Shown piece after piece: positions 1 through 62,282 of a stretch of DNA of 62,282 nucleotides; the stretch's first letter is position 1; each line of letters begins with the position of its first letter. Made by a program: the position numbers and the translations under genes. The notes under the pieces are model-generated. The model saw only the letters and a list, made by a program, of their open reading frames with translations, ran no database searches and was not told the origin of the DNA. The stretch is from Chloroflexota bacterium. Lineage in GTDB: Bacteria > Chloroflexota > Anaerolineae > Anaerolineales > Villigracilaceae. The DNA is taken from assembly GCA_016235425.1 (NCBI GenBank), contig JACRLC010000038.1, positions 1 to 62,282 of the forward strand. The letters are read 5' to 3'.

Positions 1-828
1 TCAATTCTCAAGCAGTTGTTGTTCCGCTTTTCTAAAGAATGCGGGCAGGTTAGGTATTGTCCCAGTCCTGCGAATCGAGAGCCTTTTCAAGTTAAAATGG
101 ACTGTCTGGTGTATTGGTTTTTAAGGTGCAAAAGTCGAGGAATAACTCCACAAATTGAGGGCTTGCTCGAAGAAGATAAACTGCTTGCCAAGTTACAAGA
201 ACTATTCCCGCACGACAAGTTTGAACATCCTGGCAAAGGCGGCGACATTCTCCAGTTTGTAATTGAGCAAGGTCAACAAATTGGAATCATTGTCTATGAA
301 TGCAAAAAAGTAAAGAACTTTGACAAGAAACATATTGACCAAGCAAAAACCGCTAGGCGTATGCGTGGCGCAGATTTTGCGGTTCTCGTTACAAATGTTT
401 TTCCATCAAAGAAACAATACTACTTTGTGGAAAAAGCGGTTTTTGTGATTAGCCCTATCAGTCTCGAACCAATCACACAAACTCTACGAGATAGCTTGGT
501 CAGGATATATATGCTTCGCCTCTCAAATGAGGCAAAATCGAAGGCTGTTCAACAAGTTTATGATTATCTTTCGAGCAATGAATACTCGAACAAAGTGAAC
601 GACTTGGCTTCCCAATTAATGGATTTAGGGAAAGAATTAAAAACGGAGATTACATCGCACAAGAGAGTCTGGGAAAAGCGTTACAAAACTTATCAGAATC
701 TGTATATTGACATCGGTGTAATTGACCACAAATTGCGTACGCTCATCAAAGGATTGCCTGGAAGCAAGACTTTACAGTTGCCCGCACCACCAAAACAATT
801 TATAGATATTGAAGAACTTCAAGGCTAA
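1..828 (+). CDS. DUF2130-like protein, 5' end cut by window edge
   Basis: The frame is open from the first base, so the gene probably begins outside the window. From about residue 50 of the visible part the protein has the layout of DUF2130: GLLEEDKL, then GGDILQFV, a YECKK segment, ADFAVLVTNVFP, and a charged helical C-terminus. DUF2130 proteins are nuclease-fold-like proteins of unknown role, often next to restriction or phage genes. The first roughly 40 visible residues do not resemble the coiled-coil N-terminus expected, so an upstream frameshift or divergent start is possible. The gene is visibly more AT-rich than its neighbours, which suggests recent transfer. Confidence 0.6.
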   Translation, partial: SILKQLLFRFSKECGQVRYCPSPANREPFQVKMDCLVYWFLRCKSRGITPQIEGLLEEDKLLAKLQELFPHDKFEHPGKGGDILQFVIEQGQQIGIIVYECKKVKNFDKKHIDQAKTARRMRGADFAVLVTNVFPSKKQYYFVEKAVFVISPISLEPITQTLRDSLVRIYMLRLSNEAKSKAVQQVYDYLSSNEYSNKVNDLASQLMDLGKELKTEITSHKRVWEKRYKTYQNLYIDIGVIDHKLRTLIKGLPGSKTLQLPAPPKQFIDIEELQG

Positions 829-834
829 ACCAAA

Positions 835-862
835 AGACCTCCGAGCCCACCCTCGGAGGTCT
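835..862. terminator. Bidirectional hairpin between convergent genes
   Basis: An 11-bp perfect stem (835-845 with 852-862) with a 6-nt loop lies between the ends of the DUF2130-like gene and the convergent aldehyde dehydrogenase gene. There is no long T-run, so termination strength is uncertain. Confidence 0.6.
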
Positions 863-892
863 ACTCATCTATTCTCTAATTCTCTGAACTTC

Positions 893-3325
893 CTACTCCC
901 CCGTCGGCACCCAAATATTCTTGACCTGAGTCGCCTCGTGCAGGAACTCGTGACCTTCGCCTTGTTCGCGGGACATCCAATCGCGGGGCAGACCATAGCC
1001 TGTCCACGTGCGCTTCATGTTTGCGGCGGATTCGTTCTCGACATGGTAACTGCCTTCCGCCGAGCCGAAGTACCAGACCGAGTCAACGTCTTCATGCTGA
1101 ACAAGAGTTTTCGTTAAGTGGTCACGGTCACCTGTGACGATGTTGACCACGCCGCTAGGCACATCGGAGGTGTCAAGCACCTGATAGAAGTCCGTGGCAG
1201 AGAGCGGATATTTCTGGCTGGGGATCATCACCACAGTATTGCCACGTGCAATGGCAGGAGCCATCAGCGAGATAAACCCAAGCAAAGGCATTTCATCGGG
1301 GCAGGCAATGCCGATCACACCCATCGGTTCATTGACCGCGACTGTAATGCCACGCAAAGTTGTTTCCTGTACGGTGCCGCCGTATTTATCTGCCCATGCT
1401 GCGTAAGAGAATAATCTTTCAACAGACGCGTCCACTTCGGCTTGCGCGGACTTCTGCGTGCGTCCCGTCATTTCGACGATGCGTTTTACAAATTCAGCGT
1501 TACGAGCATCGAGATTTTCAGCGATGAAATATAAAATTTGCGAACGGTTGTAGCCGTGACGCATCGCCCAGCCTGACGTCCGCGCTTTGTGTGCTGCTTC
1601 CACTGCATCGCGGATGTCCTTGCGATTTCCGTCACCGACCTGACCGATCAATTTTCCCTTCGCGCTCAACACGCTCGAAGTGTACGCGCCGTCAGGACGA
1701 ACCTGCTTACCGCCGATGTACATCTTTGGCGTCCGATCTACCAGCGGAAGCGAATGTCCATTTGCCCGAGCAACCCCAGGCTGAGACGGAAGCGTGGGCA
1801 CATGTTCGCCCCACTTCTTCTTTTCATCCAGTACAAACTCAGGGCGTGGACGATCCATCCATGTCGGTCTTAAATATTCAAACAGACCTTCACGTCCGCC
1901 TTCGCGCCCATAGCCCGACTCGCGATAGCCGCCGAAGCCCGACGCGCCGTCAAATTGATTGGTGCAATTGACCCACACCGAACCCGCCTTGATCTTGCTC
2001 GCCACATCGAGCGCGAGGTTGATGTTATCGCTCCATACACTCGCCGCGAGACCATAGCGCGTGTTGTTCGCAACTTCGATGGCTTCGCTCGGCGTGCGGA
2101 ACGTGAGCGAGACCAGCACGGGTCCGAAAATTTCTTCCTGCACAGTCGCGGCGGCGGGGTCAAGCCCCGTGATGAGCGTCGGTTTATAAAACAGCCCTTT
2201 TTCGGGCAGCGCAATATTCGGCTGAAAACATTCGCCGCCTTCGGCAATGCCCGTCTTCACCCAGCCATCGATCGTGTCCCATTGCGACTGATCGACGATC
2301 GCGCCCATGTCAATTGATTTATCGAGCGGGTCGCCCACGCGCATGTGTTCCATGCGATTCTTTAATTTTTGGATAAACTTCGCTGCGACATTTTCCTGCA
2401 CGATCAACCTTGACCCTGCGCAACAAACCTGACCCTGATTAAACCAGATCGCATCAACCACCCCTTCAACTGCTCCATCCAAATCGGCATCATCAAACAC
2501 GACGAATGGACTCTTGCCCCCCAACTCCAGCGACAGTTTTTTGCCCGAGCCAGCCGTCTGCTTGCGGAGAGTTCGTCCCACATCCGTTGAACCCGTGAAT
2601 GCGATCTTATCCACATCGGAATGTTCAACGATCATCGAGCCCGCGCTGCTGCTTCCAGTAATGACATTTACAACGCCTGCGGGCAATCCCGCTTCGGCGA
2701 CAATTTCAGCGAACAACAACGCCGTGAGTCTTGTGTACGAAGCAGGCTTCAACACAACCGTGTTGCCCATCGCAATCGCAGGCGCGATCTTCCACGCCAG
2801 CATCAACAGCGGGAAATTCCACGGGATGATCTGCCCGACGACTCCGACGGGTTGATAGTCGCGCAGTTCGGTCTCCATCAACTGCGCCCAACCTGCATAA
2901 TAGTAAAAGTGACGCGCCAACAACGGCACATCGATATCGCGCGACTCGCGGATCGGCTTGCCGTTGTCCATCGACTCAAGCACTGCCAGCAAGCGCGAAT
3001 GCTTCTGAAGGTTGCGCGCAATTGCATAAAGATAACGCGCCCGCACCATACCAGGAGTCTTGCTCCAGGTTTTGAATGCTGTTCGGGCGGCGGCAAGCGC
3101 CGCGTCTACATCTTTCTTCTCCGCCTGCGTGGTCTCCGCCAACAATTCCCCATTCGCTGGATTGTATGACGGATAGAACTTCGCACCCTTCGGCGTCACC
3201 CACTCATTGTTGATGAACAAGCCGAACTTGCGTCCATGCTCATCCAGCCATGCTTTGACAGCATCAGGCGCTTCGGGGGCGGGTCCGTATTCCATACTTT
3301 TGAAGATTTCAAGTATTTTGCTCAT
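893..3325 (-). CDS. Two-domain aldehyde dehydrogenase, ALDH16 type
   Basis: NAD(P)-dependent oxidation of an aldehyde to a carboxylate. Residues 1-490 form a complete aldehyde dehydrogenase: PWNFP (N170), the GSTDVG cofactor loop, LSLELGG with general base E267, and GQVCCAGSR in which C301 aligns with the catalytic cysteine. Residues about 535-810 form a second ALDH-like domain with Rossmann and oligomerisation parts but no catalytic Cys or Glu. This architecture and the 810-residue length are those of ALDH16, whose bacterial members keep the active-site Cys. GGAG sits 6 nt before the ATG. It lies downstream of deoC on the same strand with a palindromic repeat between them, so acetaldehyde released by DeoC is a plausible substrate (inference). 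Confidence 0.9.
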   Translation of the reverse strand: MSKILEIFKSMEYGPAPEAPDAVKAWLDEHGRKFGLFINNEWVTPKGAKFYPSYNPANGELLAETTQAEKKDVDAALAAARTAFKTWSKTPGMVRARYLYAIARNLQKHSRLLAVLESMDNGKPIRESRDIDVPLLARHFYYYAGWAQLMETELRDYQPVGVVGQIIPWNFPLLMLAWKIAPAIAMGNTVVLKPASYTRLTALLFAEIVAEAGLPAGVVNVITGSSSAGSMIVEHSDVDKIAFTGSTDVGRTLRKQTAGSGKKLSLELGGKSPFVVFDDADLDGAVEGVVDAIWFNQGQVCCAGSRLIVQENVAAKFIQKLKNRMEHMRVGDPLDKSIDMGAIVDQSQWDTIDGWVKTGIAEGGECFQPNIALPEKGLFYKPTLITGLDPAAATVQEEIFGPVLVSLTFRTPSEAIEVANNTRYGLAASVWSDNINLALDVASKIKAGSVWVNCTNQFDGASGFGGYRESGYGREGGREGLFEYLRPTWMDRPRPEFVLDEKKKWGEHVPTLPSQPGVARANGHSLPLVDRTPKMYIGGKQVRPDGAYTSSVLSAKGKLIGQVGDGNRKDIRDAVEAAHKARTSGWAMRHGYNRSQILYFIAENLDARNAEFVKRIVEMTGRTQKSAQAEVDASVERLFSYAAWADKYGGTVQETTLRGITVAVNEPMGVIGIACPDEMPLLGFISLMAPAIARGNTVVMIPSQKYPLSATDFYQVLDTSDVPSGVVNIVTGDRDHLTKTLVQHEDVDSVWYFGSAEGSYHVENESAANMKRTWTGYGLPRDWMSREQGEGHEFLHEATQVKNIWVPTGE

Positions 3326-3342
3326 AAGTAACTCCAGTTCAA

Positions 3343-3417
3343 TTAACCGCGAAGCACGCTAAGGGCGCTAAGAAAACCCAAAAGAATCTTCGCGTTCTTT
3401 GCGCTCTTGGCGGTTAA
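3343..3417. repeat. Palindromic repeat, GCGAAG family, copy 1
   Basis: A 75-bp imperfect palindrome with perfect 8-bp ends TTAACCGC/GCGGTTAA and the inner pattern CGCGAAG...CGC.AAG...CTTTGCGCTCTT. It fills the deoC-ALDH16 gap. A related copy is at 45271-45331 and a more distant one at 32431-32500. Confidence 0.75.
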
Positions 3418-3424
3418 CCTGCTC

Positions 3425-4387
3425 TTATCCCATCGGCATGTGATGTTTCGCCGCGTAATGACCTGTGATGTAGTGATACAACTGCCGCTCGATGTCGGTG
3501 AGCAGACTGCTCGCGCCGATACGGAAAAGGTCATTCTTCAGCCATTCATCGCCGAGTTCTTCCTTCATCAGCGACTGCCACGCCATCGCCTGCTTCGCGG
3601 AGCTGATTCCGCCCGCGGGCTTGAACCCGACTTTGTAGCCGAAGCGGTCGAGATAATCGCGGATGGCGCGTGTCATCACCAGACTAAATTCCAACGTGGC
3701 ATTGACCGTTTCCTTGCCTGTCGAAGTTTTGATAAAGTCCGAGCCTGCCATCATCGCCACGAGGCTGGCTTGATAGACCTGCTTGAGCGTGCCAAGATCG
3801 CCAGTCGCCAAAATGGTCTTCATGTGCGCCGCGTCACCACATGCCGCACGGAATTGTTTGAGTTCGTCATACAGGGATTTCCAGTCGCCAGTCAAAACGT
3901 GGTTGCGGGAAATGACCACGTCAATTTCGCGCGCACCCGCTTCAATGGCCTGCTCGATCTCCTGAATGCGCTGAGGCAGGGGCGTCTGTCCCGCAGGAAA
4001 ACCCGTCGCAACGGAAGCAACTGGAATGTCCGAGCCACGAAGCGCTTCGACTGCGTCATGCACGCGATTTGGATACACACACACCGCGCCGACTGTCACT
4101 TTCTCGCCGTCGAGTCCAAGTCTTGCCAGCATATCTGCGCGGATAGGCTGTCTGGCTTTGGCGCACAGGCGCTTGACGCGGCCAGGCGTGTCATCGCCTG
4201 CGAGGGTGGTCAAGTCAATGCAGGTGACGGCACGCAACAACCATGCCGCCTGCCATTCCTTTTTGACAGTGCGACGCTTGGGCAAAGACTCAACGCGCCG
4301 CTCCACCGCGCTCTTGTTGACGTGCGCACCCATCACCCAATCGAGGTCAAGCGGGGTTCCGGGATTTCGATTATTTTGGGAAGTCAT
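3425..4387 (-). CDS. deoC: Deoxyribose-phosphate aldolase
   Basis: Cleaves 2-deoxyribose-5-phosphate into acetaldehyde and glyceraldehyde-3-phosphate. It is a class I aldolase: the Schiff-base lysine is K220 in DFIKTSTGK and the second catalytic lysine K256 in GFKPAGG. The 320-residue length with an N-terminal extension of about 70 residues matches the long, eukaryote-like DeoC type. AAGG lies about 8 nt before the ATG. The ALDH16 gene follows on the same strand, and a pyrimidine-nucleoside phosphorylase is encoded at 51.4-52.7 kb, so the window covers two steps of deoxynucleoside salvage. Confidence 0.95.
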   Translation of the reverse strand: MTSQNNRNPGTPLDLDWVMGAHVNKSAVERRVESLPKRRTVKKEWQAAWLLRAVTCIDLTTLAGDDTPGRVKRLCAKARQPIRADMLARLGLDGEKVTVGAVCVYPNRVHDAVEALRGSDIPVASVATGFPAGQTPLPQRIQEIEQAIEAGAREIDVVISRNHVLTGDWKSLYDELKQFRAACGDAAHMKTILATGDLGTLKQVYQASLVAMMAGSDFIKTSTGKETVNATLEFSLVMTRAIRDYLDRFGYKVGFKPAGGISSAKQAMAWQSLMKEELGDEWLKNDLFRIGASSLLTDIERQLYHYITGHYAAKHHMPMG

Positions 4388-4554
4388 GGGATAAACCTTA
4401 TTCTGTTTGCGCGAAACGCGCAGGGTTTGTAAGACATTTCTGAGGCAAATATATCACAATGTTCTGCTGACATTATACAGCGATTGGACTCGGAGGTCTG
4501 CCATACCTGGCGAAATTCCAAACAGGAAATGATGGTAGGGATTTTGGACTCTAC

Positions 4555-4582
4555 TTGAAAATTAATTTTGGCATGTTATACT
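4555..4582 (+). promoter_or_regulatory. Sigma-70-like promoter for the 4626 gene
   Basis: TTGAAA at 4555-4560, a 16-nt spacer and TATACT at 4577-4582, 43 nt before the start codon of the small gene downstream. Confidence 0.5.
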
Positions 4583-4625
4583 TTTTTAATAACGTTTCTC
4601 TTAGAGGTAGAAGAGTGAGGCAAAT

Positions 4626-4889
4626 ATGGACAGGTATCTTATCGAGTCCCGGCATGACAACCTCAACTGCGAACAGGTGGTGAAAGACGTTTTCGCGGCG
4701 GGATATTTACATCACTTCGAATGGGGCTGTAAAGACAACGACCACACCGCCTGGGCAATCGTGGAAGCCGAAAGCATTGAGCATGCAAGACAGATCATTC
4801 CATGGTACTTGCGGGACCAGGCGCGCATTGTGCGATTGGTGAAGTTCGAGATTGCTGAAGAAGAGCATACAAAATCAGACAATTCGTGA
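4626..4889 (+). CDS. Small conserved hypothetical protein, 87 aa
   Basis: I do not recognise a named function. The protein is soluble, without signal or membrane segment. It has a RYLIESRHD start, a central HHFEWGCKDNDHTAW segment, and a helix before the basic RIVRLVKFE strand. The predicted beta-alpha-beta alternation is compatible with a small ferredoxin-like (dimeric alpha/beta barrel) fold. It is a single-gene unit, with its own promoter (4555-4582), GTGAGG before the ATG and a strong terminator at 4897-4930. Its divergent neighbour is deoC. The clustered His, Cys and Asp residues could bind a metal, but that is speculation. Confidence 0.75.
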   Translation: MDRYLIESRHDNLNCEQVVKDVFAAGYLHHFEWGCKDNDHTAWAIVEAESIEHARQIIPWYLRDQARIVRLVKFEIAEEEHTKSDNS

Positions 4890-4896
4890 ACAAAAA

Positions 4897-4930
4897 ACTC
4901 CCGAAGCATTTTCACTTCGGAAGTTTTTAT
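4897..4930. terminator. Intrinsic terminator
   Basis: A stem of about 10 bp (4897-4906 with 4915-4924) with an 8-nt loop, followed by a T-run and preceded by an A-run. It can serve the small gene on plus and the citrate synthase gene on minus. Confidence 0.8.
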
Positions 4931-4998
4931 CGTTATAAAAGCTTGTTCGTTCGCGAGCAGGATGCACGTTTCGCGCAACTGCATCCGAACCCGGCTTA

Positions 4999-6315
4999 TT
5001 ACGCGGGCTGTGTTGCTTTCGCAACCACGTCTTCCAACATCTTCGTCGTCACTGACTTGGGACGTTCGATGGGCTGACCCAGCGCACGCGCCCACACGTA
5101 GTTGGCGGTCACGCCGAGGGCGCGGCCAACGCCAAACAGCACCGTGTAGAAATCAAATTCGCGCACGCCGTAGTAATACTGCAACGTGCCAGAGATGGCG
5201 TCCACGTTCGGCGCGGGGTTCTTGGCTTTGCCCTGTTCCTTCAACACGGCTGGCACAACGTCGAAGACCATATCCGCCAAACGGACAAGTTCATCCTGCG
5301 GGAAGTGCTTTTTGGCAAATTCCATCTGCGCGGTGAAGCGGGGATCGGGCACGCGCAGGACTGCATGACCATAGCCGGGGATGACCTTGCCGCTGTTGAG
5401 CGTGTCCCACGCGAATTTATACAGGTCATCGCGCGATGGAACGCCGCCGAACTTTTTATGGACATCCAGCAGCCAACCGAGACATTCCTGATTCGCAAGT
5501 CCGTGTAATGGGCCGGCAAGTCCGCACATGCCTGCGGAGAAGGCGTAGTAAATATCGGCCAGCGACGAGCCGACCAAATGCGTCGCGTGCGCGCTGACGT
5601 TGCCCGACTCATGGTCGGAGTGCAGGATGAAGTACAGACGAGCCAAATCAGCATAACCCTTCTGGTCTTCCACGCCGAGCATCCTGGCAAAGTTCGCACC
5701 GTAATCCAGGCTGGGATCGAACTCAGGCTGTTTGCCGTCTTTATATTTCAAGTTGTAAATGTAGGCGGCCACCACCGATAATTCGGCGGTGAGGTTGAGT
5801 GAATCTTCGAGCGCGGGCATCCAGTACTCGTCCTTCTTCATGCCTTCGTGATACCTGCGCGTGAACTCGGATTGGGGAGCAAGCGACTGGATGGCAAGCA
5901 CGAACAACGTCATCGGATGCGTATGTTTAGGCATACTGCGAAGCATGGCAAAGACGTGCTGTGGGACGTGGCATCGCTTAATCCATTCGGATTCCACGGC
6001 CTCGGCCTGTTCTTTTGTGGGGACTTCGCCGATCATCAGCAGATAATACAAACCGCCAACGTAAGGCATCTCCGCACCGTCGGGCTTGGGAAGCGCGGCG
6101 ATGACTTCGGGGATGGACATGCCGCGAAAACGGATGCCTTCCGCGGGGTCCGCAAAAGAGATGTCGGTCAACAGCGATTTGATATCGCGCATCCCGCCGA
6201 CGATTTGTCCAACATTAACTTCGGCTACTTTTACTTCGGAATGTTCCTTGGCAAGTTTCTTGATCCGTTCGCGCCAATCGGGAAGTTGCGCCTGAATTTT
6301 TTCTTGTAAGATCAT
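4999..6315 (-). CDS. gltA: Citrate synthase, long (mitochondrial-like) type
   Basis: Condenses oxaloacetate with acetyl-CoA to citrate. At 438 residues it belongs to the long, mitochondrial-like group rather than the usual bacterial types. The substrate and catalytic histidines are in HSDHESGNVSAHA, GPLHGLANQE and GYGHAVLRVPDPRF, and the catalytic aspartate is in the REFDFYT region. GGAG is 7 nt before the ATG. It lies directly downstream of malate dehydrogenase on the same strand, separated only by a 143-bp inverted-repeat element, so co-transcription as a two-step TCA module (malate to oxaloacetate to citrate) is likely. Confidence 0.95.
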   Translation of the reverse strand: MILQEKIQAQLPDWRERIKKLAKEHSEVKVAEVNVGQIVGGMRDIKSLLTDISFADPAEGIRFRGMSIPEVIAALPKPDGAEMPYVGGLYYLLMIGEVPTKEQAEAVESEWIKRCHVPQHVFAMLRSMPKHTHPMTLFVLAIQSLAPQSEFTRRYHEGMKKDEYWMPALEDSLNLTAELSVVAAYIYNLKYKDGKQPEFDPSLDYGANFARMLGVEDQKGYADLARLYFILHSDHESGNVSAHATHLVGSSLADIYYAFSAGMCGLAGPLHGLANQECLGWLLDVHKKFGGVPSRDDLYKFAWDTLNSGKVIPGYGHAVLRVPDPRFTAQMEFAKKHFPQDELVRLADMVFDVVPAVLKEQGKAKNPAPNVDAISGTLQYYYGVREFDFYTVLFGVGRALGVTANYVWARALGQPIERPKSVTTKMLEDVVAKATQPA

Positions 6316-6334
6316 GAGATGCTCCTAATGATTT

Positions 6335-6477
6335 ATGTCATTGCGAGGGGCGTTCGGCCTGCCCCGACGTTCTTTCGGGGTGCGACGAAGCAATCCCTGA
6401 TTAATCGGCGAAAACTACTCTACAAGATTCGCCCGTTTAATGGGAGATTGCTTCACGGCTTGCGCTCGCAATGACAT
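6335..6477. repeat. 143-bp inverted-repeat element, ATGTCATTGCGAG ends
   Basis: Perfect 13-bp terminal inverted repeats (6335-6347 and 6465-6477) enclose two internal GAAGCAATC/GATTGCTTC motifs. Elements with this end sequence are widespread non-coding repeats in environmental bacteria. This copy fills the mdh-gltA gap, ending 1 base before the mdh stop codon. Confidence 0.85.
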
Positions 6478-6478
6478 A

Positions 6479-7414
6479 CTAAATCTTCACCAATTTCTTC
6501 AACGCCTCATGCGTCTCTTTCACCGACGCGGCGGACTTTTCAAACATGGCCTTCTCTTCATCGTCGAATTTATATTCGATGATGCGCTCCATGCCTTTGC
6601 GTCCGAGTTGAACAGGAACGCCGAAGAACATATCGCTCAGGCCGTATTCGCCATTCATGTACGCGGCGCATGGGACAATCAAATGCTTGTCCTTGAGAAT
6701 CGCCTCGGCCATCTGCGCGACCGCGGCGGACGGCGCGTAAAAAGCCGAGCCTGTCTTGAGCAGGTTCACGATTTCGCCGCCGCCCTTCCTCGTCCGGTTG
6801 ACAATTGCTTCTAAACGGTCAGCAGGCAGATAGTCCCGGAGAGGAACGCCTGCAATGTTGGAATGGCGCGTAAGCGGGACCATCTCATCGCCGTGTCCGC
6901 CCAAAACGTAGCAGTCAATATTTTCAACACTCACACCCGTTTCCATCGCGACGAATGCGCGCATGCGGGCGGAGTCCAAAATACCGGCCTGTCCAACAAC
7001 GCGTTCACGCGGCAATCCCGTGAGCTTCATCGTCAGGTAAGCCATCGTATCGAGCGGGTTGGTCAACACGATGTAAATGGCATCCGGCGAATGTTTGAGC
7101 GTTTCGGCCGCGGCCTTGCCGACAATCTCCGCATTCGCAGAAAGCAAATCATCACGGCTCATACCCGGCTTGCGCGGCAAGCCTGCCGTGATGATGATAA
7201 TGTCGGAGCCTTTGGTTGCGGCATAATCATTCGAACCAACAATCTCCACATCCTTGCCGATGATGGGCATTGCCTCCGCCATATCGAGGCCCTTGCCCTG
7301 CGGCATTCCTTCAACAACGTCCACAAGAACCAAATCGGCGAGCTCGCGTTCAGCCAGCCAGTGAGCGGCTGTTGAACCCGTCATGCCTGCACCGATAATC
7401 GAGATTTTATTCAT
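6479..7414 (-). CDS. mdh: Malate dehydrogenase, LDH-like type
   Basis: Oxidises malate to oxaloacetate with NAD. The Rossmann glycines are in IIGAGMTGS (residues 6-14). Substrate arginines lie in GLPRKPGMSR (R81, R87), TNPLD holds the catalytic-site Asn/Asp pair, and H174 in GGHGDEMVPL is the proton acceptor. The 311-residue length is that of the tetrameric, lactate-dehydrogenase-like bacterial MDH. GGAGG lies 6 nt before the ATG. It is upstream of gltA on the same strand. Confidence 0.95.
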   Translation of the reverse strand: MNKISIIGAGMTGSTAAHWLAERELADLVLVDVVEGMPQGKGLDMAEAMPIIGKDVEIVGSNDYAATKGSDIIIITAGLPRKPGMSRDDLLSANAEIVGKAAAETLKHSPDAIYIVLTNPLDTMAYLTMKLTGLPRERVVGQAGILDSARMRAFVAMETGVSVENIDCYVLGGHGDEMVPLTRHSNIAGVPLRDYLPADRLEAIVNRTRKGGGEIVNLLKTGSAFYAPSAAVAQMAEAILKDKHLIVPCAAYMNGEYGLSDMFFGVPVQLGRKGMERIIEYKFDDEEKAMFEKSAASVKETHEALKKLVKI

Positions 7415-7514
7415 CGTTCCTCCAAGGCTTAAGTTTGCTGGATTTTAGTCCAGACTTTATCACTCGCAAAGTTAATTTTTGTCACATTTTTAGATGTGAT
7501 TTTATGACAAAGTT

Positions 7515-7585
7515 GGAGTCCAACGTCTCCCGACGTTGGATTTTGATTCTGGCAGGAATTTCCAAAGTCTGGAGACTTTGGACTC
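7515..7585. repeat. Bipartite palindromic element, copy 1
   Basis: Two adjacent hairpins, TCCAACGT/ACGTTGGA (7519-7540) and TCCAAAGT/ACTTTGGA (7561-7582), bounded by GGAGTCC and GGACTC. This copy has about 18 extra bases between the hairpins. Other copies are at 40641-40693, 44127-44180 and, within queA, 56575-56627. Confidence 0.85.
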
Positions 7586-7602
7586 TGAAAATATATCATT
7601 AC

Positions 7603-7644
7603 CAAAAAGAGAGACTTCCCCGACCGATTCGGAAAAGTCTCTCT
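7603..7644 (-). terminator. Intrinsic terminator of trxB
   Basis: Read on the minus strand, the stem AGAGAGACTT/AAGTCTCTCT (7644-7635 with 7617-7608) is followed by TTTTT at 7608-7604, 18 nt after the trxB stop codon. Confidence 0.85.
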
Positions 7645-7661
7645 CGCTTCTTCCTTGACCT

Positions 7662-8633
7662 TTAGCCTGATTCCGCTTCGAGAAATCTCGTCGCCTGAAT
7701 GGCCGCCGCGGCCCCCATCCCCGCCGAAGTGACCACCTGCCTGAAATGCGGGTCTGCCACCTCCCCCGCCGCGTAGACCCCTGCCACACTCGTTTCCATC
7801 TTATCGTTGACTGTGATATAGCCGAGGCCGCTCATTTCGAGTTGGCCTTTGAACATCTGCGTATTCGGCGTGTGACCGATAAAGATGAACAGGCCGTCGG
7901 TTTCGTAAATCGTCTCTTCGCCGGTCTTCACATTCTTCAACTTTAAGGCTTCGAGTTTTTCCGTACCAATCACTTCTGTGACGACTGTATTCCAAATGAA
8001 ATTGACCTTCGGATGTTCCATGGCGCGCTTCTGCAAAATGGGACTGGCGCGCAACTCTTCGCGGCGATGGATAATGGTCACAGACGACGCGTAACGCGTG
8101 ATAAAGAGTCCCTCTTCAATCGCACTGTCGCCGCCACCCACGATGACGACCTTCTTGTCCTTGAAAAACCAGCCGTCGCAGGTCGCACAATACGAAACGC
8201 CGCGCCCCGTCAACTCAACTTCGCCTGGGACGTTGAGATGATTCGGGCTTGCACCCGTCGTGACGACGAGCGTATCCGCTTTGTACTCACCGTTATCGGT
8301 TGTAACTTTGAACGGACGTTGAGACAAGTCCACTTCGTGCGCGGTGTCGAATTCAACCGCCGCGCCGAAATGCTCGGCCTGCTTCTGGAACAACTCGCCC
8401 AACTGCGCCCCGCCCACGCCCTCAGGAAAACCAGGGTAGTTTTCGATGGCAAACGTCAATGCGGCCTGGCCGCCTAGTTGCGTGCCTGTCAAAACCACGG
8501 GCGCAAGTTCCGCTCGCGCCGCGTAAAGTGCCGCCGAAAGACCTGCAGGCCCTGAACCGAGCACCAGCATTTTGACATGCTTTGAATTCCCGTTACTGTT
8601 TGAAGGGGTTGAAACATTACCTAGATTGAACAT
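7662..8633 (-). CDS. trxB: Thioredoxin-disulfide reductase
   Basis: FAD enzyme passing electrons from NADPH to thioredoxin. It has a FAD-binding GSGPAG at residues 26-31, the redox disulfide C149-ATC-C152 in YCATCDG, the second dinucleotide fold VIVGGGDSA, and the C-terminal YAAGEVAD FAD motif. The 323-residue length includes an N-terminal extension of about 20 Ser/Asn-rich residues. An internal start at M22 is possible, but GAGGAAG before the first ATG favours the long form. A selenocysteine peroxiredoxin at 55 kb is a plausible indirect client of the thioredoxin system. Confidence 0.95.
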   Translation of the reverse strand: MFNLGNVSTPSNSNGNSKHVKMLVLGSGPAGLSAALYAARAELAPVVLTGTQLGGQAALTFAIENYPGFPEGVGGAQLGELFQKQAEHFGAAVEFDTAHEVDLSQRPFKVTTDNGEYKADTLVVTTGASPNHLNVPGEVELTGRGVSYCATCDGWFFKDKKVVIVGGGDSAIEEGLFITRYASSVTIIHRREELRASPILQKRAMEHPKVNFIWNTVVTEVIGTEKLEALKLKNVKTGEETIYETDGLFIFIGHTPNTQMFKGQLEMSGLGYITVNDKMETSVAGVYAAGEVADPHFRQVVTSAGMGAAAAIQATRFLEAESG

Positions 8634-8756
8634 AAACTTCCTCAGTTTGTTTTTGAAGCGACTGTCGCCGCCGAAATCAAGACGTTGTTTGCGGGTTCAT
8701 TATTACCGCCCCGCATTGTATCAGATGCTCACGCGCGTGAAAAGTTGCATTCGGAC

Positions 8757-8815
8757 TTCGCCTTGAGCGGAGCGACGAGCGCATGTCAAGGAGCGCAGTC
8801 GAAGGGCGATGTCCG
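8757..8815. repeat. Degenerate TCGACTGCGCTC-type intergenic repeat, copy 1
   Basis: An imperfect inverted repeat with CTTCGCCTTGAGCGG at one end and GCAGTCGAAGGGCGAT at the other, in the 256-bp gap between trxB and the next gene. Related copies are at 9253-9316 and 12706-12818. I see nothing else clear in the gap. Confidence 0.6.
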
Positions 8816-8889
8816 AAGCAACCTCCGTCTGCATACAATTGAACTTTGAAATCAAATGACGTATAGTTTAAACGAAAGGACGGTGTGGG

Positions 8890-9249
8890 ATGAAACTCGC
8901 AAAAGGGCTGAAAATCACAGCATTGGTTCTAATGGGCGTAGCCGCCGCCTTCTTCACGTTCATGGGAATCGGCGAAATGTTTGGCGGTGACTGGAGCGGA
9001 GTTGGACATCTGCCGCCAGTCATCATCATCGTATTCCTGATGTGGCTGGGCTGGAAAAGACCCCTGGCAGGCGGCATAACAATGATTCTTTTGGGTGTCA
9101 CCTCAGGAACCTATTTCTACAGCATCATGATTCGTTCTGAAGACAGGTCAACCGGCGCGTTGACAATGGGCGGGCCATTCCTGTTGTTCGGTCTGATTTT
9201 TCTCATCGCGGCGTTTCTGGAACGCTCCAGAGAATCGAAGAAAATTTGA
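8890..9249 (+). CDS. Small four-helix membrane protein
   Basis: Function unknown. It has about four hydrophobic segments (residues about 8-28, 42-56, 60-80 and 95-113) and a short charged tail ERSRESKKI. There is no signal-peptidase or lipobox motif. The most conserved-looking part is MFGGDWSGVGHLPPV between helices 1 and 2. It is monocistronic: 164 bp and a repeat separate it from the rhodanese gene. Membrane location is clear from hydropathy; a role is not. Confidence 0.75.
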   Translation: MKLAKGLKITALVLMGVAAAFFTFMGIGEMFGGDWSGVGHLPPVIIIVFLMWLGWKRPLAGGITMILLGVTSGTYFYSIMIRSEDRSTGALTMGGPFLLFGLIFLIAAFLERSRESKKI

Positions 9250-9252
9250 TTT

Positions 9253-9316
9253 CGCGCTGAGCGTGGTCGAAGCGCGGCTGTAATATGGCCCTTCGACTGC
9301 GCTCAGGACGAGGTAA
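9253..9316. repeat. TCGACTGCGCTC-type intergenic repeat, copy 2
   Basis: Contains CGCTGAGCGTGGTCGAAGCG and the inverted CTTCGACTGCGCTCAGGACG, immediately after the stop codon of the small membrane protein gene. Confidence 0.65.
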
Positions 9317-9321
9317 CTAAG

Positions 9322-9378
9322 CCTCCACAATCTCTGACCCGCGCATCCACATTTCCTCCACAAAGGATTGATACATTA
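9322..9378 (+). promoter_or_regulatory. 57-bp conserved regulatory block, copy A
   Basis: Two direct CCTCCACAA sites (9322-9330, 9355-9363) are exactly 33 bp apart (about three helical turns) and are followed by GGATTGATACATTA. TGATACATT resembles an extended -10 box. The same 57-bp block, at roughly 80 % identity and the same length, lies upstream of the 10363 gene. It is a candidate operator-promoter unit. Confidence 0.55.
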
Positions 9379-9413
9379 TCAAATAAAACTATCCATAACG
9401 AGGAGATGAAGAG

Positions 9414-10220
9414 ATGAATCGCGAGAGCATATTGATCGAAGCCGATGAATTGCTGAAGAAACTGGACAATGAAAACGTCCGCATCTACGACGCCACCATC
9501 GTTGATGATATGTATCTGCAAGGGCATATCCCCGGGGCGGCTTTTTTCGATCATGAGGGATTTTCAGACCCAAAAAGCTCTTACGAGTACACGATATTGC
9601 CCGAGACGGAACTTGCTACACAGATCGGCAGGGCTGGCATATCCAACGATTCGGAAGTAATCGTTTATGCAAGTGGAATGCTTCCTTACGCCGTCCGCGC
9701 CTGGTGGGTCCTCCGTTACGCAGGTCACAACAATGTCCGCATCCTCAACGGCGGACTGACCGCCTGGAAACAGGCGGGTGGACCCATCGAACAGCAAACG
9801 CGGCAGTATCAGCCTGCGAGTTTCAAGGCTCACTTCAACCCGAACATGTTCGCCAGCAAGGAAGAGGTTCTGACGTCCATGGAAGATGGGGATGTAGCCA
9901 CGGTCAATGTATTGCCTCTCGTCAGTTATGAAGCCTCACACATCGTGGGATCAACCTGTCTCCCCTGCATGGACCTGATGCAGGAAATGGATTATTTCCT
10001 GCCCAATGATATACTCGCGCTTCGCCTGAAAGAAGTATCACAACACAAACGCATCATCACCTATTGCGGCGGCGGGATCGCAGCGGCAGTCAACGCGGCA
10101 GCCCACTTAATGACGGGACACGAAAACGTCGCAGTCTACGATGGTTCGATGTATGAATGGCTGGGAGAAGGTCTGCCCACCCAGGGGGCTGGAAAATGGG
10201 AAGTTTGGAAGGGACAATAG
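9414..10220 (+). CDS. Rhodanese-family sulfurtransferase, two domains
   Basis: Transfers a sulfane sulfur from thiosulfate or 3-mercaptopyruvate to a thiol or cyanide acceptor. The N-terminal domain (about 1-130) has the inactive-domain pattern with GHIPGA and LNGGLTAWKQAGG. The C-terminal domain (about 140-268) carries the persulfide cysteine C218 in the loop YCGGGIAAA. That loop differs from both the classical CRKGVT and CGSGVT loops, so the donor cannot be assigned. No signal peptide, so cytoplasmic. GAGGAGATGAAGAG precedes the ATG. It shares a regulatory block with the next gene. Confidence 0.85.
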   Translation: MNRESILIEADELLKKLDNENVRIYDATIVDDMYLQGHIPGAAFFDHEGFSDPKSSYEYTILPETELATQIGRAGISNDSEVIVYASGMLPYAVRAWWVLRYAGHNNVRILNGGLTAWKQAGGPIEQQTRQYQPASFKAHFNPNMFASKEEVLTSMEDGDVATVNVLPLVSYEASHIVGSTCLPCMDLMQEMDYFLPNDILALRLKEVSQHKRIITYCGGGIAAAVNAAAHLMTGHENVAVYDGSMYEWLGEGLPTQGAGKWEVWKGQ

Positions 10221-10261
10221 TCAAAGTAACCTTTCCCATCTCTAACACTCCACATACACAA

Positions 10262-10318
10262 CCTCCACAATCCCTCGCCCCGCACTCCGCAATTCCTCCA
10301 CAATGGATTGATACATTA
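10262..10318 (+). promoter_or_regulatory. 57-bp conserved regulatory block, copy B
   Basis: CCTCCACAA at 10262-10270 and again at 10295-10303 (33 bp apart), then GGATTGATACATTA with a possible extended -10 at 10312-10317. It is colinear and gap-free with copy A at 9322-9378 and sits 44 nt before the start codon of the His-rich membrane protein. Confidence 0.55.
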
Positions 10319-10362
10319 GAGACGAAAGAACAAGCCCAATCAATCACCTAATGGAGGTAGAA

Positions 10363-10821
10363 ATGTTTCGGAACGGTTTCGTTTTTCGGCTGATTGGAGT
10401 TTTGATACTCATCGGCCTCATGGTTGCAGGCGGCTACATGGCCTACCGCGCTGGACAAGTCCAGGGCACCTCACAGGCTCCCGCGGTCGCGACGGCTATC
10501 GCCCAGGCCGCCGAAAATGGACAGGCCGCACCCGTCCCGCCGATGTATGGCTACGGATACGGCTACGTGCATGGCTATCCCTATGCGTTCGGATACCCAC
10601 ATCACTTCGGGTTCTTCCCGTTCGGCATCTGCGGCTCAATCCTGTTCGTGTTCTTCTTCTTTGCCCTGCTCAGGATGATCTTCCGCCCGTGGGGCTGGGG
10701 ACATCATGGTCATCGCGGTCCTTGGGGCAAGTGGGAAGGTGACGTCCCACCGATGTTCAGTGAATGGCACAAGCGTGCTCACGGTGAGACGCCCACCGAA
10801 GAATCAGGCAAAAAGGAATAA
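10363..10821 (+). CDS. His/Gly/Tyr-rich membrane protein next to a two-component system
   Basis: Function unknown. I chose the ATG at 10363 because GGAGG lies 6 nt upstream of it, inside the longer reading frame. One N-terminal transmembrane helix (about residues 5-25) is followed by an Ala/Gln-rich linker, a MYGYGYGYVHGYPYAFGYPH segment, a second very hydrophobic helix (FGICGSILFVFFFFALLRM), and a Trp/His/Gly-rich tail. The His-rich parts suggest metal or envelope-stress sensing, but this is inference. A terminator separates it from the response regulator gene 113 bp downstream. Confidence 0.7.
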   Translation: MFRNGFVFRLIGVLILIGLMVAGGYMAYRAGQVQGTSQAPAVATAIAQAAENGQAAPVPPMYGYGYGYVHGYPYAFGYPHHFGFFPFGICGSILFVFFFFALLRMIFRPWGWGHHGHRGPWGKWEGDVPPMFSEWHKRAHGETPTEESGKKE

Positions 10822-10835
10822 GCCAAATCCAAACG

Positions 10836-10884
10836 AAAGAAGAAAGAGGAAAGAATCTTTGCATCACCTCTTTCTTCTTTCATC
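10836..10884 (+). terminator. Intrinsic terminator
   Basis: A 14-bp perfect stem (10836-10849 with 10867-10880), ending in a pyrimidine-rich run, 14 nt after the stop codon of the His-rich protein gene. Confidence 0.7.
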
Positions 10885-10919
10885 TTTCCACTTTCATCCT
10901 TCATCTTTTATCCCTCCTC
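10878..10919. repeat. Heptanucleotide array, six units
   Basis: Six consecutive 7-mers of the pattern (T/C)TT(C/T)(A/C)(T/A)C: TTTCATC, TTTCCAC, TTTCATC, CTTCATC, TTTTATC, CCTCCTC. They overlap the end of the terminator and stop 4 bp before the -10 box of the response regulator gene. Confidence 0.7.
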
Positions 10920-10934
10920 CCTTATACTTTCCCC

Positions 10935-11612
10935 ATGCAAGAACTCATCCTCGTCGTAGATGACGAACCCAAAATCGTCCGTCTCGCGCGCGACTACCTG
11001 GAGAAAAACGGCTTCCGCGTCGTCAGCGCGGGTGACGGTCAATCCGCCCTGACGATTGCCCGGCGCGAAAAACCCGACCTCGTCATCCTCGACCTCATGC
11101 TCCCCAACATTGACGGCCGCGAGGTTTGCCGCATCCTCCGCCGTGAAAGCGACGTGCCCATCATCATGCTCACCGCCCTGGCAGAAGAAGTGGACCAGGT
11201 CACCGGGCTTGAGATCGGCGCGGACGATTACATTACCAAACCCTTCTCGCCGCGTGCACTGGTTGCGAGAGTACGCGCATTGCTTCGCAGGTCAAAAGGC
11301 GAGATAAAAGCGCCGAGCATCATCCGCGCGGGTGGGTTGGAAATTGACTCGGAAAAATACAGCGTGGCATTCAACAGCAGTCCCATCAGGCTCACCCCCA
11401 ACGAATTCAAACTGCTGCAATTGCTCGCCAGCCGGCCCGGTCAAACCCTTACTCGCGAGCAATTGCTCGACGATCTGCACGGTACTGCCTCAAGCGTAGA
11501 CCGCAGCGTGGACTCGCACATCAAGAACCTGCGTAAAAAACTCGAAGCCGCCTCCCAACAAAATATGATCGAAACCGTCTATGGCATTGGCTATCGCTTC
11601 ATTGAAAAATAA
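10935..11612 (+). CDS. OmpR/PhoB-family response regulator
   Basis: DNA-binding partner of the histidine kinase encoded next. The receiver domain (1-115) has acidic pair DD at 9-10, phosphoacceptor D53 in VILDLMLP, and the conserved Thr and Lys (MLTAL, YITKPF). The C-terminal winged helix (about 128-225) has the LTPNEFKLLQLLA and DSHIKNLRKKLE patterns. There is no Shine-Dalgarno; a TATACT box ends 6 nt before the ATG, so the mRNA may be leaderless. The 57-bp blocks upstream of two nearby genes are candidate targets. Confidence 0.92.
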   Translation: MQELILVVDDEPKIVRLARDYLEKNGFRVVSAGDGQSALTIARREKPDLVILDLMLPNIDGREVCRILRRESDVPIIMLTALAEEVDQVTGLEIGADDYITKPFSPRALVARVRALLRRSKGEIKAPSIIRAGGLEIDSEKYSVAFNSSPIRLTPNEFKLLQLLASRPGQTLTREQLLDDLHGTASSVDRSVDSHIKNLRKKLEAASQQNMIETVYGIGYRFIEK

Positions 11613-11618
11613 TCCAAC

Positions 11619-11646
11619 TTTCGACATTTGACCTTCGACTGACATG
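11619..11646. repeat. Short heptanucleotide array
   Basis: TTTCGAC, ATTTGAC, CTTCGAC, TGACATG in the gap between the response regulator and kinase genes; the last unit includes the kinase start codon. Confidence 0.5.
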
Positions 11647-12714
11647 CATCACGATCACCCCCCGTTTGACTCCTCACATGCCCGGCAATGGCGCGGCAGC
11701 CGCCGCTTCTTTTTGCCCTTTGCGATTTTCTTTTTCATCAGTATGCTGCTTTTTATTGGAGGTACTGCTGCCATTCTTTATCTGATCTTTTCGGAATATC
11801 CCGGAGTGAGGAATTGGTGGCTTCTCCTGTGCGGTGTTCCGTTCGCCCTCCTTTTCATCATATTCAACATCATCAATACAATATTCCGACGCTTCGCCAG
11901 GCCCATGGGGCAGATCTTCAACGCCATCGACTCTGTTGCCGAAGGTGATCTCAGTGTGCGTGTGCAGGAAAGCAATTCGCCTCAGATTAGGCAGTTGACC
12001 AAGCGCTTCAACCACATGGTCAGCGAACTCGAACGCGCCGAAACGCAGCGCCGCAACCTCACCGCCGACGTTGCTCACGAACTCCGCACCCCGCTCCACA
12101 TCATTCAGGGCAATCTCGAAGGTCTTATTGACGGCGTCTACCAGCCGACTCCCGAGCACATCAACAACACGCTCGACGAAACCAAACTGCTCGCCCGTCT
12201 TGTGGATGACTTGCAGACGCTGTCGCTTGCCGAAGCAGGACAACTTCCGCTTCACCCCACCCGTTTCCTGCTTGCCGATCTGATAAATGACCTCACTTCG
12301 AGTTTTTCATCCTCAACCTCCGCCCACGGCATTGACCTGAAAACGAACATCTCCGACCCATCCAAAGAAATCAGCGCAGATTATGACAGGCTCAACCAGG
12401 TGTTATCCAATCTAATTTCCAACGCCATCCGCCACACTCCCAAGGGGGGGATAATTTCACTCGAAATAGAATCAACTTCGGGCGGAGTACGAATCGTTGT
12501 TCGGGATACAGGCCAGGGCATTCCCGCGGAGGATGTCCCGTTTATCTTCGACAGATTCTGGCGCGGAGATAAATCCCGCACCGAACGCACCCACAGCGGC
12601 CTCGGACTCGCAATTGCCAGGCAGCTCGTCCGCGCGCACGGCGGGACAATTACAGCCGAAAGCGAAGTTGGCAAAGGGACGACATTTGTGATTGAGTTGT
12701 CCAATTCGTCCTGA
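11644..12714 (+). CDS. Sensor histidine kinase (HAMP-HisKA-HATPase)
   Basis: Membrane sensor of the two-component pair. Two transmembrane helices (about 22-48 and 58-80) are separated by only about ten residues, so there is almost no periplasmic sensor domain; the signal is probably read within the membrane or through a partner such as the His-rich membrane protein upstream (inference). A HAMP segment (about 82-135) precedes the HisKA helix with phosphoacceptor H145 in DVAHELRTPL. The ATPase domain has the N-box NLISNAIRHTP, DTGQGIP and GLGLAIARQLV. The 356-residue length is normal for this class. Confidence 0.93.
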   Translation: MHHDHPPFDSSHARQWRGSRRFFLPFAIFFFISMLLFIGGTAAILYLIFSEYPGVRNWWLLLCGVPFALLFIIFNIINTIFRRFARPMGQIFNAIDSVAEGDLSVRVQESNSPQIRQLTKRFNHMVSELERAETQRRNLTADVAHELRTPLHIIQGNLEGLIDGVYQPTPEHINNTLDETKLLARLVDDLQTLSLAEAGQLPLHPTRFLLADLINDLTSSFSSSTSAHGIDLKTNISDPSKEISADYDRLNQVLSNLISNAIRHTPKGGIISLEIESTSGGVRIVVRDTGQGIPAEDVPFIFDRFWRGDKSRTERTHSGLGLAIARQLVRAHGGTITAESEVGKGTTFVIELSNSS

Positions 12715-12818
12715 GCGGAGGCTCGAGCGTTCGTTGCGAGAGCCGAAGTCGAAGGACAGGTGGAGATCCTCTGCAATTGCGCTTCGACTTCGTTCCACTC
12801 CGCTCAGCGCGAAGCAAC
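12706..12818. repeat. TCGACTGCGCTC-type repeat, copy 3
   Basis: GTCCTGAGCGGAGGCTCGAG and the inverted CTTCGACTTCGTTCCACTCC lie between the convergent kinase and aminotransferase genes. It overlaps the last codons of both. Confidence 0.6.
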
Positions 12819-14156
12819 TTTATCCGTTATCTCCAAAGCCTTATCCAGCACATCCATTCCCTCTTTCAATTGCGCTTCCGTAATAATCAACGGCGGGATA
12901 ATCAAGACCGTATGCCAATGCGTGTACAGGAACAAGCCATTGTCCACGCAGTATTTTCGCAAAGCCGTCATCTCAGGCGATGATGAGTTCCACGGCGCCA
13001 TCGGCTCTTTCGTCTTTCGGTCTTTGACCAATTCCAAAATCCCAAACAAACCGATATTGCGGACTTCGCCGACAGAGGGATGAGCTTCCCCCAAATCAGA
13101 CAACATCCGCCTCAACGCGGACCCCATGCCTGCCGCGTGCTCGACGATTTTATCTTCCTTCATCACATTGATATTCGCCGCCGCCGCCGCCAACGAAATG
13201 GGGTGTGACGTGTAAGTCAATCCGCTCTCGAAGGCATGCTCATCAAATGCCGCCGCGATCTCCGGCTTCATCGCCGCCGCGCCCAGCGGCGCATACGCGG
13301 ACGTGAGGCCTTTTGCCATCGTCATAATATCGGGGACGACGTTCCAATGTTCAATTGCGAACCACTTCCCCGTTCGGCCAAACCCACTCATCACTTCATC
13401 GGCGATCATCACGATGCCATACTTATCGCACAAGGCGCGCACGCCCTGCATGTATCCATCGGGCGGGATGATGATGCCATTTGTGCCCGTCACCGACTCC
13501 ATCAGAATCGCCGCAATGGACTCCGGCCCCTCGTATAAAATAATCTCTTCCAAATGATTGAGATAATCGCGCGTGAATTCCTCTTCGGAAACATCAGGAT
13601 TCGAGCGATGGAAGGTGGAACGATAACGATACGGGTCGAGGAAATGGACGACGCCCGTCATCAAATTCGGTTCCCAAGCCACGCGGCGCGGATCACCTGT
13701 TGCGGCCATCGCGCCCGCGGACGCGCCGTGATAGGAGCGATAGCGCGTGAGAATTTTGTGCCGCTTTGTATAGCCGCGCGCCAGTTTGATGGCGTTCTCG
13801 TTCGCGTCTGCTCCTCCCAACGTGAACAGCACTTTCGTCAAGGCTTTCTGCGGGGTTACATCCGCAACCGCCTTGCTCGCAATCGCGCGGATTTTGGTCG
13901 TCATGCCCGGCGCGGCGTAGGGCAATTCTGCCGCCTGCTCCTGCATGGCCTTGATCACGCGTTCGTCCCCATGACCGATGTTCACGCACATCGTCATCGA
14001 ATTGAAATCGAGATAGCGCTTGTCATTCACATCCCAGAAATACACGCCCTTGGCGCGCTTGACCGGGATCGGGTTTACTTTGGCCTGGGCAGACCAAGTC
14101 CAGAAGACGTGTTCTTTGGAAAGAGGGAGAATTTCATTATCGGGGAGATCAAACAT
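12804..14156 (-). CDS. Class III (omega) aminotransferase
   Basis: PLP enzyme moving an amino group from an amine or omega-amino acid to a keto acid. Fold-type I class III signature: SYHGASAG, the cofactor aspartate in MIADEVMSGFGRTG, and the Schiff-base lysine in MAKGLTSAYAPLG. The C-terminal LILV-type end (TVLIIPPLIIT) is also typical. The 450-residue length fits. The overall look is of the taurine/beta-alanine:pyruvate transaminase group, but substrate cannot be read from sequence. GAGG lies 6 nt before the ATG. It is monocistronic, between convergent and divergent neighbours. Confidence 0.88.
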   Translation of the reverse strand: MFDLPDNEILPLSKEHVFWTWSAQAKVNPIPVKRAKGVYFWDVNDKRYLDFNSMTMCVNIGHGDERVIKAMQEQAAELPYAAPGMTTKIRAIASKAVADVTPQKALTKVLFTLGGADANENAIKLARGYTKRHKILTRYRSYHGASAGAMAATGDPRRVAWEPNLMTGVVHFLDPYRYRSTFHRSNPDVSEEEFTRDYLNHLEEIILYEGPESIAAILMESVTGTNGIIIPPDGYMQGVRALCDKYGIVMIADEVMSGFGRTGKWFAIEHWNVVPDIMTMAKGLTSAYAPLGAAAMKPEIAAAFDEHAFESGLTYTSHPISLAAAAANINVMKEDKIVEHAAGMGSALRRMLSDLGEAHPSVGEVRNIGLFGILELVKDRKTKEPMAPWNSSSPEMTALRKYCVDNGLFLYTHWHTVLIIPPLIITEAQLKEGMDVLDKALEITDKVASR

Positions 14157-14227
14157 TTACGCCTCAAAAATTGATTTTTCAACCGGGGAAAATTATAACT
14201 CTCCTCGCCAGTAAAAGACACAACTGC

Positions 14228-14256
14228 TTGAATCGCGCTGGCATTTGGAGTATTCT
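14228..14256 (+). promoter_or_regulatory. Candidate promoter of the CO dehydrogenase operon
   Basis: TTGAAT (14228-14233), 17-nt spacer, TATTCT (14251-14256), about 130 nt before the cooF start. I see no clear CooA/CRP palindrome next to it. Confidence 0.45.
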
Positions 14257-14386
14257 GATTATTGAGGGCACATGGGTAGGGACAGGCGTTTGTCTTTGCT
14301 TTACCTGATGAGAGGAGGTGGATTTCTGATAGCTATTCCCCGACAACCATCATTTAATAACCCGCTTGGAGAAAGGAGCAGGCAAC

Positions 14387-15022
14387 ATGAAAACGGTCTT
14401 TGTGCACCCGGAGCGTTGCATTGGTTGCAAGCAGTGTGAAACAGCCTGCGCCGTCGCTCACTCACAGACCAAAAACCTATTTCTGTCCGTCTTTGAAACC
14501 CCCAAACCCAAACCCCGCATTCACGCCGAACCCGGCCTTGTTATGAATACCGCATTCCCAAACAAATGCCGGCATTGTAGTCCTGCGCCCTGCATGGGAG
14601 TCTGCCCAACGGCGGCCATTCATCGCGCCACTGATTTCCCGGAGATTGTCCTGATGGAGGCGCGCAAGTGTATCGCCTGCGGCATGTGTGCCATGGTCTG
14701 CCCATTCGACGCGATCACGTACCATCCGGTTGCCGCCGCCCCTGAAAAAACGATCGCGGCAATCAAGTGCGATCACTGCATCGAACGCCAGCGCCAGGAA
14801 ATGATCCCGGCCTGCGTGGAGTCGTGCAAGGTGGAAGCGCTTCAATTTGGCGAGATCAACGAACTGGTCAAGGCGGCTCGAACGCGTTATTCAGAAGCAG
14901 TGTCGGTGGCGATGGTGCAGGTCAGCAGTGAATTCACTCCCCTGCCCGCCAACGTGGATGCCTGGCGGCACCTGGGTGCGGAAGTCACCCATTTGAATAC
15001 CAATGGTAAGAAAGGAGCGTGA
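14387..15022 (+). CDS. cooF: CooF-like 4Fe-4S electron carrier
   Basis: Iron-sulfur protein that takes electrons from CO dehydrogenase. I set the start at the ATG at 14387 (AAAGGAGC upstream) although a TTG lies 21 nt earlier. Four cysteine sets are visible: CIGCKQCETAC (residues 11-21), CRHCSPAPCMGVCP, CIACGMCAMVCP and CDHC...CVESC, arranged like other four-cluster CooF/HycB/DmsB-type ferredoxins. No signal peptide, so cytoplasmic. It is separated from cooS by only 3 nt, which indicates co-translation. Confidence 0.9.
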   Translation: MKTVFVHPERCIGCKQCETACAVAHSQTKNLFLSVFETPKPKPRIHAEPGLVMNTAFPNKCRHCSPAPCMGVCPTAAIHRATDFPEIVLMEARKCIACGMCAMVCPFDAITYHPVAAAPEKTIAAIKCDHCIERQRQEMIPACVESCKVEALQFGEINELVKAARTRYSEAVSVAMVQVSSEFTPLPANVDAWRHLGAEVTHLNTNGKKGA

Positions 15023-15025
15023 GCC

Positions 15026-16963
15026 ATGACGGTTTTCAGTGGCAATGGATTTAAGAAAAATAGCATCCATGCCGACACCTGGGCAATGCTGGAGAAGGCC
15101 CGCCAGGATGGAGTGGAGACAGTCTGGGATCGTCTCGAGCAACAGCAACCCCAATGCGGCTATTGCAGCCTGGGAACCTCCTGCCGCATTTGCACGATGG
15201 GCCCCTGCCGCGTAGATCCATTTGGAGACGGCCCACAGAAGGGCGTCTGCGGAGCGGACGCGGACATCATCGTGGCTCGCAACCTGGCGCGTATGATCGC
15301 CGCCGGAGCCTCGGCCCATTCCGATCACGGCCGTGACATTCTCGAGGCCCTGTACCTGGTCGGCGAGGGAAAAACAGATACCTACAAGATCAACGATCCC
15401 GCCAAACTCAAAAAACTGGCCGCTGAATATGGCATCGAAACCAAAGGCAAGAAAGATCTGAAAATTGCATCCGAACTGGCGTGGGAGATCATGGAAGATT
15501 ACGGGATGCGCCGCGAAAAACTGCCTCTGGCCGCGCGCGCCCCGAAAGCGCGCCAGGAAATCTGGGAAAAGACCAGCACCTATCCACGCGGCATTGACCG
15601 GGAAAACGTCGAGATGCTGCACCGCACCACCATGGGCGTGGACAACGATTGGGTCAACATCCTCCTGCACGGCGTACGAACAAGTTTGAGTGATGGCTGG
15701 GGCGGCTCGATGATCGCGACCGAACTTTCAGACGCGCTATTTGGCCTGCCTACACCAAAAATGTCCAGCATGAACCTCGGCGTGCTCAAGGCGGATCACG
15801 TCAATATCATTCTGCATGGTCACAACCCGATGCTCTCGGAAGTGATCGCTGCCGCATCACAGGATCAGGAGTTGCTCGATCTGGCGAAGGAGAATGGCGC
15901 CACCGGGATCAACCTGGCCGGCGTTTGCTGCACAGGCAATGAAGTGTTGATGCGTAGAGGCATCCCGATGGCAGGCAATCACCTGATGCAGGAGCTCGCC
16001 ATTGTCACCGGCGCGGTCGAATTGATGGTCGTGGATTACCAGTGCATCATGCCTTCCGTGGTCGAGACGGCCAAGTGCTATCACACCAAGGTAGTCAGCA
16101 CATTCGACAAGGCCAAATTCCCCGGCGCGGAACACGTCTCCTTTGACCCGCAACACGGCATGGACATTGGCAAGAAGATCGTCCGCATGGCGGTGGAGAA
16201 CTTCCCAAAGCGAGTGGGGGCCAAGGTCAACATACCAGTTGAATCGGTCCAGATGATGACCGGCTTTTCCATCGAGGCCATTCTGCAGGCTTTGGGCGGC
16301 ACACCTCAACCGCTGATTGATGCCATTGTCAAAGGCCAGATCCGCGGCGCGGTGGGAATCGTGGGATGTAACAATCCAAAGATCAAGCAGGACCTCGGTC
16401 ACACCGAACTGACCAAGCGCCTGATCGAAAACGACATTCTCGTCGTGGTCACCGGTTGCGCCACCGTCGCAGATGGCAAGGCCGGTTTGATGGTTCCCGA
16501 AGCGGCGGACAAAGCTGGCCCCGGACTCAGCGCGGTGTGCAAGGCGCTGGGTATTCCTCCGGTTCTGCATCTGGGCTCGTGCGTGGACAACACCCGCATC
16601 CTTGTCCTTGCCGCGGCCCTCGCCAACACATTGGGCGTTGACATCAGCGCGCTTCCGCTGGCCGGAGCCGCGCCCGAATGGTATTCAGAGAAGGCCGTTG
16701 CGATTGGCGCGTACGTGGTGGCATCCGGCATTTACACGGTACTCGGCACGACACCGCCCGTCTTCGGAAGCCCGAACGTCGTCAAGCTGCTGACCGAGGG
16801 ATTGGACGGCGTCTTCGGTGCGACATTTGCGGTCGAACCGGACCCGAATCGGGCCGCCGTTTTGATACGACGTCACATCGAGAAGAAGCGCGCGGGACTC
16901 AATCTCCCAGCGATTGACCCCGACAGCATCGGTTTGCCTGAAGCCGAACTGGCGCTGGTGTAA
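15026..16963 (+). CDS. cooS: Anaerobic Ni-Fe-S carbon monoxide dehydrogenase, catalytic subunit
   Basis: Interconverts CO and CO2 at a Ni-Fe-S C-cluster. B-cluster cysteines are C53, C56, C61 and C75. C-cluster ligands are all recognisable: His in ILHGHNP, then Cys in AGVCCTG, VDYQCIMP, GIVGCNNPK, VVTGCATV and HLGSCVDN; SEKAVAIG carries the acid-base Lys. The intersubunit D-cluster motif here is C44-x2-C47, with Ser52 where the common C-x7-C form has its second Cys; the C-x2-C form is known to bind a [2Fe-2S] cluster. No acetyl-CoA synthase genes or cooC lie nearby, so this is a monofunctional CODH. Confidence 0.95.
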   Translation: MTVFSGNGFKKNSIHADTWAMLEKARQDGVETVWDRLEQQQPQCGYCSLGTSCRICTMGPCRVDPFGDGPQKGVCGADADIIVARNLARMIAAGASAHSDHGRDILEALYLVGEGKTDTYKINDPAKLKKLAAEYGIETKGKKDLKIASELAWEIMEDYGMRREKLPLAARAPKARQEIWEKTSTYPRGIDRENVEMLHRTTMGVDNDWVNILLHGVRTSLSDGWGGSMIATELSDALFGLPTPKMSSMNLGVLKADHVNIILHGHNPMLSEVIAAASQDQELLDLAKENGATGINLAGVCCTGNEVLMRRGIPMAGNHLMQELAIVTGAVELMVVDYQCIMPSVVETAKCYHTKVVSTFDKAKFPGAEHVSFDPQHGMDIGKKIVRMAVENFPKRVGAKVNIPVESVQMMTGFSIEAILQALGGTPQPLIDAIVKGQIRGAVGIVGCNNPKIKQDLGHTELTKRLIENDILVVVTGCATVADGKAGLMVPEAADKAGPGLSAVCKALGIPPVLHLGSCVDNTRILVLAAALANTLGVDISALPLAGAAPEWYSEKAVAIGAYVVASGIYTVLGTTPPVFGSPNVVKLLTEGLDGVFGATFAVEPDPNRAAVLIRRHIEKKRAGLNLPAIDPDSIGLPEAELALV

Positions 16964-16965
16964 AC

Positions 16966-17012
16966 CCTCACCCCTTCCCCTCTCCCGCTGGGAGAGGGGA
17001 GAAAGGAAGGAG
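16966..17012. repeat. Partial CCCTCACCC/GGGAGAGGG repeat
   Basis: CCCTCACCCCTTCCCCTCTC followed by a hairpin CTCTCCC/GGGAGAG fills the cooS-oxidoreductase gap and supplies purine-rich sequence just before the next start codon. Confidence 0.65.
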
Positions 17013-17019
17013 GCGCAAT

Positions 17020-18270
17020 ATGAAAATTGTAATTGTTGGCGCCGGGCCGGCAGGTGTGAGCGCGGCGGAAACCATCCGCGCTTATGACAATGAGGCCGAG
17101 ATCGTAATGCTAAGCGCCGAGCCATATCTGCCTTACTCGCCGCCAGCCATGGCTGACCATTTCATCCACGGTTCAGATGTGCATCTCTGGCGCGGCGAGG
17201 ACTGGCCACAGCAAACCGACGTGCATTACAGGAAAGGCGTGGAAGTCACGCGCATCGAACCCGATGAGCATCTCCTGCAATTCAAAGACGGCGAAACGAT
17301 CAAGTATGACCGCCTCGTCATCGCGACGGGAAGTCGTCTGTATGCACCTGTCAAGGGAGCGGAGATGCCGGGGGTGCATAACTTCAAGTCGTTGAGCGCG
17401 GCAGAGGCAATTGTCGAACAGGTCAAAAGAGGCGAGGCCAGGACTGCCGTGATCGTCGGCGCGGGGTTCATCGGCATGGAAATTGCCTTGTTGTTGCGCG
17501 AACTGGGCGTCGCTGTAACACAAGTGGAGATGCTGGATCAAGTCATGTCCACCATGCTGGATAAGGACACTGCCGCCATCGCCCTCGACCTGATGCTTGC
17601 GCGCGGAGTGAACGTGCAACTCAATACAAAAGCTGAAACCTTCGTCGGAAACCCCGCCGCAGTTCGGCGGGGTAACGGCAAGGCAAAGGCTGTGAAACTG
17701 GCATCCGGCAGGGAGTTGGAAGGTGACATCCTGATTGCCGCCACCGGTGTCAAGCCAAACCTAGACTTTCTGCAAGACAGCGGTATTGATCACAAATGGG
17801 GCATCCGCGTGGACGATCACTTACGAACCAGCATCCCCGATATTTACGCCGCGGGCGATGTGATTGAGGTCCCTGATCTTCTGACTGGCGAAATCTACGT
17901 CCATGCCATCTTCCCCAACGCGGTCGAACAGGGACGTGTGGTGGGGTTGAACCTGGCAGGATTCGACGTTGCCTATTCCGGGGCCGAGCGGATGAACAGC
18001 CTCAAGCATCTGGGTTTGCCCATTATGGCTGTTGGCTTGAAACAGGGCAACGAGATTCTGCAAACACGAAGGAATGGCGGCCTGCGCACTATTTACCTTC
18101 AGGAGAACCGTGTGGTCGGTTTCCAACTCGTTGGCAATATCCGCGCCGCCGGAATCCTGCGGACGCTCATGATCCAAAAGCAGGACGCAGGCGCATTGAA
18201 GTCCCATCTGCTGGAGGAAAACTTCGGTCAGGGTATGCTGGTCTGGCAGGCGATTGCACCCTACGCGTAA
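17020..18270 (+). CDS. FAD-dependent pyridine nucleotide oxidoreductase of the CODH operon
   Basis: Likely passes electrons from CooS via CooF to NAD(P). It has an N-terminal FAD fold GAGPAGVSAAE (8-18), the second dinucleotide fold VIVGAGFIGME, ATGVKPN and the FAD aspartate in YAAGDVIE. No redox CxxC is present, so it resembles NADH oxidase/rubredoxin reductase-type enzymes rather than a disulfide reductase. A cooF-cooS-FNOR arrangement is a recurring CODH context in other anaerobes. A short GNPAAVRRGNGK stretch near residue 210 looks like a small insertion. GGAGG precedes the ATG. Confidence 0.88.
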   Translation: MKIVIVGAGPAGVSAAETIRAYDNEAEIVMLSAEPYLPYSPPAMADHFIHGSDVHLWRGEDWPQQTDVHYRKGVEVTRIEPDEHLLQFKDGETIKYDRLVIATGSRLYAPVKGAEMPGVHNFKSLSAAEAIVEQVKRGEARTAVIVGAGFIGMEIALLLRELGVAVTQVEMLDQVMSTMLDKDTAAIALDLMLARGVNVQLNTKAETFVGNPAAVRRGNGKAKAVKLASGRELEGDILIAATGVKPNLDFLQDSGIDHKWGIRVDDHLRTSIPDIYAAGDVIEVPDLLTGEIYVHAIFPNAVEQGRVVGLNLAGFDVAYSGAERMNSLKHLGLPIMAVGLKQGNEILQTRRNGGLRTIYLQENRVVGFQLVGNIRAAGILRTLMIQKQDAGALKSHLLEENFGQGMLVWQAIAPYA

Positions 18271-18289
18271 AATACAGCCGTTTCACAAC

Positions 18290-18326
18290 AAGCCCCATTT
18301 CTGTCAATGAAACGGGGCTTTCTTTT
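18290..18326 (+). terminator. Terminator of the CODH operon
   Basis: AAGCCCC (18290-18296) pairs with GGGGCTT (18314-18320) and is followed by TCTTTT. It lies 20 nt after the oxidoreductase stop codon. Confidence 0.8.
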
Positions 18327-18344
18327 GGTTATAATTTCGGCCTT

Positions 18345-18896
18345 ATGATGCAAAACATTGACTTCCCCTTCCATCGCATCGTCATCGTTGGCACGACATC
18401 CTCCGGCAAATCCACGCTGGCAGAGCGTCTCGCGAAAAAAATCAACGCTGACTTCATCGAACTCGATGCCTTGCACTGGGAACCAAACTGGAAGGAAGCC
18501 GAACTCGAAGTGTTCCGCGAACGCGTCGAAACGGCGACCAGTTCCCAGGTCTGGATTGTTGCGGGGAATTATCACGTCGTGCGCGATTTGATCTGGCCCA
18601 AAGCCAAGGCGGTCATCTGGCTGGATTATTCCTTCCCGCTCGTCTTCTGGCGATTGCTCCTTCGCACGATCCGCCGTTCGGTTTTTCAGGAGGAGTTGTG
18701 GAACGGCAACATCGAGAAATTCTGGTGGCATCTCAAGTTGTGGTCGGACGAGTCGCTTTTTCACTGGCTGTTCAAAACCTACTGGCGGCGCAAGCGCGAA
18801 TACCCCATGCTGCTTGCATTGCCAGAACATTCGCATCTGAAGTTGATCCGGTTCAAAAGCCCGAAAGAGACGGAGGAGTGGCTGGCTACTTTTTAA
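18345..18896 (+). CDS. P-loop kinase, adenylate-kinase-like (topology-modulation type)
   Basis: Small nucleoside/metabolite kinase-like protein. Walker A is GTTSSGKST at residues 16-24, followed by FIELDALHWEPNW as in the AAA_18/FlaR-like kinases, IVAGNY, and the pair AVIWLDYSFP. Several Arg-rich helices (RLLLRTIRRS) form the lid. Substrate unknown. There is no Shine-Dalgarno; TATAAT (18330-18335) ends 9 nt before the first ATG, so it may be leaderless. Its last 11 bases overlap the convergent membrane protein gene. Confidence 0.8.
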   Translation: MMQNIDFPFHRIVIVGTTSSGKSTLAERLAKKINADFIELDALHWEPNWKEAELEVFRERVETATSSQVWIVAGNYHVVRDLIWPKAKAVIWLDYSFPLVFWRLLLRTIRRSVFQEELWNGNIEKFWWHLKLWSDESLFHWLFKTYWRRKREYPMLLALPEHSHLKLIRFKSPKETEEWLATF

Positions 18897-19374
18897 ACCA
18901 CCCCACCAATTGCGTCAGCCCCAACAAAATCACGATCACGAGCAGGACCGCCCATTCGAAGGTGAATTGAATGCGTGTGAACATGGCAATGGAAGATAGC
19001 GCCAATCCGGCGAGGGCAATCAATGTGACGCGTGCAATGTGGCGGCGCTCGATGCCGCGTTGATCATCGTCAATGGCGGCAAATTGTGTGCGGCGGCGGA
19101 AGTCGGTCAAGTCCCAGGCGAGCAGGGCGAAGATGCCGCCGGAGAACATCCAGCCGGGGCTGATCTCAACCCACAAACCGAGACCCGCGACCAGCACCAC
19201 AACGATCAACATCACAGACGAAACCCACCACCAGCGGCGCCACTGCGAAACGAGCCAGATGATGCCGCAGAATATCAGCCAGCGCGCCAGCGGGATTAGG
19301 CCGATCCCGGCGTATCCCCAGGCCAGCGACCCGACGCTGAGAACGATGCTGATCATCAATGTAAAGAATGTCAC
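18886..19374 (-). CDS. Membrane protein at the end of the MoxR/DUF58 operon
   Basis: Unknown function. About five hydrophobic segments: residues about 5-25, 28-45, 50-68, 75-88 and two near the C-terminus (about 115-132 and 138-158), with a charged cytoplasmic loop DFRRRTQFAAIDDDQRG in the middle. It overlaps the end of the DUF58 gene by 4 bp, so it is translationally coupled and probably belongs to the same membrane-associated MoxR system. Confidence 0.75.
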   Translation of the reverse strand: MTFFTLMISIVLSVGSLAWGYAGIGLIPLARWLIFCGIIWLVSQWRRWWWVSSVMLIVVVLVAGLGLWVEISPGWMFSGGIFALLAWDLTDFRRRTQFAAIDDDQRGIERRHIARVTLIALAGLALSSIAMFTRIQFTFEWAVLLVIVILLGLTQLVGWFKK

Positions 19375-20651
19375 GAAACCCTCCGGCTGATATCCAAATG
19401 AGGCCGCATCAACGCGGAACGCATGGCCTGATCAAACGGCCGCGACACATCCCACTCGATGACTTGTATCCCGGCGCGTTGCAGACGGCGGATCAGCAAA
19501 TTGCGCTCCATGCGGACGACACGCGTCGCCAGCGTAACATCTTCCATGACGGGCAAAAGACCGACTTCAAAAGAAACAGGATCGGGGCTGACGGCCATCA
19601 CTTGATAGCCGCGCGCCCGCAATTGGATCAGGATATCAAGGTCATCCTGGACGAGAGTGCTCACCAACACGATCTGCGACTCGGCAGGGAACATGCGCGG
19701 TGAAAGATGTTGCAGGCCTGCGAAGACCGAACTCTCCCCCACCTGCGCCCGCGCAAGAGACTGCAAAATACGTTCGCGCTGAACTTTGCCGTAGCCGGGC
19801 AGCGTCCAGCCGAGATAATTGGAATACACCAGCAGGCCCACGCGATTCCCCTGGTGGAGGAAAGCATCCGCAAGCGCGGCCGCGGCAAGCACGGAATGAT
19901 CGAAGATCGAGCGCCCGCCGTGGAATACATTTGCAGTTTCGCGTCCATCCAAAACAATGCCGACGTCGGCGACGCGTTCCTGCTGAAATTCATTGGAATA
20001 CAGGTTCTCGCTGTGACGCGCGCTGGCGCGCCAGTTGATCGTGCGCGTGGGATCTCCGGGCTGGTAGTCGCGCACGCCGAAAAATTCCGTGCCAACGCCG
20101 CCCACACGCGCGGGGATCGTCCCGGCATAGACGCGCGTGCGGCGCGGTCGAATGGCTACATTCTTTAGCCTTTGCACATTTGGGAAGACGAACAGTTGTC
20201 CGCTGGTTGGGATGATTTGTTTGCGTTGGATGAGGCCGAGCATGTCCGTCGCTTCGGCGTGGAATGCTTCAAACGGATAACTGCCGCGCGGGCCGGAGAC
20301 GGTATATTCAAAAGTGAAGGAACTGCCCTTCGGAAGCCTCAGCAGGTGTCGGGGCGAACCGAGGCGGACCGTCAGGGTGGAGGGAATTTTGTCTTCGATC
20401 AGAAGCTCTTCGAGGTCCGCGCCCTGATTCATAACGGTCATCTTCACAATGATTTCTGAATCTGGCGTCGTTCGTTCGGTGGAAAATTTTCGCTCGACGC
20501 GCAGGTCAATGGATTCGGGCGCACGCCACATGGCGGAAAAAAGATAGACCACGAACGGCAACGCGAACGCGATGAGTTCGGAGCGCAAAGCGACCAGTCC
20601 GGCGAGGAGCAGGCCGTAAAAAAGTGTGGAGAGAAGGAGGGCGCGTGACAA
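19371..20651 (-). CDS. DUF58 protein, vWA-like, MoxR partner
   Basis: Membrane-anchored partner of MoxR ATPases. Two N-terminal hydrophobic segments (about 3-22 and 26-42), then a beta-rich region, and the DUF58 signature RDYQPGDPTRTINWRASAR near residue 195, followed by a von Willebrand A-like half with IVLDGRETAN. The first codon is TTG at 20651, with no clear Shine-Dalgarno; a 107-bp MITE-like repeat sits immediately upstream and may have replaced the original leader. The MoxR gene is directly upstream on the same strand. Confidence 0.87.
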   Translation of the reverse strand: MSRALLLSTLFYGLLLAGLVALRSELIAFALPFVVYLFSAMWRAPESIDLRVERKFSTERTTPDSEIIVKMTVMNQGADLEELLIEDKIPSTLTVRLGSPRHLLRLPKGSSFTFEYTVSGPRGSYPFEAFHAEATDMLGLIQRKQIIPTSGQLFVFPNVQRLKNVAIRPRRTRVYAGTIPARVGGVGTEFFGVRDYQPGDPTRTINWRASARHSENLYSNEFQQERVADVGIVLDGRETANVFHGGRSIFDHSVLAAAALADAFLHQGNRVGLLVYSNYLGWTLPGYGKVQRERILQSLARAQVGESSVFAGLQHLSPRMFPAESQIVLVSTLVQDDLDILIQLRARGYQVMAVSPDPVSFEVGLLPVMEDVTLATRVVRMERNLLIRRLQRAGIQVIEWDVSRPFDQAMRSALMRPHLDISRRVS

Positions 20652-20674
20652 GGTTATTTTATGTATTGCGTTTG

Positions 20675-20781
20675 TTAGTTACGCACCCTCACCCCAGCCT
20701 CTCCTGCGGGGAGAGGGGACTCCCTTCCCCCTTCGGGGGAAGGGTTGGGGATGAGGGAGAGAAACTGCGTAACGTCAGTTA
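20675..20781. repeat. MITE-like element with TTACGCA ends, copy 1
   Basis: About 107 bp with GTTAGTTACGCA at one end and TGCGTAACGTCAGTTA at the other; inside are CCCTCACCCCAGCC, a GGGGAGAGGGG stretch, and a CTTCCCCCTTCGGGGGAAG hairpin. The right end overlaps the MoxR stop codon. The second full copy is at 53358-53465. Confidence 0.8.
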
Positions 20782-21732
20782 GTGAATCACCGGAACCGGG
20801 GTTTTATCCAACACGTCGCGGATTACGTCGCCTGCCACTTGCTGTGACATCCAATATTCGGGCTGGAGCAAAAGGCGGTGGCTGAGCACGGGCGTTGCAA
20901 AATGCTTGACGTCATCGGGGAGGATGTAATCGCGGCCTGCAAGTGCGGCGTGGGCGCGTGCCATCTTGAGGAAGGCCAGCGAACCGCGCGGACTTGCGCC
21001 CACAGATACGCGTCGGTCCACGCGCGTGGCATGGACGAGCTCCGAAATATAATTTTCGAGATCGGCATCCACGTGGACGGTTTCAACTGCGGCGCGCATT
21101 TCAAGGATTTGCTTCGGCTTCGTGATTTGCTTGAGAGTCAATTCATCCTGCCTGCGCGCATGGCGGCGATGAAGGATTTCCTTTTCCTCTTCGATGCTCG
21201 GATAACCCACCGTGAGTTTCAACATAAAACGATCCAGTTGCGCTTCGGGGAGCGGGAACGTGCCTTCGTACTCAATCGGGTTTTGAGTGGCAAGCACGAG
21301 GAACGGCTCCTGCAAATGCAGGCTCTCGCCCTCCAGCGTTACCTGCCCCTCCTGCATGGCTTCGAGCAAGGCCGATTGTGTTTTCGGTGAAGCGCGGTTG
21401 ATCTCATCGGCCAGCAGGATATTCGTGAACACCGGCCCTTTTCGCAATTCAAAACTATTTTTATTGCGGTTGAAAATATAACCGCCCGTGATGTCGCCGG
21501 GCAAAAGATCGGGCGTGAACTGAATGCGTTTGAAATCCAAACCAAGCGCGGCGGCGAAACTGCGCGCGATCAACGTCTTGCCGAGGCCGGGATAATCTTC
21601 GAGCAGGACGTGCCCGCCCGCCAGCACTGCGGCCATGATGATCTCGAGCAGGCCGCGCTTGCCCACCACAGCGCGCTCCACCTCATCAACCACTGCCTTG
21701 CTCAACGAAGATACTTTAGCGATGTCCGTCAC
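20779..21732 (-). CDS. MoxR-family AAA ATPase
   Basis: AAA+ chaperone-like ATPase that acts on vWA-domain or membrane partners. Walker A is EDYPGLGKTLIA, Walker B LLADEINRASPKTQ, sensor 1 LATQNPIEYEGTFPLPEAQ, and the arginine-finger region LDRFM. I placed the start at GTG 21732 because GGAGG lies 7 nt upstream of it; an ATG 33 nt earlier exists but would overlap the upstream gene further. Overlap with the upstream gene indicates coupling. The protein is about 317 residues. Confidence 0.92.
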   Translation of the reverse strand: MTDIAKVSSLSKAVVDEVERAVVGKRGLLEIIMAAVLAGGHVLLEDYPGLGKTLIARSFAAALGLDFKRIQFTPDLLPGDITGGYIFNRNKNSFELRKGPVFTNILLADEINRASPKTQSALLEAMQEGQVTLEGESLHLQEPFLVLATQNPIEYEGTFPLPEAQLDRFMLKLTVGYPSIEEEKEILHRRHARRQDELTLKQITKPKQILEMRAAVETVHVDADLENYISELVHATRVDRRVSVGASPRGSLAFLKMARAHAALAGRDYILPDDVKHFATPVLSHRLLLQPEYWMSQQVAGDVIRDVLDKTPVPVIH

Positions 21733-22324
21733 GACCTGCCTCCATTTCCGATTCCAAAAATTCAACCGCGTCCTGTGGACTCAAATCCAATGGGGATTTG
21801 CGCGCAGGCAGCCACGGCCAACGCGGTTGAGGATACGCCGAAAAAGAACCGTTCAAACCGGACTCCAGATATGCGTCCACTTCATCGGGCGGATTCCAGT
21901 CCCGGCCATTTAACCGGCCAAAAGATTTGCTCCGCCCGCGTCCTTCGCGCTGGGCAAGCAATTCGCGCGCCAGTTTTCCCAACCGATGCGCCACCAGCCA
22001 TTTGTAGTAAATGCCGCCGCGCGTTTTCCCAATCCAAACCGCCAGGCTTTCGATGGGTCCGCCACCGCGTTTGCGCTCATCTTTTTTCGCGCCGCGGAAC
22101 TGATCGTCCGGGATGACGCTCCCCGCCGCCACAAAAAAGACCAGCACCACCAAAACCACCCACAACACAAATTGCGGAATGGAATGATAAACAATTCCGA
22201 GAACCCACCAAAGATACAATATCGGCAAAACGATTGTGCGCTGGATCACATCGCGCAAGGCAAAGGCGAGGATGGCCGAAAGCATAACTACCGCGAGGAT
22301 GACCGTCAAAGCCCTGCGGGTCAT
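21716..22324 (-). CDS. Membrane protein of the MoxR operon
   Basis: Unknown function. Two or three N-terminal transmembrane segments (about 7-26, 33-48 and 51-68), then a basic cytoplasmic region (AKKDERKRGGG) and a soluble tail ending PLDLSPQDAVEFLESEME. It starts with an ATGA overlap with the stop of the DUF4129 gene and ends overlapping the MoxR start, so the whole block is one transcription unit. Confidence 0.78.
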   Translation of the reverse strand: MTRRALTVILAVVMLSAILAFALRDVIQRTIVLPILYLWWVLGIVYHSIPQFVLWVVLVVLVFFVAAGSVIPDDQFRGAKKDERKRGGGPIESLAVWIGKTRGGIYYKWLVAHRLGKLARELLAQREGRGRSKSFGRLNGRDWNPPDEVDAYLESGLNGSFSAYPQPRWPWLPARKSPLDLSPQDAVEFLESEMEAGRDGHR

Positions 22325-23211
22325 GCAGATTCCCCGCAGTAATTCAAAATGGATGTGAGGCAGGCGCGCGCCTCCTCGATCTCACTTTGCCCGGATTTGC
22401 GCGCCCCGTAACGCACCGACTCGAACAAGCGCGTCAGTCTCTGCACAGGCTCAAGCGGCAAGCCAGCCCTTTCGAGCCGCGACACGAACTCGGCGGGGGT
22501 CATGGCCTCCGCGCGGCGCAGTCCGCGTTTGAGGCTGAGTACGCGGCTCATGCGCGCGTAGCATTGGATGATGGCATCGTCCCAGTTACGGCCTGAGTCG
22601 AGATCGTCCAAAGAAGCGCGCGCCGCGGCGGCAATCTCATCCAGCGAACGAAGAGATGCAAGACTGGCCTGTCGCCGCGCCCACCAGCGGGAAAACAACC
22701 ATACGACGGCAATCACCAGCAGGATGACGCCAAACGTGATCAGATATGAAAGGAATGAAGATATATGCGGCGGCTCAAAAGCAGGCGGCGGCAAATTCTC
22801 CGCCGCGGAGGGCCCGCCCGATTCGCCCTTCAGTTGGGGTGGGTTCAACAATCCTGCCAAAATGCCGGGGTTATTTTTGACGATATACAGCAGGATGAGC
22901 ACAAACGCCGCGAGCCGGACAAAACTCAGAATCAATTTCTTACGAAGTTCGGGCGAAAGCAGGGAAGAAACCAGCAAAACGATCACAAAAACGATCAGCC
23001 AGAAGACGATCTGCCTCCAAATCGGCACGTCTACGATCTGCTCGATTGCCCGATCCACCGAAACGCGGATCGTCGTGGATTCGGCCCGTCCAACAGGCTG
23101 GCCGGGCTGGAAGGCCGCATCCCTGAGTCCGCTTGCCAGGATGAGCAGGGCCAGCAACGCCAGCAACGAAAATATCAGGACAGGATATTTGCCTTGAAGA
23201 AACTGCTTCAT
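22321..23211 (-). CDS. DUF4129 membrane protein, first gene of the MoxR operon
   Basis: I set the start at the ATG at 23211, giving a signal-anchor MKQFLQGKYPVLIFSLLALL; the longer frame upstream has no support. Further hydrophobic segments lie at about residues 65-85, 92-110 and 150-172. The C-terminal domain (about 205-296) has the DUF4129 pattern: AIIQCYARMSRVL, RRAEAMTPAEFVSRLERAGLP and FESVRYG. DUF4129 proteins often accompany MoxR, DUF58 and transglutaminase-like proteins, but no transglutaminase domain is seen here. Confidence 0.83.
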   Translation of the reverse strand: MKQFLQGKYPVLIFSLLALLALLILASGLRDAAFQPGQPVGRAESTTIRVSVDRAIEQIVDVPIWRQIVFWLIVFVIVLLVSSLLSPELRKKLILSFVRLAAFVLILLYIVKNNPGILAGLLNPPQLKGESGGPSAAENLPPPAFEPPHISSFLSYLITFGVILLVIAVVWLFSRWWARRQASLASLRSLDEIAAAARASLDDLDSGRNWDDAIIQCYARMSRVLSLKRGLRRAEAMTPAEFVSRLERAGLPLEPVQRLTRLFESVRYGARKSGQSEIEEARACLTSILNYCGESA

Positions 23212-23304
23212 GGTCTGGAATTGTACCCCCAGTGCCGGGACAATATTAAGGTTCTGGAGTAGTGAATTTCTCAACAGTAAATATGCCCATGTTATACTGC
23301 CGCA

Positions 23305-23700
23305 ATGACCAGCGACTGTGAAGGCAAACTGCATCCGCTCGCGTCGGAAGGCATCCGTCTCTTCAACGAAGGCAAATACTTCGAAGCGCACGAAGAACTC
23401 GAAGCCGCCTGGAGAGAGGAACGCGGAAAAGTGCGCGAGTTGTACCAGGGGATTTTAGAAGCCGCGGTGACGTATCTCCACATCACGCGCGGGAATTACA
23501 ACGGCGCGGTCAAGGTCTATGGACGATCCATGAAATGGTTGAGGCAATGGCCTGCTGTCTGCCACGGGGTGGATATTGGTCAACTCCGTAAAAATATGGA
23601 GGACGTCCTCGCCGAGATACAACGCCTCGGCCCGGAAGGACTCTCATCCTTTGACTCTTCCCTTTTCAAACCAATCGCTTCAGACCATGACCAAACCTGA
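23305..23700 (+). CDS. DUF309 protein
   Basis: Small all-helical protein. The DUF309 signature is clear: FNEGKYFEAHEELEAAWREERG (read in parts: residues 20-28 and 29-41), then RELYQGILEAAVTYLHITRGN. His and Glu residues in EAHEELE could bind a metal. No function is known for the family. The start has no Shine-Dalgarno; TATACT (23293-23298) ends 6 nt before the ATG, a leaderless pattern. The reading frame overlaps the next small gene by 14 nt. Confidence 0.88.
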   Translation: MTSDCEGKLHPLASEGIRLFNEGKYFEAHEELEAAWREERGKVRELYQGILEAAVTYLHITRGNYNGAVKVYGRSMKWLRQWPAVCHGVDIGQLRKNMEDVLAEIQRLGPEGLSSFDSSLFKPIASDHDQT

Positions 23701-23800
23701 TCCCGTCCCCGAAGCATCCCCGGCAACCGAATCAGACCGCAACCCACCTGCCAAAGAGGAACGCGTCTTCACCTGCGACCGTTGCGGGCACAAGATGTAA
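23687..23800 (+). CDS. 37-residue peptide with a terminal CxxC knuckle
   Basis: The frame starts inside the end of the DUF309 gene (14-nt overlap). It encodes an acidic Pro-rich N-terminus and ends FTCDRCGHKM, i.e. a half zinc-ribbon. Directly after the TAA the same frame would continue EKNCTATWNK, so the stop could be a nonsense change in a longer zinc-ribbon protein. Function unknown; whether it is translated is uncertain. Confidence 0.4.
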   Translation: MTKPDPVPEASPATESDRNPPAKEERVFTCDRCGHKM

Positions 23801-23846
23801 GAAAAGAACTGCACTGCAACCTGGAACAAATCAAGAGAGGCAGCTT

Positions 23847-24626
23847 ATGGATTTCAGACTCACCCACATCAGCGCGGCGACGACTCTCCTTGAAATTGGA
23901 TCGCTTCGCCTCCTCACCGACCCGGTATTTGATCCCGCGGGCGGACGGTATTCCTTCGGCTGGGGCACGGGTTCGACCAAACTGACAGCGCCCTCCGTTT
24001 CGATTGACAGCCTCGGCCAAATAGACGCGGTGCTCCTCAGTCACGACCATCACGAAGATAATCTCGACAAGGCAGGCCGCGCCTTTTTGCCGAAAGCAAA
24101 ACGCGTGCTGACAACTACGTCAGGCGGAAGGCGGTTGCGCGGCAACGCCGAAGAGATGCAAAACTGGCAAAGCACAATTCTGGAATCGAGCGGCACGAAA
24201 GTGAAGGTGACTGCCACACCCGCGCAGCACGGCCCGCTGTTCGTGCGCCCCTTCGCAGGCGAGACGATTGGATTCGTGCTCGAATGGGAGGGCCAGCAAA
24301 ACGGCGCGCTCTACATCACAGGCGACACGATCTTTTATCGCGGCATCGAAGAAGTGGCGGAGCGATTCACCGTCAGCGCGGTAATGCTTCATTTGGGCCG
24401 CGCCAGTTTCCCGGTCACAGGACCGATACGGTTTACGATGGATGTGAAAGACGGCGTGCAAGCCGCGAGAGTCCTAAATCCGCGCACGATCATCCCCATC
24501 CATTATGAAGGCTGGAAACATTTTCGCGAGGGCAGACCGGCCATCGAAAAGGGATTTGCAGAGGCCGGGCTGGGTGATCGTTTGCGCTGGCTAAATTTGG
24601 GAGAAAGCACAGAGATCAAGATATAA
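23847..24626 (+). CDS. MBL-fold metal-dependent hydrolase, UlaG/YtnP-like group
   Basis: Metallo-beta-lactamase fold hydrolase. Metal ligands appear in LLSHDHHEDNLD (about residues 68-79), the later AQHGP, ITGDTIFY (the metal-bridging Asp) and the final IPIHYEGW. This pattern matches the UlaG/NAPE-PLD-like cytosolic hydrolases, with no beta-CASP domain. The substrate cannot be inferred. GAGAGG lies 10 nt before the ATG. A TATAAT overlapping its stop codon (24621-24626) could drive the next gene. Confidence 0.88.
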   Translation: MDFRLTHISAATTLLEIGSLRLLTDPVFDPAGGRYSFGWGTGSTKLTAPSVSIDSLGQIDAVLLSHDHHEDNLDKAGRAFLPKAKRVLTTTSGGRRLRGNAEEMQNWQSTILESSGTKVKVTATPAQHGPLFVRPFAGETIGFVLEWEGQQNGALYITGDTIFYRGIEEVAERFTVSAVMLHLGRASFPVTGPIRFTMDVKDGVQAARVLNPRTIIPIHYEGWKHFREGRPAIEKGFAEAGLGDRLRWLNLGESTEIKI

Positions 24627-24661
24627 TCGCGAACGATTTCAAGCTGGAACGGAGATGGGTC

Positions 24662-25280
24662 ATGAAAGAAACCGTCGAAACAAATGACAGGATCGAATTC
24701 AAGGAACGCACGTCCACGGGCCTGCGGGTTTTCCTTTTTGTTGTGGGTCTACTCCCCTGGTTCGCGCCATACGAACTGCTCATCAAACCAGGCTGGAATG
24801 GTTTTCACTGGCTGACGATTTTCTTCGTCGTCATTTCGCTTGGCGCAATTGTGGTCAGTTTTGGTTTCATCGGGGGAGCCATATTCGGCATGAACCAAAC
24901 GCTCACGTTTAACTCTCAAACACGAACCATCACCCACGCCTATGAAACCGCCGTCACGTCCCTGCGCGAAAAACGTTATGCCTTTCGTGACGTGAACAAG
25001 ATTGAAATATCAACCCACGATTGGGACACCGGGCCATCAACCTACGGCCTGAAAATCACTTGGGTGTGTTTCAAATGAGTTGAAGGGATGAACGTCCCGA
25101 AGGTTTTCTCAAGGGATTTTAGCCGTTTTTTGAACCTTCGGGACGGTTGTTTCAACCGAAATGAAACACACCCAAATCACTTTTGCCGATAAACACAAAG
25201 TGTTCGCAGGTGATTTTCCAGGCCGGGATGAAGCGGAACGATACAGGATCAAATTACAGGAATGGATGAGGGCGATGTAA
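24662..25280 (+). pseudogene. Membrane protein gene split by a MITE
   Basis: The intact part (24662-25060) encodes two transmembrane helices (about 20-38 and 48-72) and a beta-rich tail. The frame then reads into an inserted element and stops at TGA 25076-25078 (138 aa). After the element the original frame resumes at 25176: ITFADKHKVFAGDF, then about 18 more residues to TAA 25278-25280. Excision of the 116-bp element plus one 5-bp ATCAC copy restores a 165-residue protein. The present product probably has a WVCFK tail in place of the last 32 residues. GGAG before the ATG; -10 candidate at 24621-24626. Confidence 0.85.
25060..25175. mobile_element. 116-bp MITE inserted in a membrane protein gene
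   Basis: Perfect 14-bp terminal inverted repeats TTGGGTGTGTTTCA (25060-25073) and TGAAACACACCCAA (25062+100 to 25175), flanked by ATCAC on both sides (25055-25059 and 25176-25180). The interior contains a GTCCCGAAGGTT/AACCTTCGGGAC palindrome. It encodes nothing, so it needs a transposase from elsewhere. Confidence 0.9.
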
Positions 25281-25297
25281 ATTTCACCTTGCGGATT

Positions 25298-25410
25298 TAA
25301 TTACCTCACCTTACACAAAACGTCCCGAAGGTTTCCTTGAAAACCTGTTGAGCCGCTCAAACCTTCCCTGTCCCGTCCGGGCCAGGACGGGGCGGGACGG
25401 TGTGTAATTA
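25298..25410. repeat. GTCCCGAAGGTT-family element, copy 2
   Basis: Same core as the MITE (ACGTCCCGAAGG ... GGGACGG) with different ends, TAATTAC and GTAATTA. An inner GTCCCGTCCGGGCCAGGAC stretch is shared with the copy at 28931. The right end overlaps the stop codon of the first capA gene. The space between 25281 and 25407 holds nothing else. Confidence 0.7.
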
Positions 25411-27108
25411 TGGCGTCGGCGTAGTCAACGATTGCGGCAATGCAATCGGGGTGAGCGTCATCGTGGGCGCGGGGGTGGGGGTTGGCGAAAATGGAATCCA
25501 CCCGCTGGCATAAAAATAATCGGAGAGGAAGGCCAATCTTTGCTTCTCATTCATCCATTGCGGGCGGGAATAGTCCATCAAAATCGCGGTGAGGATTTCG
25601 GCGCCAAGATAGCGGCCCTCGTAGAAGACGTGACGGTCAATGAATTCATTGCGCGTCTTGTCTGTGATCGTGCCGTCGGGCAGCTGGTAGGTCATTTGGG
25701 TATAGAAGAGATTCCCCAAGCCGTAGTGCAGGAACACATCATTGTAGAATTCCATCATCTGTGGATAGTGCGCCTGGCTTCCGCTGACCAGCACCGCGCC
25801 GGCATCCGCCATCATGTGGAAGCGTTCGATCTGACCGGGACGCGCTTCGGGGGAATAGTATTCATAATCCTGAAATGTGACGATGGGCAGATAGCCCTGG
25901 GCGCGCAAACTGCGAACCTGCCCGGCCATGTACTCGAATTTGCACGGAGCCGCGCCGGGGATTCTATCGGTGGCGTGCGGGTAATTCTGCTTTGCATTGC
26001 AGCCGATGAATGCGAACTTCTCCCCATTCTTCTCGATCAACAATGGCTTGATGCTGTCCGCGATGTTTTTGCCGCCGCCATAATAGGGAATGCCATTTTC
26101 CTTGTAAAGCTCAAGCGTCGCAAGCATCGCGTTCACGCCGCGATTATCAAAGTGATCGCCGGTCAACTCGACAACATCCATGCCCACGTCCATGAACAGG
26201 TCATTGTATTCGGGCTTACTGCAAAGAATGGCAAGACTGGTCTCACCGGGATTTGGGAATGGACAATTCTCGTCGAAGGGGATTTCGTTGCTGATGTGTG
26301 TGATGTCCGCTTCACGCAAAATATCGCGGATGGATGAGCCGGGATAGGTAATCCCCTTGGTTTCCATCATGTAAGACGTGGCGCTCCACAGCGCGGTCAC
26401 GCCGGTAAGGATCACGGTGGTAATTTTGGACGGGTCGTAATTCGACGCAGGCAGATTCAACGTTTGCGTTGAGCCGGATGACTGGAGCGCAAAGCCAATT
26501 TTGAGCGGGTAACTTGCCGCGTCAAAGTTTTTGCGGATCGGCGATTGCCCATTCACGGTCAATACTTTCCAGCGCGGTTGGATCGACTCAAACGGAATGA
26601 TTGCCCACGAAGGCATGGACGCCCACGCCGTATCGAGCAACATATCCTCCGGCACGATCATGACTGCCCCCGAAGCTGGTTCGCCCCACAGGGCAGTGAA
26701 AGCCCTCAGAGTGGACTCTGCCATCAATAACGGCGACCCGCTAAAAGGTCCAGAAAAAGAACCGTGCCAAAAGGCCAGTAAATCGTTTTTGGTCACGTCG
26801 TCCCTGATCGTTGGGAAGGGCGCGGCGAGGGCATACGTCCAAATGGATTGCGAATTGGTTGATTGCGAAACGTCGAGTCGAAGTGCAGTTTGATCGGAAT
26901 TATCAGTCGTTGGGATACCCACATTCTGCGCGGCTTCACGCAAAATGGGAGGCACCGCCGGGCTGATCCACAACATGGCAGGCGCAGCGGTGCCGGCAAT
27001 GACGCTGGTTGGTGAAGGCGCAAGGGATGGCGTAACGGTTGGTTCGGGGGTGGCTGAACATGCTCCGAGGATGGAGACAAGGATGATTGATGCGATGATT
27101 CTTTTCAT
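25408..27108 (-). CDS. CapA-family lipoprotein 1
   Basis: Predicted surface lipoprotein: MKRIIASIILVSILGAC with lipobox LGAC (C16). I used the ATG at 27108. After a Thr/Pro-rich linker, residues about 55-260 form a periplasmic-binding-protein-like domain ending with WAIIPFESIQPRWKVLTV. Residues about 270-560 are a CapA/PgsA metallophosphatase-like domain with THISNEIPF, DVVELTGDHFDNRG, YGGGKN and GSQAHYPQMMEFY. CapA proteins are linked to poly-gamma-glutamate capsules, but capB and capC are absent here. It is the third of three tandem paralogues in transcription order. Confidence 0.88.
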   Translation of the reverse strand: MKRIIASIILVSILGACSATPEPTVTPSLAPSPTSVIAGTAAPAMLWISPAVPPILREAAQNVGIPTTDNSDQTALRLDVSQSTNSQSIWTYALAAPFPTIRDDVTKNDLLAFWHGSFSGPFSGSPLLMAESTLRAFTALWGEPASGAVMIVPEDMLLDTAWASMPSWAIIPFESIQPRWKVLTVNGQSPIRKNFDAASYPLKIGFALQSSGSTQTLNLPASNYDPSKITTVILTGVTALWSATSYMMETKGITYPGSSIRDILREADITHISNEIPFDENCPFPNPGETSLAILCSKPEYNDLFMDVGMDVVELTGDHFDNRGVNAMLATLELYKENGIPYYGGGKNIADSIKPLLIEKNGEKFAFIGCNAKQNYPHATDRIPGAAPCKFEYMAGQVRSLRAQGYLPIVTFQDYEYYSPEARPGQIERFHMMADAGAVLVSGSQAHYPQMMEFYNDVFLHYGLGNLFYTQMTYQLPDGTITDKTRNEFIDRHVFYEGRYLGAEILTAILMDYSRPQWMNEKQRLAFLSDYFYASGWIPFSPTPTPAPTMTLTPIALPQSLTTPTP

Positions 27109-27126
27109 GGTTTCCAATTCAAAACT

Positions 27127-27172
27127 GATTCTGGAGTCGAAGTCACGGGAGCAAGCTCCCTGGCTCCAGAAT
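27127..27172. repeat. 46-bp nested palindrome between capA genes
   Basis: GATTCTGGAG and its partner CTCCAGAATC at the ends, with GGGAGC/GCTCCC inside. It sits just upstream of the capA-1 start and may act as a transcription attenuator or be a relative of the bipartite palindromic elements. Confidence 0.6.
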
Positions 27173-27236
27173 CGTGATCTACGATGATTGCCCAAGCCGG
27201 GCAAAGGCCATGATTATAAACCGAACATATCCCCAA

Positions 27237-28841
27237 TCACGGCGCGGATATTTCCGCGAGCCAGCCGCTGCCTTCAAAATACTCTGCCAGGAATTCAGCG
27301 CGCTCTTCGGGCGTCATCAGGCGCGGGCGCGAGTAATCCTCCAGGTAAGCCGTGACCAATTCAACGCCGAGATAACGGCCGTCGTAAAAGACGTGCCGGT
27401 CAATGAATTCTTTTTGGGTGATGTCGGACCCGCCAGTCCTCATCTGGTCGAAGAACAAATTGCCAAGCCCATAATGGATGAAGGCCCCACTGTAGAATTC
27501 CATGATCTGCGGCACGTGCGCCTGACTGCCATTGACAATTATCGCGCCCGCGTCGGCCATCCTGCGGAAAGTCTCCACCTGCGCAGGGTATGGAGTCGGG
27601 TCGGGGCCCTCACTCCATTGGAAGGTGGCGATCACCAGGTGGCCGCGCGAAGAAAGGTAATGCACCATTTCCGCCATGTATTGAAAATCACACGGAGCCG
27701 CGCCGGGCCGCTCGTTTGTGGCGGTCGGGAATGCGCCGACATCCGGCTCGTTGCAACCGATGAACGCGAGCTTGTTGCCATTGTGTTCCACTTCGGCAGG
27801 CTTGAGCGAATCGTTCAAGTCTGCGCCGCCGCCGTAATGCGGAATGTTATGCTCGTCATAGATCGCAAGCGATTCCAGCATCGCTTCGGGGCCGTAATCG
27901 CCAAAGTGATTGCCGGTCAGTTCAACCACGTCCATGCCCACGTCTGTGAGCAAGTCCATGTAACGCGTGGAACTGCAAAAGACTTCATCGGCCTGCTTTG
28001 GATCAGGCTGCGGGCAATTGCTGTAAAAAGGCACCTCGTTGCTGATGTGCGTAACATCGGCCCCCCGCAAAACATCGCGGATCGCCTCCCCGGGATACAA
28101 CACGCCTTTGGTTTCCATTCTCGAAGCCGTGGCGCGCGTCAGCGCCGTGACGCCGGTGAGGATCAGTGTGGTCAATTTGGATGGGTCGCGGTTCGCGGCG
28201 GGCAGGCTGAGCTCGGGATTTTGACCTGCGCCGGTCAAACCAAAATTTACAACAAGTGGATATTCCGCCGCGTCAAAATCCTTGCGAATGGGAGACTGAC
28301 CGTCAATCGTCAAAACTTTCAAGCGCGGTTCGATGGACTCAAACGGGACGATTCCCCACGCCGGCATGGACTCCCAGGCCTTGTCAACCAACTCCCCCTC
28401 TGCCACGCTCAAAACGGACCCGCTGGCTGGTTCGCCCCAAACGGCAGTCAACGCCCTCAGGGTGGATTCTGCCATCAATAACGGATGCCCGGCAAAAGGT
28501 TCGCGCGCAGAGCCGTTCCAGGCATCCTGCACATCAAAAAAAGATACGTCTTCAATCAACGTTGGAAATGGCGCAACCAGGGCATAGATCCAAACGGAAG
28601 AACTACTGCCGACCTGGGCGACATCCAATTGAATCGTCGCTGTTTCCCTTTCACTGCTTTGCGGAATATTCCAGGATTCGGCCAGTGTCCGCAGGTGAGA
28701 TGGAACCGATGGGCTGATCCACAACGAACTGCCTGTCAGGGGAATGGGCGTGTCGCTTTTCGTGGGGGGTTGAGATTGTTGATTGACCGAGCAGGCTCCC
28801 GCCAGAAAACTGAAAATTATCAAAATATGAAGTTTTTTCAT
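27237..28841 (-). CDS. CapA-family lipoprotein 2
   Basis: Start set at the ATG at 28841: MKKLHILIIFSFLAGAC, lipobox LAGAC. Domain order is as in its neighbours: PBP-like domain with WGIVPFESIEPRLKVLTI, then the CapA domain with THISNEVPF, DVVELTGNHFGDYG, YGGGAD and GSQAHVPQIMEFY. The protein is 534 residues. It is clearly paralogous to the flanking genes but diverged throughout, so the duplication is old. Anchored outside the membrane by inference. Confidence 0.88.
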   Translation of the reverse strand: MKKLHILIIFSFLAGACSVNQQSQPPTKSDTPIPLTGSSLWISPSVPSHLRTLAESWNIPQSSERETATIQLDVAQVGSSSSVWIYALVAPFPTLIEDVSFFDVQDAWNGSAREPFAGHPLLMAESTLRALTAVWGEPASGSVLSVAEGELVDKAWESMPAWGIVPFESIEPRLKVLTIDGQSPIRKDFDAAEYPLVVNFGLTGAGQNPELSLPAANRDPSKLTTLILTGVTALTRATASRMETKGVLYPGEAIRDVLRGADVTHISNEVPFYSNCPQPDPKQADEVFCSSTRYMDLLTDVGMDVVELTGNHFGDYGPEAMLESLAIYDEHNIPHYGGGADLNDSLKPAEVEHNGNKLAFIGCNEPDVGAFPTATNERPGAAPCDFQYMAEMVHYLSSRGHLVIATFQWSEGPDPTPYPAQVETFRRMADAGAIIVNGSQAHVPQIMEFYSGAFIHYGLGNLFFDQMRTGGSDITQKEFIDRHVFYDGRYLGVELVTAYLEDYSRPRLMTPEERAEFLAEYFEGSGWLAEISAP

Positions 28842-28930
28842 TTCGATCCATTTCTCGTAAATCACAACCGAACCGGGATGCGACCGATAAATGATGAGAG
28901 TCCGGCAGGTAAAACTAAAAATATCCGGGC

Positions 28931-29033
28931 AACGTCCCGAAGGTCGAACTTGAGCCGATTTTGGTCTTTAGCCGCCAACCTTCCCTGTCCCGTCCGGGCC
29001 AGGACGGTTTCAACTCAAATGAAATGCACCCAA
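28931..29033. repeat. GTCCCGAAGGT-family element, copy 3
   Basis: The right end TGAAATGCACCCAA (29020-29033) matches the MITE terminal repeat at 25062-25175 with two changes; the left end is missing, so this copy is truncated. Its core shares CCGTCCGGGCCAGGACGG with the 25298 element. Confidence 0.75.
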
Positions 29034-29039
29034 ATTATT

Positions 29040-30695
29040 TTACGGCGCGGGCGTCCAGCCGCTTTCTTCAAAGTAATTGGTCAAAAAACTCGCGCGCTCA
29101 TCAGGGTTCATGTAACGCGGACGGGAGAAATCTTCAAGATAGGTGGTGATCAATTCCACGCCAAGATATTGACCGTCGTAAAAGGCGTGGCGGTCAATGA
29201 ACTCGCGCCGCCTCACCTTCGAGCCGCCGACAGCCTTCATCTGGTCGAAAAATAGATTGCCAAGCCCATAGTGGATGAACGCGCCATTATAGAATTCCAT
29301 CACCTGCGCCACGTGTGCCTGACTCCCGCTGACGACCACCGCGCCCGCATCGGCCATCAGGCGAAAGTCAATTTGCTGTTGAGGGCGCACCACCGCCGAA
29401 TCGAACTCATGATATTGAAAAGTGGCAATCGGCAAATAACCCTGCGCGCGATAGAGCTTGATCTGCTCGGTCATGTAATCGAAATCGCACGGCACCGCGC
29501 CGGGCTTGGTCTCCGTCGCGGTGGCGTAGATGGACTTGATGTTGCAGGCAATGAACATCAACTTGTTGCCGTTGACTTCCATGAGCAGGGGCTTCCTGCC
29601 GTCTTCAACATTTTCGCCGCCGCCGTAATACGGGAGCTTGTTGTCATTGTAGATCTTGAGCGTTTCGTACATCGCGGTCGTGCCGTAATCCGCGAAATGA
29701 TCGCCGGAAAGTTCAACCACGTCCGTGCCAATGTCTGTCAGCAATTCGATGTAACGCGGCGCACTGCAAAAGACTTCCTTCAGCTGGTTCGGGTCCGGGT
29801 CGGGACAGCCCGCGTAGAACGGCACTTCGTTGTTGATGTGCGTGATGTCCGCTTCGCGCAGCATATCGCGGATATCTTCGCCCGGATAGGTAATGCCTTT
29901 CACGTCCATCGTCTTCGCTGTAGCGCGCACAAGCGCAGTGACACCCGTGAGCGCAAGCGTGGTCAATTTGGATGGGTCGCGGTTCGTGGCGGGCAGGTCC
30001 ACTTTGGGAAGTTGAGAGACCGAAGTCAAACTGAAATGTCCCACAAGCGGATACGACGCGGCGTTGAAGTCCTTGCGGATCGGCGATTGATCTTCGACGA
30101 CGAGCACCTTCCACTTCGGCTCGATTGACTCAAACGGGATGATCGCCCACGACGGCATTTCATTCCAGGCGGTATTCAGCAATTGATCGGCAGGCACGAC
30201 CTTCACCGCGCCCGCGGCAGGCTCGCCCCATTCGGCGGTGAAAACTGCCAGCGTGGATTCATCCATCAATAACGGAAGCCCGCCAAACGGTCCAGATAAA
30301 GAGGCGCTCCAGGCGGCGCGCAAATCGTTGCGGGTGATCGAATCCGTCACAGTTGGAAATGGCGCGACAAGGGCGTAAATCCAGTTAATTTGTGAGTTGT
30401 CTTTTTGGGAAAGGTCGAAATGAATCGTCGCGGATTGTTTGTCCTGAGCGAGAGTCAAACCCCAGCTTTGCGCGGTCTCGCGCAGGGAGGCAGGAATCGC
30501 CGGGTTGATCCACAACGCCTCAGGCACGGAAGTTGACGTGGCCGTTGGCGCCGGCGGTGATGGCGTAAATGTGGCTGTAGCAGAGGGGGGGACAAATGTT
30601 GGAGGAGGCGGAGGTGTTCCCCACAATGAAGGCTGGCAGGCGTTGATAATGATTGAAACGAGAATCGCAAACGCGATGATGCTGGGCTTTTTCAT
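29040..30695 (-). CDS. CapA-family lipoprotein 3
   Basis: The first of the tandem set in transcription order. Signal MKKPSIIAFAILVSIIINAC (lipobox IINAC), then a Pro/Thr-rich stalk, a PBP-like domain (WAIIPFESIEPKWKVLVV) and the CapA domain (THINNEVPF, DVVELSGDHFADYG, YGGGEN, GSQAHVAQVMEFY). Length 551. A TATACT-like box lies just upstream at about 30708-30713 on minus. Three copies could give dosage or different specificities. The function in this organism is unproven. Confidence 0.88.
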   Translation of the reverse strand: MKKPSIIAFAILVSIIINACQPSLWGTPPPPPTFVPPSATATFTPSPPAPTATSTSVPEALWINPAIPASLRETAQSWGLTLAQDKQSATIHFDLSQKDNSQINWIYALVAPFPTVTDSITRNDLRAAWSASLSGPFGGLPLLMDESTLAVFTAEWGEPAAGAVKVVPADQLLNTAWNEMPSWAIIPFESIEPKWKVLVVEDQSPIRKDFNAASYPLVGHFSLTSVSQLPKVDLPATNRDPSKLTTLALTGVTALVRATAKTMDVKGITYPGEDIRDMLREADITHINNEVPFYAGCPDPDPNQLKEVFCSAPRYIELLTDIGTDVVELSGDHFADYGTTAMYETLKIYNDNKLPYYGGGENVEDGRKPLLMEVNGNKLMFIACNIKSIYATATETKPGAVPCDFDYMTEQIKLYRAQGYLPIATFQYHEFDSAVVRPQQQIDFRLMADAGAVVVSGSQAHVAQVMEFYNGAFIHYGLGNLFFDQMKAVGGSKVRRREFIDRHAFYDGQYLGVELITTYLEDFSRPRYMNPDERASFLTNYFEESGWTPAP

Positions 30696-30709
30696 TGCCC
30701 AAAATTATA

Positions 30710-31822
30710 CTATCCGGCTTTAAGTGTCTGAACCGCCAATGAGTACTGTTGCATTGCAGATTCGTTAATTGTCACACCGAGTCCCGGGCCGCGCGGCACG
30801 TCAATGGTCGAGTCGGGATTGAGCGTAAAACTTTCGTCCGTGATATCGCGCGCATAATAACGATCCGATGCGGAAATATCGCCGGGCAAAACAAAGTTGG
30901 GCAATGATGCCAGCGCAAGATTGGAAGCGCGCCCTACGTTTGTTTCCAGCATCCCACCGCACCAAACCGGGATTTGATTCGCCGCGCACAGGTCGTGCGT
31001 TTCAACGCCCTGGCTCAACCCGCCGAGCCGCCCGGCCTTGATGTTGATCACGCGGCAGGCTTTCATCTCAATCGCGTAACGCGCGTGCCGCGGCGAGACC
31101 ACGCTTTCATCCAAACAGATCGGCGTCCTGAATTGCTCCTGCAATTTGTGATGATCCCAAATGTCGTCTTCAAACAACGGCTGTTCGATCAGCAATAAAT
31201 CCAAATCATCCAGCGGCTTGAGCGCTTGCGCGCTCTCGAGCGTGTAAGCCGAGTTCGCATCCACTTGCAGGTGCAGGTTTGGAAATGCCTTTCGCACTGC
31301 GGATGCATCCCCAACATCGCGTCCCGGTTTGATCTTGATCTTGACCCGGGCATATCCCTGCTCGACATAACCGGTCACGCTTCTCACCAGGACTTCGGGT
31401 GACTCCTGCAAACCGACAGAGACTCCCACCTCGACCTTTTCCCGCTCCCCTCCCAGCATTTCGCGCAGTGATTTGCCGCCGCGCTTTCCGAGCAAATCCC
31501 ACAGCGCCATCTCAACTCCCGCCTTCGCAAGCAAGTGGCCGCGTATGCCCGCCACGCGATTTTGGAAATCGAGCGCGTCTTTCACATCCTGTCCCATGAC
31601 CAACGGCGAGATAAATTCCTTGAGAATGTGCCATGCCGTGCCGGTGGTCTCGTAGTTGTAGCCGGGATCGCGCGTGGCAACACATTCGCCATAGCCGGTG
31701 AGTCCCTCCGCGTTGAGCGCGATAATCACACACTCGCGGTTGATCTCGCGTCCGAAGGAAGTCTCGAACGGTGAAATGAGCGGCATACGAAGATGATGAA
31801 GGGTGATGGATTCGATTTTCAT
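30710..31822 (-). CDS. menC: Enolase-superfamily enzyme, OSB synthase / N-acylamino acid racemase type
   Basis: The MLE-type enolase fold is clear: N-terminal capping domain, then the KIKIKPG lysines (general base), metal ligands in QVDANSAY, LIEQPL and LDESV, and the second Lys in NIKAGRLGG. This pattern fits o-succinylbenzoate synthase, often promiscuous for N-succinylamino acid racemisation. No other menaquinone genes are in the window, so the racemase role is open. It overlaps the zinc-ribbon gene by 1 base at 31822 and is probably co-transcribed with it. Confidence 0.85.
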   Translation of the reverse strand: MKIESITLHHLRMPLISPFETSFGREINRECVIIALNAEGLTGYGECVATRDPGYNYETTGTAWHILKEFISPLVMGQDVKDALDFQNRVAGIRGHLLAKAGVEMALWDLLGKRGGKSLREMLGGEREKVEVGVSVGLQESPEVLVRSVTGYVEQGYARVKIKIKPGRDVGDASAVRKAFPNLHLQVDANSAYTLESAQALKPLDDLDLLLIEQPLFEDDIWDHHKLQEQFRTPICLDESVVSPRHARYAIEMKACRVINIKAGRLGGLSQGVETHDLCAANQIPVWCGGMLETNVGRASNLALASLPNFVLPGDISASDRYYARDITDESFTLNPDSTIDVPRGPGLGVTINESAMQQYSLAVQTLKAG

Positions 31823-32343
31823 TATTCGATTTTGACTTCCCCGTCATCTTCACCCAATTTCAAGCCGCGCAGGGCTTCGTCAATGCTGGAGGATTCGATC
31901 CTCATGCCGGGCGCGGGCGTTCCGCAGAACGGACAAATATTCCAGGATAATTCCATCAGCTTGCTGCAGTTGTGGCAGGTCTTTTTGAGCTTGGTGTGGC
32001 AGTTCGGGCAGATTTGCCAGTCATCCTTGACGCGGCGTTCGCAACCCGGGCAAAGCGGCAAATCCTCCAGCGCCTGGAGCAGGGCTTCCTCTTCGAGCGT
32101 CCGCTGATATTCCTCTTCGAGCGTGCGCGGCGGGCGCAGGATGAGATAAACCAAAACACCGGGTAGATTCAACAGCGCCGCGAGCAGCGCCGCGAGCGTC
32201 TGCACCAATGGGTCGCGTGCGCGGGCACGGATGTCGCGGTACGTCCACACAACGAGGCTCACCCACAACGCGGCCAGGAAAGCGCCGCCAAAGGCAGTGA
32301 GCACGAGAAGCAAATTATTGATGAAGGTGGGATCGAAGGTCAT
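31822..32343 (-). CDS. Membrane protein with double zinc ribbon
   Basis: Two N-terminal transmembrane helices (about 9-30 and 44-66) followed by a coiled, Glu-rich linker and a double zinc ribbon: CPGCERRVKDDWQICPNC and CHNCSKLMELSWNICPFC. The zinc domain is cytoplasmic if the helices form a hairpin. Double zinc ribbons of this type often mediate protein contacts. Unknown role; translation is coupled with menC, so it may localise something at the membrane. ATG at 32343. Confidence 0.8.
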   Translation of the reverse strand: MTFDPTFINNLLLVLTAFGGAFLAALWVSLVVWTYRDIRARARDPLVQTLAALLAALLNLPGVLVYLILRPPRTLEEEYQRTLEEEALLQALEDLPLCPGCERRVKDDWQICPNCHTKLKKTCHNCSKLMELSWNICPFCGTPAPGMRIESSSIDEALRGLKLGEDDGEVKIE

Positions 32344-32430
32344 GCCGGCTCCAAGCCAATCTGAGATGGTTGGCGGTTTTATTTTAATCCATTCTCCACT
32401 GCCAGACGGATTCGTTTCAGATCCAGTTTC

Positions 32431-32500
32431 TTAATGCAAAGTCGCCAGGACGCAGAGATTTAAAAATTCTTTCCTTGCGGCTCCGCGTCTTTGCGTAAAT
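32431..32500. repeat. GCGAAG-family palindromic repeat, distant copy
   Basis: TTAATGCAAAGTCGCCAGGA on the left and GGCTCCGCGTCTTTGCGTAA on the right. It lies in the 190-bp space between the zinc-ribbon gene start and the DUF3048 gene end, which holds nothing else I can see. Confidence 0.65.
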
Positions 32501-32533
32501 TGCCAGTCAATCAAGACAAATATCCAGCGAAAT

Positions 32534-33823
32534 TTACGGCGTGGAAAACGTAAAGCGCCAGTCTGAACCGTTCTGTTCGTAAGTTGAGGTTTCACCGAGC
32601 ACTTCGTAAAACGTGCGCCCCGGGCGCAGGAAGATCGGGTTGCCGCTCAGTGTGGCAAGCAGGATCGGCTGGTCCATGTCTGTGCGGTACCAGCGGGCGG
32701 GAAAAGATGTGCCGTCGCGGAATACGTAGGCATCGCCGGAATCGACCAGGTCAATGTGGTAGACCTCGTCTTCCTGATCGAAATGGTTGGCAAATGTATG
32801 CGGAACAAAGAGCATCACCACATTATCAGCAGTGACCGGCAGGCCGGTTTCCGCATCGGTGAGCGGGGCATAGGCTTCCGGTTTGCCATTGATCATATCC
32901 TTCGATTCCTGGTAGCGGAAGTATTTACGCGTCGCGGCATCGTATTCCCAGTAGTTGTAACTGTAAACGGAAAAGTGTGTGTAAATGCGGCTGACAGTCA
33001 ACGCGCCATTGACGGATGCGTCGCTGAAAAAGCCGCTGCGAATATGCTGGAAGGAATTGTCCACGCCCATCCTGGCGGTGCAGGCTCCGAACTTAACCGT
33101 ATTGAAAAAGATATTGTTGTATGTGTCGCGCGACTGCTGGCCGATTGAAAACGGAGGACATGAACCGTTTCCCGGCACGACCAGGAAATCCAAAAGGTCG
33201 CTGGCTTTGAAATAGGTATATTCGCGCGGGTCGGCATATTTGAAGACGAAAAAAGAGTGATACATGCGCGTGATGTGTTCATCGAAATATCTGCCCGAAC
33301 GCACCGGCCCGACCTTTTCCGAGTCATTGCCATACATCACTGCGATAAAGCGCGTATCCCCCCATTCGATGTAATATTCATAAACCACGTCCGCGAGACT
33401 CAACCCCGATTGCGGGCGGACGTAATCCGGGGCGTTCGCAATTTTGACTGCCATCGGCCTGCGATTGAGCAGGGCCGGGTCCGAAGCCGGCAATCCTGTG
33501 AGCGGATTGGTGAGCGCGATGTAAAAATAATCCGGCAGGCCGCCGGGGGTGGGCATGATTTGTATGGGCGTGGGTAATTCGTCAGTGATGAGAGGAGCCA
33601 GCGGGTAGGGAGTAAACGTCGGTTCGGGTTGGGAGATAACGGGAGCGGAATATGGGACGTCTAATACGCCAGGTTGAGGTTGAAAAGGTGTGGGGGAAGG
33701 AGTGGCCTCGATAACGGCGGCAGAGATCGGGTCCGAATTGGAAGCGCAGGAGACGGCCAGGCTGAGGACCATGGCCGCCAGGATGATGTCAAGCCATGGC
33801 GGCCTGCGATGTTTCAAAGTCAT
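32534..33823 (-). CDS. DUF3048 lipoprotein
   Basis: Start set at the ATG at 33823: an N-terminal basic stretch, a hydrophobic segment and lipobox LAVSC. A Thr/Pro-rich linker leads into the DUF3048 domain: LTGLPASDPALLNRRPMAVK, NAPDYVRPQSGLSLADVVYE, MYGNDSEKVGPVRSGR and the later FFLRPG-like RTFYEVL. The family is common in Gram-positive-type envelopes and Chloroflexota; function unknown (sometimes called a lipoprotein YerB-like). TACAAT (33836-33831 on minus) ends 7 nt before the ATG, with no Shine-Dalgarno, so it may be leaderless. Confidence 0.85.
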   Translation of the reverse strand: MTLKHRRPPWLDIILAAMVLSLAVSCASNSDPISAAVIEATPSPTPFQPQPGVLDVPYSAPVISQPEPTFTPYPLAPLITDELPTPIQIMPTPGGLPDYFYIALTNPLTGLPASDPALLNRRPMAVKIANAPDYVRPQSGLSLADVVYEYYIEWGDTRFIAVMYGNDSEKVGPVRSGRYFDEHITRMYHSFFVFKYADPREYTYFKASDLLDFLVVPGNGSCPPFSIGQQSRDTYNNIFFNTVKFGACTARMGVDNSFQHIRSGFFSDASVNGALTVSRIYTHFSVYSYNYWEYDAATRKYFRYQESKDMINGKPEAYAPLTDAETGLPVTADNVVMLFVPHTFANHFDQEDEVYHIDLVDSGDAYVFRDGTSFPARWYRTDMDQPILLATLSGNPIFLRPGRTFYEVLGETSTYEQNGSDWRFTFSTP

Positions 33824-33902
33824 GAAGTTGATTGTACCAAAAGGGCTTGCGCGGCGCATGATAATTCCCTTTCAATAAAAACTGATACAATTGCCGCGCC
33901 TC

Positions 33903-35456
33903 ATGTTAATTCTCATTCCATCCCTGATCCTTTTTCTCACAGCACTGACTTTGATCATCCTGCATTTGGCGCGTCCGGCTTTTCGATATGGCTGGATGGT
34001 TGCCGTGGGCGGGACCATGCTGGGCATACTGGTCGTATTTTTTTGGCAGGGCCGGATGCCTTTGAACGTTTCCCTGCATTCATGGCGCTCATCCACTCTT
34101 TACCAGGAGGCGATCTCATTTCATGGCGACGGTTTAACCTGGCCGTTTGTGTTGAGCTTGAGCGCCCTGGCCTTGACGGTGCTCTTCACCGTGGCGGCGC
34201 GTTCGGCATTTGCGAATCCCTTTGCCTGGGCAGGGACTTTATCGTTGATCGGCCTCGGTCTTTTGGCGGTAACTTCAGCAAACCCTCTTACTCTTTTGCT
34301 GGTCTGGTCCGCGTTCGACCTGGCGGAATTGCTCACACTGTTGCGTTCGGTGGATGGGCCATCGGCCAGTGAACGCGTGGTAATCGCCTTTTCCACGCGC
34401 CTCGCCGGGATCGGTTTATTGTTGTGGGCAAATATCGTGAGCATTTCATCGGGAAGCACATTGGAATTTACTTCGTTTTCACCACAGGCAGGCTTGTTTC
34501 TCGTTGCCGCGGCCGGTCTGAGATTGGGCGTTCTGCCCCTGCATTTGCCGTACCCATCCGAGTCAACTTTGAGGCGCGGTTTCGGCACAACCTTGCGATT
34601 GGTCTCTGCCGCATCGAGCCTTGCGTTGTTGGCGCACATACCGGCAGAAAGCGTGAATTCTTCGTTTACCCCGTTCCTGCTTTTCCTCACTACCATCGCC
34701 GCAATTTACGCAGGCTGGACCTGGCTGCGCGCGCCGGATGAATTAATTGGACGCCCCTTTTGGATACTCGGCCTGGCTTCGCTGGCTATTGCTTCCGCGT
34801 TAGGTCCCAACCCAACCGGCGCGGTGGCCTGGGGTTGTGCGTTGATCCTGGTTGGCGGCGCGCTTTTTCTTGCCTCCGTCCAGCATGTGTGGCTGAACCG
34901 CGCGCTCCTGCTCGGCGCGTGGAGTCTTTCATCCCTGCCCTTCTCGCTCACAGCCAGCGCCTGGGGTACAGGCAGATACGGAATTTTCCTGCCATTTCTC
35001 ATCATTGCCCAAGCCCTGATCGTTGCCGGTTTTGTACGTCATGCCCTCCGCCCCGGCGGGCGGGATTCGCTCGACGCACAACCCGATTGGACTCGCAACG
35101 CATATCCCGCCGGGATTATCCTGCTTCTTTTGATCCAGTTCCTGTTGGGATTTTTCGGCTGGGACGGCGCTCAGAATCTCGGATATTTACCCGCCTCCAT
35201 AGCCGCTTCACTCCTGACCTTTGGCCTGATCTGGGCCACGCCGCGTTTACGCCTCCTCAACCCGGTCCGCGCTCACTGGGTAAAACCGGCATCCTCCTGG
35301 CTCGATGGCCTTTATCGCGGACTATGGGGATTGTATGGCCTGCTCGGCAGGCTGAGTCAGGCCGTCACCGCGACCCTCGAAGGCGCAAGCGGCATCATGT
35401 GGACATTGCTCTTTCTGGCCCTGTTCATTTCACTCATGACCCAGGGGGCACCATAA
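33903..35456 (+). CDS. Complex-I-like membrane subunit, NuoL/HyfB relative
   Basis: About 14 transmembrane helices, 517 residues, starting at the ATG at 33903 (the TTG 12 nt earlier has no support). Relationship to antiporter-like subunits comes from AGLRLGVLPLHLPYP, which aligns with the GKSAQFPLHTWLP motif of NuoL, but the channel Lys is Arg here. The TM5 Glu region reads LVWSAFDLAELLTLL. TACAAT (33886-33891) lies 11 nt before the ATG. It is the first of three membrane genes with no redox subunits. Function is unknown: it may translocate ions or carry another substrate. Confidence 0.7.
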   Translation: MLILIPSLILFLTALTLIILHLARPAFRYGWMVAVGGTMLGILVVFFWQGRMPLNVSLHSWRSSTLYQEAISFHGDGLTWPFVLSLSALALTVLFTVAARSAFANPFAWAGTLSLIGLGLLAVTSANPLTLLLVWSAFDLAELLTLLRSVDGPSASERVVIAFSTRLAGIGLLLWANIVSISSGSTLEFTSFSPQAGLFLVAAAGLRLGVLPLHLPYPSESTLRRGFGTTLRLVSAASSLALLAHIPAESVNSSFTPFLLFLTTIAAIYAGWTWLRAPDELIGRPFWILGLASLAIASALGPNPTGAVAWGCALILVGGALFLASVQHVWLNRALLLGAWSLSSLPFSLTASAWGTGRYGIFLPFLIIAQALIVAGFVRHALRPGGRDSLDAQPDWTRNAYPAGIILLLLIQFLLGFFGWDGAQNLGYLPASIAASLLTFGLIWATPRLRLLNPVRAHWVKPASSWLDGLYRGLWGLYGLLGRLSQAVTATLEGASGIMWTLLFLALFISLMTQGAP

Positions 35457-35460
35457 CAAC

Positions 35461-36069
35461 ATGCTGGTAGAAATCACTTCCTGGATCGCAGTCGCTTTCA
35501 TCCTTGTTGCGGCAACGACCTTGCTCCTCAGCCGGGATTGGCGCTTGAGCCTCGGCCTGCTGGCCGCACAATACCTGGCGGCCTTCGTGCTCGTTTTACA
35601 TCACTGGCCGCTTGGCATGGCAACCGTAAAGCTGGTCACCGGCTGGATGGTCACTGCGGCAATTGGCATGACACGTTTGAGCATCTCGCGCGATGAAAGC
35701 GGCGCCGAATCCTTTTGGCCGCGCGGGCAATGGTTCCGCATTTCGCTGGCGGCAATTGTGGCACTGCTCGTCCTGGTGGCTTCAACAGGTATTGAAGAGG
35801 CCATCCCCGGCCTCGGCCTGCCCGTGGTTACAGGCGGATTGTTATTGATCGGTATGGGACTCATCCATTTGGGGATCACGTCACAAATTCTGCAAACAAT
35901 TCTCGGCCTGCTTACCCTGCTGACCGGGTTTGAAATGCTTTACGCGGCTGTGGAAAGTTCGATCCTCGTAGCTGGTCTCCTTGCCGTCGTTGATCTCGGC
36001 CTGGCACTGGCCGGTTCGTATTTATTGCTCGCGGATTCAGCCACGGAGACGGAGGAGGAAGCCGCATGA
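35461..36069 (+). CDS. Complex-I-like membrane subunit, NuoK/HyfE-like
   Basis: A 202-residue polytopic protein with about six helices (6-24, 30-50, 57-72, 94-109, 118-140 and 165-190). Size and order between NuoL-like and NuoN-like genes suggest a role equivalent to HyfE or fused NuoJ/K. FEMLYAAVESS in the second half keeps a membrane Glu, as NuoK does. The similarity is weak, so the assignment rests mainly on position. It starts 4 nt after the previous stop and overlaps the next gene by 4 bp (ATGA). Confidence 0.6.
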   Translation: MLVEITSWIAVAFILVAATTLLLSRDWRLSLGLLAAQYLAAFVLVLHHWPLGMATVKLVTGWMVTAAIGMTRLSISRDESGAESFWPRGQWFRISLAAIVALLVLVASTGIEEAIPGLGLPVVTGGLLLIGMGLIHLGITSQILQTILGLLTLLTGFEMLYAAVESSILVAGLLAVVDLGLALAGSYLLLADSATETEEEAA

Positions 36070-37463
36070 GCGCGCCAGTCATTTGGATTGTTCTTCCCTT
36101 TCTGGCAGGGACCGTTATTTTGTTCATTCCGAATACGCGCGTCGCATCGATTGTGGGCGGGGTTGTGACGGCCCTGCTGGCTTTGGCTGCCCTGGCGATC
36201 CCCATCGACACAGCCCTGCTGCTCGGTTCGGTCTCGTTTAAGATTTCATCCACCGTGCAAATCCTGGGACGCAGTCTGCTGTTGAGCGCGGCGGATGGTC
36301 CCATTCTGGCGATGATCTACGGACTCGCCACGCTCTGGTTCTTCGGGACGGAAGCCGCCGGTTCGTCCGGTCGCTTCGTCTCGCTGGGACTCGCAATCAT
36401 TTCCCTGCTGGTCGCATCCATCGCTGTGGAGCCTTTCCTGTTTGCCGCCCCCATGCTTGAGATGGCCGCCCTGCTGGTGGTTCCCTTGCTCGTCTCACCC
36501 CAGCAAAAACCGGGACGCGGCATCCTGCGCTTCATCATCTACCAAACACTGGCAATGCCCTTCATCCTCTTCTCCGGCTGGATGCTGGCGGGCGTGGAGG
36601 CCAGTCCCGGCGATATTGGATTAACTTCGCAATCCGGTGTGATGCTTGGGTTGGGATTCGCCTTCCTGCTCGCCATCTTCCCACTCTATAACTGGATTCC
36701 CATGCTGGCCGAAGAAGCCTCGCCCTACGTTGTCGGCTTTTTGTTGTGGGCCTTGCCTGTCTTCACAGTCATTTTTGCACTGGGATTCCTCGACCACTAT
36801 GCCTGGATCAGAACCTCACCCGGATTATCAAACGCAATCCAGTTTGCCGGGTTGTTCATGGTTGCAAGTGGAGGCATCTTCGCCGCATTCCAACGCCACC
36901 TGGGAAGGATGATGGGCTACGCCTCCATCGTCGAGACCGGATTGATGATCCTGGCAATGGTGGTCAAGTCGCCGCTGTCGGTTGAGATTACGTTCATGCT
37001 TCTCATCCCGCGCGGGTTGGAACTTACTGTTTGGGCGCTGGGTATATCCGTCATCCAGAAAAGCGCCCAACCCCTTCGCTTCAGTTCCATCCAGGGCCTG
37101 GCGCGGACCTATCCCATCGCGGTCGGTGCGCTGGTTCTAGCTCACCTCTCCACAATCGGGTTCCCGCTCCTCGCTGGTTTTCCAGCCCGACTGGTGTTGT
37201 GGGAGGAGTTGGCAAGCCAGTCCCTCATCTATGCCTTTTGGATCCTGGTGGGACTATTCGGCTTGTTGACCGGGGCGGTCAGAACGCTGGCGGTCTTTGT
37301 GATGGCGCCCGAAAAAACGCCCTGGGCGTGGAATGAGTCGTGGGCGCAATCGGTCATGCTGGGGGTCGGTGTGATCGTATTGTTCGCCATCGGTTTATTC
37401 CCGCAGACCATGCAGCCGTTCCTGTCTTCGCTTCCCGCGCTGTTCGAGCATATTGGTCAATAG
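36066..37463 (+). CDS. Complex-I-like membrane subunit, NuoN/HyfF relative
   Basis: A 465-residue protein with about 13-14 helices. FAAPMLEMAALLV keeps the TM5 glutamate; FLLAIFPLYNWIPMLAEEASPYVV aligns in two halves with the K-x4-PFHxWLPDxYExAP motif of NuoN, but the TM7 Lys is replaced by Leu/Ala and the TM8 Lys by Val. The later segment GYASIVETGLMIL matches the MAYSSISHAGYLL motif of antiporter subunits. It is the last gene of the triad; the coiled-coil gene follows after 42 nt with its own TATAAT. Confidence 0.7.
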   Translation: MSAPVIWIVLPFLAGTVILFIPNTRVASIVGGVVTALLALAALAIPIDTALLLGSVSFKISSTVQILGRSLLLSAADGPILAMIYGLATLWFFGTEAAGSSGRFVSLGLAIISLLVASIAVEPFLFAAPMLEMAALLVVPLLVSPQQKPGRGILRFIIYQTLAMPFILFSGWMLAGVEASPGDIGLTSQSGVMLGLGFAFLLAIFPLYNWIPMLAEEASPYVVGFLLWALPVFTVIFALGFLDHYAWIRTSPGLSNAIQFAGLFMVASGGIFAAFQRHLGRMMGYASIVETGLMILAMVVKSPLSVEITFMLLIPRGLELTVWALGISVIQKSAQPLRFSSIQGLARTYPIAVGALVLAHLSTIGFPLLAGFPARLVLWEELASQSLIYAFWILVGLFGLLTGAVRTLAVFVMAPEKTPWAWNESWAQSVMLGVGVIVLFAIGLFPQTMQPFLSSLPALFEHIGQ

Positions 37464-37505
37464 GCCTGCGTTATAATCTTACCCATCCCTCTCCGGGAGG
37501 AATCC

Positions 37506-38690
37506 ATGGAATTCGAACAAATCATCAAACGGCTGGACTGGCTTGAAAAGGAACGCGGCAAGGACAAGGAATACATCTCGTCCTTGAAGGAAGAGATCGC
37601 GTCGCTTCAAACCAGCATCAACGTAGCCAACAAACAGATCAAAGACCTGAGCAAAAAAGTCACGGAAGTGAACACCAGCGCCTCACGCTTCGAGCAATTC
37701 GACACGATGCTCACCAAACAGCGCGCCGACGTGAACAAGGTCATTTCGGAAAACGAGAAGAACAGCCAGCGGCGCGAGCGCGAGGCCGTCAAACGCCACC
37801 AGGCGCAGCTTGAGGAAATCAACAAGACCGTCGCCGAACTCAAGAAAACGTTCACGCCCGGCGAATACAATAAAAAATTCAAAGAACGCGCCAACGAGCT
37901 CCAACGTCTCATCAACAACATTGACGACTTGAAAGTACGCGTGGAAGAAGCTGTTCAAGGCACTGAAAGCGTTCACCTGAGTCTGAAAGCAGTTGAAGAG
38001 GCGCGGAAAAATGACCTCAAACGCGTGGCCGACATCCAGGGCGAGATCATGGCCGTCCGCAAGCGCGCGGATGAAAGCCGCGAAAAATCCTCGCTGAACG
38101 CGGACAGCATCCGCAACATTGATAATCGCATCACCGAACTGCTCACGTCCGAGTTCGACCGCAAACAAGCGCAAACGGCCTTCCTCGAACAGCAATCCCT
38201 CGCGCAGGTGGGACGGGAACGCATCTGGAAGGAATGGCTCGATAAAGTCGAAGAATTCAAAAAAGAAGCCTCCGGTCTCGACACTCACGTCCAAACATTG
38301 GACGAAGCCCTGCGCGGCGCGAAAAAGGCGCAGGAGACCTATCTCGAACTCAACACCAAGCTCGAACGCCGCATCAACGAAGTGACCGAGATGCAGCGTC
38401 TCGCTGAAGAACGCCTGCGCCAGGAATGGATTTCGTTCAAAGCCGACGATCAGAAACGCTGGACGGGCTACAGCCTCTCCTCAGAAGAATCCTTCCGTGA
38501 CCTTCGCAAGGACATTCAAAAATACGACCAGCGCATCAGCGCGCTGGACGAAATTACGCAGGTGGTCCAGGATCAATTGCACCAAACCACCGACATCACC
38601 GAACATCAATTGCAGGAATTGATGAACGTCACCCATGAATGGATGACCGCCTACGAGCGCATCATGGGTCACAAGAAGAGCAAGAAATAA
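37506..38690 (+). CDS. Long coiled-coil protein
   Basis: A 394-residue soluble protein, almost entirely heptad-rich Glu/Lys/Gln helix from residue 1 to about 340, with no membrane segment. The C-terminal 40 residues (HQLQELMNVTHEWMTAYERI) are less charged. It could be a structural or SMC-like scaffold; I recognise no family. GGGAGG lies 6 nt before the ATG, and TATAAT (37472-37477) is a likely -10 box. It sits between the complex-I-like triad and selB. Confidence 0.75.
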   Translation: MEFEQIIKRLDWLEKERGKDKEYISSLKEEIASLQTSINVANKQIKDLSKKVTEVNTSASRFEQFDTMLTKQRADVNKVISENEKNSQRREREAVKRHQAQLEEINKTVAELKKTFTPGEYNKKFKERANELQRLINNIDDLKVRVEEAVQGTESVHLSLKAVEEARKNDLKRVADIQGEIMAVRKRADESREKSSLNADSIRNIDNRITELLTSEFDRKQAQTAFLEQQSLAQVGRERIWKEWLDKVEEFKKEASGLDTHVQTLDEALRGAKKAQETYLELNTKLERRINEVTEMQRLAEERLRQEWISFKADDQKRWTGYSLSSEESFRDLRKDIQKYDQRISALDEITQVVQDQLHQTTDITEHQLQELMNVTHEWMTAYERIMGHKKSKK

Positions 38691-38695
38691 TTCAC

Positions 38696-38733
38696 CCTCA
38701 CCCCAGCCCTCTCCCAAAATGGGAGAGGGAGAA
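38696..38733. repeat. Partial CCCTCACCC/GGGAGAGGG repeat
   Basis: CCCTCACCCCAGCCCTCTCC, then a hairpin with GGGAGAGGGAG, which also supplies a purine-rich ribosome-binding stretch about 10 nt before the selB ATG. Confidence 0.6.
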
Positions 38734-38743
38734 ATAATGAAAC

Positions 38744-40639
38744 ATGCGAGTCATTGGCACAGCCGGTCACGTTGACCACGGGAAATCCACGCTCATCGCC
38801 GCGCTCACAGGCACACATCCCGACCGCCTGAAAGAAGAGCAGGCGCGCGAGATGACCATCGAACTCGGCTTCGGCTGGCTCACACTTCCCAACGGTGAAG
38901 AGGTCGGCATCGTGGATGTGCCCGGCCACCGCGACTTCATCGAAAACATGCTCTCCGGTATCGGCGGAATTGACGCCGCGCTCCTCGTCATCGCCGCCGA
39001 TGAAGGCGTCATGCCGCAGACGAAGGAACATCTCGCGATATTGGATTTGTTGCAGATTCCCGCTGGATTAATTGTTCTGACAAAAACAGACCTCGCCTCA
39101 GACTCAGGGTGGCTTGATCTCGTTGAAACAGACATTCGCGCCGCTGTCAAAGATACCGTTATGCAAGACGCCCCCATCCTGCGCGTCTCCGCCAAAACCA
39201 AAAGCGGACTCGATTTACTAATTACCAATCTCCAATTGCTTCTCCAACAAAAACCCGCGCGCCTCGACCTGGGCCGCCCGCGCCTCCCCATTGACCGCGT
39301 CTTCAGCATGAGCGGATTCGGCACCGTCGTCACCGGCACACTCAGCGACGGTCATCTCGCCATCGGTGACGAAGTGGAAATCCTGCCTTCGCACCAAAGA
39401 GGCCGCGTGCGCGGACTTCAGACTCACAAGAAAAAAGAAGAGACCGCCATTCCCGGCTCGCGTACCGCGGTGAATATTTCCGGTGTCAATACCGAGCAAA
39501 TCCAGCGCGGCGAAGTCGTCGCGCATCCCGGCCAATACCAGACCACCCGCAGATTGGACGCGCGTTTTCGTTTGTTGAAAGACGCTTCTTCATCCCTCAA
39601 ACATTCCAGCGAAGTGAAATTCTTCGTCGGCGCGAGCGAAACGATTGCAAACCTGCGCCTGCTTGGAACCGAAGAAATCAAACCCGGCGAAGAAGCCTGG
39701 ATTCAACTCGAACTGCGTGACGAAGTCGTTGCCGTGCGTGGGGATCGCTACATCCTTCGGCGTCCATCACCCGGCGAAACCCTCGGCGGCGGCGTGATTG
39801 TGGATCACCAGCCCAAAGGCCGCCACAAACGCTTCGACGAAAATGTGCTGAAATCCCTCGCGTCCCTCGCACAAGGCTCGCCCGCCGACGTTTTGCTCGA
39901 AGCCGCGCTTGCGCTCAATGCCGCGTCCATCAAGGAAATCGCCACGCGCTCGCGGCTGGAATCCGAAAATGCAGAATCAGCTTTGAAGGAATTAATCGAA
40001 TCCGGCCAACTCATCCTGCTCGAAGAAGGCGAGCCAAAGATTACAAGCGACATTCTGGCTGCCGCGCTCCCCCACTGGAACGCGTTGAACGGTAAAATTT
40101 TGCAGATCGTTGAGTCCTATCACAAATCCTATCCGCTTCGCCGCGGCATCCCGCGCGAAGAACTCAAGAGCAAGCTCAAATTATCGCCGCGCGTTTTCAA
40201 CGCCATTCTCACGCAACATGCAGCACGCAACACGCTTATAGATTCGCGGGGCGTGGTATCCAAATCTGGGCATGAGATCAAGTTCGATAGCGGCCAGCAG
40301 GCCAAAGTCCAGGGATTGATGCGGAAGTTTGAGGCAAATCCATTTGGGCCGCCAAGCGTCAAGGAAAGTCAAGCCGAAGTCGGCGAAGAAGTCTTCGATG
40401 CGTTGATTGAGTCGGGTGAGTTGATCACGGTCTCGCAGGATGTCGTTTTCAGAAAACAGGATTATGATTTGATGGTGAAAAAAATCCGCGGCGCCATTCA
40501 GCAAAAAGGACAGGTTACGCTCGCCGAAGTGCGCGACATGCTGGACACGACCCGCAAGTATGTTCAGGCATTGCTGGAATATCTTGATGCGACCAGTGTG
40601 ACCATACGGGATGGCGATTATCGGAAGCTGCGTTCCTAA
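38744..40639 (+). CDS. selB: Selenocysteine-specific elongation factor SelB
   Basis: Brings Sec-tRNA(Sec) to UGA codons that have a SECIS hairpin. EF-Tu-like GTPase: GHVDHGKST (residues 8-16), switch EMTIELGFGW, DVPGHRDFI, TKTD. Beta-barrel domains 2 and 3 follow (RVFSMSGFGTVVTG). The C-terminal half (about 390-631) contains winged helices that bind the SECIS; the last one ends TRKYVQALLEYLD. The 631-residue length is normal. selA, selD and the Sec tRNA gene are not in this window. The Sec gene at 54661-55140 is its clear client. Near codon 490 it contains a short heptamer repeat (40211-40238). Confidence 0.95.
   Translation: MRVIGTAGHVDHGKSTLIAALTGTHPDRLKEEQAREMTIELGFGWLTLPNGEEVGIVDVPGHRDFIENMLSGIGGIDAALLVIAADEGVMPQTKEHLAILDLLQIPAGLIVLTKTDLASDSGWLDLVETDIRAAVKDTVMQDAPILRVSAKTKSGLDLLITNLQLLLQQKPARLDLGRPRLPIDRVFSMSGFGTVVTGTLSDGHLAIGDEVEILPSHQRGRVRGLQTHKKKEETAIPGSRTAVNISGVNTEQIQRGEVVAHPGQYQTTRRLDARFRLLKDASSSLKHSSEVKFFVGASETIANLRLLGTEEIKPGEEAWIQLELRDEVVAVRGDRYILRRPSPGETLGGGVIVDHQPKGRHKRFDENVLKSLASLAQGSPADVLLEAALALNAASIKEIATRSRLESENAESALKELIESGQLILLEEGEPKITSDILAAALPHWNALNGKILQIVESYHKSYPLRRGIPREELKSKLKLSPRVFNAILTQHAARNTLIDSRGVVSKSGHEIKFDSGQQAKVQGLMRKFEANPFGPPSVKESQAEVGEEVFDALIESGELITVSQDVVFRKQDYDLMVKKIRGAIQQKGQVTLAEVRDMLDTTRKYVQALLEYLDATSVTIRDGDYRKLRS
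40211..40238. repeat. Heptanucleotide array inside selB
   Basis: ACGCAAC, ATGCAGC, ACGCAAC, ACGCTTA, four 7-mers in the selB coding frame, encoding part of TQHAARNTLID between two winged-helix domains. Confidence 0.55.
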
Positions 40640-40640
40640 C

Positions 40641-40693
40641 GGAATCCGAAGTCTCCCGGCTTCGGATTCCAAAATCTGGAGATTTTGGAGTCC
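40641..40693. repeat. Bipartite palindromic element, copy 2
   Basis: GGAATCCGAAG/CTTCGGATTCC followed by CCAAAATC/GATTTTGG and GGAGTCC. It lies 1 bp after the selB stop, and its last GGAG falls 8 nt before the next gene's ATG, where it may act as ribosome-binding site. Confidence 0.85.
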
Positions 40694-40698
40694 AAACC

Positions 40699-41373
40699 AT
40701 GTGTGGAAGATTTACTTTAACCGTTGACCCTGCCGAGCTTCAAGAAGCATTTCAAGATTACAAATTCCCAACGCAGTTTGCGCCGCGCTTCAACATTGCG
40801 CCAACACAGCCCATCCTTGCCATCCCAAACGACGGGCTAAACAAAGCCGATTTCTTCGTGTGGGGTCTCATCCCCTCGTGGGCGAAAGACCCGACGATTG
40901 GCAGCCGTCTCATCAACGCGCGCGGCGAAACGCTGGCCGAGAAACCTTCCTTCCGCGGCGGCTTCAAATACAAACGCTGTTTGATCCTCGCCGATGGTTT
41001 TTACGAATGGAAGGCCCAGCCCGGCACAAAAACCAAAACGCCCTATTTCATCCACATGAAAGATCGCAAGCCTTTCGCCTTCGCAGGCCTGTGGGACGAA
41101 TGGCACAGCCCCGAAGGTTCGCAGATCAAATCCTGCACCATCATCACCACCGATCCCAACGAACTGATGACGACCATCCACAACCGCATGCCCGTTATCT
41201 TGAAGCCTGCGGACTATGCCCAATGGCTGGACGCATCGCCTCAAACTCCCGATAAACTGCAACCGTTAATCAAGCCCTTCCCCACCGACAAAATGTCCGC
41301 CTACCCCGTTTCGACACTGGTCAACAAACCGAGTGTGGATCGCGCTGAATTGGTTGTTCCTGTGCAGGGGTAA
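40699..41373 (+). CDS. SRAP-family abasic-site protein (YedK/HMCES)
   Basis: Forms a covalent, protective crosslink with abasic sites in single-stranded DNA. Mature protein starts at the catalytic cysteine C2 in MCGRF. Other family motifs: FNIAPTQ, WGLIPSWAKD, NARGETLAEKPSFR, DGFYEWK, and the active-site His in IHNRMPVIL. The 224-residue length is typical. The gene begins 6 nt after a palindromic element, the GGAG of which is the only Shine-Dalgarno-like sequence. It is likely a stand-alone DNA-repair gene. Confidence 0.95.
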   Translation: MCGRFTLTVDPAELQEAFQDYKFPTQFAPRFNIAPTQPILAIPNDGLNKADFFVWGLIPSWAKDPTIGSRLINARGETLAEKPSFRGGFKYKRCLILADGFYEWKAQPGTKTKTPYFIHMKDRKPFAFAGLWDEWHSPEGSQIKSCTIITTDPNELMTTIHNRMPVILKPADYAQWLDASPQTPDKLQPLIKPFPTDKMSAYPVSTLVNKPSVDRAELVVPVQG

Positions 41374-41428
41374 ACAGGTAGACAGGTAAACACATAGACA
41401 ACGGAACACGCAACACGCAATAACCCCC
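41373..41428. repeat. Octamer/heptamer repeat region
   Basis: Four 8-mers like GGTAAACA, GGTAGACA, GGTAAACA, CATAGACA, then three 7-mers AACACGC. It fills the gap between the SRAP and MFS genes and leaves no obvious Shine-Dalgarno for the latter. Confidence 0.6.
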
Positions 41429-41430
41429 CA

Positions 41431-42684
41431 ATGAATTCATTAACCCGCCATTTCCCCGCGCTTGCATCGCGCGACTTTGCCATCTTTCTGGCGGGGCACG
41501 TGCTTTCATTGATCGGAACGTCCATGCAAAACACGGCCCTGCCACTACTGGCTTATCGCATCAGCGGCCGTCCATTTGACTTGGGTCTCATTGGCTTTGC
41601 AACAACTCTGCCCACATTCTTTCTCGCGCTGCCCGGCGGCGTGGTCGTTGAGCATCTGGACAAACGCAAGACCGTGATTTCGATGCAAGCCATCATGATG
41701 GTTGATGCCTTCGTGATGGCTTTTCTCACACTCAACGGCTCGATTCAAATCTGGCACATTGTTTTGCTCTCGCTCATTTTGGGAATTGCAACGGCATTCG
41801 AGATCACGGCGCGCCAATCCATGCTGATCGAATTGACCGGGCGTGAGGCGCTTCCAAACGCCATTGCCCTGCAATCAACCGCCTTCAACTTATCGCGCGT
41901 GCTTGGGCCGTCACTCGTTGCGCCGGTGCTTTTGTTCTTTCCAAAGAATGGCGAAGGCTGGATTTTCCTGTTCAACGGCATCAGTTTCGTCGCCATCATC
42001 ATTAGCTTGTTTTTCGTCCGCGCGCGATACAGGATACCGCCGGAACCGCGCACGCGCTCGATGATGGATGAGTTCCGCGAGGGCGGGCGCTTTATCATTA
42101 CAAACACATCAGTCGGGGCGATCATCTTCATCGCGGCCATCCTGGGGTTGTTCGCCTTTCCCATCGTCCAGCAGCTACCGGTCGTTTCCAAGGATTTGCT
42201 CGGTCAGGTTGGAGATACCAAGTCTATAGTGGATACACGCAACAGCATGTTGTACGCGGCACAGGGCGTGGGAGCCCTGATCGCGGCCTTTTCCATCGCG
42301 GTCAATAACTCTGCCAGGACGCGCGGTTCTCGCCTCCTGCTAGGCCAGGCCGGGTTCATTCTGGGGATTATTGCCCTGCCCTTCTCGCGGTCATTGTGGC
42401 TGACGCTTGCATTGATCGCCACGATGGGCTGGGGGTCGGTCACGCAACTGGCAACAATGAACACATTGATCCAATTGCAGATCCCGAACGGTTTGCGCGG
42501 GCGTGTGTTCAGCATCTACCTTTGGGCGCTGCAGGGTGTCGCGCCGTTTGGCAGTCTGCTGATCGGGTGGATGACGCAGGAACTGGGACTCTCGGTTACC
42601 GCGATTGCCTGCGGCGTGATTTGCCTCGTCAGCATTGGGAGAATTCAACTCCTCAATCCAAACATGCGTAAATCGGATGGTTAA
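41431..42684 (+). CDS. MFS transporter, EntS-like
   Basis: Twelve-helix major facilitator, 417 residues, in the MFS_3 (enterobactin exporter EntS-like) group: N-terminal FAIFLAGHVLSLIGTSMQNTA, LPGGVVVEHLDKRKT in the loop 2-3 motif, LTGREALPNAIALQS, and the FNLSRVLGPSL helix. The substrate cannot be read from sequence; homologues export siderophores or small molecules. No Shine-Dalgarno is visible. It is followed by a strong promoter for the next gene. Confidence 0.88.
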   Translation: MNSLTRHFPALASRDFAIFLAGHVLSLIGTSMQNTALPLLAYRISGRPFDLGLIGFATTLPTFFLALPGGVVVEHLDKRKTVISMQAIMMVDAFVMAFLTLNGSIQIWHIVLLSLILGIATAFEITARQSMLIELTGREALPNAIALQSTAFNLSRVLGPSLVAPVLLFFPKNGEGWIFLFNGISFVAIIISLFFVRARYRIPPEPRTRSMMDEFREGGRFIITNTSVGAIIFIAAILGLFAFPIVQQLPVVSKDLLGQVGDTKSIVDTRNSMLYAAQGVGALIAAFSIAVNNSARTRGSRLLLGQAGFILGIIALPFSRSLWLTLALIATMGWGSVTQLATMNTLIQLQIPNGLRGRVFSIYLWALQGVAPFGSLLIGWMTQELGLSVTAIACGVICLVSIGRIQLLNPNMRKSDG

Positions 42685-42710
42685 CGCAGGATTAGCGTTT
42701 GAAAGCGAAC

Positions 42711-42740
42711 TTGACGCGTTTTTTTTGCCCATGATATGAT
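42711..42740 (+). promoter_or_regulatory. Strong promoter with leaderless start for the M23 peptidase gene
   Basis: TTGACG (42711-42716), 18-nt spacer, TATGAT (42735-42740), 7 nt before the ATG at 42748. The predicted transcript begins at or within a few bases of the start codon. Confidence 0.65.
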
Positions 42741-42747
42741 GAACACC

Positions 42748-43962
42748 ATGCAAAACGACTTTCAGGAAGACGCACCGAAGACACCCGCAGGGGAAAACCC
42801 GGAACCACAAGCAGTTTCCTCTACTTCCCAAAAAGAAAGCGGTTTAATCAGCCGTTGGATCAGCAGTCTCCTCCAGATGGGGTTGGGCGAGTCTTTGCTT
42901 CGTATCGGGACGAATGTTTTTTCCGTCCTGGCAATTGTGACCGTCGTCTGGCTGGCGCAGGTGTTTTACCGTCAGATGCCGGATCTGCTTGGGGTAAGCG
43001 CCGCGCAGGCCCAGGGTCCGGCCGCGACCGCTGTGGTTGATCTCGCGTCATTTCCTCCCTTGGAAAATCCGGCTACGGTCGGAATCCTGCGGGAGGCGCA
43101 AATCCACACAAATATCCCCTCGCGGCCGCGTACTGAAATTGTCCATTACACGGTTGAGGAAGGGGATACAGTTTTTGGGATTGCCGAAAAGTTTGGGCTC
43201 GAACCGCAGACGATTTTGTGGGCGAATTACAATACCCTGCTCGATGACCCGCACTCACTTCAACCGGGACAGGAGCTGGTCATCCTGCCGGTGGATGGCG
43301 TTTACTGGGAATGGCTTGGGGGGATTCCTTTCGGCCAGTGGGCTGAATTTTATGGGGTTACAGCGGAAGAAATCATCACTTTTCCCGGCAATCATATCGA
43401 TGCCAGCGCCATCACCGATTTTGCCAATGCAAATATCGAGAAAGGCACATGGCTGATCATTCCGGGCGGACAAAGGGAATTCGTAAACTGGAGCGCGCCG
43501 CTGGGTGTGACGCGTGAAAACCCCGCTTCGGCGCGCGTGCTCGGCCAGGGCGCATGTGACCCGGTCTCCGGCGGCGCGATCGGGTATGGCGCGTACGTCT
43601 GGCCGGCGAATAAGCATTTTCTCTCCGGCTTCGATTATTCGCCGAAGACCAATCACTGGGGCATCGATATTGCCGGAAGTGAAGGCGAAGGCGTTTATGC
43701 GGCGGACGCAGGCGTGATCGTTTATTCGGGCTGGAATAACTACGGCTACGGCAATATGGTGATGGTTGATCACGGCAACGGCTTTCAATCGTTGTACGCG
43801 CACTTGAGCGCCATCTATCGCTTCTGCGGCCAAAGCGTGGGGCAGGGCGAGGGTATTGGCGCCATCGGCACAACAGGTCGTTCCTCCGGTCCGCACTTGC
43901 ACTTTGAGTTGATGACCGCGACATGGAAGGTAAATCCGTGGGATTATTTGCCGCCGCCGTAA
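42748..43962 (+). CDS. LysM/M23-domain cell-wall peptidase
   Basis: Probable murein endopeptidase. I prefer the ATG at 42748, since the -10 box overlaps the earlier ATGs at 42736-42741. A transmembrane anchor (about residues 55-75) follows a cytoplasmic segment rich in Glu/Pro/Ser. LysM-like modules are at about 130-180 and 185-240. The M23 domain has HWGIDIAG (metal ligands His/Asp), VMVDHGNGFQSLYAHLS and HLHFEL. The 404-residue protein is anchored outside. It is monocistronic with its own strong promoter. Confidence 0.9.
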   Translation: MQNDFQEDAPKTPAGENPEPQAVSSTSQKESGLISRWISSLLQMGLGESLLRIGTNVFSVLAIVTVVWLAQVFYRQMPDLLGVSAAQAQGPAATAVVDLASFPPLENPATVGILREAQIHTNIPSRPRTEIVHYTVEEGDTVFGIAEKFGLEPQTILWANYNTLLDDPHSLQPGQELVILPVDGVYWEWLGGIPFGQWAEFYGVTAEEIITFPGNHIDASAITDFANANIEKGTWLIIPGGQREFVNWSAPLGVTRENPASARVLGQGACDPVSGGAIGYGAYVWPANKHFLSGFDYSPKTNHWGIDIAGSEGEGVYAADAGVIVYSGWNNYGYGNMVMVDHGNGFQSLYAHLSAIYRFCGQSVGQGEGIGAIGTTGRSSGPHLHFELMTATWKVNPWDYLPPP

Positions 43963-43967
43963 ATTCC

Positions 43968-43996
43968 TTGCCAAAGTTGGAAGGCTATACTATAAT
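43968..43996 (+). promoter_or_regulatory. Promoter of tRNA-Val
   Basis: TTGCCA (43968-43973), 17-nt spacer, TATAAT (43991-43996), 15 nt before the mature tRNA 5' end. Confidence 0.8.
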
Positions 43997-44011
43997 CGCC
44001 GTCGCTTGATC

Positions 44012-44088
44012 GGGCGCGTAGCTCAGTTGGTTAGAGCGCATCTATCACACAGATGAGGCCAGGGGTTCGAGTCCCTTCGCGCCCACCA
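44012..44088 (+). tRNA. tRNA-Val (anticodon CAC)
   Basis: 77 nt with encoded CCA. Acceptor stem GGGCGCG/CGCGCCC, D arm GCTC-AGTTGGTTA-GAGC, anticodon stem CATCT/AGATG with loop ATCACAC (anticodon CAC), T arm AGGGG-TTCGAGT-CCCTT. Reads GTG codons. No integrase gene lies beside it. Confidence 0.95.
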
Positions 44089-44115
44089 AACCACTTCGCG
44101 AGAGGTGGTTTTTTT
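44089..44115 (+). terminator. tRNA-Val terminator
   Basis: AACCAC (44089-44094) pairs with GTGGTT (44105-44110), followed by a run of Ts to 44115, directly after the CCA end. Confidence 0.85.
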
Positions 44116-44126
44116 GTTGTTATTAT

Positions 44127-44180
44127 GGAGTCCAACGACTCCCGTCGTTGGAATTCCAAAGTCAGGAGACTTTGGACTCC
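44127..44180. repeat. Bipartite palindromic element, copy 3 (best conserved)
   Basis: GGAGTCC and GGACTCC ends; CCAACGA-CTCCCG-TCGTTGG and TTCCAAAGTC-AGGA-GACTTTGGA hairpins. The arrangement of two stem-loops closed by the terminal repeat gives a three-way-junction structure. It lies between tRNA-Val and the sigma factor gene. Confidence 0.9.
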
Positions 44181-44213
44181 GTTTAGCCTTTTTTCTTTTA
44201 TAATCACCCCACC

Positions 44214-44852
44214 ATGACAACACGCAGCAACGAAGCATGGCTTAACGATCTCCGAAGCACCGGCCCAGAGCATGAAATCGCGCTGGGTGAATTGCGCGGC
44301 ATCATCCAGAATGGCCTGCCATATGCCCTTTCACGCTGGCTTTCCCCCACCGATCCCCTCTTCCAACCGCTTGTCGAAGAAGTGACACAGGATACCCTCC
44401 TGCGCGTACTCGATCAGCTTGATACCTTTGAAGGCCGCAGTCTTTTCACCACGTGGGTACACAAGATCGCCGTCCGCATCGCGTTGACCGAACTGCGGCG
44501 CAAACGCTGGCGCGATTCATCCCTCGATGAATTAACCGACAATGAAGATGCCCCGCCTCCTCCCGGACTTTTAGCTGATCCGCAAGCCTCCCCGGAAATT
44601 TCCGCCGAACGAACAGACATGCTGGCGCGCATCCGCCGCATCCTCGACGAAGAATTGACAAACAAACAGCGCGAGGCGCTCGTCCTGCTCGGGTTGCAGG
44701 ATCTGCCCATGGACGAAGCCGCCAAACGCATGAAGACCAACCGCAACGCATTATATAAGCTCTTGCACGATGCCCGTCTCAGGCTGAAACGCAGGCTTGC
44801 CCTCGAAGATCTCACCCCTCAGGATGTGCTAACTGCCTTTGAACATCGGTAA
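44214..44852 (+). CDS. ECF sigma factor
   Basis: Sigma-70 family, group 4. Region 2 (about residues 30-100) has VEEVTQDTLLRVLDQL and FTTWVHKIAVRIALTELRR; region 4 (about 140-195) has LTNKQREALVLLGLQDLPMDEAAKRM and LYKLLHDARLRLKRRL. The loop in between is long and Asp/Pro-rich. The start has no Shine-Dalgarno; TATAAT (44199-44204) ends 9 nt before the ATG. A putative anti-sigma gene follows after 33 nt. Confidence 0.9.
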   Translation: MTTRSNEAWLNDLRSTGPEHEIALGELRGIIQNGLPYALSRWLSPTDPLFQPLVEEVTQDTLLRVLDQLDTFEGRSLFTTWVHKIAVRIALTELRRKRWRDSSLDELTDNEDAPPPPGLLADPQASPEISAERTDMLARIRRILDEELTNKQREALVLLGLQDLPMDEAAKRMKTNRNALYKLLHDARLRLKRRLALEDLTPQDVLTAFEHR

Positions 44853-44885
44853 GATTAATTAAAGATTAATCGTCGAGTAAATTGC

Positions 44886-45176
44886 ATGAACCTCAAAGAA
44901 CTCATTCTAAAAATACGCAATCGTTTCAGTCCACACGAAGAACTTCGCGACGAGGCGGTCCTGGGCTTTCTGCGGGTGCTTGAAAAAGTGCGCGAGGAAG
45001 AAGCCCCGTGCAGTGAAATCTTTGCACGCCTGGACGAATATGTGGAAAATGAACTTCATGGGCAGGATACCGCCCGCCTCATGCCGCTCGTGAAGGAACA
45101 TCTGGATATGTGCTCCGATTGTTGCGAAGAATATGAAGCCCTTCTCGAAGTTCTGGAGAAGACCGATGAAAAGTAA
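44886..45176 (+). CDS. Putative soluble zinc-finger anti-sigma factor
   Basis: A 96-residue protein. CSEIFARLDEYVENELHG followed by HLDMCSDCCEEYEALL resembles the zinc-binding anti-sigma domain (H-x3-C-x2-C). No transmembrane segment is present, so it would act in the cytoplasm, perhaps sensing redox or metal. Pairing with the ECF sigma factor gene directly upstream supports the role. ATG at 44886; no clear Shine-Dalgarno. A terminator begins one base after the stop codon. Confidence 0.7.
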   Translation: MNLKELILKIRNRFSPHEELRDEAVLGFLRVLEKVREEEAPCSEIFARLDEYVENELHGQDTARLMPLVKEHLDMCSDCCEEYEALLEVLEKTDEK

Positions 45177-45207
45177 AACGACGGGTTTTTAGCCCGTCGT
45201 TTTTTTA
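45177..45207 (+). terminator. Terminator of the sigma/anti-sigma unit
   Basis: AACGACGGG/CCCGTCGTT (45177-45185 with 45193-45201) with a 7-nt loop, followed by seven Ts. Confidence 0.9.
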
Positions 45208-45270
45208 TCCCTGCCTAAAATCGATAATCTCCCTTATTGGGTGCAGTTGGACAAAAACCGTGCAAAACTT

Positions 45271-45331
45271 ACCGCGAAGACCGCAAAGCACGCGAAGAAA
45301 ACCTTATCCATCCTTTGCGCTCTTCGCGGTT
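45271..45331. repeat. GCGAAG-family palindromic repeat, copy 2
   Basis: ACCGCGAAGACCGCAAAGCA on the left and CTTTGCGCTCTTCGCGGT on the right. An outer inverted pair GTGCAGTT (45241-45248) / AACTGCAC (45340-45347) encloses it. The region 45208-45370 between the terminator and the DUF1684 gene contains only this. Confidence 0.8.
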
Positions 45332-45370
45332 CAAAAGAAAACTGCACTGTAGTGGGAGACCATCCTCAAA

Positions 45371-45877
45371 TCACTCATGAAACAACTTCTCCCCCGCGCG
45401 AATGGGAACCTTGAGTCTATTCTCAGCCGGTGTAATCGGGCATGACCACATTTCGTTGTAAGCGCAATATGGATTGTAGGCTAAGTTAAGGTCCACGATG
45501 AAATGGCCTCCCGGCAAAGGCTCCGGTTCAAGGTAACGTCCCGCAGGATACGTTTCCTGACCGGCCAGTGAGTCCACAAACGGGAGGAAGAAACCATGCT
45601 CGTTTTGATAAATGGTCAATTCCACCTCCTGTCCCTCAACCGTAAAGCGAAATCTTCCGAATCGCTGATAAGACTGCACGTCCCCCGTCGAAGTCTGCAT
45701 CTCGAAGCGTTCCTTCTCCGGCAATTCGTCCGCTTTCACTTCAAGCCGCAGGTTCGGGGCTTCGGGAAAATATTCCAAACCTTGAAAGATCCGCTTCTGT
45801 GCGGGCGTCAACGGGCTTTGCGGATGATGCCTAAAGAAATCATCCTTTTCCGCACGAAACTCATCCAACTCACTCAT
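45371..45877 (-). CDS. DUF1684 protein
   Basis: A 168-residue soluble protein, starting at the ATG at 45877 because GGAGG lies 5 nt before it (a longer frame begins at 45895). DUF1684 signatures: EFRAEKDDFFRHHPQSPL, FLPFVDSLAGQETYPAGRYL, and VDLNLAYNPYCAYNEMWSCP. The fold is beta-rich; the family has no firmly known function. It is monocistronic and divergent from the response regulator gene. Confidence 0.88.
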   Translation of the reverse strand: MSELDEFRAEKDDFFRHHPQSPLTPAQKRIFQGLEYFPEAPNLRLEVKADELPEKERFEMQTSTGDVQSYQRFGRFRFTVEGQEVELTIYQNEHGFFLPFVDSLAGQETYPAGRYLEPEPLPGGHFIVDLNLAYNPYCAYNEMWSCPITPAENRLKVPIRAGEKLFHE

Positions 45878-45956
45878 TGTTCCTCCAAAAATCATCCGTG
45901 ATAGGCTGTGGTATAGACTGTCACCTGGATGAGTTTCTTACAAAGCTGAAAACCTC

Positions 45957-45985
45957 TTGCCAATTCTTCTGTAATATGCTATTTT
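45957..45985 (+). promoter_or_regulatory. Candidate promoter of the response regulator - thpR - rsfS unit
   Basis: TTGCCA (45957-45962), 17-nt spacer, TATTTT (45980-45985), about 20 nt before the start at 46005. Confidence 0.5.
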
Positions 45986-46004
45986 TAGTTCACGAGGCTA
46001 AAGA

Positions 46005-46385
46005 ATGACACCTGCTCAAAAATCAGTCATGATCATCGAAGATGAACCGGACGCCGCGGAGATGTTTGCTGAGATGATGCGCGTCAACGGCTTTCGCGTG
46101 GTTAAGATGTTCTCCAGCACACCGGCGATCCCTCTGCTCGTCCAGGAAAAACCCGATGTTGTCATCCTGGATGTGATGATGCCCGACATCTCCGGCCTCG
46201 AGGTATTGCGTTACATGCGCAGGGAACCCGAACTTGCATCCATTCCCGTTATTGTCGTTTCAGCCAAAAGCATGCCGGGCGATATCAAAACCGGATTGGA
46301 AGCAGGCGCGTCCCTCTACCTCACCAAACCCGTCGGTTTCCTTGATCTCAAACAAGCCGTGGACAAGGTAATGCAGGGGGCTTAA
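46005..46385 (+). CDS. Single-domain response regulator
   Basis: A 126-residue receiver domain without output: acidic pocket EDE at 12-14, phosphoacceptor D56 in VILDVMMP, Ser/Thr in VVSAKS, and Lys in YLTKPV. It may act as a CheY/Spo0F-like phosphate shuttle; a hybrid kinase is encoded at 57-60 kb, but no direct link is visible. GAGG precedes the ATG. thpR follows after 19 nt. Confidence 0.9.
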   Translation: MTPAQKSVMIIEDEPDAAEMFAEMMRVNGFRVVKMFSSTPAIPLLVQEKPDVVILDVMMPDISGLEVLRYMRREPELASIPVIVVSAKSMPGDIKTGLEAGASLYLTKPVGFLDLKQAVDKVMQGA

Positions 46386-46404
46386 TCCCGGCTGTCATGA
46401 GTTT

Positions 46405-46989
46405 ATGAGCCTGCTGCGCGCCTTCATCGCCATCGAACTTCCAGTTCCCATTCAAAACGCGATCCAACAGGAAACTGCCGTGTTACGCCAGGCACTCGAC
46501 TCGACGCTCGTGCGCTGGGTCCCTTCACATAACGTTCACCTGACCCTGAAATTTCTCGGCGACGTATCCCCGGCCAACATCAAACTATTGACTCAAACGT
46601 TGAGCCAGGAAGCGGACCAGCAGCCGGCATTCGACATCCAGATCGGCGGCATCGGTTCCTTCCCGACCTCGCGGCGGCCACGCGTTATCTGGATCGGACT
46701 CCACGCCCCGGCAGTTTTGGAGTCATTACAAAGGTGCATCGAATCAGCGGCGGCGCGTTTGGGATACGCGCCGGAAGAACGTCCCTTTTCCCCGCACCTG
46801 ACCATCGGACGCGTAAGACAAAACCTCCCGGCGAGCAGTATACAAAAAATCCGCACGTCGCTCGAAGCTACGAAGGTGGGAAATCTCGGCTCTGCAAAAG
46901 TCGACTCGATCCATCTATTCAAAAGTGACCTTAATTCCAACGGCTCAGTTTATACAAAGCTATCGTCCGCACCATTGAGAAAACATTAA
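46405..46989 (+). CDS. thpR: RNA 2',3'-cyclic phosphodiesterase (2'-5' RNA ligase family)
   Basis: Opens 2',3'-cyclic phosphate ends of RNA. The two catalytic HxT motifs are HLTL at H45 and HLTI at H131, as in the 2H phosphodiesterase superfamily. N-terminal LRAFIAIELP and the RPRVIWIG strand are family hallmarks. 194 residues, full length. It is followed after 10 nt by rsfS. Confidence 0.92.
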   Translation: MSLLRAFIAIELPVPIQNAIQQETAVLRQALDSTLVRWVPSHNVHLTLKFLGDVSPANIKLLTQTLSQEADQQPAFDIQIGGIGSFPTSRRPRVIWIGLHAPAVLESLQRCIESAAARLGYAPEERPFSPHLTIGRVRQNLPASSIQKIRTSLEATKVGNLGSAKVDSIHLFKSDLNSNGSVYTKLSSAPLRKH

Positions 46990-46999
46990 GAGGTGAATT

Positions 47000-47344
47000 C
47001 TGAACACACTCGACCTTGCCCGTGAAATCGTCAACGCCCTCGAAGATAAAAAGGGTGAAGACATCGTTCTGATCGACCTGAAAGACATCATTTCGTTTAC
47101 CGATTACTTCGTGGTATGCACCGGCACCAGCGACCGCATGCTCGATGCACTGGCCGATTCCGTATTGGAGGAAATGCGAAAGAAGCACAGGAAGAAAGGC
47201 AAAAAGGAAGGCCTTGCCCGTGACGGCTGGGTCATTGTTGATTACGGCGATGTAGTCATACATCTCTTCTCCCCCGATCAACGCGATTTTTATCAATTGG
47301 AAGAATTGTGGAATGAGGGGAAGGTGTTGGTGAGATTGCAGTAA
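47000..47344 (+). CDS. rsfS: Ribosomal silencing factor RsfS
   Basis: Binds ribosomal protein uL14 and keeps the large subunit apart during starvation. Family motifs: EDIVLIDLKDI, FTDYFVVCTGTS and the C-terminal WVIVDYGDVVIHLF. The frame has a TGA at 46994-46996 and no ATG or GTG before the conserved N-terminus. The codon after ATT is CTG at 47000, with AGAGGTG upstream. I therefore infer a CTG start (or ATT at 46997), giving 114 residues; the first ATG (47111) would remove about one third of the protein. Confidence 0.82.
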   Translation: MNTLDLAREIVNALEDKKGEDIVLIDLKDIISFTDYFVVCTGTSDRMLDALADSVLEEMRKKHRKKGKKEGLARDGWVIVDYGDVVIHLFSPDQRDFYQLEELWNEGKVLVRLQ

Positions 47345-47372
47345 AAAAAGTACTATTTCAAGGAGGCAAAAA

Positions 47373-47765
47373 GTGAGCAACGCCGCCAAGAGCATATTTG
47401 TATTTGGGATCTATCTCATCGGTCTGGGCGCAACTCTGGTATTCGCGCCCAATGCCGCATCCATTGTGTTTGGTCTTCCAGACACAGATGGAGTCTGGAT
47501 TCGGGCATTTGGAATGCTGCTACTCTTCCTCGCCTTTTTCTGCATCCAGTCAGCACGCAAGGAAGTGACAGAGTATTTCCGCTGGACCGTGTACACACGT
47601 TCATCGGTCATTGTCTTTTTCACTGCTTTTGTACTAATGGGACTGGCAAACCCAATTCTCATGCTGTTTGGAGTCATAGACTTATTGGCTGCCATTTGGA
47701 CTGGCCTAGCACTGCGGCCATCAAAATCATCCAACAAGATACCCACTCCAACTATTGGTGATTAG
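47373..47765 (+). CDS. Four-helix membrane protein, 130 aa
   Basis: Four hydrophobic segments (about 7-25, 42-60, 72-92 and 95-112). It starts with GTG at 47373, with AGGAGG 7 nt upstream. No family recognised; the size and layout resemble small DUF-type membrane proteins that are widespread in bacteria. It may be co-transcribed with rsfS (28-nt gap). A bidirectional terminator follows. Confidence 0.78.
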   Translation: MSNAAKSIFVFGIYLIGLGATLVFAPNAASIVFGLPDTDGVWIRAFGMLLLFLAFFCIQSARKEVTEYFRWTVYTRSSVIVFFTAFVLMGLANPILMLFGVIDLLAAIWTGLALRPSKSSNKIPTPTIGD

Positions 47766-47771
47766 AATCAA

Positions 47772-47805
47772 AATTGTCCCGCAGACCATAGCCTACGGGA
47801 CAATT
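47772..47805. terminator. Bidirectional terminator
   Basis: AATTGTCCCG/CGGGACAATT (47772-47781 with 47096+700-47805) with a 14-nt loop between the convergent membrane protein and ndk genes. Confidence 0.7.
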
Positions 47806-47849
47806 ACTAATCTCTAATTCTCTAGTCTCTAATTTTCTGGTCTCTATTT
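47806..47849. repeat. Heptanucleotide array
   Basis: Degenerate 7-mers of the type CTCTAAT/TCTAGTC (TAATCTC, TAATTCT, CTAGTCT, CTAATTT and so on), between the terminator hairpin and the ndk stop codon; its end overlaps the last codons of ndk. Confidence 0.6.
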
Positions 47850-48296
47850 TTCAAACACCCACCGATCCACTTCGCGCTTCCAATCCACCAGTTCTTCCTG
47901 CTTGAACCACAGTGCAACTTCCTTTTCGCCGTTCTCAACAGTGTCGGATGCGTGCGTAAGGTTGCGGCCAACTTCCAGCGCAAAATCGTGACGGATCGAG
48001 CCGGGCGCGGCTTCGGTGGGACGGGTTGCGCCCATGGTCTGGCGCACCGCGGCAACAGCGTTCGGTCCTTCCCAGACCATTGCCATCACCGGCGCGGAGA
48101 TGATGTAGGAGATCAAGCCGTCATAAAAGGGTTTCCCTTTGTGAATGGCATAATGCGTCTCGGCAAATTCCCTGCTCACTTGCATGAATTTGGCCGCCAC
48201 AAGGCGCAGGCCGCGGCGTTCCAGCCGGGCGATCACTTCACCGATCAGTCCGCGTTGTACGCCATCGGGTTTTACGAGTACGAGAGTTCTTTCCAC
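47844..48296 (-). CDS. ndk: Nucleoside diphosphate kinase
   Basis: Transfers the terminal phosphate between nucleoside triphosphates and diphosphates. The phosphohistidine is H115 in NLTHASDT; ERTLVLVKPDGVQRGLIGE and the substrate loop FYDGLISYI are characteristic. At 150 residues it is the normal length. GGAGGAATTTTCTGTGG lies before the ATG. It is followed by a heptamer array. Confidence 0.97.
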   Translation of the reverse strand: MERTLVLVKPDGVQRGLIGEVIARLERRGLRLVAAKFMQVSREFAETHYAIHKGKPFYDGLISYIISAPVMAMVWEGPNAVAAVRQTMGATRPTEAAPGSIRHDFALEVGRNLTHASDTVENGEKEVALWFKQEELVDWKREVDRWVFEK

Positions 48297-48383
48297 AGAA
48301 AATTCCTCCAGGGGGCAAAATAAATTCGGGGTGCTGCCCCGAATTTTGGTTTTTGTAGAGCAGGATAAATCCCACTTTACTTT

Positions 48384-51317
48384 TTAACGAAGTAACTCCT
48401 CCGCCTTGTTGTAGGCATCGAGAGCCTGCTGTAAACGGTTGGCGCGCATGTAGGCATCACCCAACGCCTGCCAAATACTGACCTCCACAGGATAGCGATA
48501 CAGCGACTCGCGCAGGTCACGGATGGTCTCATCAAGGTGCTTGCCTTTCTTGATGAGTTTGTTGTAATGATCGACCGCGGCAGGGATATCGCCGCGATTC
48601 AGTTCGCCCTGGGCTTGTTTGAGCGCGGCGAGACTCGCCTGTGGCGCTTCGCTTACCTGCTTTGCACGCACAGGCTGTGGCGGCTTTTGAACAGGTGCGG
48701 GGCGCGGCGCAGGTTTGCGAACATCGGGCGGAGGCGGCGTGGGCTGTACAAGCTCGACCGTGGGTTGCGCCGGTTTTGGCTTCGGCGCAGGCTGGGGAGT
48801 CTCGAACTCCGCTTCTGGTTCAGGGGCAGGAGGCTTGGGCCGGGGTTCGGCAGGATGCCAATCGGCGGGTGTGACCGGAGCGGGATGAGGCTCTTCCTCT
48901 TCAAAGTCTTCTTGCAGCCAGGATGGCAGGTTTTCACGCGCCTGTTCTGCCGGCTCCCCGGGTTTTGTTTCATCAATACCGCGCAGCCATTCGGGGAGGT
49001 CAGCCGCCGATGTAACGGGAGCAGGTTCCTCGGTCCGGGAAAGAGGCGTGGCAACTGGTTCTGTGGGAAATTCCTCCGGCTCCTCTTCAATTCCTTTAAC
49101 GGACGATGACTCAAGTCCGCGAAGCCAGTCGGGAATATCGGTGCGCCCGGGAGAGGCAGGTTGTGCTTCCAGTTCAGAAGTTGATTTGCCGAAAGCGGTC
49201 TCTTTATCCAGGGCGCTCAACCACTCGGAAATATCGTGTTGACCAGACGTATCGGCAGGGGATTCTTCCCGTCCAGCTTGTTCGTCCTGCATTCCACCCA
49301 GCCAATCCGGCAGGGCAGATTGTTGATCGAGCGGTTCTTCCTGCATGGATGGCGCGGCAGGTTCGCTTTCCAATTCGGCAAACTGGTCTGAAAGATCGGC
49401 TTGCGCAACAGGTTCTTCCGCGATGGGTTCGGGCGCGGCCTGTTCGCCTGAAGATTCGGACTCCAGGCCTTTTAACCAATCAGGCACTTCCTGGTCGGAT
49501 AAGAGCGATTGATTTTCCTCGTTCAGCGGACTCACTGGTTCTTTTTCGGTGAGTTCGCGAAGCCACATGCCGGTTTCATCTTCGGTTGGCTGAGATGCGA
49601 TTGGCTCTTCAGCGGGTTGCGATTCTGCAATCGAACGCGCCTGCTCCACCCATTCCGGCGGTTTCTCGGTGCGGGCGGCAGGATCAGTGACAAGTTCTTC
49701 CTGCTTTGCGCCATGCTTGGCGGCCAGCATCTCAAGCCACGCCACGGCGTCATCCTGCTCTTTGGCAGAAGTACCCAGTGTTTCCAGCGAAGCCGATGGA
49801 GGCGCGGCTTTGGGCGGTTCGGCGCGCGGCGGTTCCGGTTGTTTTGGTTCAGAGGCGGATTTCGAGGATAACCAATCGGGCATAAGTGCCTCTTTCGGGG
49901 CCGGTTCTGGCTGCGCGGCAGGTTCCTCAGATTTTCCACCATCGAGATCATTCAACCAATCCGGGATGTCGCCGGACATGGCCGCGGCGGGTTCGGCAGG
50001 CACGGCAGATTCACTTGAACCCAACCCGCTCAACCAATCTGGGACGTCACCGGATGAAGCAGAGGGTTCCTCCGCCGGTTTTTCTGCGCCCAAGCCGGAT
50101 AACCAGTCGAGGTCTTCCGAGGAGGATTTGGCAGGTTCTTCAGATTGCGCGCCCAGACCACTGAGCCAATCCGGCGTTCCGCCGATACCTGGCGGAGATT
50201 CGGTTGGTTTCTCAGACCGCGAGGATTCATCCGGCATTTGATTTTTCAGCCACTCAGGAATGGTTGCAGGTTCAAGATATCCTGAAGGTGTTGCTTCAAA
50301 AGGAGCAGGTTCCTCCGCCGCGCCGCTGGATTCGGTCCAACCGGCTTCACGCAGGAAATCGGGAATCTCCTGGTCGCTTTGGGAAACGGGTTGGGCCGGT
50401 TGTTCGGAACCAGTTGAAAGGTCCGGTTGTGATTCGGGTAATCCCGATTTGAGCCAATCGGGCTGTTCGGATGAAGCCGCGGCCGCGGAGCCAAGTCCGA
50501 TGCCGAGGGATGATTCCCAAACGTGTCCCACATCCACGCTCTGACCGGTGTATTCAAGCCGCTCAAGGTTGATCGAGGCATCGGTGACATCGCTGGTGCG
50601 GAAGACAGACTCTTTGGCAAAAATCGAATAGGGATCAAGCTCGTTCACGCGGTGGCGATAGACCTGCGTGCTCTCGGCGCGGTCACTGCCGGGGATGAGT
50701 TCAACCATGATGCGATTCGCATCGAAGCAGTAAGGATAACGTTTGAGAAGCTGCGAACACATATCCGAAGCATCGGCTTTTTGACCGCCCCGGAAATAAG
50801 CCCGCGCCAGCAAAACCTGCATTTCGGCGCGCTGGGGATCCTGTGCAAGCACGGCGCGAATTTCCGAAATGGCCTGCGGATACAACTCGCCCTGCACGTA
50901 CATGTGCGCCAATGCGCCGCGCGTCATGCGGATTTTCGGCGGCTCCACGCCATCACGGCGGCCAAACAGGCGCTGTAATTCGGCCTGGATCGCAGCGTTC
51001 GAGGGCTGAGACTCAAAGGCGCGTTCCATATGCCAGATGGCATCATCGAGCTTGCCTTCATCGTCGCGGACGATGCTCATGCCCACATGCGAAACAAAGT
51101 CATCCGGCACGGCCATCAGCACACGGCTGAAAACATCCATGGCGTTGCTGTGATGCTTGGCTTCAAGAAACGCCTTGCCGAGCAGGCGATAAGTTTCAAG
51201 ATGCTTGGGAAAAGTGTGCAGGATATGATGGCAATGCGCAATAGCCTCATCCAGGTGACCCTGGTCAATGAGGCTTTCTATTTCGCGGTTGTAGATTCTC
51301 AGTGAGACTTTTGCCAT
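48384..51317 (-). CDS. Giant TPR protein with an array of PDWL motifs
   Basis: 977 residues, cytoplasmic by prediction. The N-terminal TPR domain (about 1-250) has EAIAHCHHILHTFPKHLETYRLLGKA-like repeats (read in parts). Residues about 270-890 are Pro/Glu/Ser-rich and disordered, with some 17 copies of a short motif around P(D/E)WL-x-x-L (for example VPDWLSGLG, IPDWLNDLD, LPEWLRGID). A last TPR set (about 885-977) ends LQQALDAYNKAEELLR. The layout fits a scaffold with many identical docking sites. Its partner is unknown. Confidence 0.85.
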   Translation of the reverse strand: MAKVSLRIYNREIESLIDQGHLDEAIAHCHHILHTFPKHLETYRLLGKAFLEAKHHSNAMDVFSRVLMAVPDDFVSHVGMSIVRDDEGKLDDAIWHMERAFESQPSNAAIQAELQRLFGRRDGVEPPKIRMTRGALAHMYVQGELYPQAISEIRAVLAQDPQRAEMQVLLARAYFRGGQKADASDMCSQLLKRYPYCFDANRIMVELIPGSDRAESTQVYRHRVNELDPYSIFAKESVFRTSDVTDASINLERLEYTGQSVDVGHVWESSLGIGLGSAAAASSEQPDWLKSGLPESQPDLSTGSEQPAQPVSQSDQEIPDFLREAGWTESSGAAEEPAPFEATPSGYLEPATIPEWLKNQMPDESSRSEKPTESPPGIGGTPDWLSGLGAQSEEPAKSSSEDLDWLSGLGAEKPAEEPSASSGDVPDWLSGLGSSESAVPAEPAAAMSGDIPDWLNDLDGGKSEEPAAQPEPAPKEALMPDWLSSKSASEPKQPEPPRAEPPKAAPPSASLETLGTSAKEQDDAVAWLEMLAAKHGAKQEELVTDPAARTEKPPEWVEQARSIAESQPAEEPIASQPTEDETGMWLRELTEKEPVSPLNEENQSLLSDQEVPDWLKGLESESSGEQAAPEPIAEEPVAQADLSDQFAELESEPAAPSMQEEPLDQQSALPDWLGGMQDEQAGREESPADTSGQHDISEWLSALDKETAFGKSTSELEAQPASPGRTDIPDWLRGLESSSVKGIEEEPEEFPTEPVATPLSRTEEPAPVTSAADLPEWLRGIDETKPGEPAEQARENLPSWLQEDFEEEEPHPAPVTPADWHPAEPRPKPPAPEPEAEFETPQPAPKPKPAQPTVELVQPTPPPPDVRKPAPRPAPVQKPPQPVRAKQVSEAPQASLAALKQAQGELNRGDIPAAVDHYNKLIKKGKHLDETIRDLRESLYRYPVEVSIWQALGDAYMRANRLQQALDAYNKAEELLR

Positions 51318-51379
51318 CGCTGTGTTCCTTTAGTTAAGTATGCCCGATTCTTAAAAAATACGCAAGCCTTTGACAGTGC

Positions 51380-51400
51380 CAGTCATCAGTTATCAGTCAT
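51380..51400. repeat. Heptanucleotide array
   Basis: CAGTCAT, CAGTTAT, CAGTCAT, the last overlapping the stop codon of the nucleoside phosphorylase gene. Confidence 0.6.
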
Positions 51401-52688
51401 AGAACAACGGGAGAGGCGGAACGGGTTCGCCGCTGAAAGTGTGTGCTTCCATCACGGCCTGCCGCGCCACAGCCAGCTTCTCCGCGTCATTCGCGTGGAC
51501 TTCAAAGAGCGGCCGGCCTTTTTCAACTTTATCGCCGACTTTATGCAGGATGACGAATCCCACCGCATAATCAATTGGATCGCCTTTCCGGGCGCGCCCC
51601 GCTCCGAGAGGCAGGGAGGCCTCCCCCACGCTTCTTGCATGGACCTGTGAAATGAATCCGCTTCGAGGGGCATTCACCACCTCGACCAGTTTCGCCTTCG
51701 GCAGTTTGGCAGGCTCATCCACAAATGAGACATCCCCACCCTGCGCGCTGACGAGCACGCGGAATTTCTCGAACGCGCTCCCATCCGCAAGTGACTTCCC
51801 GGCCATCGCGCGGCCTTCATTCAAATCCTTGGCGCGTTGACCGAGCACGAGCATATGCGCGGCCAGGTGTAGGCAATGTTCACGGAAATCATACGGCCCG
51901 CGGTTATGCAGGGTCTCGATCGCTTCCAACACTTCCAGCGCATTGCCCACGGCATGACCCAAAGGCTGGTTCATATCCGAAAGCAGGGTTATCGTCTCGC
52001 GGCCGGCATGGCGGCCAATATCCACCATCAAGTTCGCAAGCACGCGGGCTTCGTCCAGTGTTTGCATGAACGCGCCGAGGCCGGTCTTCACATCCAGCAA
52101 AATGGCCTGCGCGCCCCCGGCAATTTTCTTGCACATGATCGAGGATGCGATCAGCGGCGTGGACGGCACGGAGCCGGTCACATCGCGCAAGGCATACATT
52201 TTGCCGTCCGCAGGCGCAAGATCGAGGGTCTGGCCTGTGAGCACGATGCCTTTTTCCTTGAGCTGCTTTTTGAATTCATCGGTGGTCAGGTCACAGCGAT
52301 AGCCGGGGATGGACTCGAGTTTGTCCAGTGTGCCGCCGCTGAAACCAAGCCCGCGGCCAGACATTTTCCCAACGGGCAGACCGCACGCCGCGACCATCGG
52401 CAGGACAGCAATGGACGTTTTGTCCCCCACCCCGCCGGAGGAGTGCTTGTCCACGGCGATGTCAACGATGCCGGTGAGATCGAGCACCTGCCCGGAGCGC
52501 GCCATCGCAAGGGTCAGGTCGGCAGTCTCAACCGAAGTCATCCCATTGAGCATGACCGCCATTGCGAAAGCCGAGGCCTGATAATCCGGTATCTCTCCGT
52601 TTGTAAAGCCGTTTATGAAGAAATTTATCTCCTGTGCAGTCAATTCCCCTTTATCGCGTTTTTTAATGATGATGTCTACTGCGCGCAT
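51393..52688 (-). CDS. pdp: Pyrimidine-nucleoside / thymidine phosphorylase
   Basis: Splits thymidine or uridine with phosphate into base and (deoxy)ribose-1-phosphate. Start set at the ATG at 52688 (GGAG 8 nt upstream). Signatures: DKHSSGGVGDKTS, SGRGLGFSGGTLDKLESIPG, and the substrate loop IMCKKIAGGAQAILLDVKTG. 431 residues, typical of the PyNP group. It sits about 48 kb from deoC, so deoxynucleoside breakdown is encoded at two sites in this window. Confidence 0.93.
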   Translation of the reverse strand: MRAVDIIIKKRDKGELTAQEINFFINGFTNGEIPDYQASAFAMAVMLNGMTSVETADLTLAMARSGQVLDLTGIVDIAVDKHSSGGVGDKTSIAVLPMVAACGLPVGKMSGRGLGFSGGTLDKLESIPGYRCDLTTDEFKKQLKEKGIVLTGQTLDLAPADGKMYALRDVTGSVPSTPLIASSIMCKKIAGGAQAILLDVKTGLGAFMQTLDEARVLANLMVDIGRHAGRETITLLSDMNQPLGHAVGNALEVLEAIETLHNRGPYDFREHCLHLAAHMLVLGQRAKDLNEGRAMAGKSLADGSAFEKFRVLVSAQGGDVSFVDEPAKLPKAKLVEVVNAPRSGFISQVHARSVGEASLPLGAGRARKGDPIDYAVGFVILHKVGDKVEKGRPLFEVHANDAEKLAVARQAVMEAHTFSGEPVPPLPLFYD

Positions 52689-52852
52689 GAAAAAAGCTCC
52701 TTGTGCCGCAACCACGTGAAATTGTAGTGTTACTTTTTATTCCATCCTTTGGAAACAGCAAAAGCCCTACAAAACAGAAACGTTGCGGTACTCGTGAAAT
52801 GCGCTCCTATTTTATCGCAGTTTGTCGGACAAATGACATGCAAACTCAATAC

Positions 52853-52881
52853 TTGAACGCCAAACAAACGTGTTGTATAGT
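52853..52881 (+). promoter_or_regulatory. Promoter of the 52910 lipoprotein gene
   Basis: TTGAAC (52853-52858), 17-nt spacer, TATAGT (52876-52881), 28 nt before the ATG. Confidence 0.65.
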
Positions 52882-52909
52882 GATCTTGAATGAAAAAAGA
52901 GGTTTCACA

Positions 52910-53311
52910 ATGATCAAAATGATCTGGGGAGGGTTGATCGTATTGCTGTTCACCGCCTGCAACCCCGCACCAATTCCTGTCCCGCCGGTGGAAGGCAAAA
53001 CTGCCGAACCAAAGTTCTGGCGGGGATTCCCCGTCATGCCCGGCGGAGTGGAGATTGACGATGACATCGCGGCATATCACTACACAGTCATTGCAGATGT
53101 TGACACTGTCATAAATTTCTATCGCGAACAAATGCAGGATACTGAATGGGAATTGATCGGCATCGGTGACACAAGCATGGCAGATGAGGAATCAGCCGCC
53201 ATGTGGTTCGCGAATGATGAGAGCACCGTTACACTTCAGATCTGGTCGAAGACAGTCGTAACTCATGTGGCTTTTATGATCGATTCCCGTTATCCCACAC
53301 CTTTGCAATAA
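52910..53311 (+). CDS. Small lipoprotein
   Basis: Start at ATG 52910 with AGAGG 9 nt upstream. Signal MIKMIWGGLIVLLFTAC, lipobox FTAC (C17), then a Pro-rich linker and a small alpha/beta domain: PVMPGGVEIDDDIAAYHYTV, VINFYREQM and DTEWELIGIGD. These resemble periplasmic domains that follow PPxPPGA-type motifs in other Chloroflexota. 133 residues. No function recognised. Confidence 0.75.
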   Translation: MIKMIWGGLIVLLFTACNPAPIPVPPVEGKTAEPKFWRGFPVMPGGVEIDDDIAAYHYTVIADVDTVINFYREQMQDTEWELIGIGDTSMADEESAAMWFANDESTVTLQIWSKTVVTHVAFMIDSRYPTPLQ

Positions 53312-53357
53312 GCAGGTCATGCCAAACCGTGACCCACCCGATCAACTTTGACTAAAT

Positions 53358-53465
53358 AGGACTTACGCAATTTCTCTCCCTCATCTCCAACCCTTCCCCC
53401 GAAGGGGAAGGGGGTTCCCTCTCCCTTCGGGAGAGGGCTAGGGTGAGGGTGCGTAACGTCAGTTA
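53358..53465. repeat. MITE-like element with TTACGCA ends, copy 2
   Basis: AGGACTTACGCA on the left and TGCGTAACGTCAGTTA on the right; the interior (in inverse orientation) matches the element at 20675-20781, including a CTTCCCCCTTCGGGGGAAG-like hairpin. Confidence 0.8.
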
Positions 53466-53513
53466 AAAAGCGACATGGATCCGCGTTACGTAACGCGGAT
53501 CCATGTCGCTTTT
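53466..53513. terminator. 48-bp perfect palindrome, probable bidirectional terminator
   Basis: The two arms (53466-53489 and 53490-53513) are perfect reverse complements of each other, 24 bp each, with no spacer. The palindrome starts with AAAAG and ends with CTTTT, between convergent lipoprotein and S51-like genes. It abuts a MITE-like element. Confidence 0.75.
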
Positions 53514-53529
53514 GCATTTATGACACAAA

Positions 53530-54564
53530 TCAGGATCTCACCAACTTCTGCCCCTCTTTGCCATCCTGCACCTGCCAGCCGCGCGCGGCGATTTGATCGC
53601 GCAGCTTATCCGACTCAGCAAAATCCTTTTGGGCGCGGGCGGCCACGCGTTGCTCGGCCAGGGCGAGCACATCATCGGGCGGCGCATCATCTTCGAGCGG
53701 CGGCGCGTCGACGGCCATGTCCCATGCCTCTTTGGAAATGCCGTTTTGCCCGGATTCAGGAAACCGAAACTCGCCCAATTCCATCAAACCGAATTTCGCG
53801 CCCGAGGGATAAATCTCCGGGTTGCATTCGCGGACCAATGACACAGAGCTGACTCCGCTCACTTCGCATTGACCAGTTTCAAAGTCCAGAATAAGACCCG
53901 TGTGTTCGTCCAACCCAACGGTTGTATTTTCGGCGGGCAATAAGCCGCACCATTGGGCGAAACGCTCCAGCCCCATGAAACAGCGGCTCGTATCCAAATC
54001 CGCGCCGCCTTCGGCGTTGTTCCAATGCGAGACAAACGAAAGATGCAACCCGAAATCGGCGAAGAGATTCAGTCCCTCTTTCACGTGGACATCCTCACCC
54101 ACCTTGTAGATTTCATAGACGGGCAATGCCCATGCCCCAACGGAAATGGCCGCGGCAGAAGCAAAGACGAGCGTCGCGCCGAGGCGATGCCGCGCTTTGA
54201 TCAAATCCCAGGCGAGCGTGCCTCTCAATTGGCGGATCGCATACGTGGGACTCCCCGCTCCCAGAAAGATCATATTGGCATAAAGCAAAGGTTTCAGGAT
54301 TTCAGGATCATCCGGGCTGAAATCGGTGCCGAGCTTGCGCGCCGGAACCACATCAATGACCGGTTTGTAATTTTGCAGGCGGGTCTTGAGAAATTCACCC
54401 ACACGCCCCGCGACCTGATCCGAATTCAATTCGAAGCCTGCAGGCGTTTCAAGCAGTGCGATGCGAAGCGGCTGAGGCAGTTGCCGCGCCAGAGATTCAA
54501 AAACGCGGCCGCCAGCCAGCGAGGTCTCGCCTGAGCCGAGGAAGGCAATTTGTCCAAGTTTCAT
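53530..54564 (-). CDS. Peptidase S51/cyanophycinase-like protein with a CysRS-type tail
   Basis: I used the ATG at 54564 (GGTGA upstream). Residues about 1-230 resemble the class I glutamine-amidotransferase-like S51 fold: GQIAFLGSGETS, FLGAGSPTYAIRQL, and FASAAAISVGAWALP where the nucleophile elbow is expected. The last 47 residues, ALAEQRVAARAQKDFAESDK followed by LRDQIAARGWQVQD, closely match the C-terminal extension of cysteinyl-tRNA synthetase. No aminoacylation domain is present. Whether this tail binds tRNA-Cys is unknown. Confidence 0.65.
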   Translation of the reverse strand: MKLGQIAFLGSGETSLAGGRVFESLARQLPQPLRIALLETPAGFELNSDQVAGRVGEFLKTRLQNYKPVIDVVPARKLGTDFSPDDPEILKPLLYANMIFLGAGSPTYAIRQLRGTLAWDLIKARHRLGATLVFASAAAISVGAWALPVYEIYKVGEDVHVKEGLNLFADFGLHLSFVSHWNNAEGGADLDTSRCFMGLERFAQWCGLLPAENTTVGLDEHTGLILDFETGQCEVSGVSSVSLVRECNPEIYPSGAKFGLMELGEFRFPESGQNGISKEAWDMAVDAPPLEDDAPPDDVLALAEQRVAARAQKDFAESDKLRDQIAARGWQVQDGKEGQKLVRS

Positions 54565-54660
54565 GTAAGTCACCGTTGTCTCAAACTTCGGAAGCCCATT
54601 CGCGAATCATAGAAACCTGGGCGCGCTACAAAAAACTTCCGAAGTCTCTTTTTGGAATTA

Positions 54661-55140
54661 TCACTTGGACGCGCCGGTTAGTTCATCTATTACGTCGAGA
54701 AGCGTTTCGTTATCCGGGATATCAGACATGGAGAGGCCGTAATGAGCATAACGGATGCGCCCATCGCCATCCATCACGCAGACCAACGGCATCCGCCCCA
54801 ATTTCATGATGTTGACTTCCTGCCTGTACGTGCGTGCAATTTGATGATCCGGGTCGGCAAGACCGATGTAGGGAATGTTTTCATCTTCCCAATAGCGCTG
54901 GAACGCAGGCGCGTCGTTCGGCCCAACCGCGAGAATTTCCACGCCGCGTTTCGTGAATTCGGAATAACCGTCTCTCATGCGCGCCAACTGCGCGCGGCAG
55001 AACGGTCACATAAAACCGCGCAGGAACGCAAGCACGACCGGCTTGCCGCGATAATTCGAGAGGCGCACACAACGGCCTTTTGTATCGAGCAGTTCAAAGT
55101 CCGGCGCGATTTCGCCGGGGTGGATGATGCCAGGTTTCAT
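54661..55140 (-). CDS. Selenocysteine-containing peroxiredoxin-like protein (AhpC/TSA family)
   Basis: 159 residues with selenocysteine at position 45, encoded by TGA at 55008-55006. The fold is thioredoxin-like AhpC/TSA: PGEIAPDFELLDTKG, LSNYRGKPVVLAFLRGFM, then U45-P-F-C48, then RMRDGYSEFTKRGVEILAVG, and the C-terminal MSDIPDNETLLDVID. Without readthrough the frame splits into two pieces, each with clear AhpC/TSA similarity. U45-x2-C48 replaces the usual C-x2-C. It overlaps the UDGb gene by 4 bp (ATGA). selB is encoded in this window. Likely an antioxidant enzyme in the cytoplasm. Confidence 0.9.
54972..55002 (-). promoter_or_regulatory. Bacterial SECIS element
   Basis: On the minus strand, GCGCGC (54995-54990) pairs with GCGCGC (54984-54979) around the loop AGTTG (54989-54985). 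Below a 3-nt internal bulge, TTCT (55002-54999) pairs with AGAG (54975-54972). The loop starts 17 nt after the TGA, which matches the spacing of known bSECIS hairpins, and it contains the GU needed for SelB binding. Confidence 0.75.
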
Positions 55141-55805
55141 GCTTCTTCGACCAATTCCTTCGCCTTTGCCCAAATCTCGTCGAACATTTTGACCGTCAAC
55201 TTGCCTGTCTGTGTATTCTGCTGGCTGGGGTGATAGGAAGCCAGTAACCAGCCGCCAGTGATCAGTTTGCAGGCCGCGCCGTGAGCAAACTTTATGCCCG
55301 AATCTTTGATGAAGAATATCCGCAGAATTCTCTCGAACGCGATGCGCCCCAGGCACACGATCACTTTAGGCTGGATGATTTCGATCTCGCGCTCAAGATA
55401 TGGCTGGCAATTGTTTAATTCTTCGGGACGCGGCTTATTGGCGGGCGGCGCGCAACGACCGGACGCCGTTATGTAAACATCTTTCAACACGAGGCCATCG
55501 CTTCGGGACTCCGACGAGGCCTGATTCGAAAAACCCGCGCGGTGGAGGGCCGGATAGAGAAAACCGCCCGAGGCATCACCCGTGAATTGACGGCCTGTGC
55601 GATTCGAGCCGTGCGCGCCGGGAGCAAGTCCAACCGCGAGGATGCGCGCCTTCGGGTCGCCAAATCCGGGGACAGGTTTACCCCAGTATTCCCAATCCTG
55701 GTATGCCTTACGTTTTGTCCGCGCCACTTCCTCGCGCCAGGCAACGAGGCGCGGGCATTTGCGGCAGGCGATGATTTCATCGTTGAGGGAGGAGAGGGAG
55801 GGCAT
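55137..55805 (-). CDS. Uracil-DNA glycosylase, family 5 (UDGb)
   Basis: Removes uracil and related damaged bases from DNA. The active-site motif is VGLAPGAHGSNRTGRQFTGD (residues 58-77), typical of UDGb. Cysteines C14 and C17, C118 in GRCAPPA and C133 are the expected ligands of a [4Fe-4S] cluster. The C-terminal SYHPSQQNTQTGKLT is the second motif. Its coding sequence includes four heptamers of the CAGTAAC type (55242-55269) in the ACKLITGGWLLA part. It is co-transcribed with the selenocysteine peroxiredoxin. Confidence 0.93.
   Translation of the reverse strand: MPSLSSLNDEIIACRKCPRLVAWREEVARTKRKAYQDWEYWGKPVPGFGDPKARILAVGLAPGAHGSNRTGRQFTGDASGGFLYPALHRAGFSNQASSESRSDGLVLKDVYITASGRCAPPANKPRPEELNNCQPYLEREIEIIQPKVIVCLGRIAFERILRIFFIKDSGIKFAHGAACKLITGGWLLASYHPSQQNTQTGKLTVKMFDEIWAKAKELVEEA
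55242..55269. repeat. Heptanucleotide array inside the UDGb gene
   Basis: CAGTAAC, CAGCCGC, CAGTGAT, CAGTTTG, four 7-mers that differ mainly in the last three bases, encoding CKLITGGWLLA on the minus strand. Confidence 0.55.
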
Positions 55806-55817
55806 GGGATGTGGGAG

Positions 55818-55866
55818 TTGGAGATTAGAGAGTGGAGATTAGAGATTGGAGATTGGCGATTGGAGG
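55818..55866. repeat. Heptanucleotide array, seven units
   Basis: TTGGAGA, TTAGAGA, GTGGAGA, TTAGAGA, TTGGAGA, TTGGCGA, TTGGAGG in the space between the UDGb and queA genes. Confidence 0.8.
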
Positions 55867-55867
55867 A

Positions 55868-56950
55868 TTAGAGGATGAACATTGCATCGCCGAAGGAGTA
55901 GAAGCGATAGCCTTCCTTGATCGCAGTTTCGTAGATGGACAAAATCCGCTCCCGCCCCGCGAACGCGCTGACGAGCATGATCAGCGTGGACCTGGGTAAA
56001 TGGAAGTTGGTGATCAGCGCGTCCACGACTTTGAACTGGTAACCGGGCAGGATGAAGATGGAGGTGGGGCCGCGAAAGGCAGTAACCAGTGACCAGTGAT
56101 CGGTATTTACGATTTTCGATTTCCGATTTTCGATTGCCGCGCTTTCGAGGGTTCGGACACTCGTCGTTCCCACCGCGATGACCCGCCCGCCGTTTTGCTT
56201 CGTTTGGTTGATCAAGTCTGCGGTTTCCTGGGAAAGCTCACACCACTCGGTATGGATCTTGTGTTCTTCGGGACTGTCTTCGGTCACGGGTGCGAAGGTG
56301 TCCAAGCCGACGTGCAAGGTGACGTATGCAATCTTCACACCGCTGGCCTGCAACTCCTCCAGCAAACGCGGCGTGAAGTGCAGACCTGCCGTGGGCGCGG
56401 CGGCTGATCCCATTTCGCGGGCGTAGACGGTTTGGTAGCGTTCGGGGTCGGCCAGTTTTTCGTGAATGTAGGGCGGCAGAGGAACGTTTCCTATTGTTGG
56501 AAAATACGGCTCGATGGGTTCGGAAAATTTAATCAGCCGTTCCGAGCCTTCGAGGATTTCCAGTATCTCGGCCTGGAGTCCAAAATCTCCCGATTTTGGG
56601 TTTCGACGACTGGAGTCGCCGGACTCCAGAAACACTTTCGTGCCCACGCGCAAACCTTTTCCGCCAACGAGGGCTTCCCAAGTCAATTCGTCGCGGCGGC
56701 GAAGGAGAAGCAATTCGACGCGGCCGCCGGTCTCTTTTTTGGCGAAGATGCGGGCAGGGATCACGCGGGTACGGTTGAGGACCAGGAGATCGTTCGGGTG
56801 CAGAAGCAGGCCCAGGTCCCGAAAGATGCGGTGCTCGACCTGTCCCATTTCGCGATGCAGAACCAGGAGTCGGGACGAATCGCGCGGTTCAGACGGAGTC
56901 TGCGCGATGGAGGATTCAGGAAGGTGATAATCGAAGTCGGATGTTTTCAT
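55868..56950 (-). CDS. queA: S-adenosylmethionine:tRNA ribosyltransferase-isomerase
   Basis: Makes epoxyqueuosine in tRNA from preQ1-modified tRNA and SAM. Start set at the ATG at 56950: MKTSDFDYHLPESSIAQTPS. Family motifs: VLNRTRVIPARIF, LPPYIHEKLADPERYQTVYA, AAPTAGLHFTPRLLEEL, TLHVGLDTFAPV, AVGTTSVRTLESA, and NFHLPRSTLIMLVSAFAG. The protein is 360 residues. Two segments look extra compared with the usual family: 108-126, which is a bipartite palindromic element (56575-56627), and an ENRKSKIV...DHWSLVTAF segment, which is a heptamer array (56080-56135). Both leave the frame intact. Confidence 0.94.
   Translation of the reverse strand: MKTSDFDYHLPESSIAQTPSEPRDSSRLLVLHREMGQVEHRIFRDLGLLLHPNDLLVLNRTRVIPARIFAKKETGGRVELLLLRRRDELTWEALVGGKGLRVGTKVFLESGDSSRRNPKSGDFGLQAEILEILEGSERLIKFSEPIEPYFPTIGNVPLPPYIHEKLADPERYQTVYAREMGSAAAPTAGLHFTPRLLEELQASGVKIAYVTLHVGLDTFAPVTEDSPEEHKIHTEWCELSQETADLINQTKQNGGRVIAVGTTSVRTLESAAIENRKSKIVNTDHWSLVTAFRGPTSIFILPGYQFKVVDALITNFHLPRSTLIMLVSAFAGRERILSIYETAIKEGYRFYSFGDAMFIL
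56080..56135. repeat. Heptanucleotide array inside queA
   Basis: Eight 7-mers in a row: CAGTAAC, CAGTGAC, CAGTGAT, CGGTATT, TACGATT, TTCGATT, TCCGATT, TTCGATT. On the minus strand they encode about 19 residues, ENRKSKIVNTDHWSLVTAF, between the AVGTTSVRTLESA motif and GPTSIFI. Confidence 0.8.
56575..56627. repeat. Bipartite palindromic element inside queA, copy 4
   Basis: GGAGTCC ... GGACTCC ends and the two hairpins CCAAAATC/GATTTTGG and CGACGACTGGAGTCG. On the minus strand it codes for LESGDSSRRNPKSGDFGLQ (residues 108-126 of QueA), an insertion with no counterpart in usual QueA. Confidence 0.8.
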
Positions 56951-57064
56951 ATTCGAAGAGATAAGCAATTTTCCTATCAACAGTGTAAGCAAGGCGATTG
57001 TAACGCGGTTGGCAATGTTCGGTCGTATAATTCTTATAAGAATATCGCGAGGTTCATTAGGAGC

Positions 57065-60184
<3,120 letters not shown>

Positions 60185-60211
60185 GCTCATTGTTCGACAA
60201 AGGAGAGCAAA

Positions 60212-60565
60212 ATGACAATCGATATTTCCGCCCTGGAAGCCTATCGTGAGATCATGGGAGAGGAAGCCGACGCGTTCATCGCGGACATCATCAAGACTTA
60301 CATCCAAAACGGCGCGAACCTGGTGCAGATTATCACCGACAGCCTGGCGTCAGGCGATAAAACGTCATTTGAACGCGCCGCGCACACGCTTAAGTCAACC
60401 AGCGCGACAGTCGGTGCGAAGGAATTGTCCGCGGTGGCGGCGGAATTGGAGAGTCTCTGCAAAACGGAGGCGCTTTCGACGCTTGCGCCCAAAGTTGGTC
60501 AGCTTGCACAGGAATTTTCCAAAGCGGAGGCAGAATTGCAGGCGCATCGAGAGGAGTTGGGATAA
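60212..60565 (+). CDS. Histidine phosphotransfer (Hpt) protein
   Basis: 117 residues, all-helical. The phosphotransfer histidine is H58 in RAAHTLKSTSATVGA. It lies 27 nt after the hybrid kinase stop and completes its phosphorelay (H535 - D825/D965 - H58). The final response regulator is not next to it; the single receiver at 46 kb is one candidate. AAAGGAGAGC lies before the ATG. Confidence 0.92.
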   Translation: MTIDISALEAYREIMGEEADAFIADIIKTYIQNGANLVQIITDSLASGDKTSFERAAHTLKSTSATVGAKELSAVAAELESLCKTEALSTLAPKVGQLAQEFSKAEAELQAHREELG

Positions 60566-60631
60566 CGAAAACGTTTGCATTGGGTAAAATTGAAGACGAA
60601 ACCATCACAGGACTTACACAAAATGATATTT

Positions 60632-60694
60632 TGTCCACGAGTTTTCGCTAATCAACGCGAATTGGTTTGAAATTAGCGGAAATTCGCGGACAAC
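60632..60694. repeat. Palindromic repeat, TTGTCCACGAGTTTTCGC type
   Basis: TTGTCCACGA...TTTCGCTAAT on the left is inverted as ATTAGCGGAAATTCGCGGAC on the right. It occupies most of the gap between the Hpt and ribonuclease genes. Confidence 0.75.
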
Positions 60695-60743
60695 CTTTTG
60701 GGTTTTTCGTAGGCCCTGCATCATTGATATCGCGGAGACAACT

Positions 60744-62135
60744 ATGAAGCTCAGGTTTTATGGCGCGGCCCGTACTGTTACCGGCTCAATGCACCTGGTG
60801 GAAGTAAACGGGTCACGGCTGTTATTGGATTGTGGGATGTATCAGGGGCGGCGAAAAGAATCGTTCGAGCGCAATCGGATATTCCCTTTTGATGCAGGCA
60901 CCATCGACGCGGTCATCCTCTCCCACGCGCACATTGATCACTCCGGCAATTTGCCCAATTTAGTGAAGCAGGGATTCAGCGGGCCGATTTATGCAACGCG
61001 CGCCACCGCGCATTTGACCGATTTGATGTTGCGCGATTCCGGTCACATCCAGGAAAAGCAGGCGGCAAACCTAAATTTCCACAATGCGAAGCGCGGCCTG
61101 CCTCCTGTTGAACCGCTTTACACCGAAGAGGAGGCAGAACAGGTCAGGCCCCTGTTGAAGGAGGTGAATTACACTCAAGCATTTGAACCGGCGCCCGGAG
61201 TGATCGCAGAGCTTCACGATGCCGGCCACATCCTTGGCTCCGCTTCGGTGTCATTGAACCTGGAAGAGAAGAAACGCAAAACACACTTATGGTTTTCGGG
61301 AGACATAGGCCGGCGCAATATGCCAATTTTGTGTGACCCGATTCTGCCGAGGGAAGTTGATGTTCTGTTAATGGAATCAACCTATGGGGACAAACCACAC
61401 CGCGATCCTGAAGAAGCCTATATTGAAATGCGCGAAGTTATCCTGCGAACGCTCGACCGGAGGGGCAAGGTCATCATCCCATCGTTTGCAGTGGGACGCA
61501 CACAGGAACTGGTCTACAACCTGAGCCGCATGTACGATAACGGTGAATTGCCCGCAGTGCCGGTATACGTGGACAGCCCCCTTGCAGTGAATGCCTCCAA
61601 AATTTTCCGCGAACATCCCGAATGTTTCGACGAAAAGATGAACCAGTTAATCCAGACAGGGCATCCCGCGTTGGATTTCAAACTGCTGACTTATATTTCC
61701 ACCCTTGAAGAATCGAAGGAATTGAACGAGCGCAAGGACCCGATGATCATCATCTCCGCTTCGGGCATGGCGGAAACGGGACGCGTGGTGTATCACATCC
61801 GCTGGGCAATCGAGAACAAGCGCAACACGGTCATGATCGTCTCCTGGCAGTCACCCGAAACGCTTGGCCGCCGGCTCGCGGACCGGGAGAAAATGATACG
61901 CATCTTCGGCGAGTCTTATCACTGCCGCGCAGAGATTGCCACTGTAGGAGGTTTATCCGCCCACGCCGGCCAGGACATGTTGGTTGAATATGCAACGGGA
62001 GTGAAGCAGAGCGCCCAATCCGTTTTTCTGGTACATGGAGAAGAAAAAGGCGCACTGCCATTGATGGAGAAATTAAAAGAGAACCGCGTGAAGCACGTGT
62101 ACTATCCCGCCATGCACACGAATGTGGAATTGTAA
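60744..62135 (+). CDS. MBL-fold beta-CASP ribonuclease
   Basis: Metallo-beta-lactamase nuclease with beta-CASP insert, as in RNase J / CPSF73-like enzymes. Zinc ligands: ILSHAHIDHSGNLP (motif 2), DAGHILGSASV, FSGDIGRRNMP, and the C-terminal HAGQD region. The beta-CASP motifs A, B and C are visible as ESTYGDKPHRDPEEAYI, ISASGMAETGRVV, and VFLVHGEEKGA. 463 residues is the length of the bacterial YhfI/TTHA0252-like group, which cleaves RNA. Probably RNA processing or decay. Confidence 0.93.
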   Translation: MKLRFYGAARTVTGSMHLVEVNGSRLLLDCGMYQGRRKESFERNRIFPFDAGTIDAVILSHAHIDHSGNLPNLVKQGFSGPIYATRATAHLTDLMLRDSGHIQEKQAANLNFHNAKRGLPPVEPLYTEEEAEQVRPLLKEVNYTQAFEPAPGVIAELHDAGHILGSASVSLNLEEKKRKTHLWFSGDIGRRNMPILCDPILPREVDVLLMESTYGDKPHRDPEEAYIEMREVILRTLDRRGKVIIPSFAVGRTQELVYNLSRMYDNGELPAVPVYVDSPLAVNASKIFREHPECFDEKMNQLIQTGHPALDFKLLTYISTLEESKELNERKDPMIIISASGMAETGRVVYHIRWAIENKRNTVMIVSWQSPETLGRRLADREKMIRIFGESYHCRAEIATVGGLSAHAGQDMLVEYATGVKQSAQSVFLVHGEEKGALPLMEKLKENRVKHVYYPAMHTNVEL

Positions 62136-62244
62136 AATCCTACCTCGACTTTTGCAGCACATTACCAGCCAAATACTCCAACAACCAGACAAAAAGGGGG
62201 AGCAGTTGTACAATTCGTAACGATCCCGATTCTGGAGGTGCAAC

Positions 62245-62282
62245 ATGCTACCTTTGGTGGAATTTCCTGAACTGGTGCAACA
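62245..62282 (+). CDS. Start of a gene cut by the window end, possible transposase
   Basis: ATG at 62245 with TGGAGGTG 5 nt upstream; only MLPLVEFPELVQ is visible. This N-terminus resembles some IS4/IS701-like DDE transposases (memory of the pattern, not checked). The 62136-62244 gap has no clear inverted repeat that I can align to an IS end. Confidence 0.35.
   Translation, partial: MLPLVEFPELVQ

Follow-up and report, generated by a model that had tools for sequence, protein, structure and literature searches.

A predicted selenoprotein gene split by ORF calling and its neighborhood

The window analyzed here, that is, the entire stretch of 62,282 nucleotides of a contig from a Chloroflexota bacterium (GenBank JACRLC010000038.1), contains on its minus strand a frame that is opened by the ATG at 55140, includes an in-frame TGA at 55008-55006 and ends with the TGA at 54663-54661. 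Mechanical ORF listing breaks this gene into two pieces, one of 116 aa with a GTG start (55006-55356) and the other of 108 aa with a TTG start (54661-54987). Both the frame and the two fragments to be expected from gene callers had been pointed out in a previous sequence-only reading of this DNA and are confirmed here. The gene, the RNA elements predicted within it and the associated genes are the following:

54661-55140, minus strand: gene for a selenocysteine (Sec)-containing, peroxiredoxin (Prx)-like protein, 159 aa plus stop, with Sec45 in the motif UPFC
55006-55008, minus strand: in-frame TGA, predicted to be decoded as Sec; the same TGA is found in 129 of 130 family loci, the window included
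54979-54995, minus strand: predicted SECIS core hairpin GCGCGC-AGUUG-GCGCGC, 6 bp, -10.7 kcal/mol, loop at +17
54964-55009, minus strand: extended fold around the core, -24.4 kcal/mol, z -3.15 (folded stretch 54960-55010)
55137-55805, minus strand: uracil-DNA glycosylase (UDG) superfamily gene directly upstream (PF03167)
53530-54573, minus strand: conserved downstream gene with a C-terminal CysS_C domain (PF23493, 24 bits, cut-off 23)
38744-40639, plus strand: selB, Sec-specific elongation factor (TIGR00475, 334.3 bits, cut-off 242.25)

The 159-aa protein obtained by joining the two parts, in which the active-site stretch reads R-G-F-M-U-P-F-C, matches the AhpC-TSA family of Pfam (PF00578) with 95.7 bits (cut-off 26) and the Redoxin family (PF08534) with 74.9 bits (cut-off 26.6). 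The PF00578 match extends over residues 8-131 and spans the TGA, in accord with the earlier claim that the AhpC/TSA homology continues beyond this codon. The query protein used for searches and structure prediction (P0001) carries Cys in place of Sec and one extra last residue that stems from the real stop TGA. Judged from the sequence, 54661-55140 encodes a single selenoprotein rather than two truncated ORFs, and the split introduced by mechanical ORF calling is hereby corrected. The true stop of the gene is itself a TGA, followed at once by TAA (tandem stop at 54658-54663, minus strand), in the same gene whose internal TGA appears to be recoded.

The stop of the UDG gene overlaps the ATG of the Sec gene (ATGA), which suggests coupled translation in the window genome. 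Most syntenic relatives also have the UDG gene upstream and in the same orientation, but its distance is 50 nt or less in only 16 of 63 cases. The CysS_C-tailed gene lies directly downstream in the relatives, with a median gap of 8 nt over 64 loci. Outside the CysS_C domain, the product of 53530-54573 has no Pfam match above the cut-off; its start (GSGET) presumably recalls peptidase S51/cyanophycinase. Between the Sec gene and this downstream neighbor, there is a perfect 10-bp inverted repeat (54585-54594/54636-54645), a possible terminator or regulatory site.

Conservation of the TGA and the selenocysteine-decoding machinery

A search of 152 genomes of the same family yielded matches at E<=0.001 in 151 of them, ordinary peroxiredoxins included. 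The fetched set consists of 130 strong matches from 108 genomes, the window included (two further TGA-bearing matches among those listed were left out); the Sec codon is TGA in 129 of the 130 loci and TGC in one, and every one of the 108 genomes holds at least one TGA copy. The closest relative found, a protein with 78% identity from another genome, has the same TGA. The mechanical ORF listing, which does give two fragments, is what would be expected of a pseudogene or a miscall, with the TGA a real stop or a misread TGC or TGG; given that the TGA is kept across 108 genomes, the closest relative included, and that protein conservation goes on past it, this explanation is rejected and its probability is, in our estimate, practically negligible.

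Beyond the family, 47 genomes in a phylum draw of 400 (family members included) have a match at E<=1e-25, with TGA in 49 of the 50 matches listed for this draw. Named genomes gave 225 relatives, of which the best 80 were kept, by title 79 Chloroflexota and one Deltaproteobacteria (L216); TGA is present in 79 of the 80 and TGC in one. The relatives thus keep the TGA almost throughout, and most rows of the alignment also retain a SECIS-like hairpin.

The genome that was scanned (5.0 Mb, 109 contigs, 99.57% complete) encodes tRNA-Sec (selC; 70 bits, above the Rfam cut-off, and likewise called tRNA-SeC, anticodon tca, by ARAGORN), selA (546.8 bits) and selD (353 bits; L010, G000:C20). The selD gene itself contains an in-frame TGA, behind which there is a hairpin with the loop GGAC at +18. 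The sequence-only reading had located SelB correctly, and the window selB is the only SelB match in the genome at E<=1e-60. That reading hinged on the presence of selA, selC and selD, all three of which were found; with selB, the Sec-decoding trait is complete. Among 15 family genomes taken from the 44 without a close homologue of the Sec gene, 14 have SelB, so the Sec gene is dispensable for keeping the Sec trait.

Given the complete Sec machinery, the positioned hairpin after the UGA and the presence of Cys in the Sec column of the two closest non-Sec homologues (L086 and L243), it is very improbable that the TGA is read through as another residue, such as Trp, with no selenium; this alternative, to which the open frame and nothing further would point, was rejected.

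Protein family, fold and predicted chemistry

In alignments with PrxQ/Bcp-type proteins (including rows L253-L257), Sec45 aligns with the Thr of the peroxiredoxin motif PxxxTxxC, and Cys48 with the peroxidatic Cys. The sequence RGFMUPFC does not conform to the motif PxxxTxxC/U, as the Pro is absent and the Thr is replaced by Sec, and assignment to the classical peroxiredoxins by motif was therefore rejected. The sequence-only reading, which named the protein a selenocysteine peroxiredoxin, was right with respect to the Sec and to the Prx/AhpC-TSA fold, whereas the name peroxiredoxin is loose, with Sec45 in the place of the Thr. A better name is Prx-like thiol:disulfide oxidoreductase of the UxxC type, for the predicted activity. 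The AlphaFold2 model, with Cys in place of Sec, is a confident Prx fold (pLDDT 88.9), and nearby solved structures in the PDB are those of Sulfolobus Bcp, mycobacterial AhpE and ResA.

UxxC 'Prx-like thiol:disulfide oxidoreductases' have been described as a known kind of selenoprotein (PMC13188914, PMC9312934), and 'Prx-like 1' as a selenoprotein from ocean metagenomes (PMC2398784). By description, the window protein resembles these in the PF00578 domain, the single Sec in UxxC and the bacterial SECIS; a 'Redoxin family protein' UxxC family is listed as well. For the window protein, PF00578 scores above the cut-off, and the Sec of UxxC is encoded by an in-frame UGA conserved in relatives. Unlike the described proteins, it belongs to a Chloroflexota subfamily with the C-terminal signature SDIPDN. 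No NCBIfam model exceeds its cut-off on this protein, the best being SelL_rel_redox (64.5 against 120). With the Sec peroxiredoxins (TxxU)/PrxU, the window protein shares fold and superfamily, but in those proteins Sec takes the place of the peroxidatic Cys, according to PMC13188914, whereas the window Sec lies three residues before it; the PrxU model scores 37.1 bits against a cut-off of 270. The ResA/TlpA thiol-disulfide oxidoreductases have a close fold and a CxxC-type motif in the same place, with Cys in the first position where the window protein has Sec, and the ResA model gives 59 bits against a cut-off of 170.

For this protein, we infer a scheme that covers Sec insertion in vivo, the catalytic cycle, the donor and the substrate. 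SelB with Sec-tRNA would bind the hairpin 16 nt past the UGA at 55008-55006 and place Sec at residue 45; the Sec45 selenolate would then attack the substrate (a peroxide or a protein disulfide), Cys48 would resolve Sec45 as a Se-S bond, and a thioredoxin-like donor would reduce this bond. A true peroxiredoxin chemistry, with peroxidatic attack at Cys48 and Sec45 only modulating or resolving, could be suspected from the alignment of Cys48 with the peroxidatic Cys of PrxQ/Bcp-type proteins and from Bcp and AhpE being the best fold matches; in view of the missing Pro and Thr of PxxxTxxC and of Sec being the first residue of a motif of the CxxC type, like that of ResA, which is also a strong match, we regard it as rather doubtful and favor the attack by Sec45.

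The hairpin downstream of the UGA

The loop AGUUG of the core hairpin occupies positions +17 to +21 downstream of the UGA, with a UGA-loop spacer of 16 nt. The earlier claim that the loop lies 17 nt downstream thus stands for the loop start, whereas the accompanying claim that the GC-rich hairpin begins 3 nt after the UGA has to be corrected: the core stem begins 11 nt after, and the weaker outer stem alone reaches back to the UGA and partly includes it. This outer stem of the extended fold is not common to all relatives. Compared with dinucleotide shuffles, the z values are -2.76 for the core, -2.06 for the 39 nt after the UGA (-19.1 kcal/mol) and -3.15 for the stretch that includes the UGA.

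The bSECIS model, as laid out in PMC13188914, involves an apical loop of 3-9 nt, an upper stem of 4-16 bp, a G at loop position 1 or 2, with G or U usually next to it on the 3' side, a distance of 16-37 nt from the UGA to the loop, and an MFE of -7.5 kcal/mol or lower. The window hairpin, with its 5-nt loop, 6-bp stem, AGUUG sequence and the energies given above for the core and for the 39 nt, falls within these limits, its 16-nt spacer being at the lower edge, the shortest that the model allows. Among 5000 synonymous-codon shuffles of the window hairpin, 17.7% fold as well (p 0.177, not significant), a weak result attributable to the residues RAQLAR, which already favor GC.

Two registers of the hairpin

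The 245 loci examined correspond to 178 distinct ones with 167 TGA, 6 Cys and 5 Thr codons in the Sec column; nine of the non-Sec rows (L249-L257) were chosen as controls from the weaker family-search matches, so the non-Sec share is not a frequency. Groups A, B and C were set by loop letters at fixed positions. The hairpin loop of 72 Sec rows is in the +17/18 register (AGUUG encoding part of RAQLAR, or GUU in the RASLAR variant), which is that of the clade of the window, and 79 Sec rows have an AGUU loop in the +26 register (UGGCGC-AGUU-GCGCCA, MAQLR), which is found elsewhere in the phylum and in a paralogue. The remaining 16 Sec rows are in neither register, most of them having the best hairpin at +23 to +26 with other loops; 7 of these rows have a best hairpin without the bSECIS loop G, so their SECIS was left unassigned. 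Given that the letter-set group A equals a 71-row clade of the tree plus L081, the +17 group was not picked from inside the clade.

Codon conservation of the +17 rows peaks at the hairpin. In the 72 rows, homozygosity of codons +5 to +8 (GCG CAG TTG GCG) is 1.0, 1.0, 0.89 and 1.0, the values for +6 and +7 being partly circular with the definition of group A, and +5 and +8 lying outside it; for comparison, 23 conserved codons from the range -12 to +40, with +3 to +12 excluded, have a mean of 0.46 and a maximum of 0.77. In the 79 +26 rows, the frozen codons are again GCG-CAG-TTG, at +8 to +10 (0.97, 1.0 and 1.0), with +9 and +10 partly circular and +8 outside the definition of group B. The same nine letters thus are common to both registers, three codons later in the +26 rows. 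Pairing in the assigned register, likewise partly circular, amounts to 98.8% of the cells for the +17 rows and 98.7% for the +26 rows; the swapped and slid registers served as a further control on the grouping, and pairing in the swapped register is 66.4% for the +17 rows at +26 and 40.9% for the +26 rows at +17. Among 75 distinct rows of the +26 register, 6 have two-sided changes in the stem, affecting 3 of its 6 pairs; three of the four covariation measures were reached by 0 of 500 shuffles and the fourth, further pair types, by 29 of 500. There is no two-sided covariation in the +17 stem among 67 distinct Sec rows.

The observed hairpin energy is below the mean of synonymous shuffles in 72/72 +17 rows, 79/79 +26 rows and 12/16 other Sec rows, and p is below 0.05 in 27/72, 45/79 and 5/16, respectively. 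Hairpins of -7.6 kcal/mol were also seen in 2 of 11 non-Sec control rows. Considering these controls and the p of 0.177 for the window, hairpin energy alone was rejected as evidence of a SECIS. The hairpin of the single gene is only moderately unusual, and the strong evidence for a putative SECIS is comparative, namely, the retention of the TGA and the peak of codon conservation; SelB is predicted to bind the window hairpin. Together with the Sec machinery, these observations support the earlier interpretation of a selenoprotein with its SECIS.

Some rows depart from the general pattern. In three rows of group A (L015, L050 and L068), the best-scoring hairpin is located elsewhere. In L083, L090, L099, L103 and L108, there is no hairpin of at least 4 pairs with a loop start at 16-18 or 25-27, and the best hairpins start at +23 or +24. 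L216, from the MAG labelled Deltaproteobacteria, has GGUU at +26 and can alternatively form a strong hairpin at +15; this homologue may reflect transfer or mis-binning.

In the +26 hairpin, the segment UGGCGC at +20 to +25 forms the 5' arm; in the +17 hairpin, it supplies the end of the loop and the 3' arm. The segment is present in 69/72 +17 rows and 72/79 +26 rows. It is found in only 2 of the 16 other rows, and the rows that bridge the two registers lack the shared arm in its exact form. In 36 of the 72 +17 rows, at least 4 pairs can still form at the old register, a count made without a control for codon bias.

Thirteen genomes contain both registers. Since a single SelB match at E<=1e-60 was obtained in each of them, both registers are most likely read by one SelB. 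At the syntenic locus, one homologue (L086/L202) encodes Cys; its hairpin, which is in the +17 register, consists of five pairs and a loop containing AGUU, and its genome also holds a Sec paralogue (L122) and SelB. The stem letters differ from the usual Sec form on both sides at 3 of 5 pairs, and the hairpin is too weak (-3.8 kcal/mol) for the bSECIS model and differs from the fold that its 39 nt adopt at minimum energy. Remnant SECIS elements in Cys homologues are already known (PMC1794560); the L086/L202 hairpin resembles these apart from its changed, weak stem and may be a single case of a fossil SECIS.

Direction of the proposed shift

In a quick tree of the 178 rows, with the SECIS codons masked and few columns for the number of rows, 75 of the 175 inner branches are open, and the main +17 clade of 71 rows has an SH-aLRT of 99. 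This clade sits within the +26 background when the tree is rooted on PrxQ-type rows or on distant +26 rows, and the fewest changes between registers on this tree is 2. A focused 61-row tree recovers the +17 representatives as one clade (97/98) and the RAHLAR-type rows with L081, L083 and L086 as another (96/95). Joining these two clades is not rejected (p 0.49), with a likelihood 0.13 better, whereas L081, L083 and L086 can be placed with the main clade at a cost of 3.30 log units (AU p 0.40). L081, the +17 row outside the main clade, reflects either a second shift or shared ancestry.

Gene order is in accord with the trees. Among the 80 named loci, 58 are in the +17 register; the flank contains the UDG gene as well as the CysS_C-tailed gene at 54 of them and one of the two at the other 4. 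Both neighbors are also present at the locus of the Cys row and at 6 of the 8 Sec loci with other loops, the other two having UDG only in one case and neither gene in the other (L216). At the 13 named +26 AGUU loci, neither gene was found in flanks of 2.5 kb or less. All 127 neighbor hits are on the strand of the Sec gene. Judged by gene order, the +17 clade is therefore connected with relatives whose hairpins are at +23 to +26, and its genes seem to be positional orthologues of the RAHLAR-type genes. In the 13 genomes that have a +26 AGUU gene in addition to a +17 gene, the former seems to be a paralogue.

These observations suggest that the SECIS position in the window's clade is derived, three codons nearer to the UGA than in the rest of the family. 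The reading that we favor, and consider probable though not beyond reasonable dispute, is that the SECIS slid by nine nt within one syntenic lineage while the UGA stayed fixed, that the loop codons (Ala-Gln-Leu) were carried along, such that RNA recognition rather than enzyme function dictated these residues, and that one SelB reads both registers. In such a shift, UGGCGC would change roles, from the 5' arm of the old hairpin to the loop end and 3' arm of the new; the Ala-Gln-Leu codons would travel with the loop bound by SelB. A compensated pair of indels was also considered as the cause, but point substitutions appear simpler, given that there is no net length change between U and Phe+17 and that the bridging rows (RAHLARLRDD) align without gaps.

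Separate gains of a SECIS in two Cys-type ancestors, as opposed to relocation of one, would be compatible with the weakly resolved deep forks of the tree and with the absence of a recognizable bSECIS loop in some of the other rows. We nevertheless consider such gains unlikely because Cys forms are rare among close homologues (1 of 130 family loci; 1 of the 50 matches listed for the phylum draw), the loop AGUU and the codons GCG-CAG-TTG are common to both registers, and the +17 rows nest in the +26 background under either of the two roots. The main interpretation, of which we are highly confident as a whole, is that of one gene for one selenoprotein: SelB and Sec-tRNA, acting on the hairpin, would insert Sec45 into a thiol:disulfide oxidoreductase with a Prx fold, and the SECIS is in a derived position.

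Implications

In the open-licence literature, as covered by titles and abstract openings on bacterial SECIS, fossil SECIS, position change, SECIS with UDG and coding constraint, we found no description of SECIS relocation inside one gene lineage, and few papers on selenoproteins were found for the lineage of the window. The analysis presented here indicates that, in Chloroflexota, this redox protein is widespread, nearly always contains Sec, and has conserved neighbors. The SECIS in two registers amounts to a natural experiment, in which a single SelB and a single gene family are combined with the same loop at two distances from the UGA and the amino-acid cost of the move is visible. The two registers allow tests of how Sec insertion depends on spacing and on the sequence of the hairpin and, likewise, of how an RNA element in a coding region may move without an intermediate that loses the protein.
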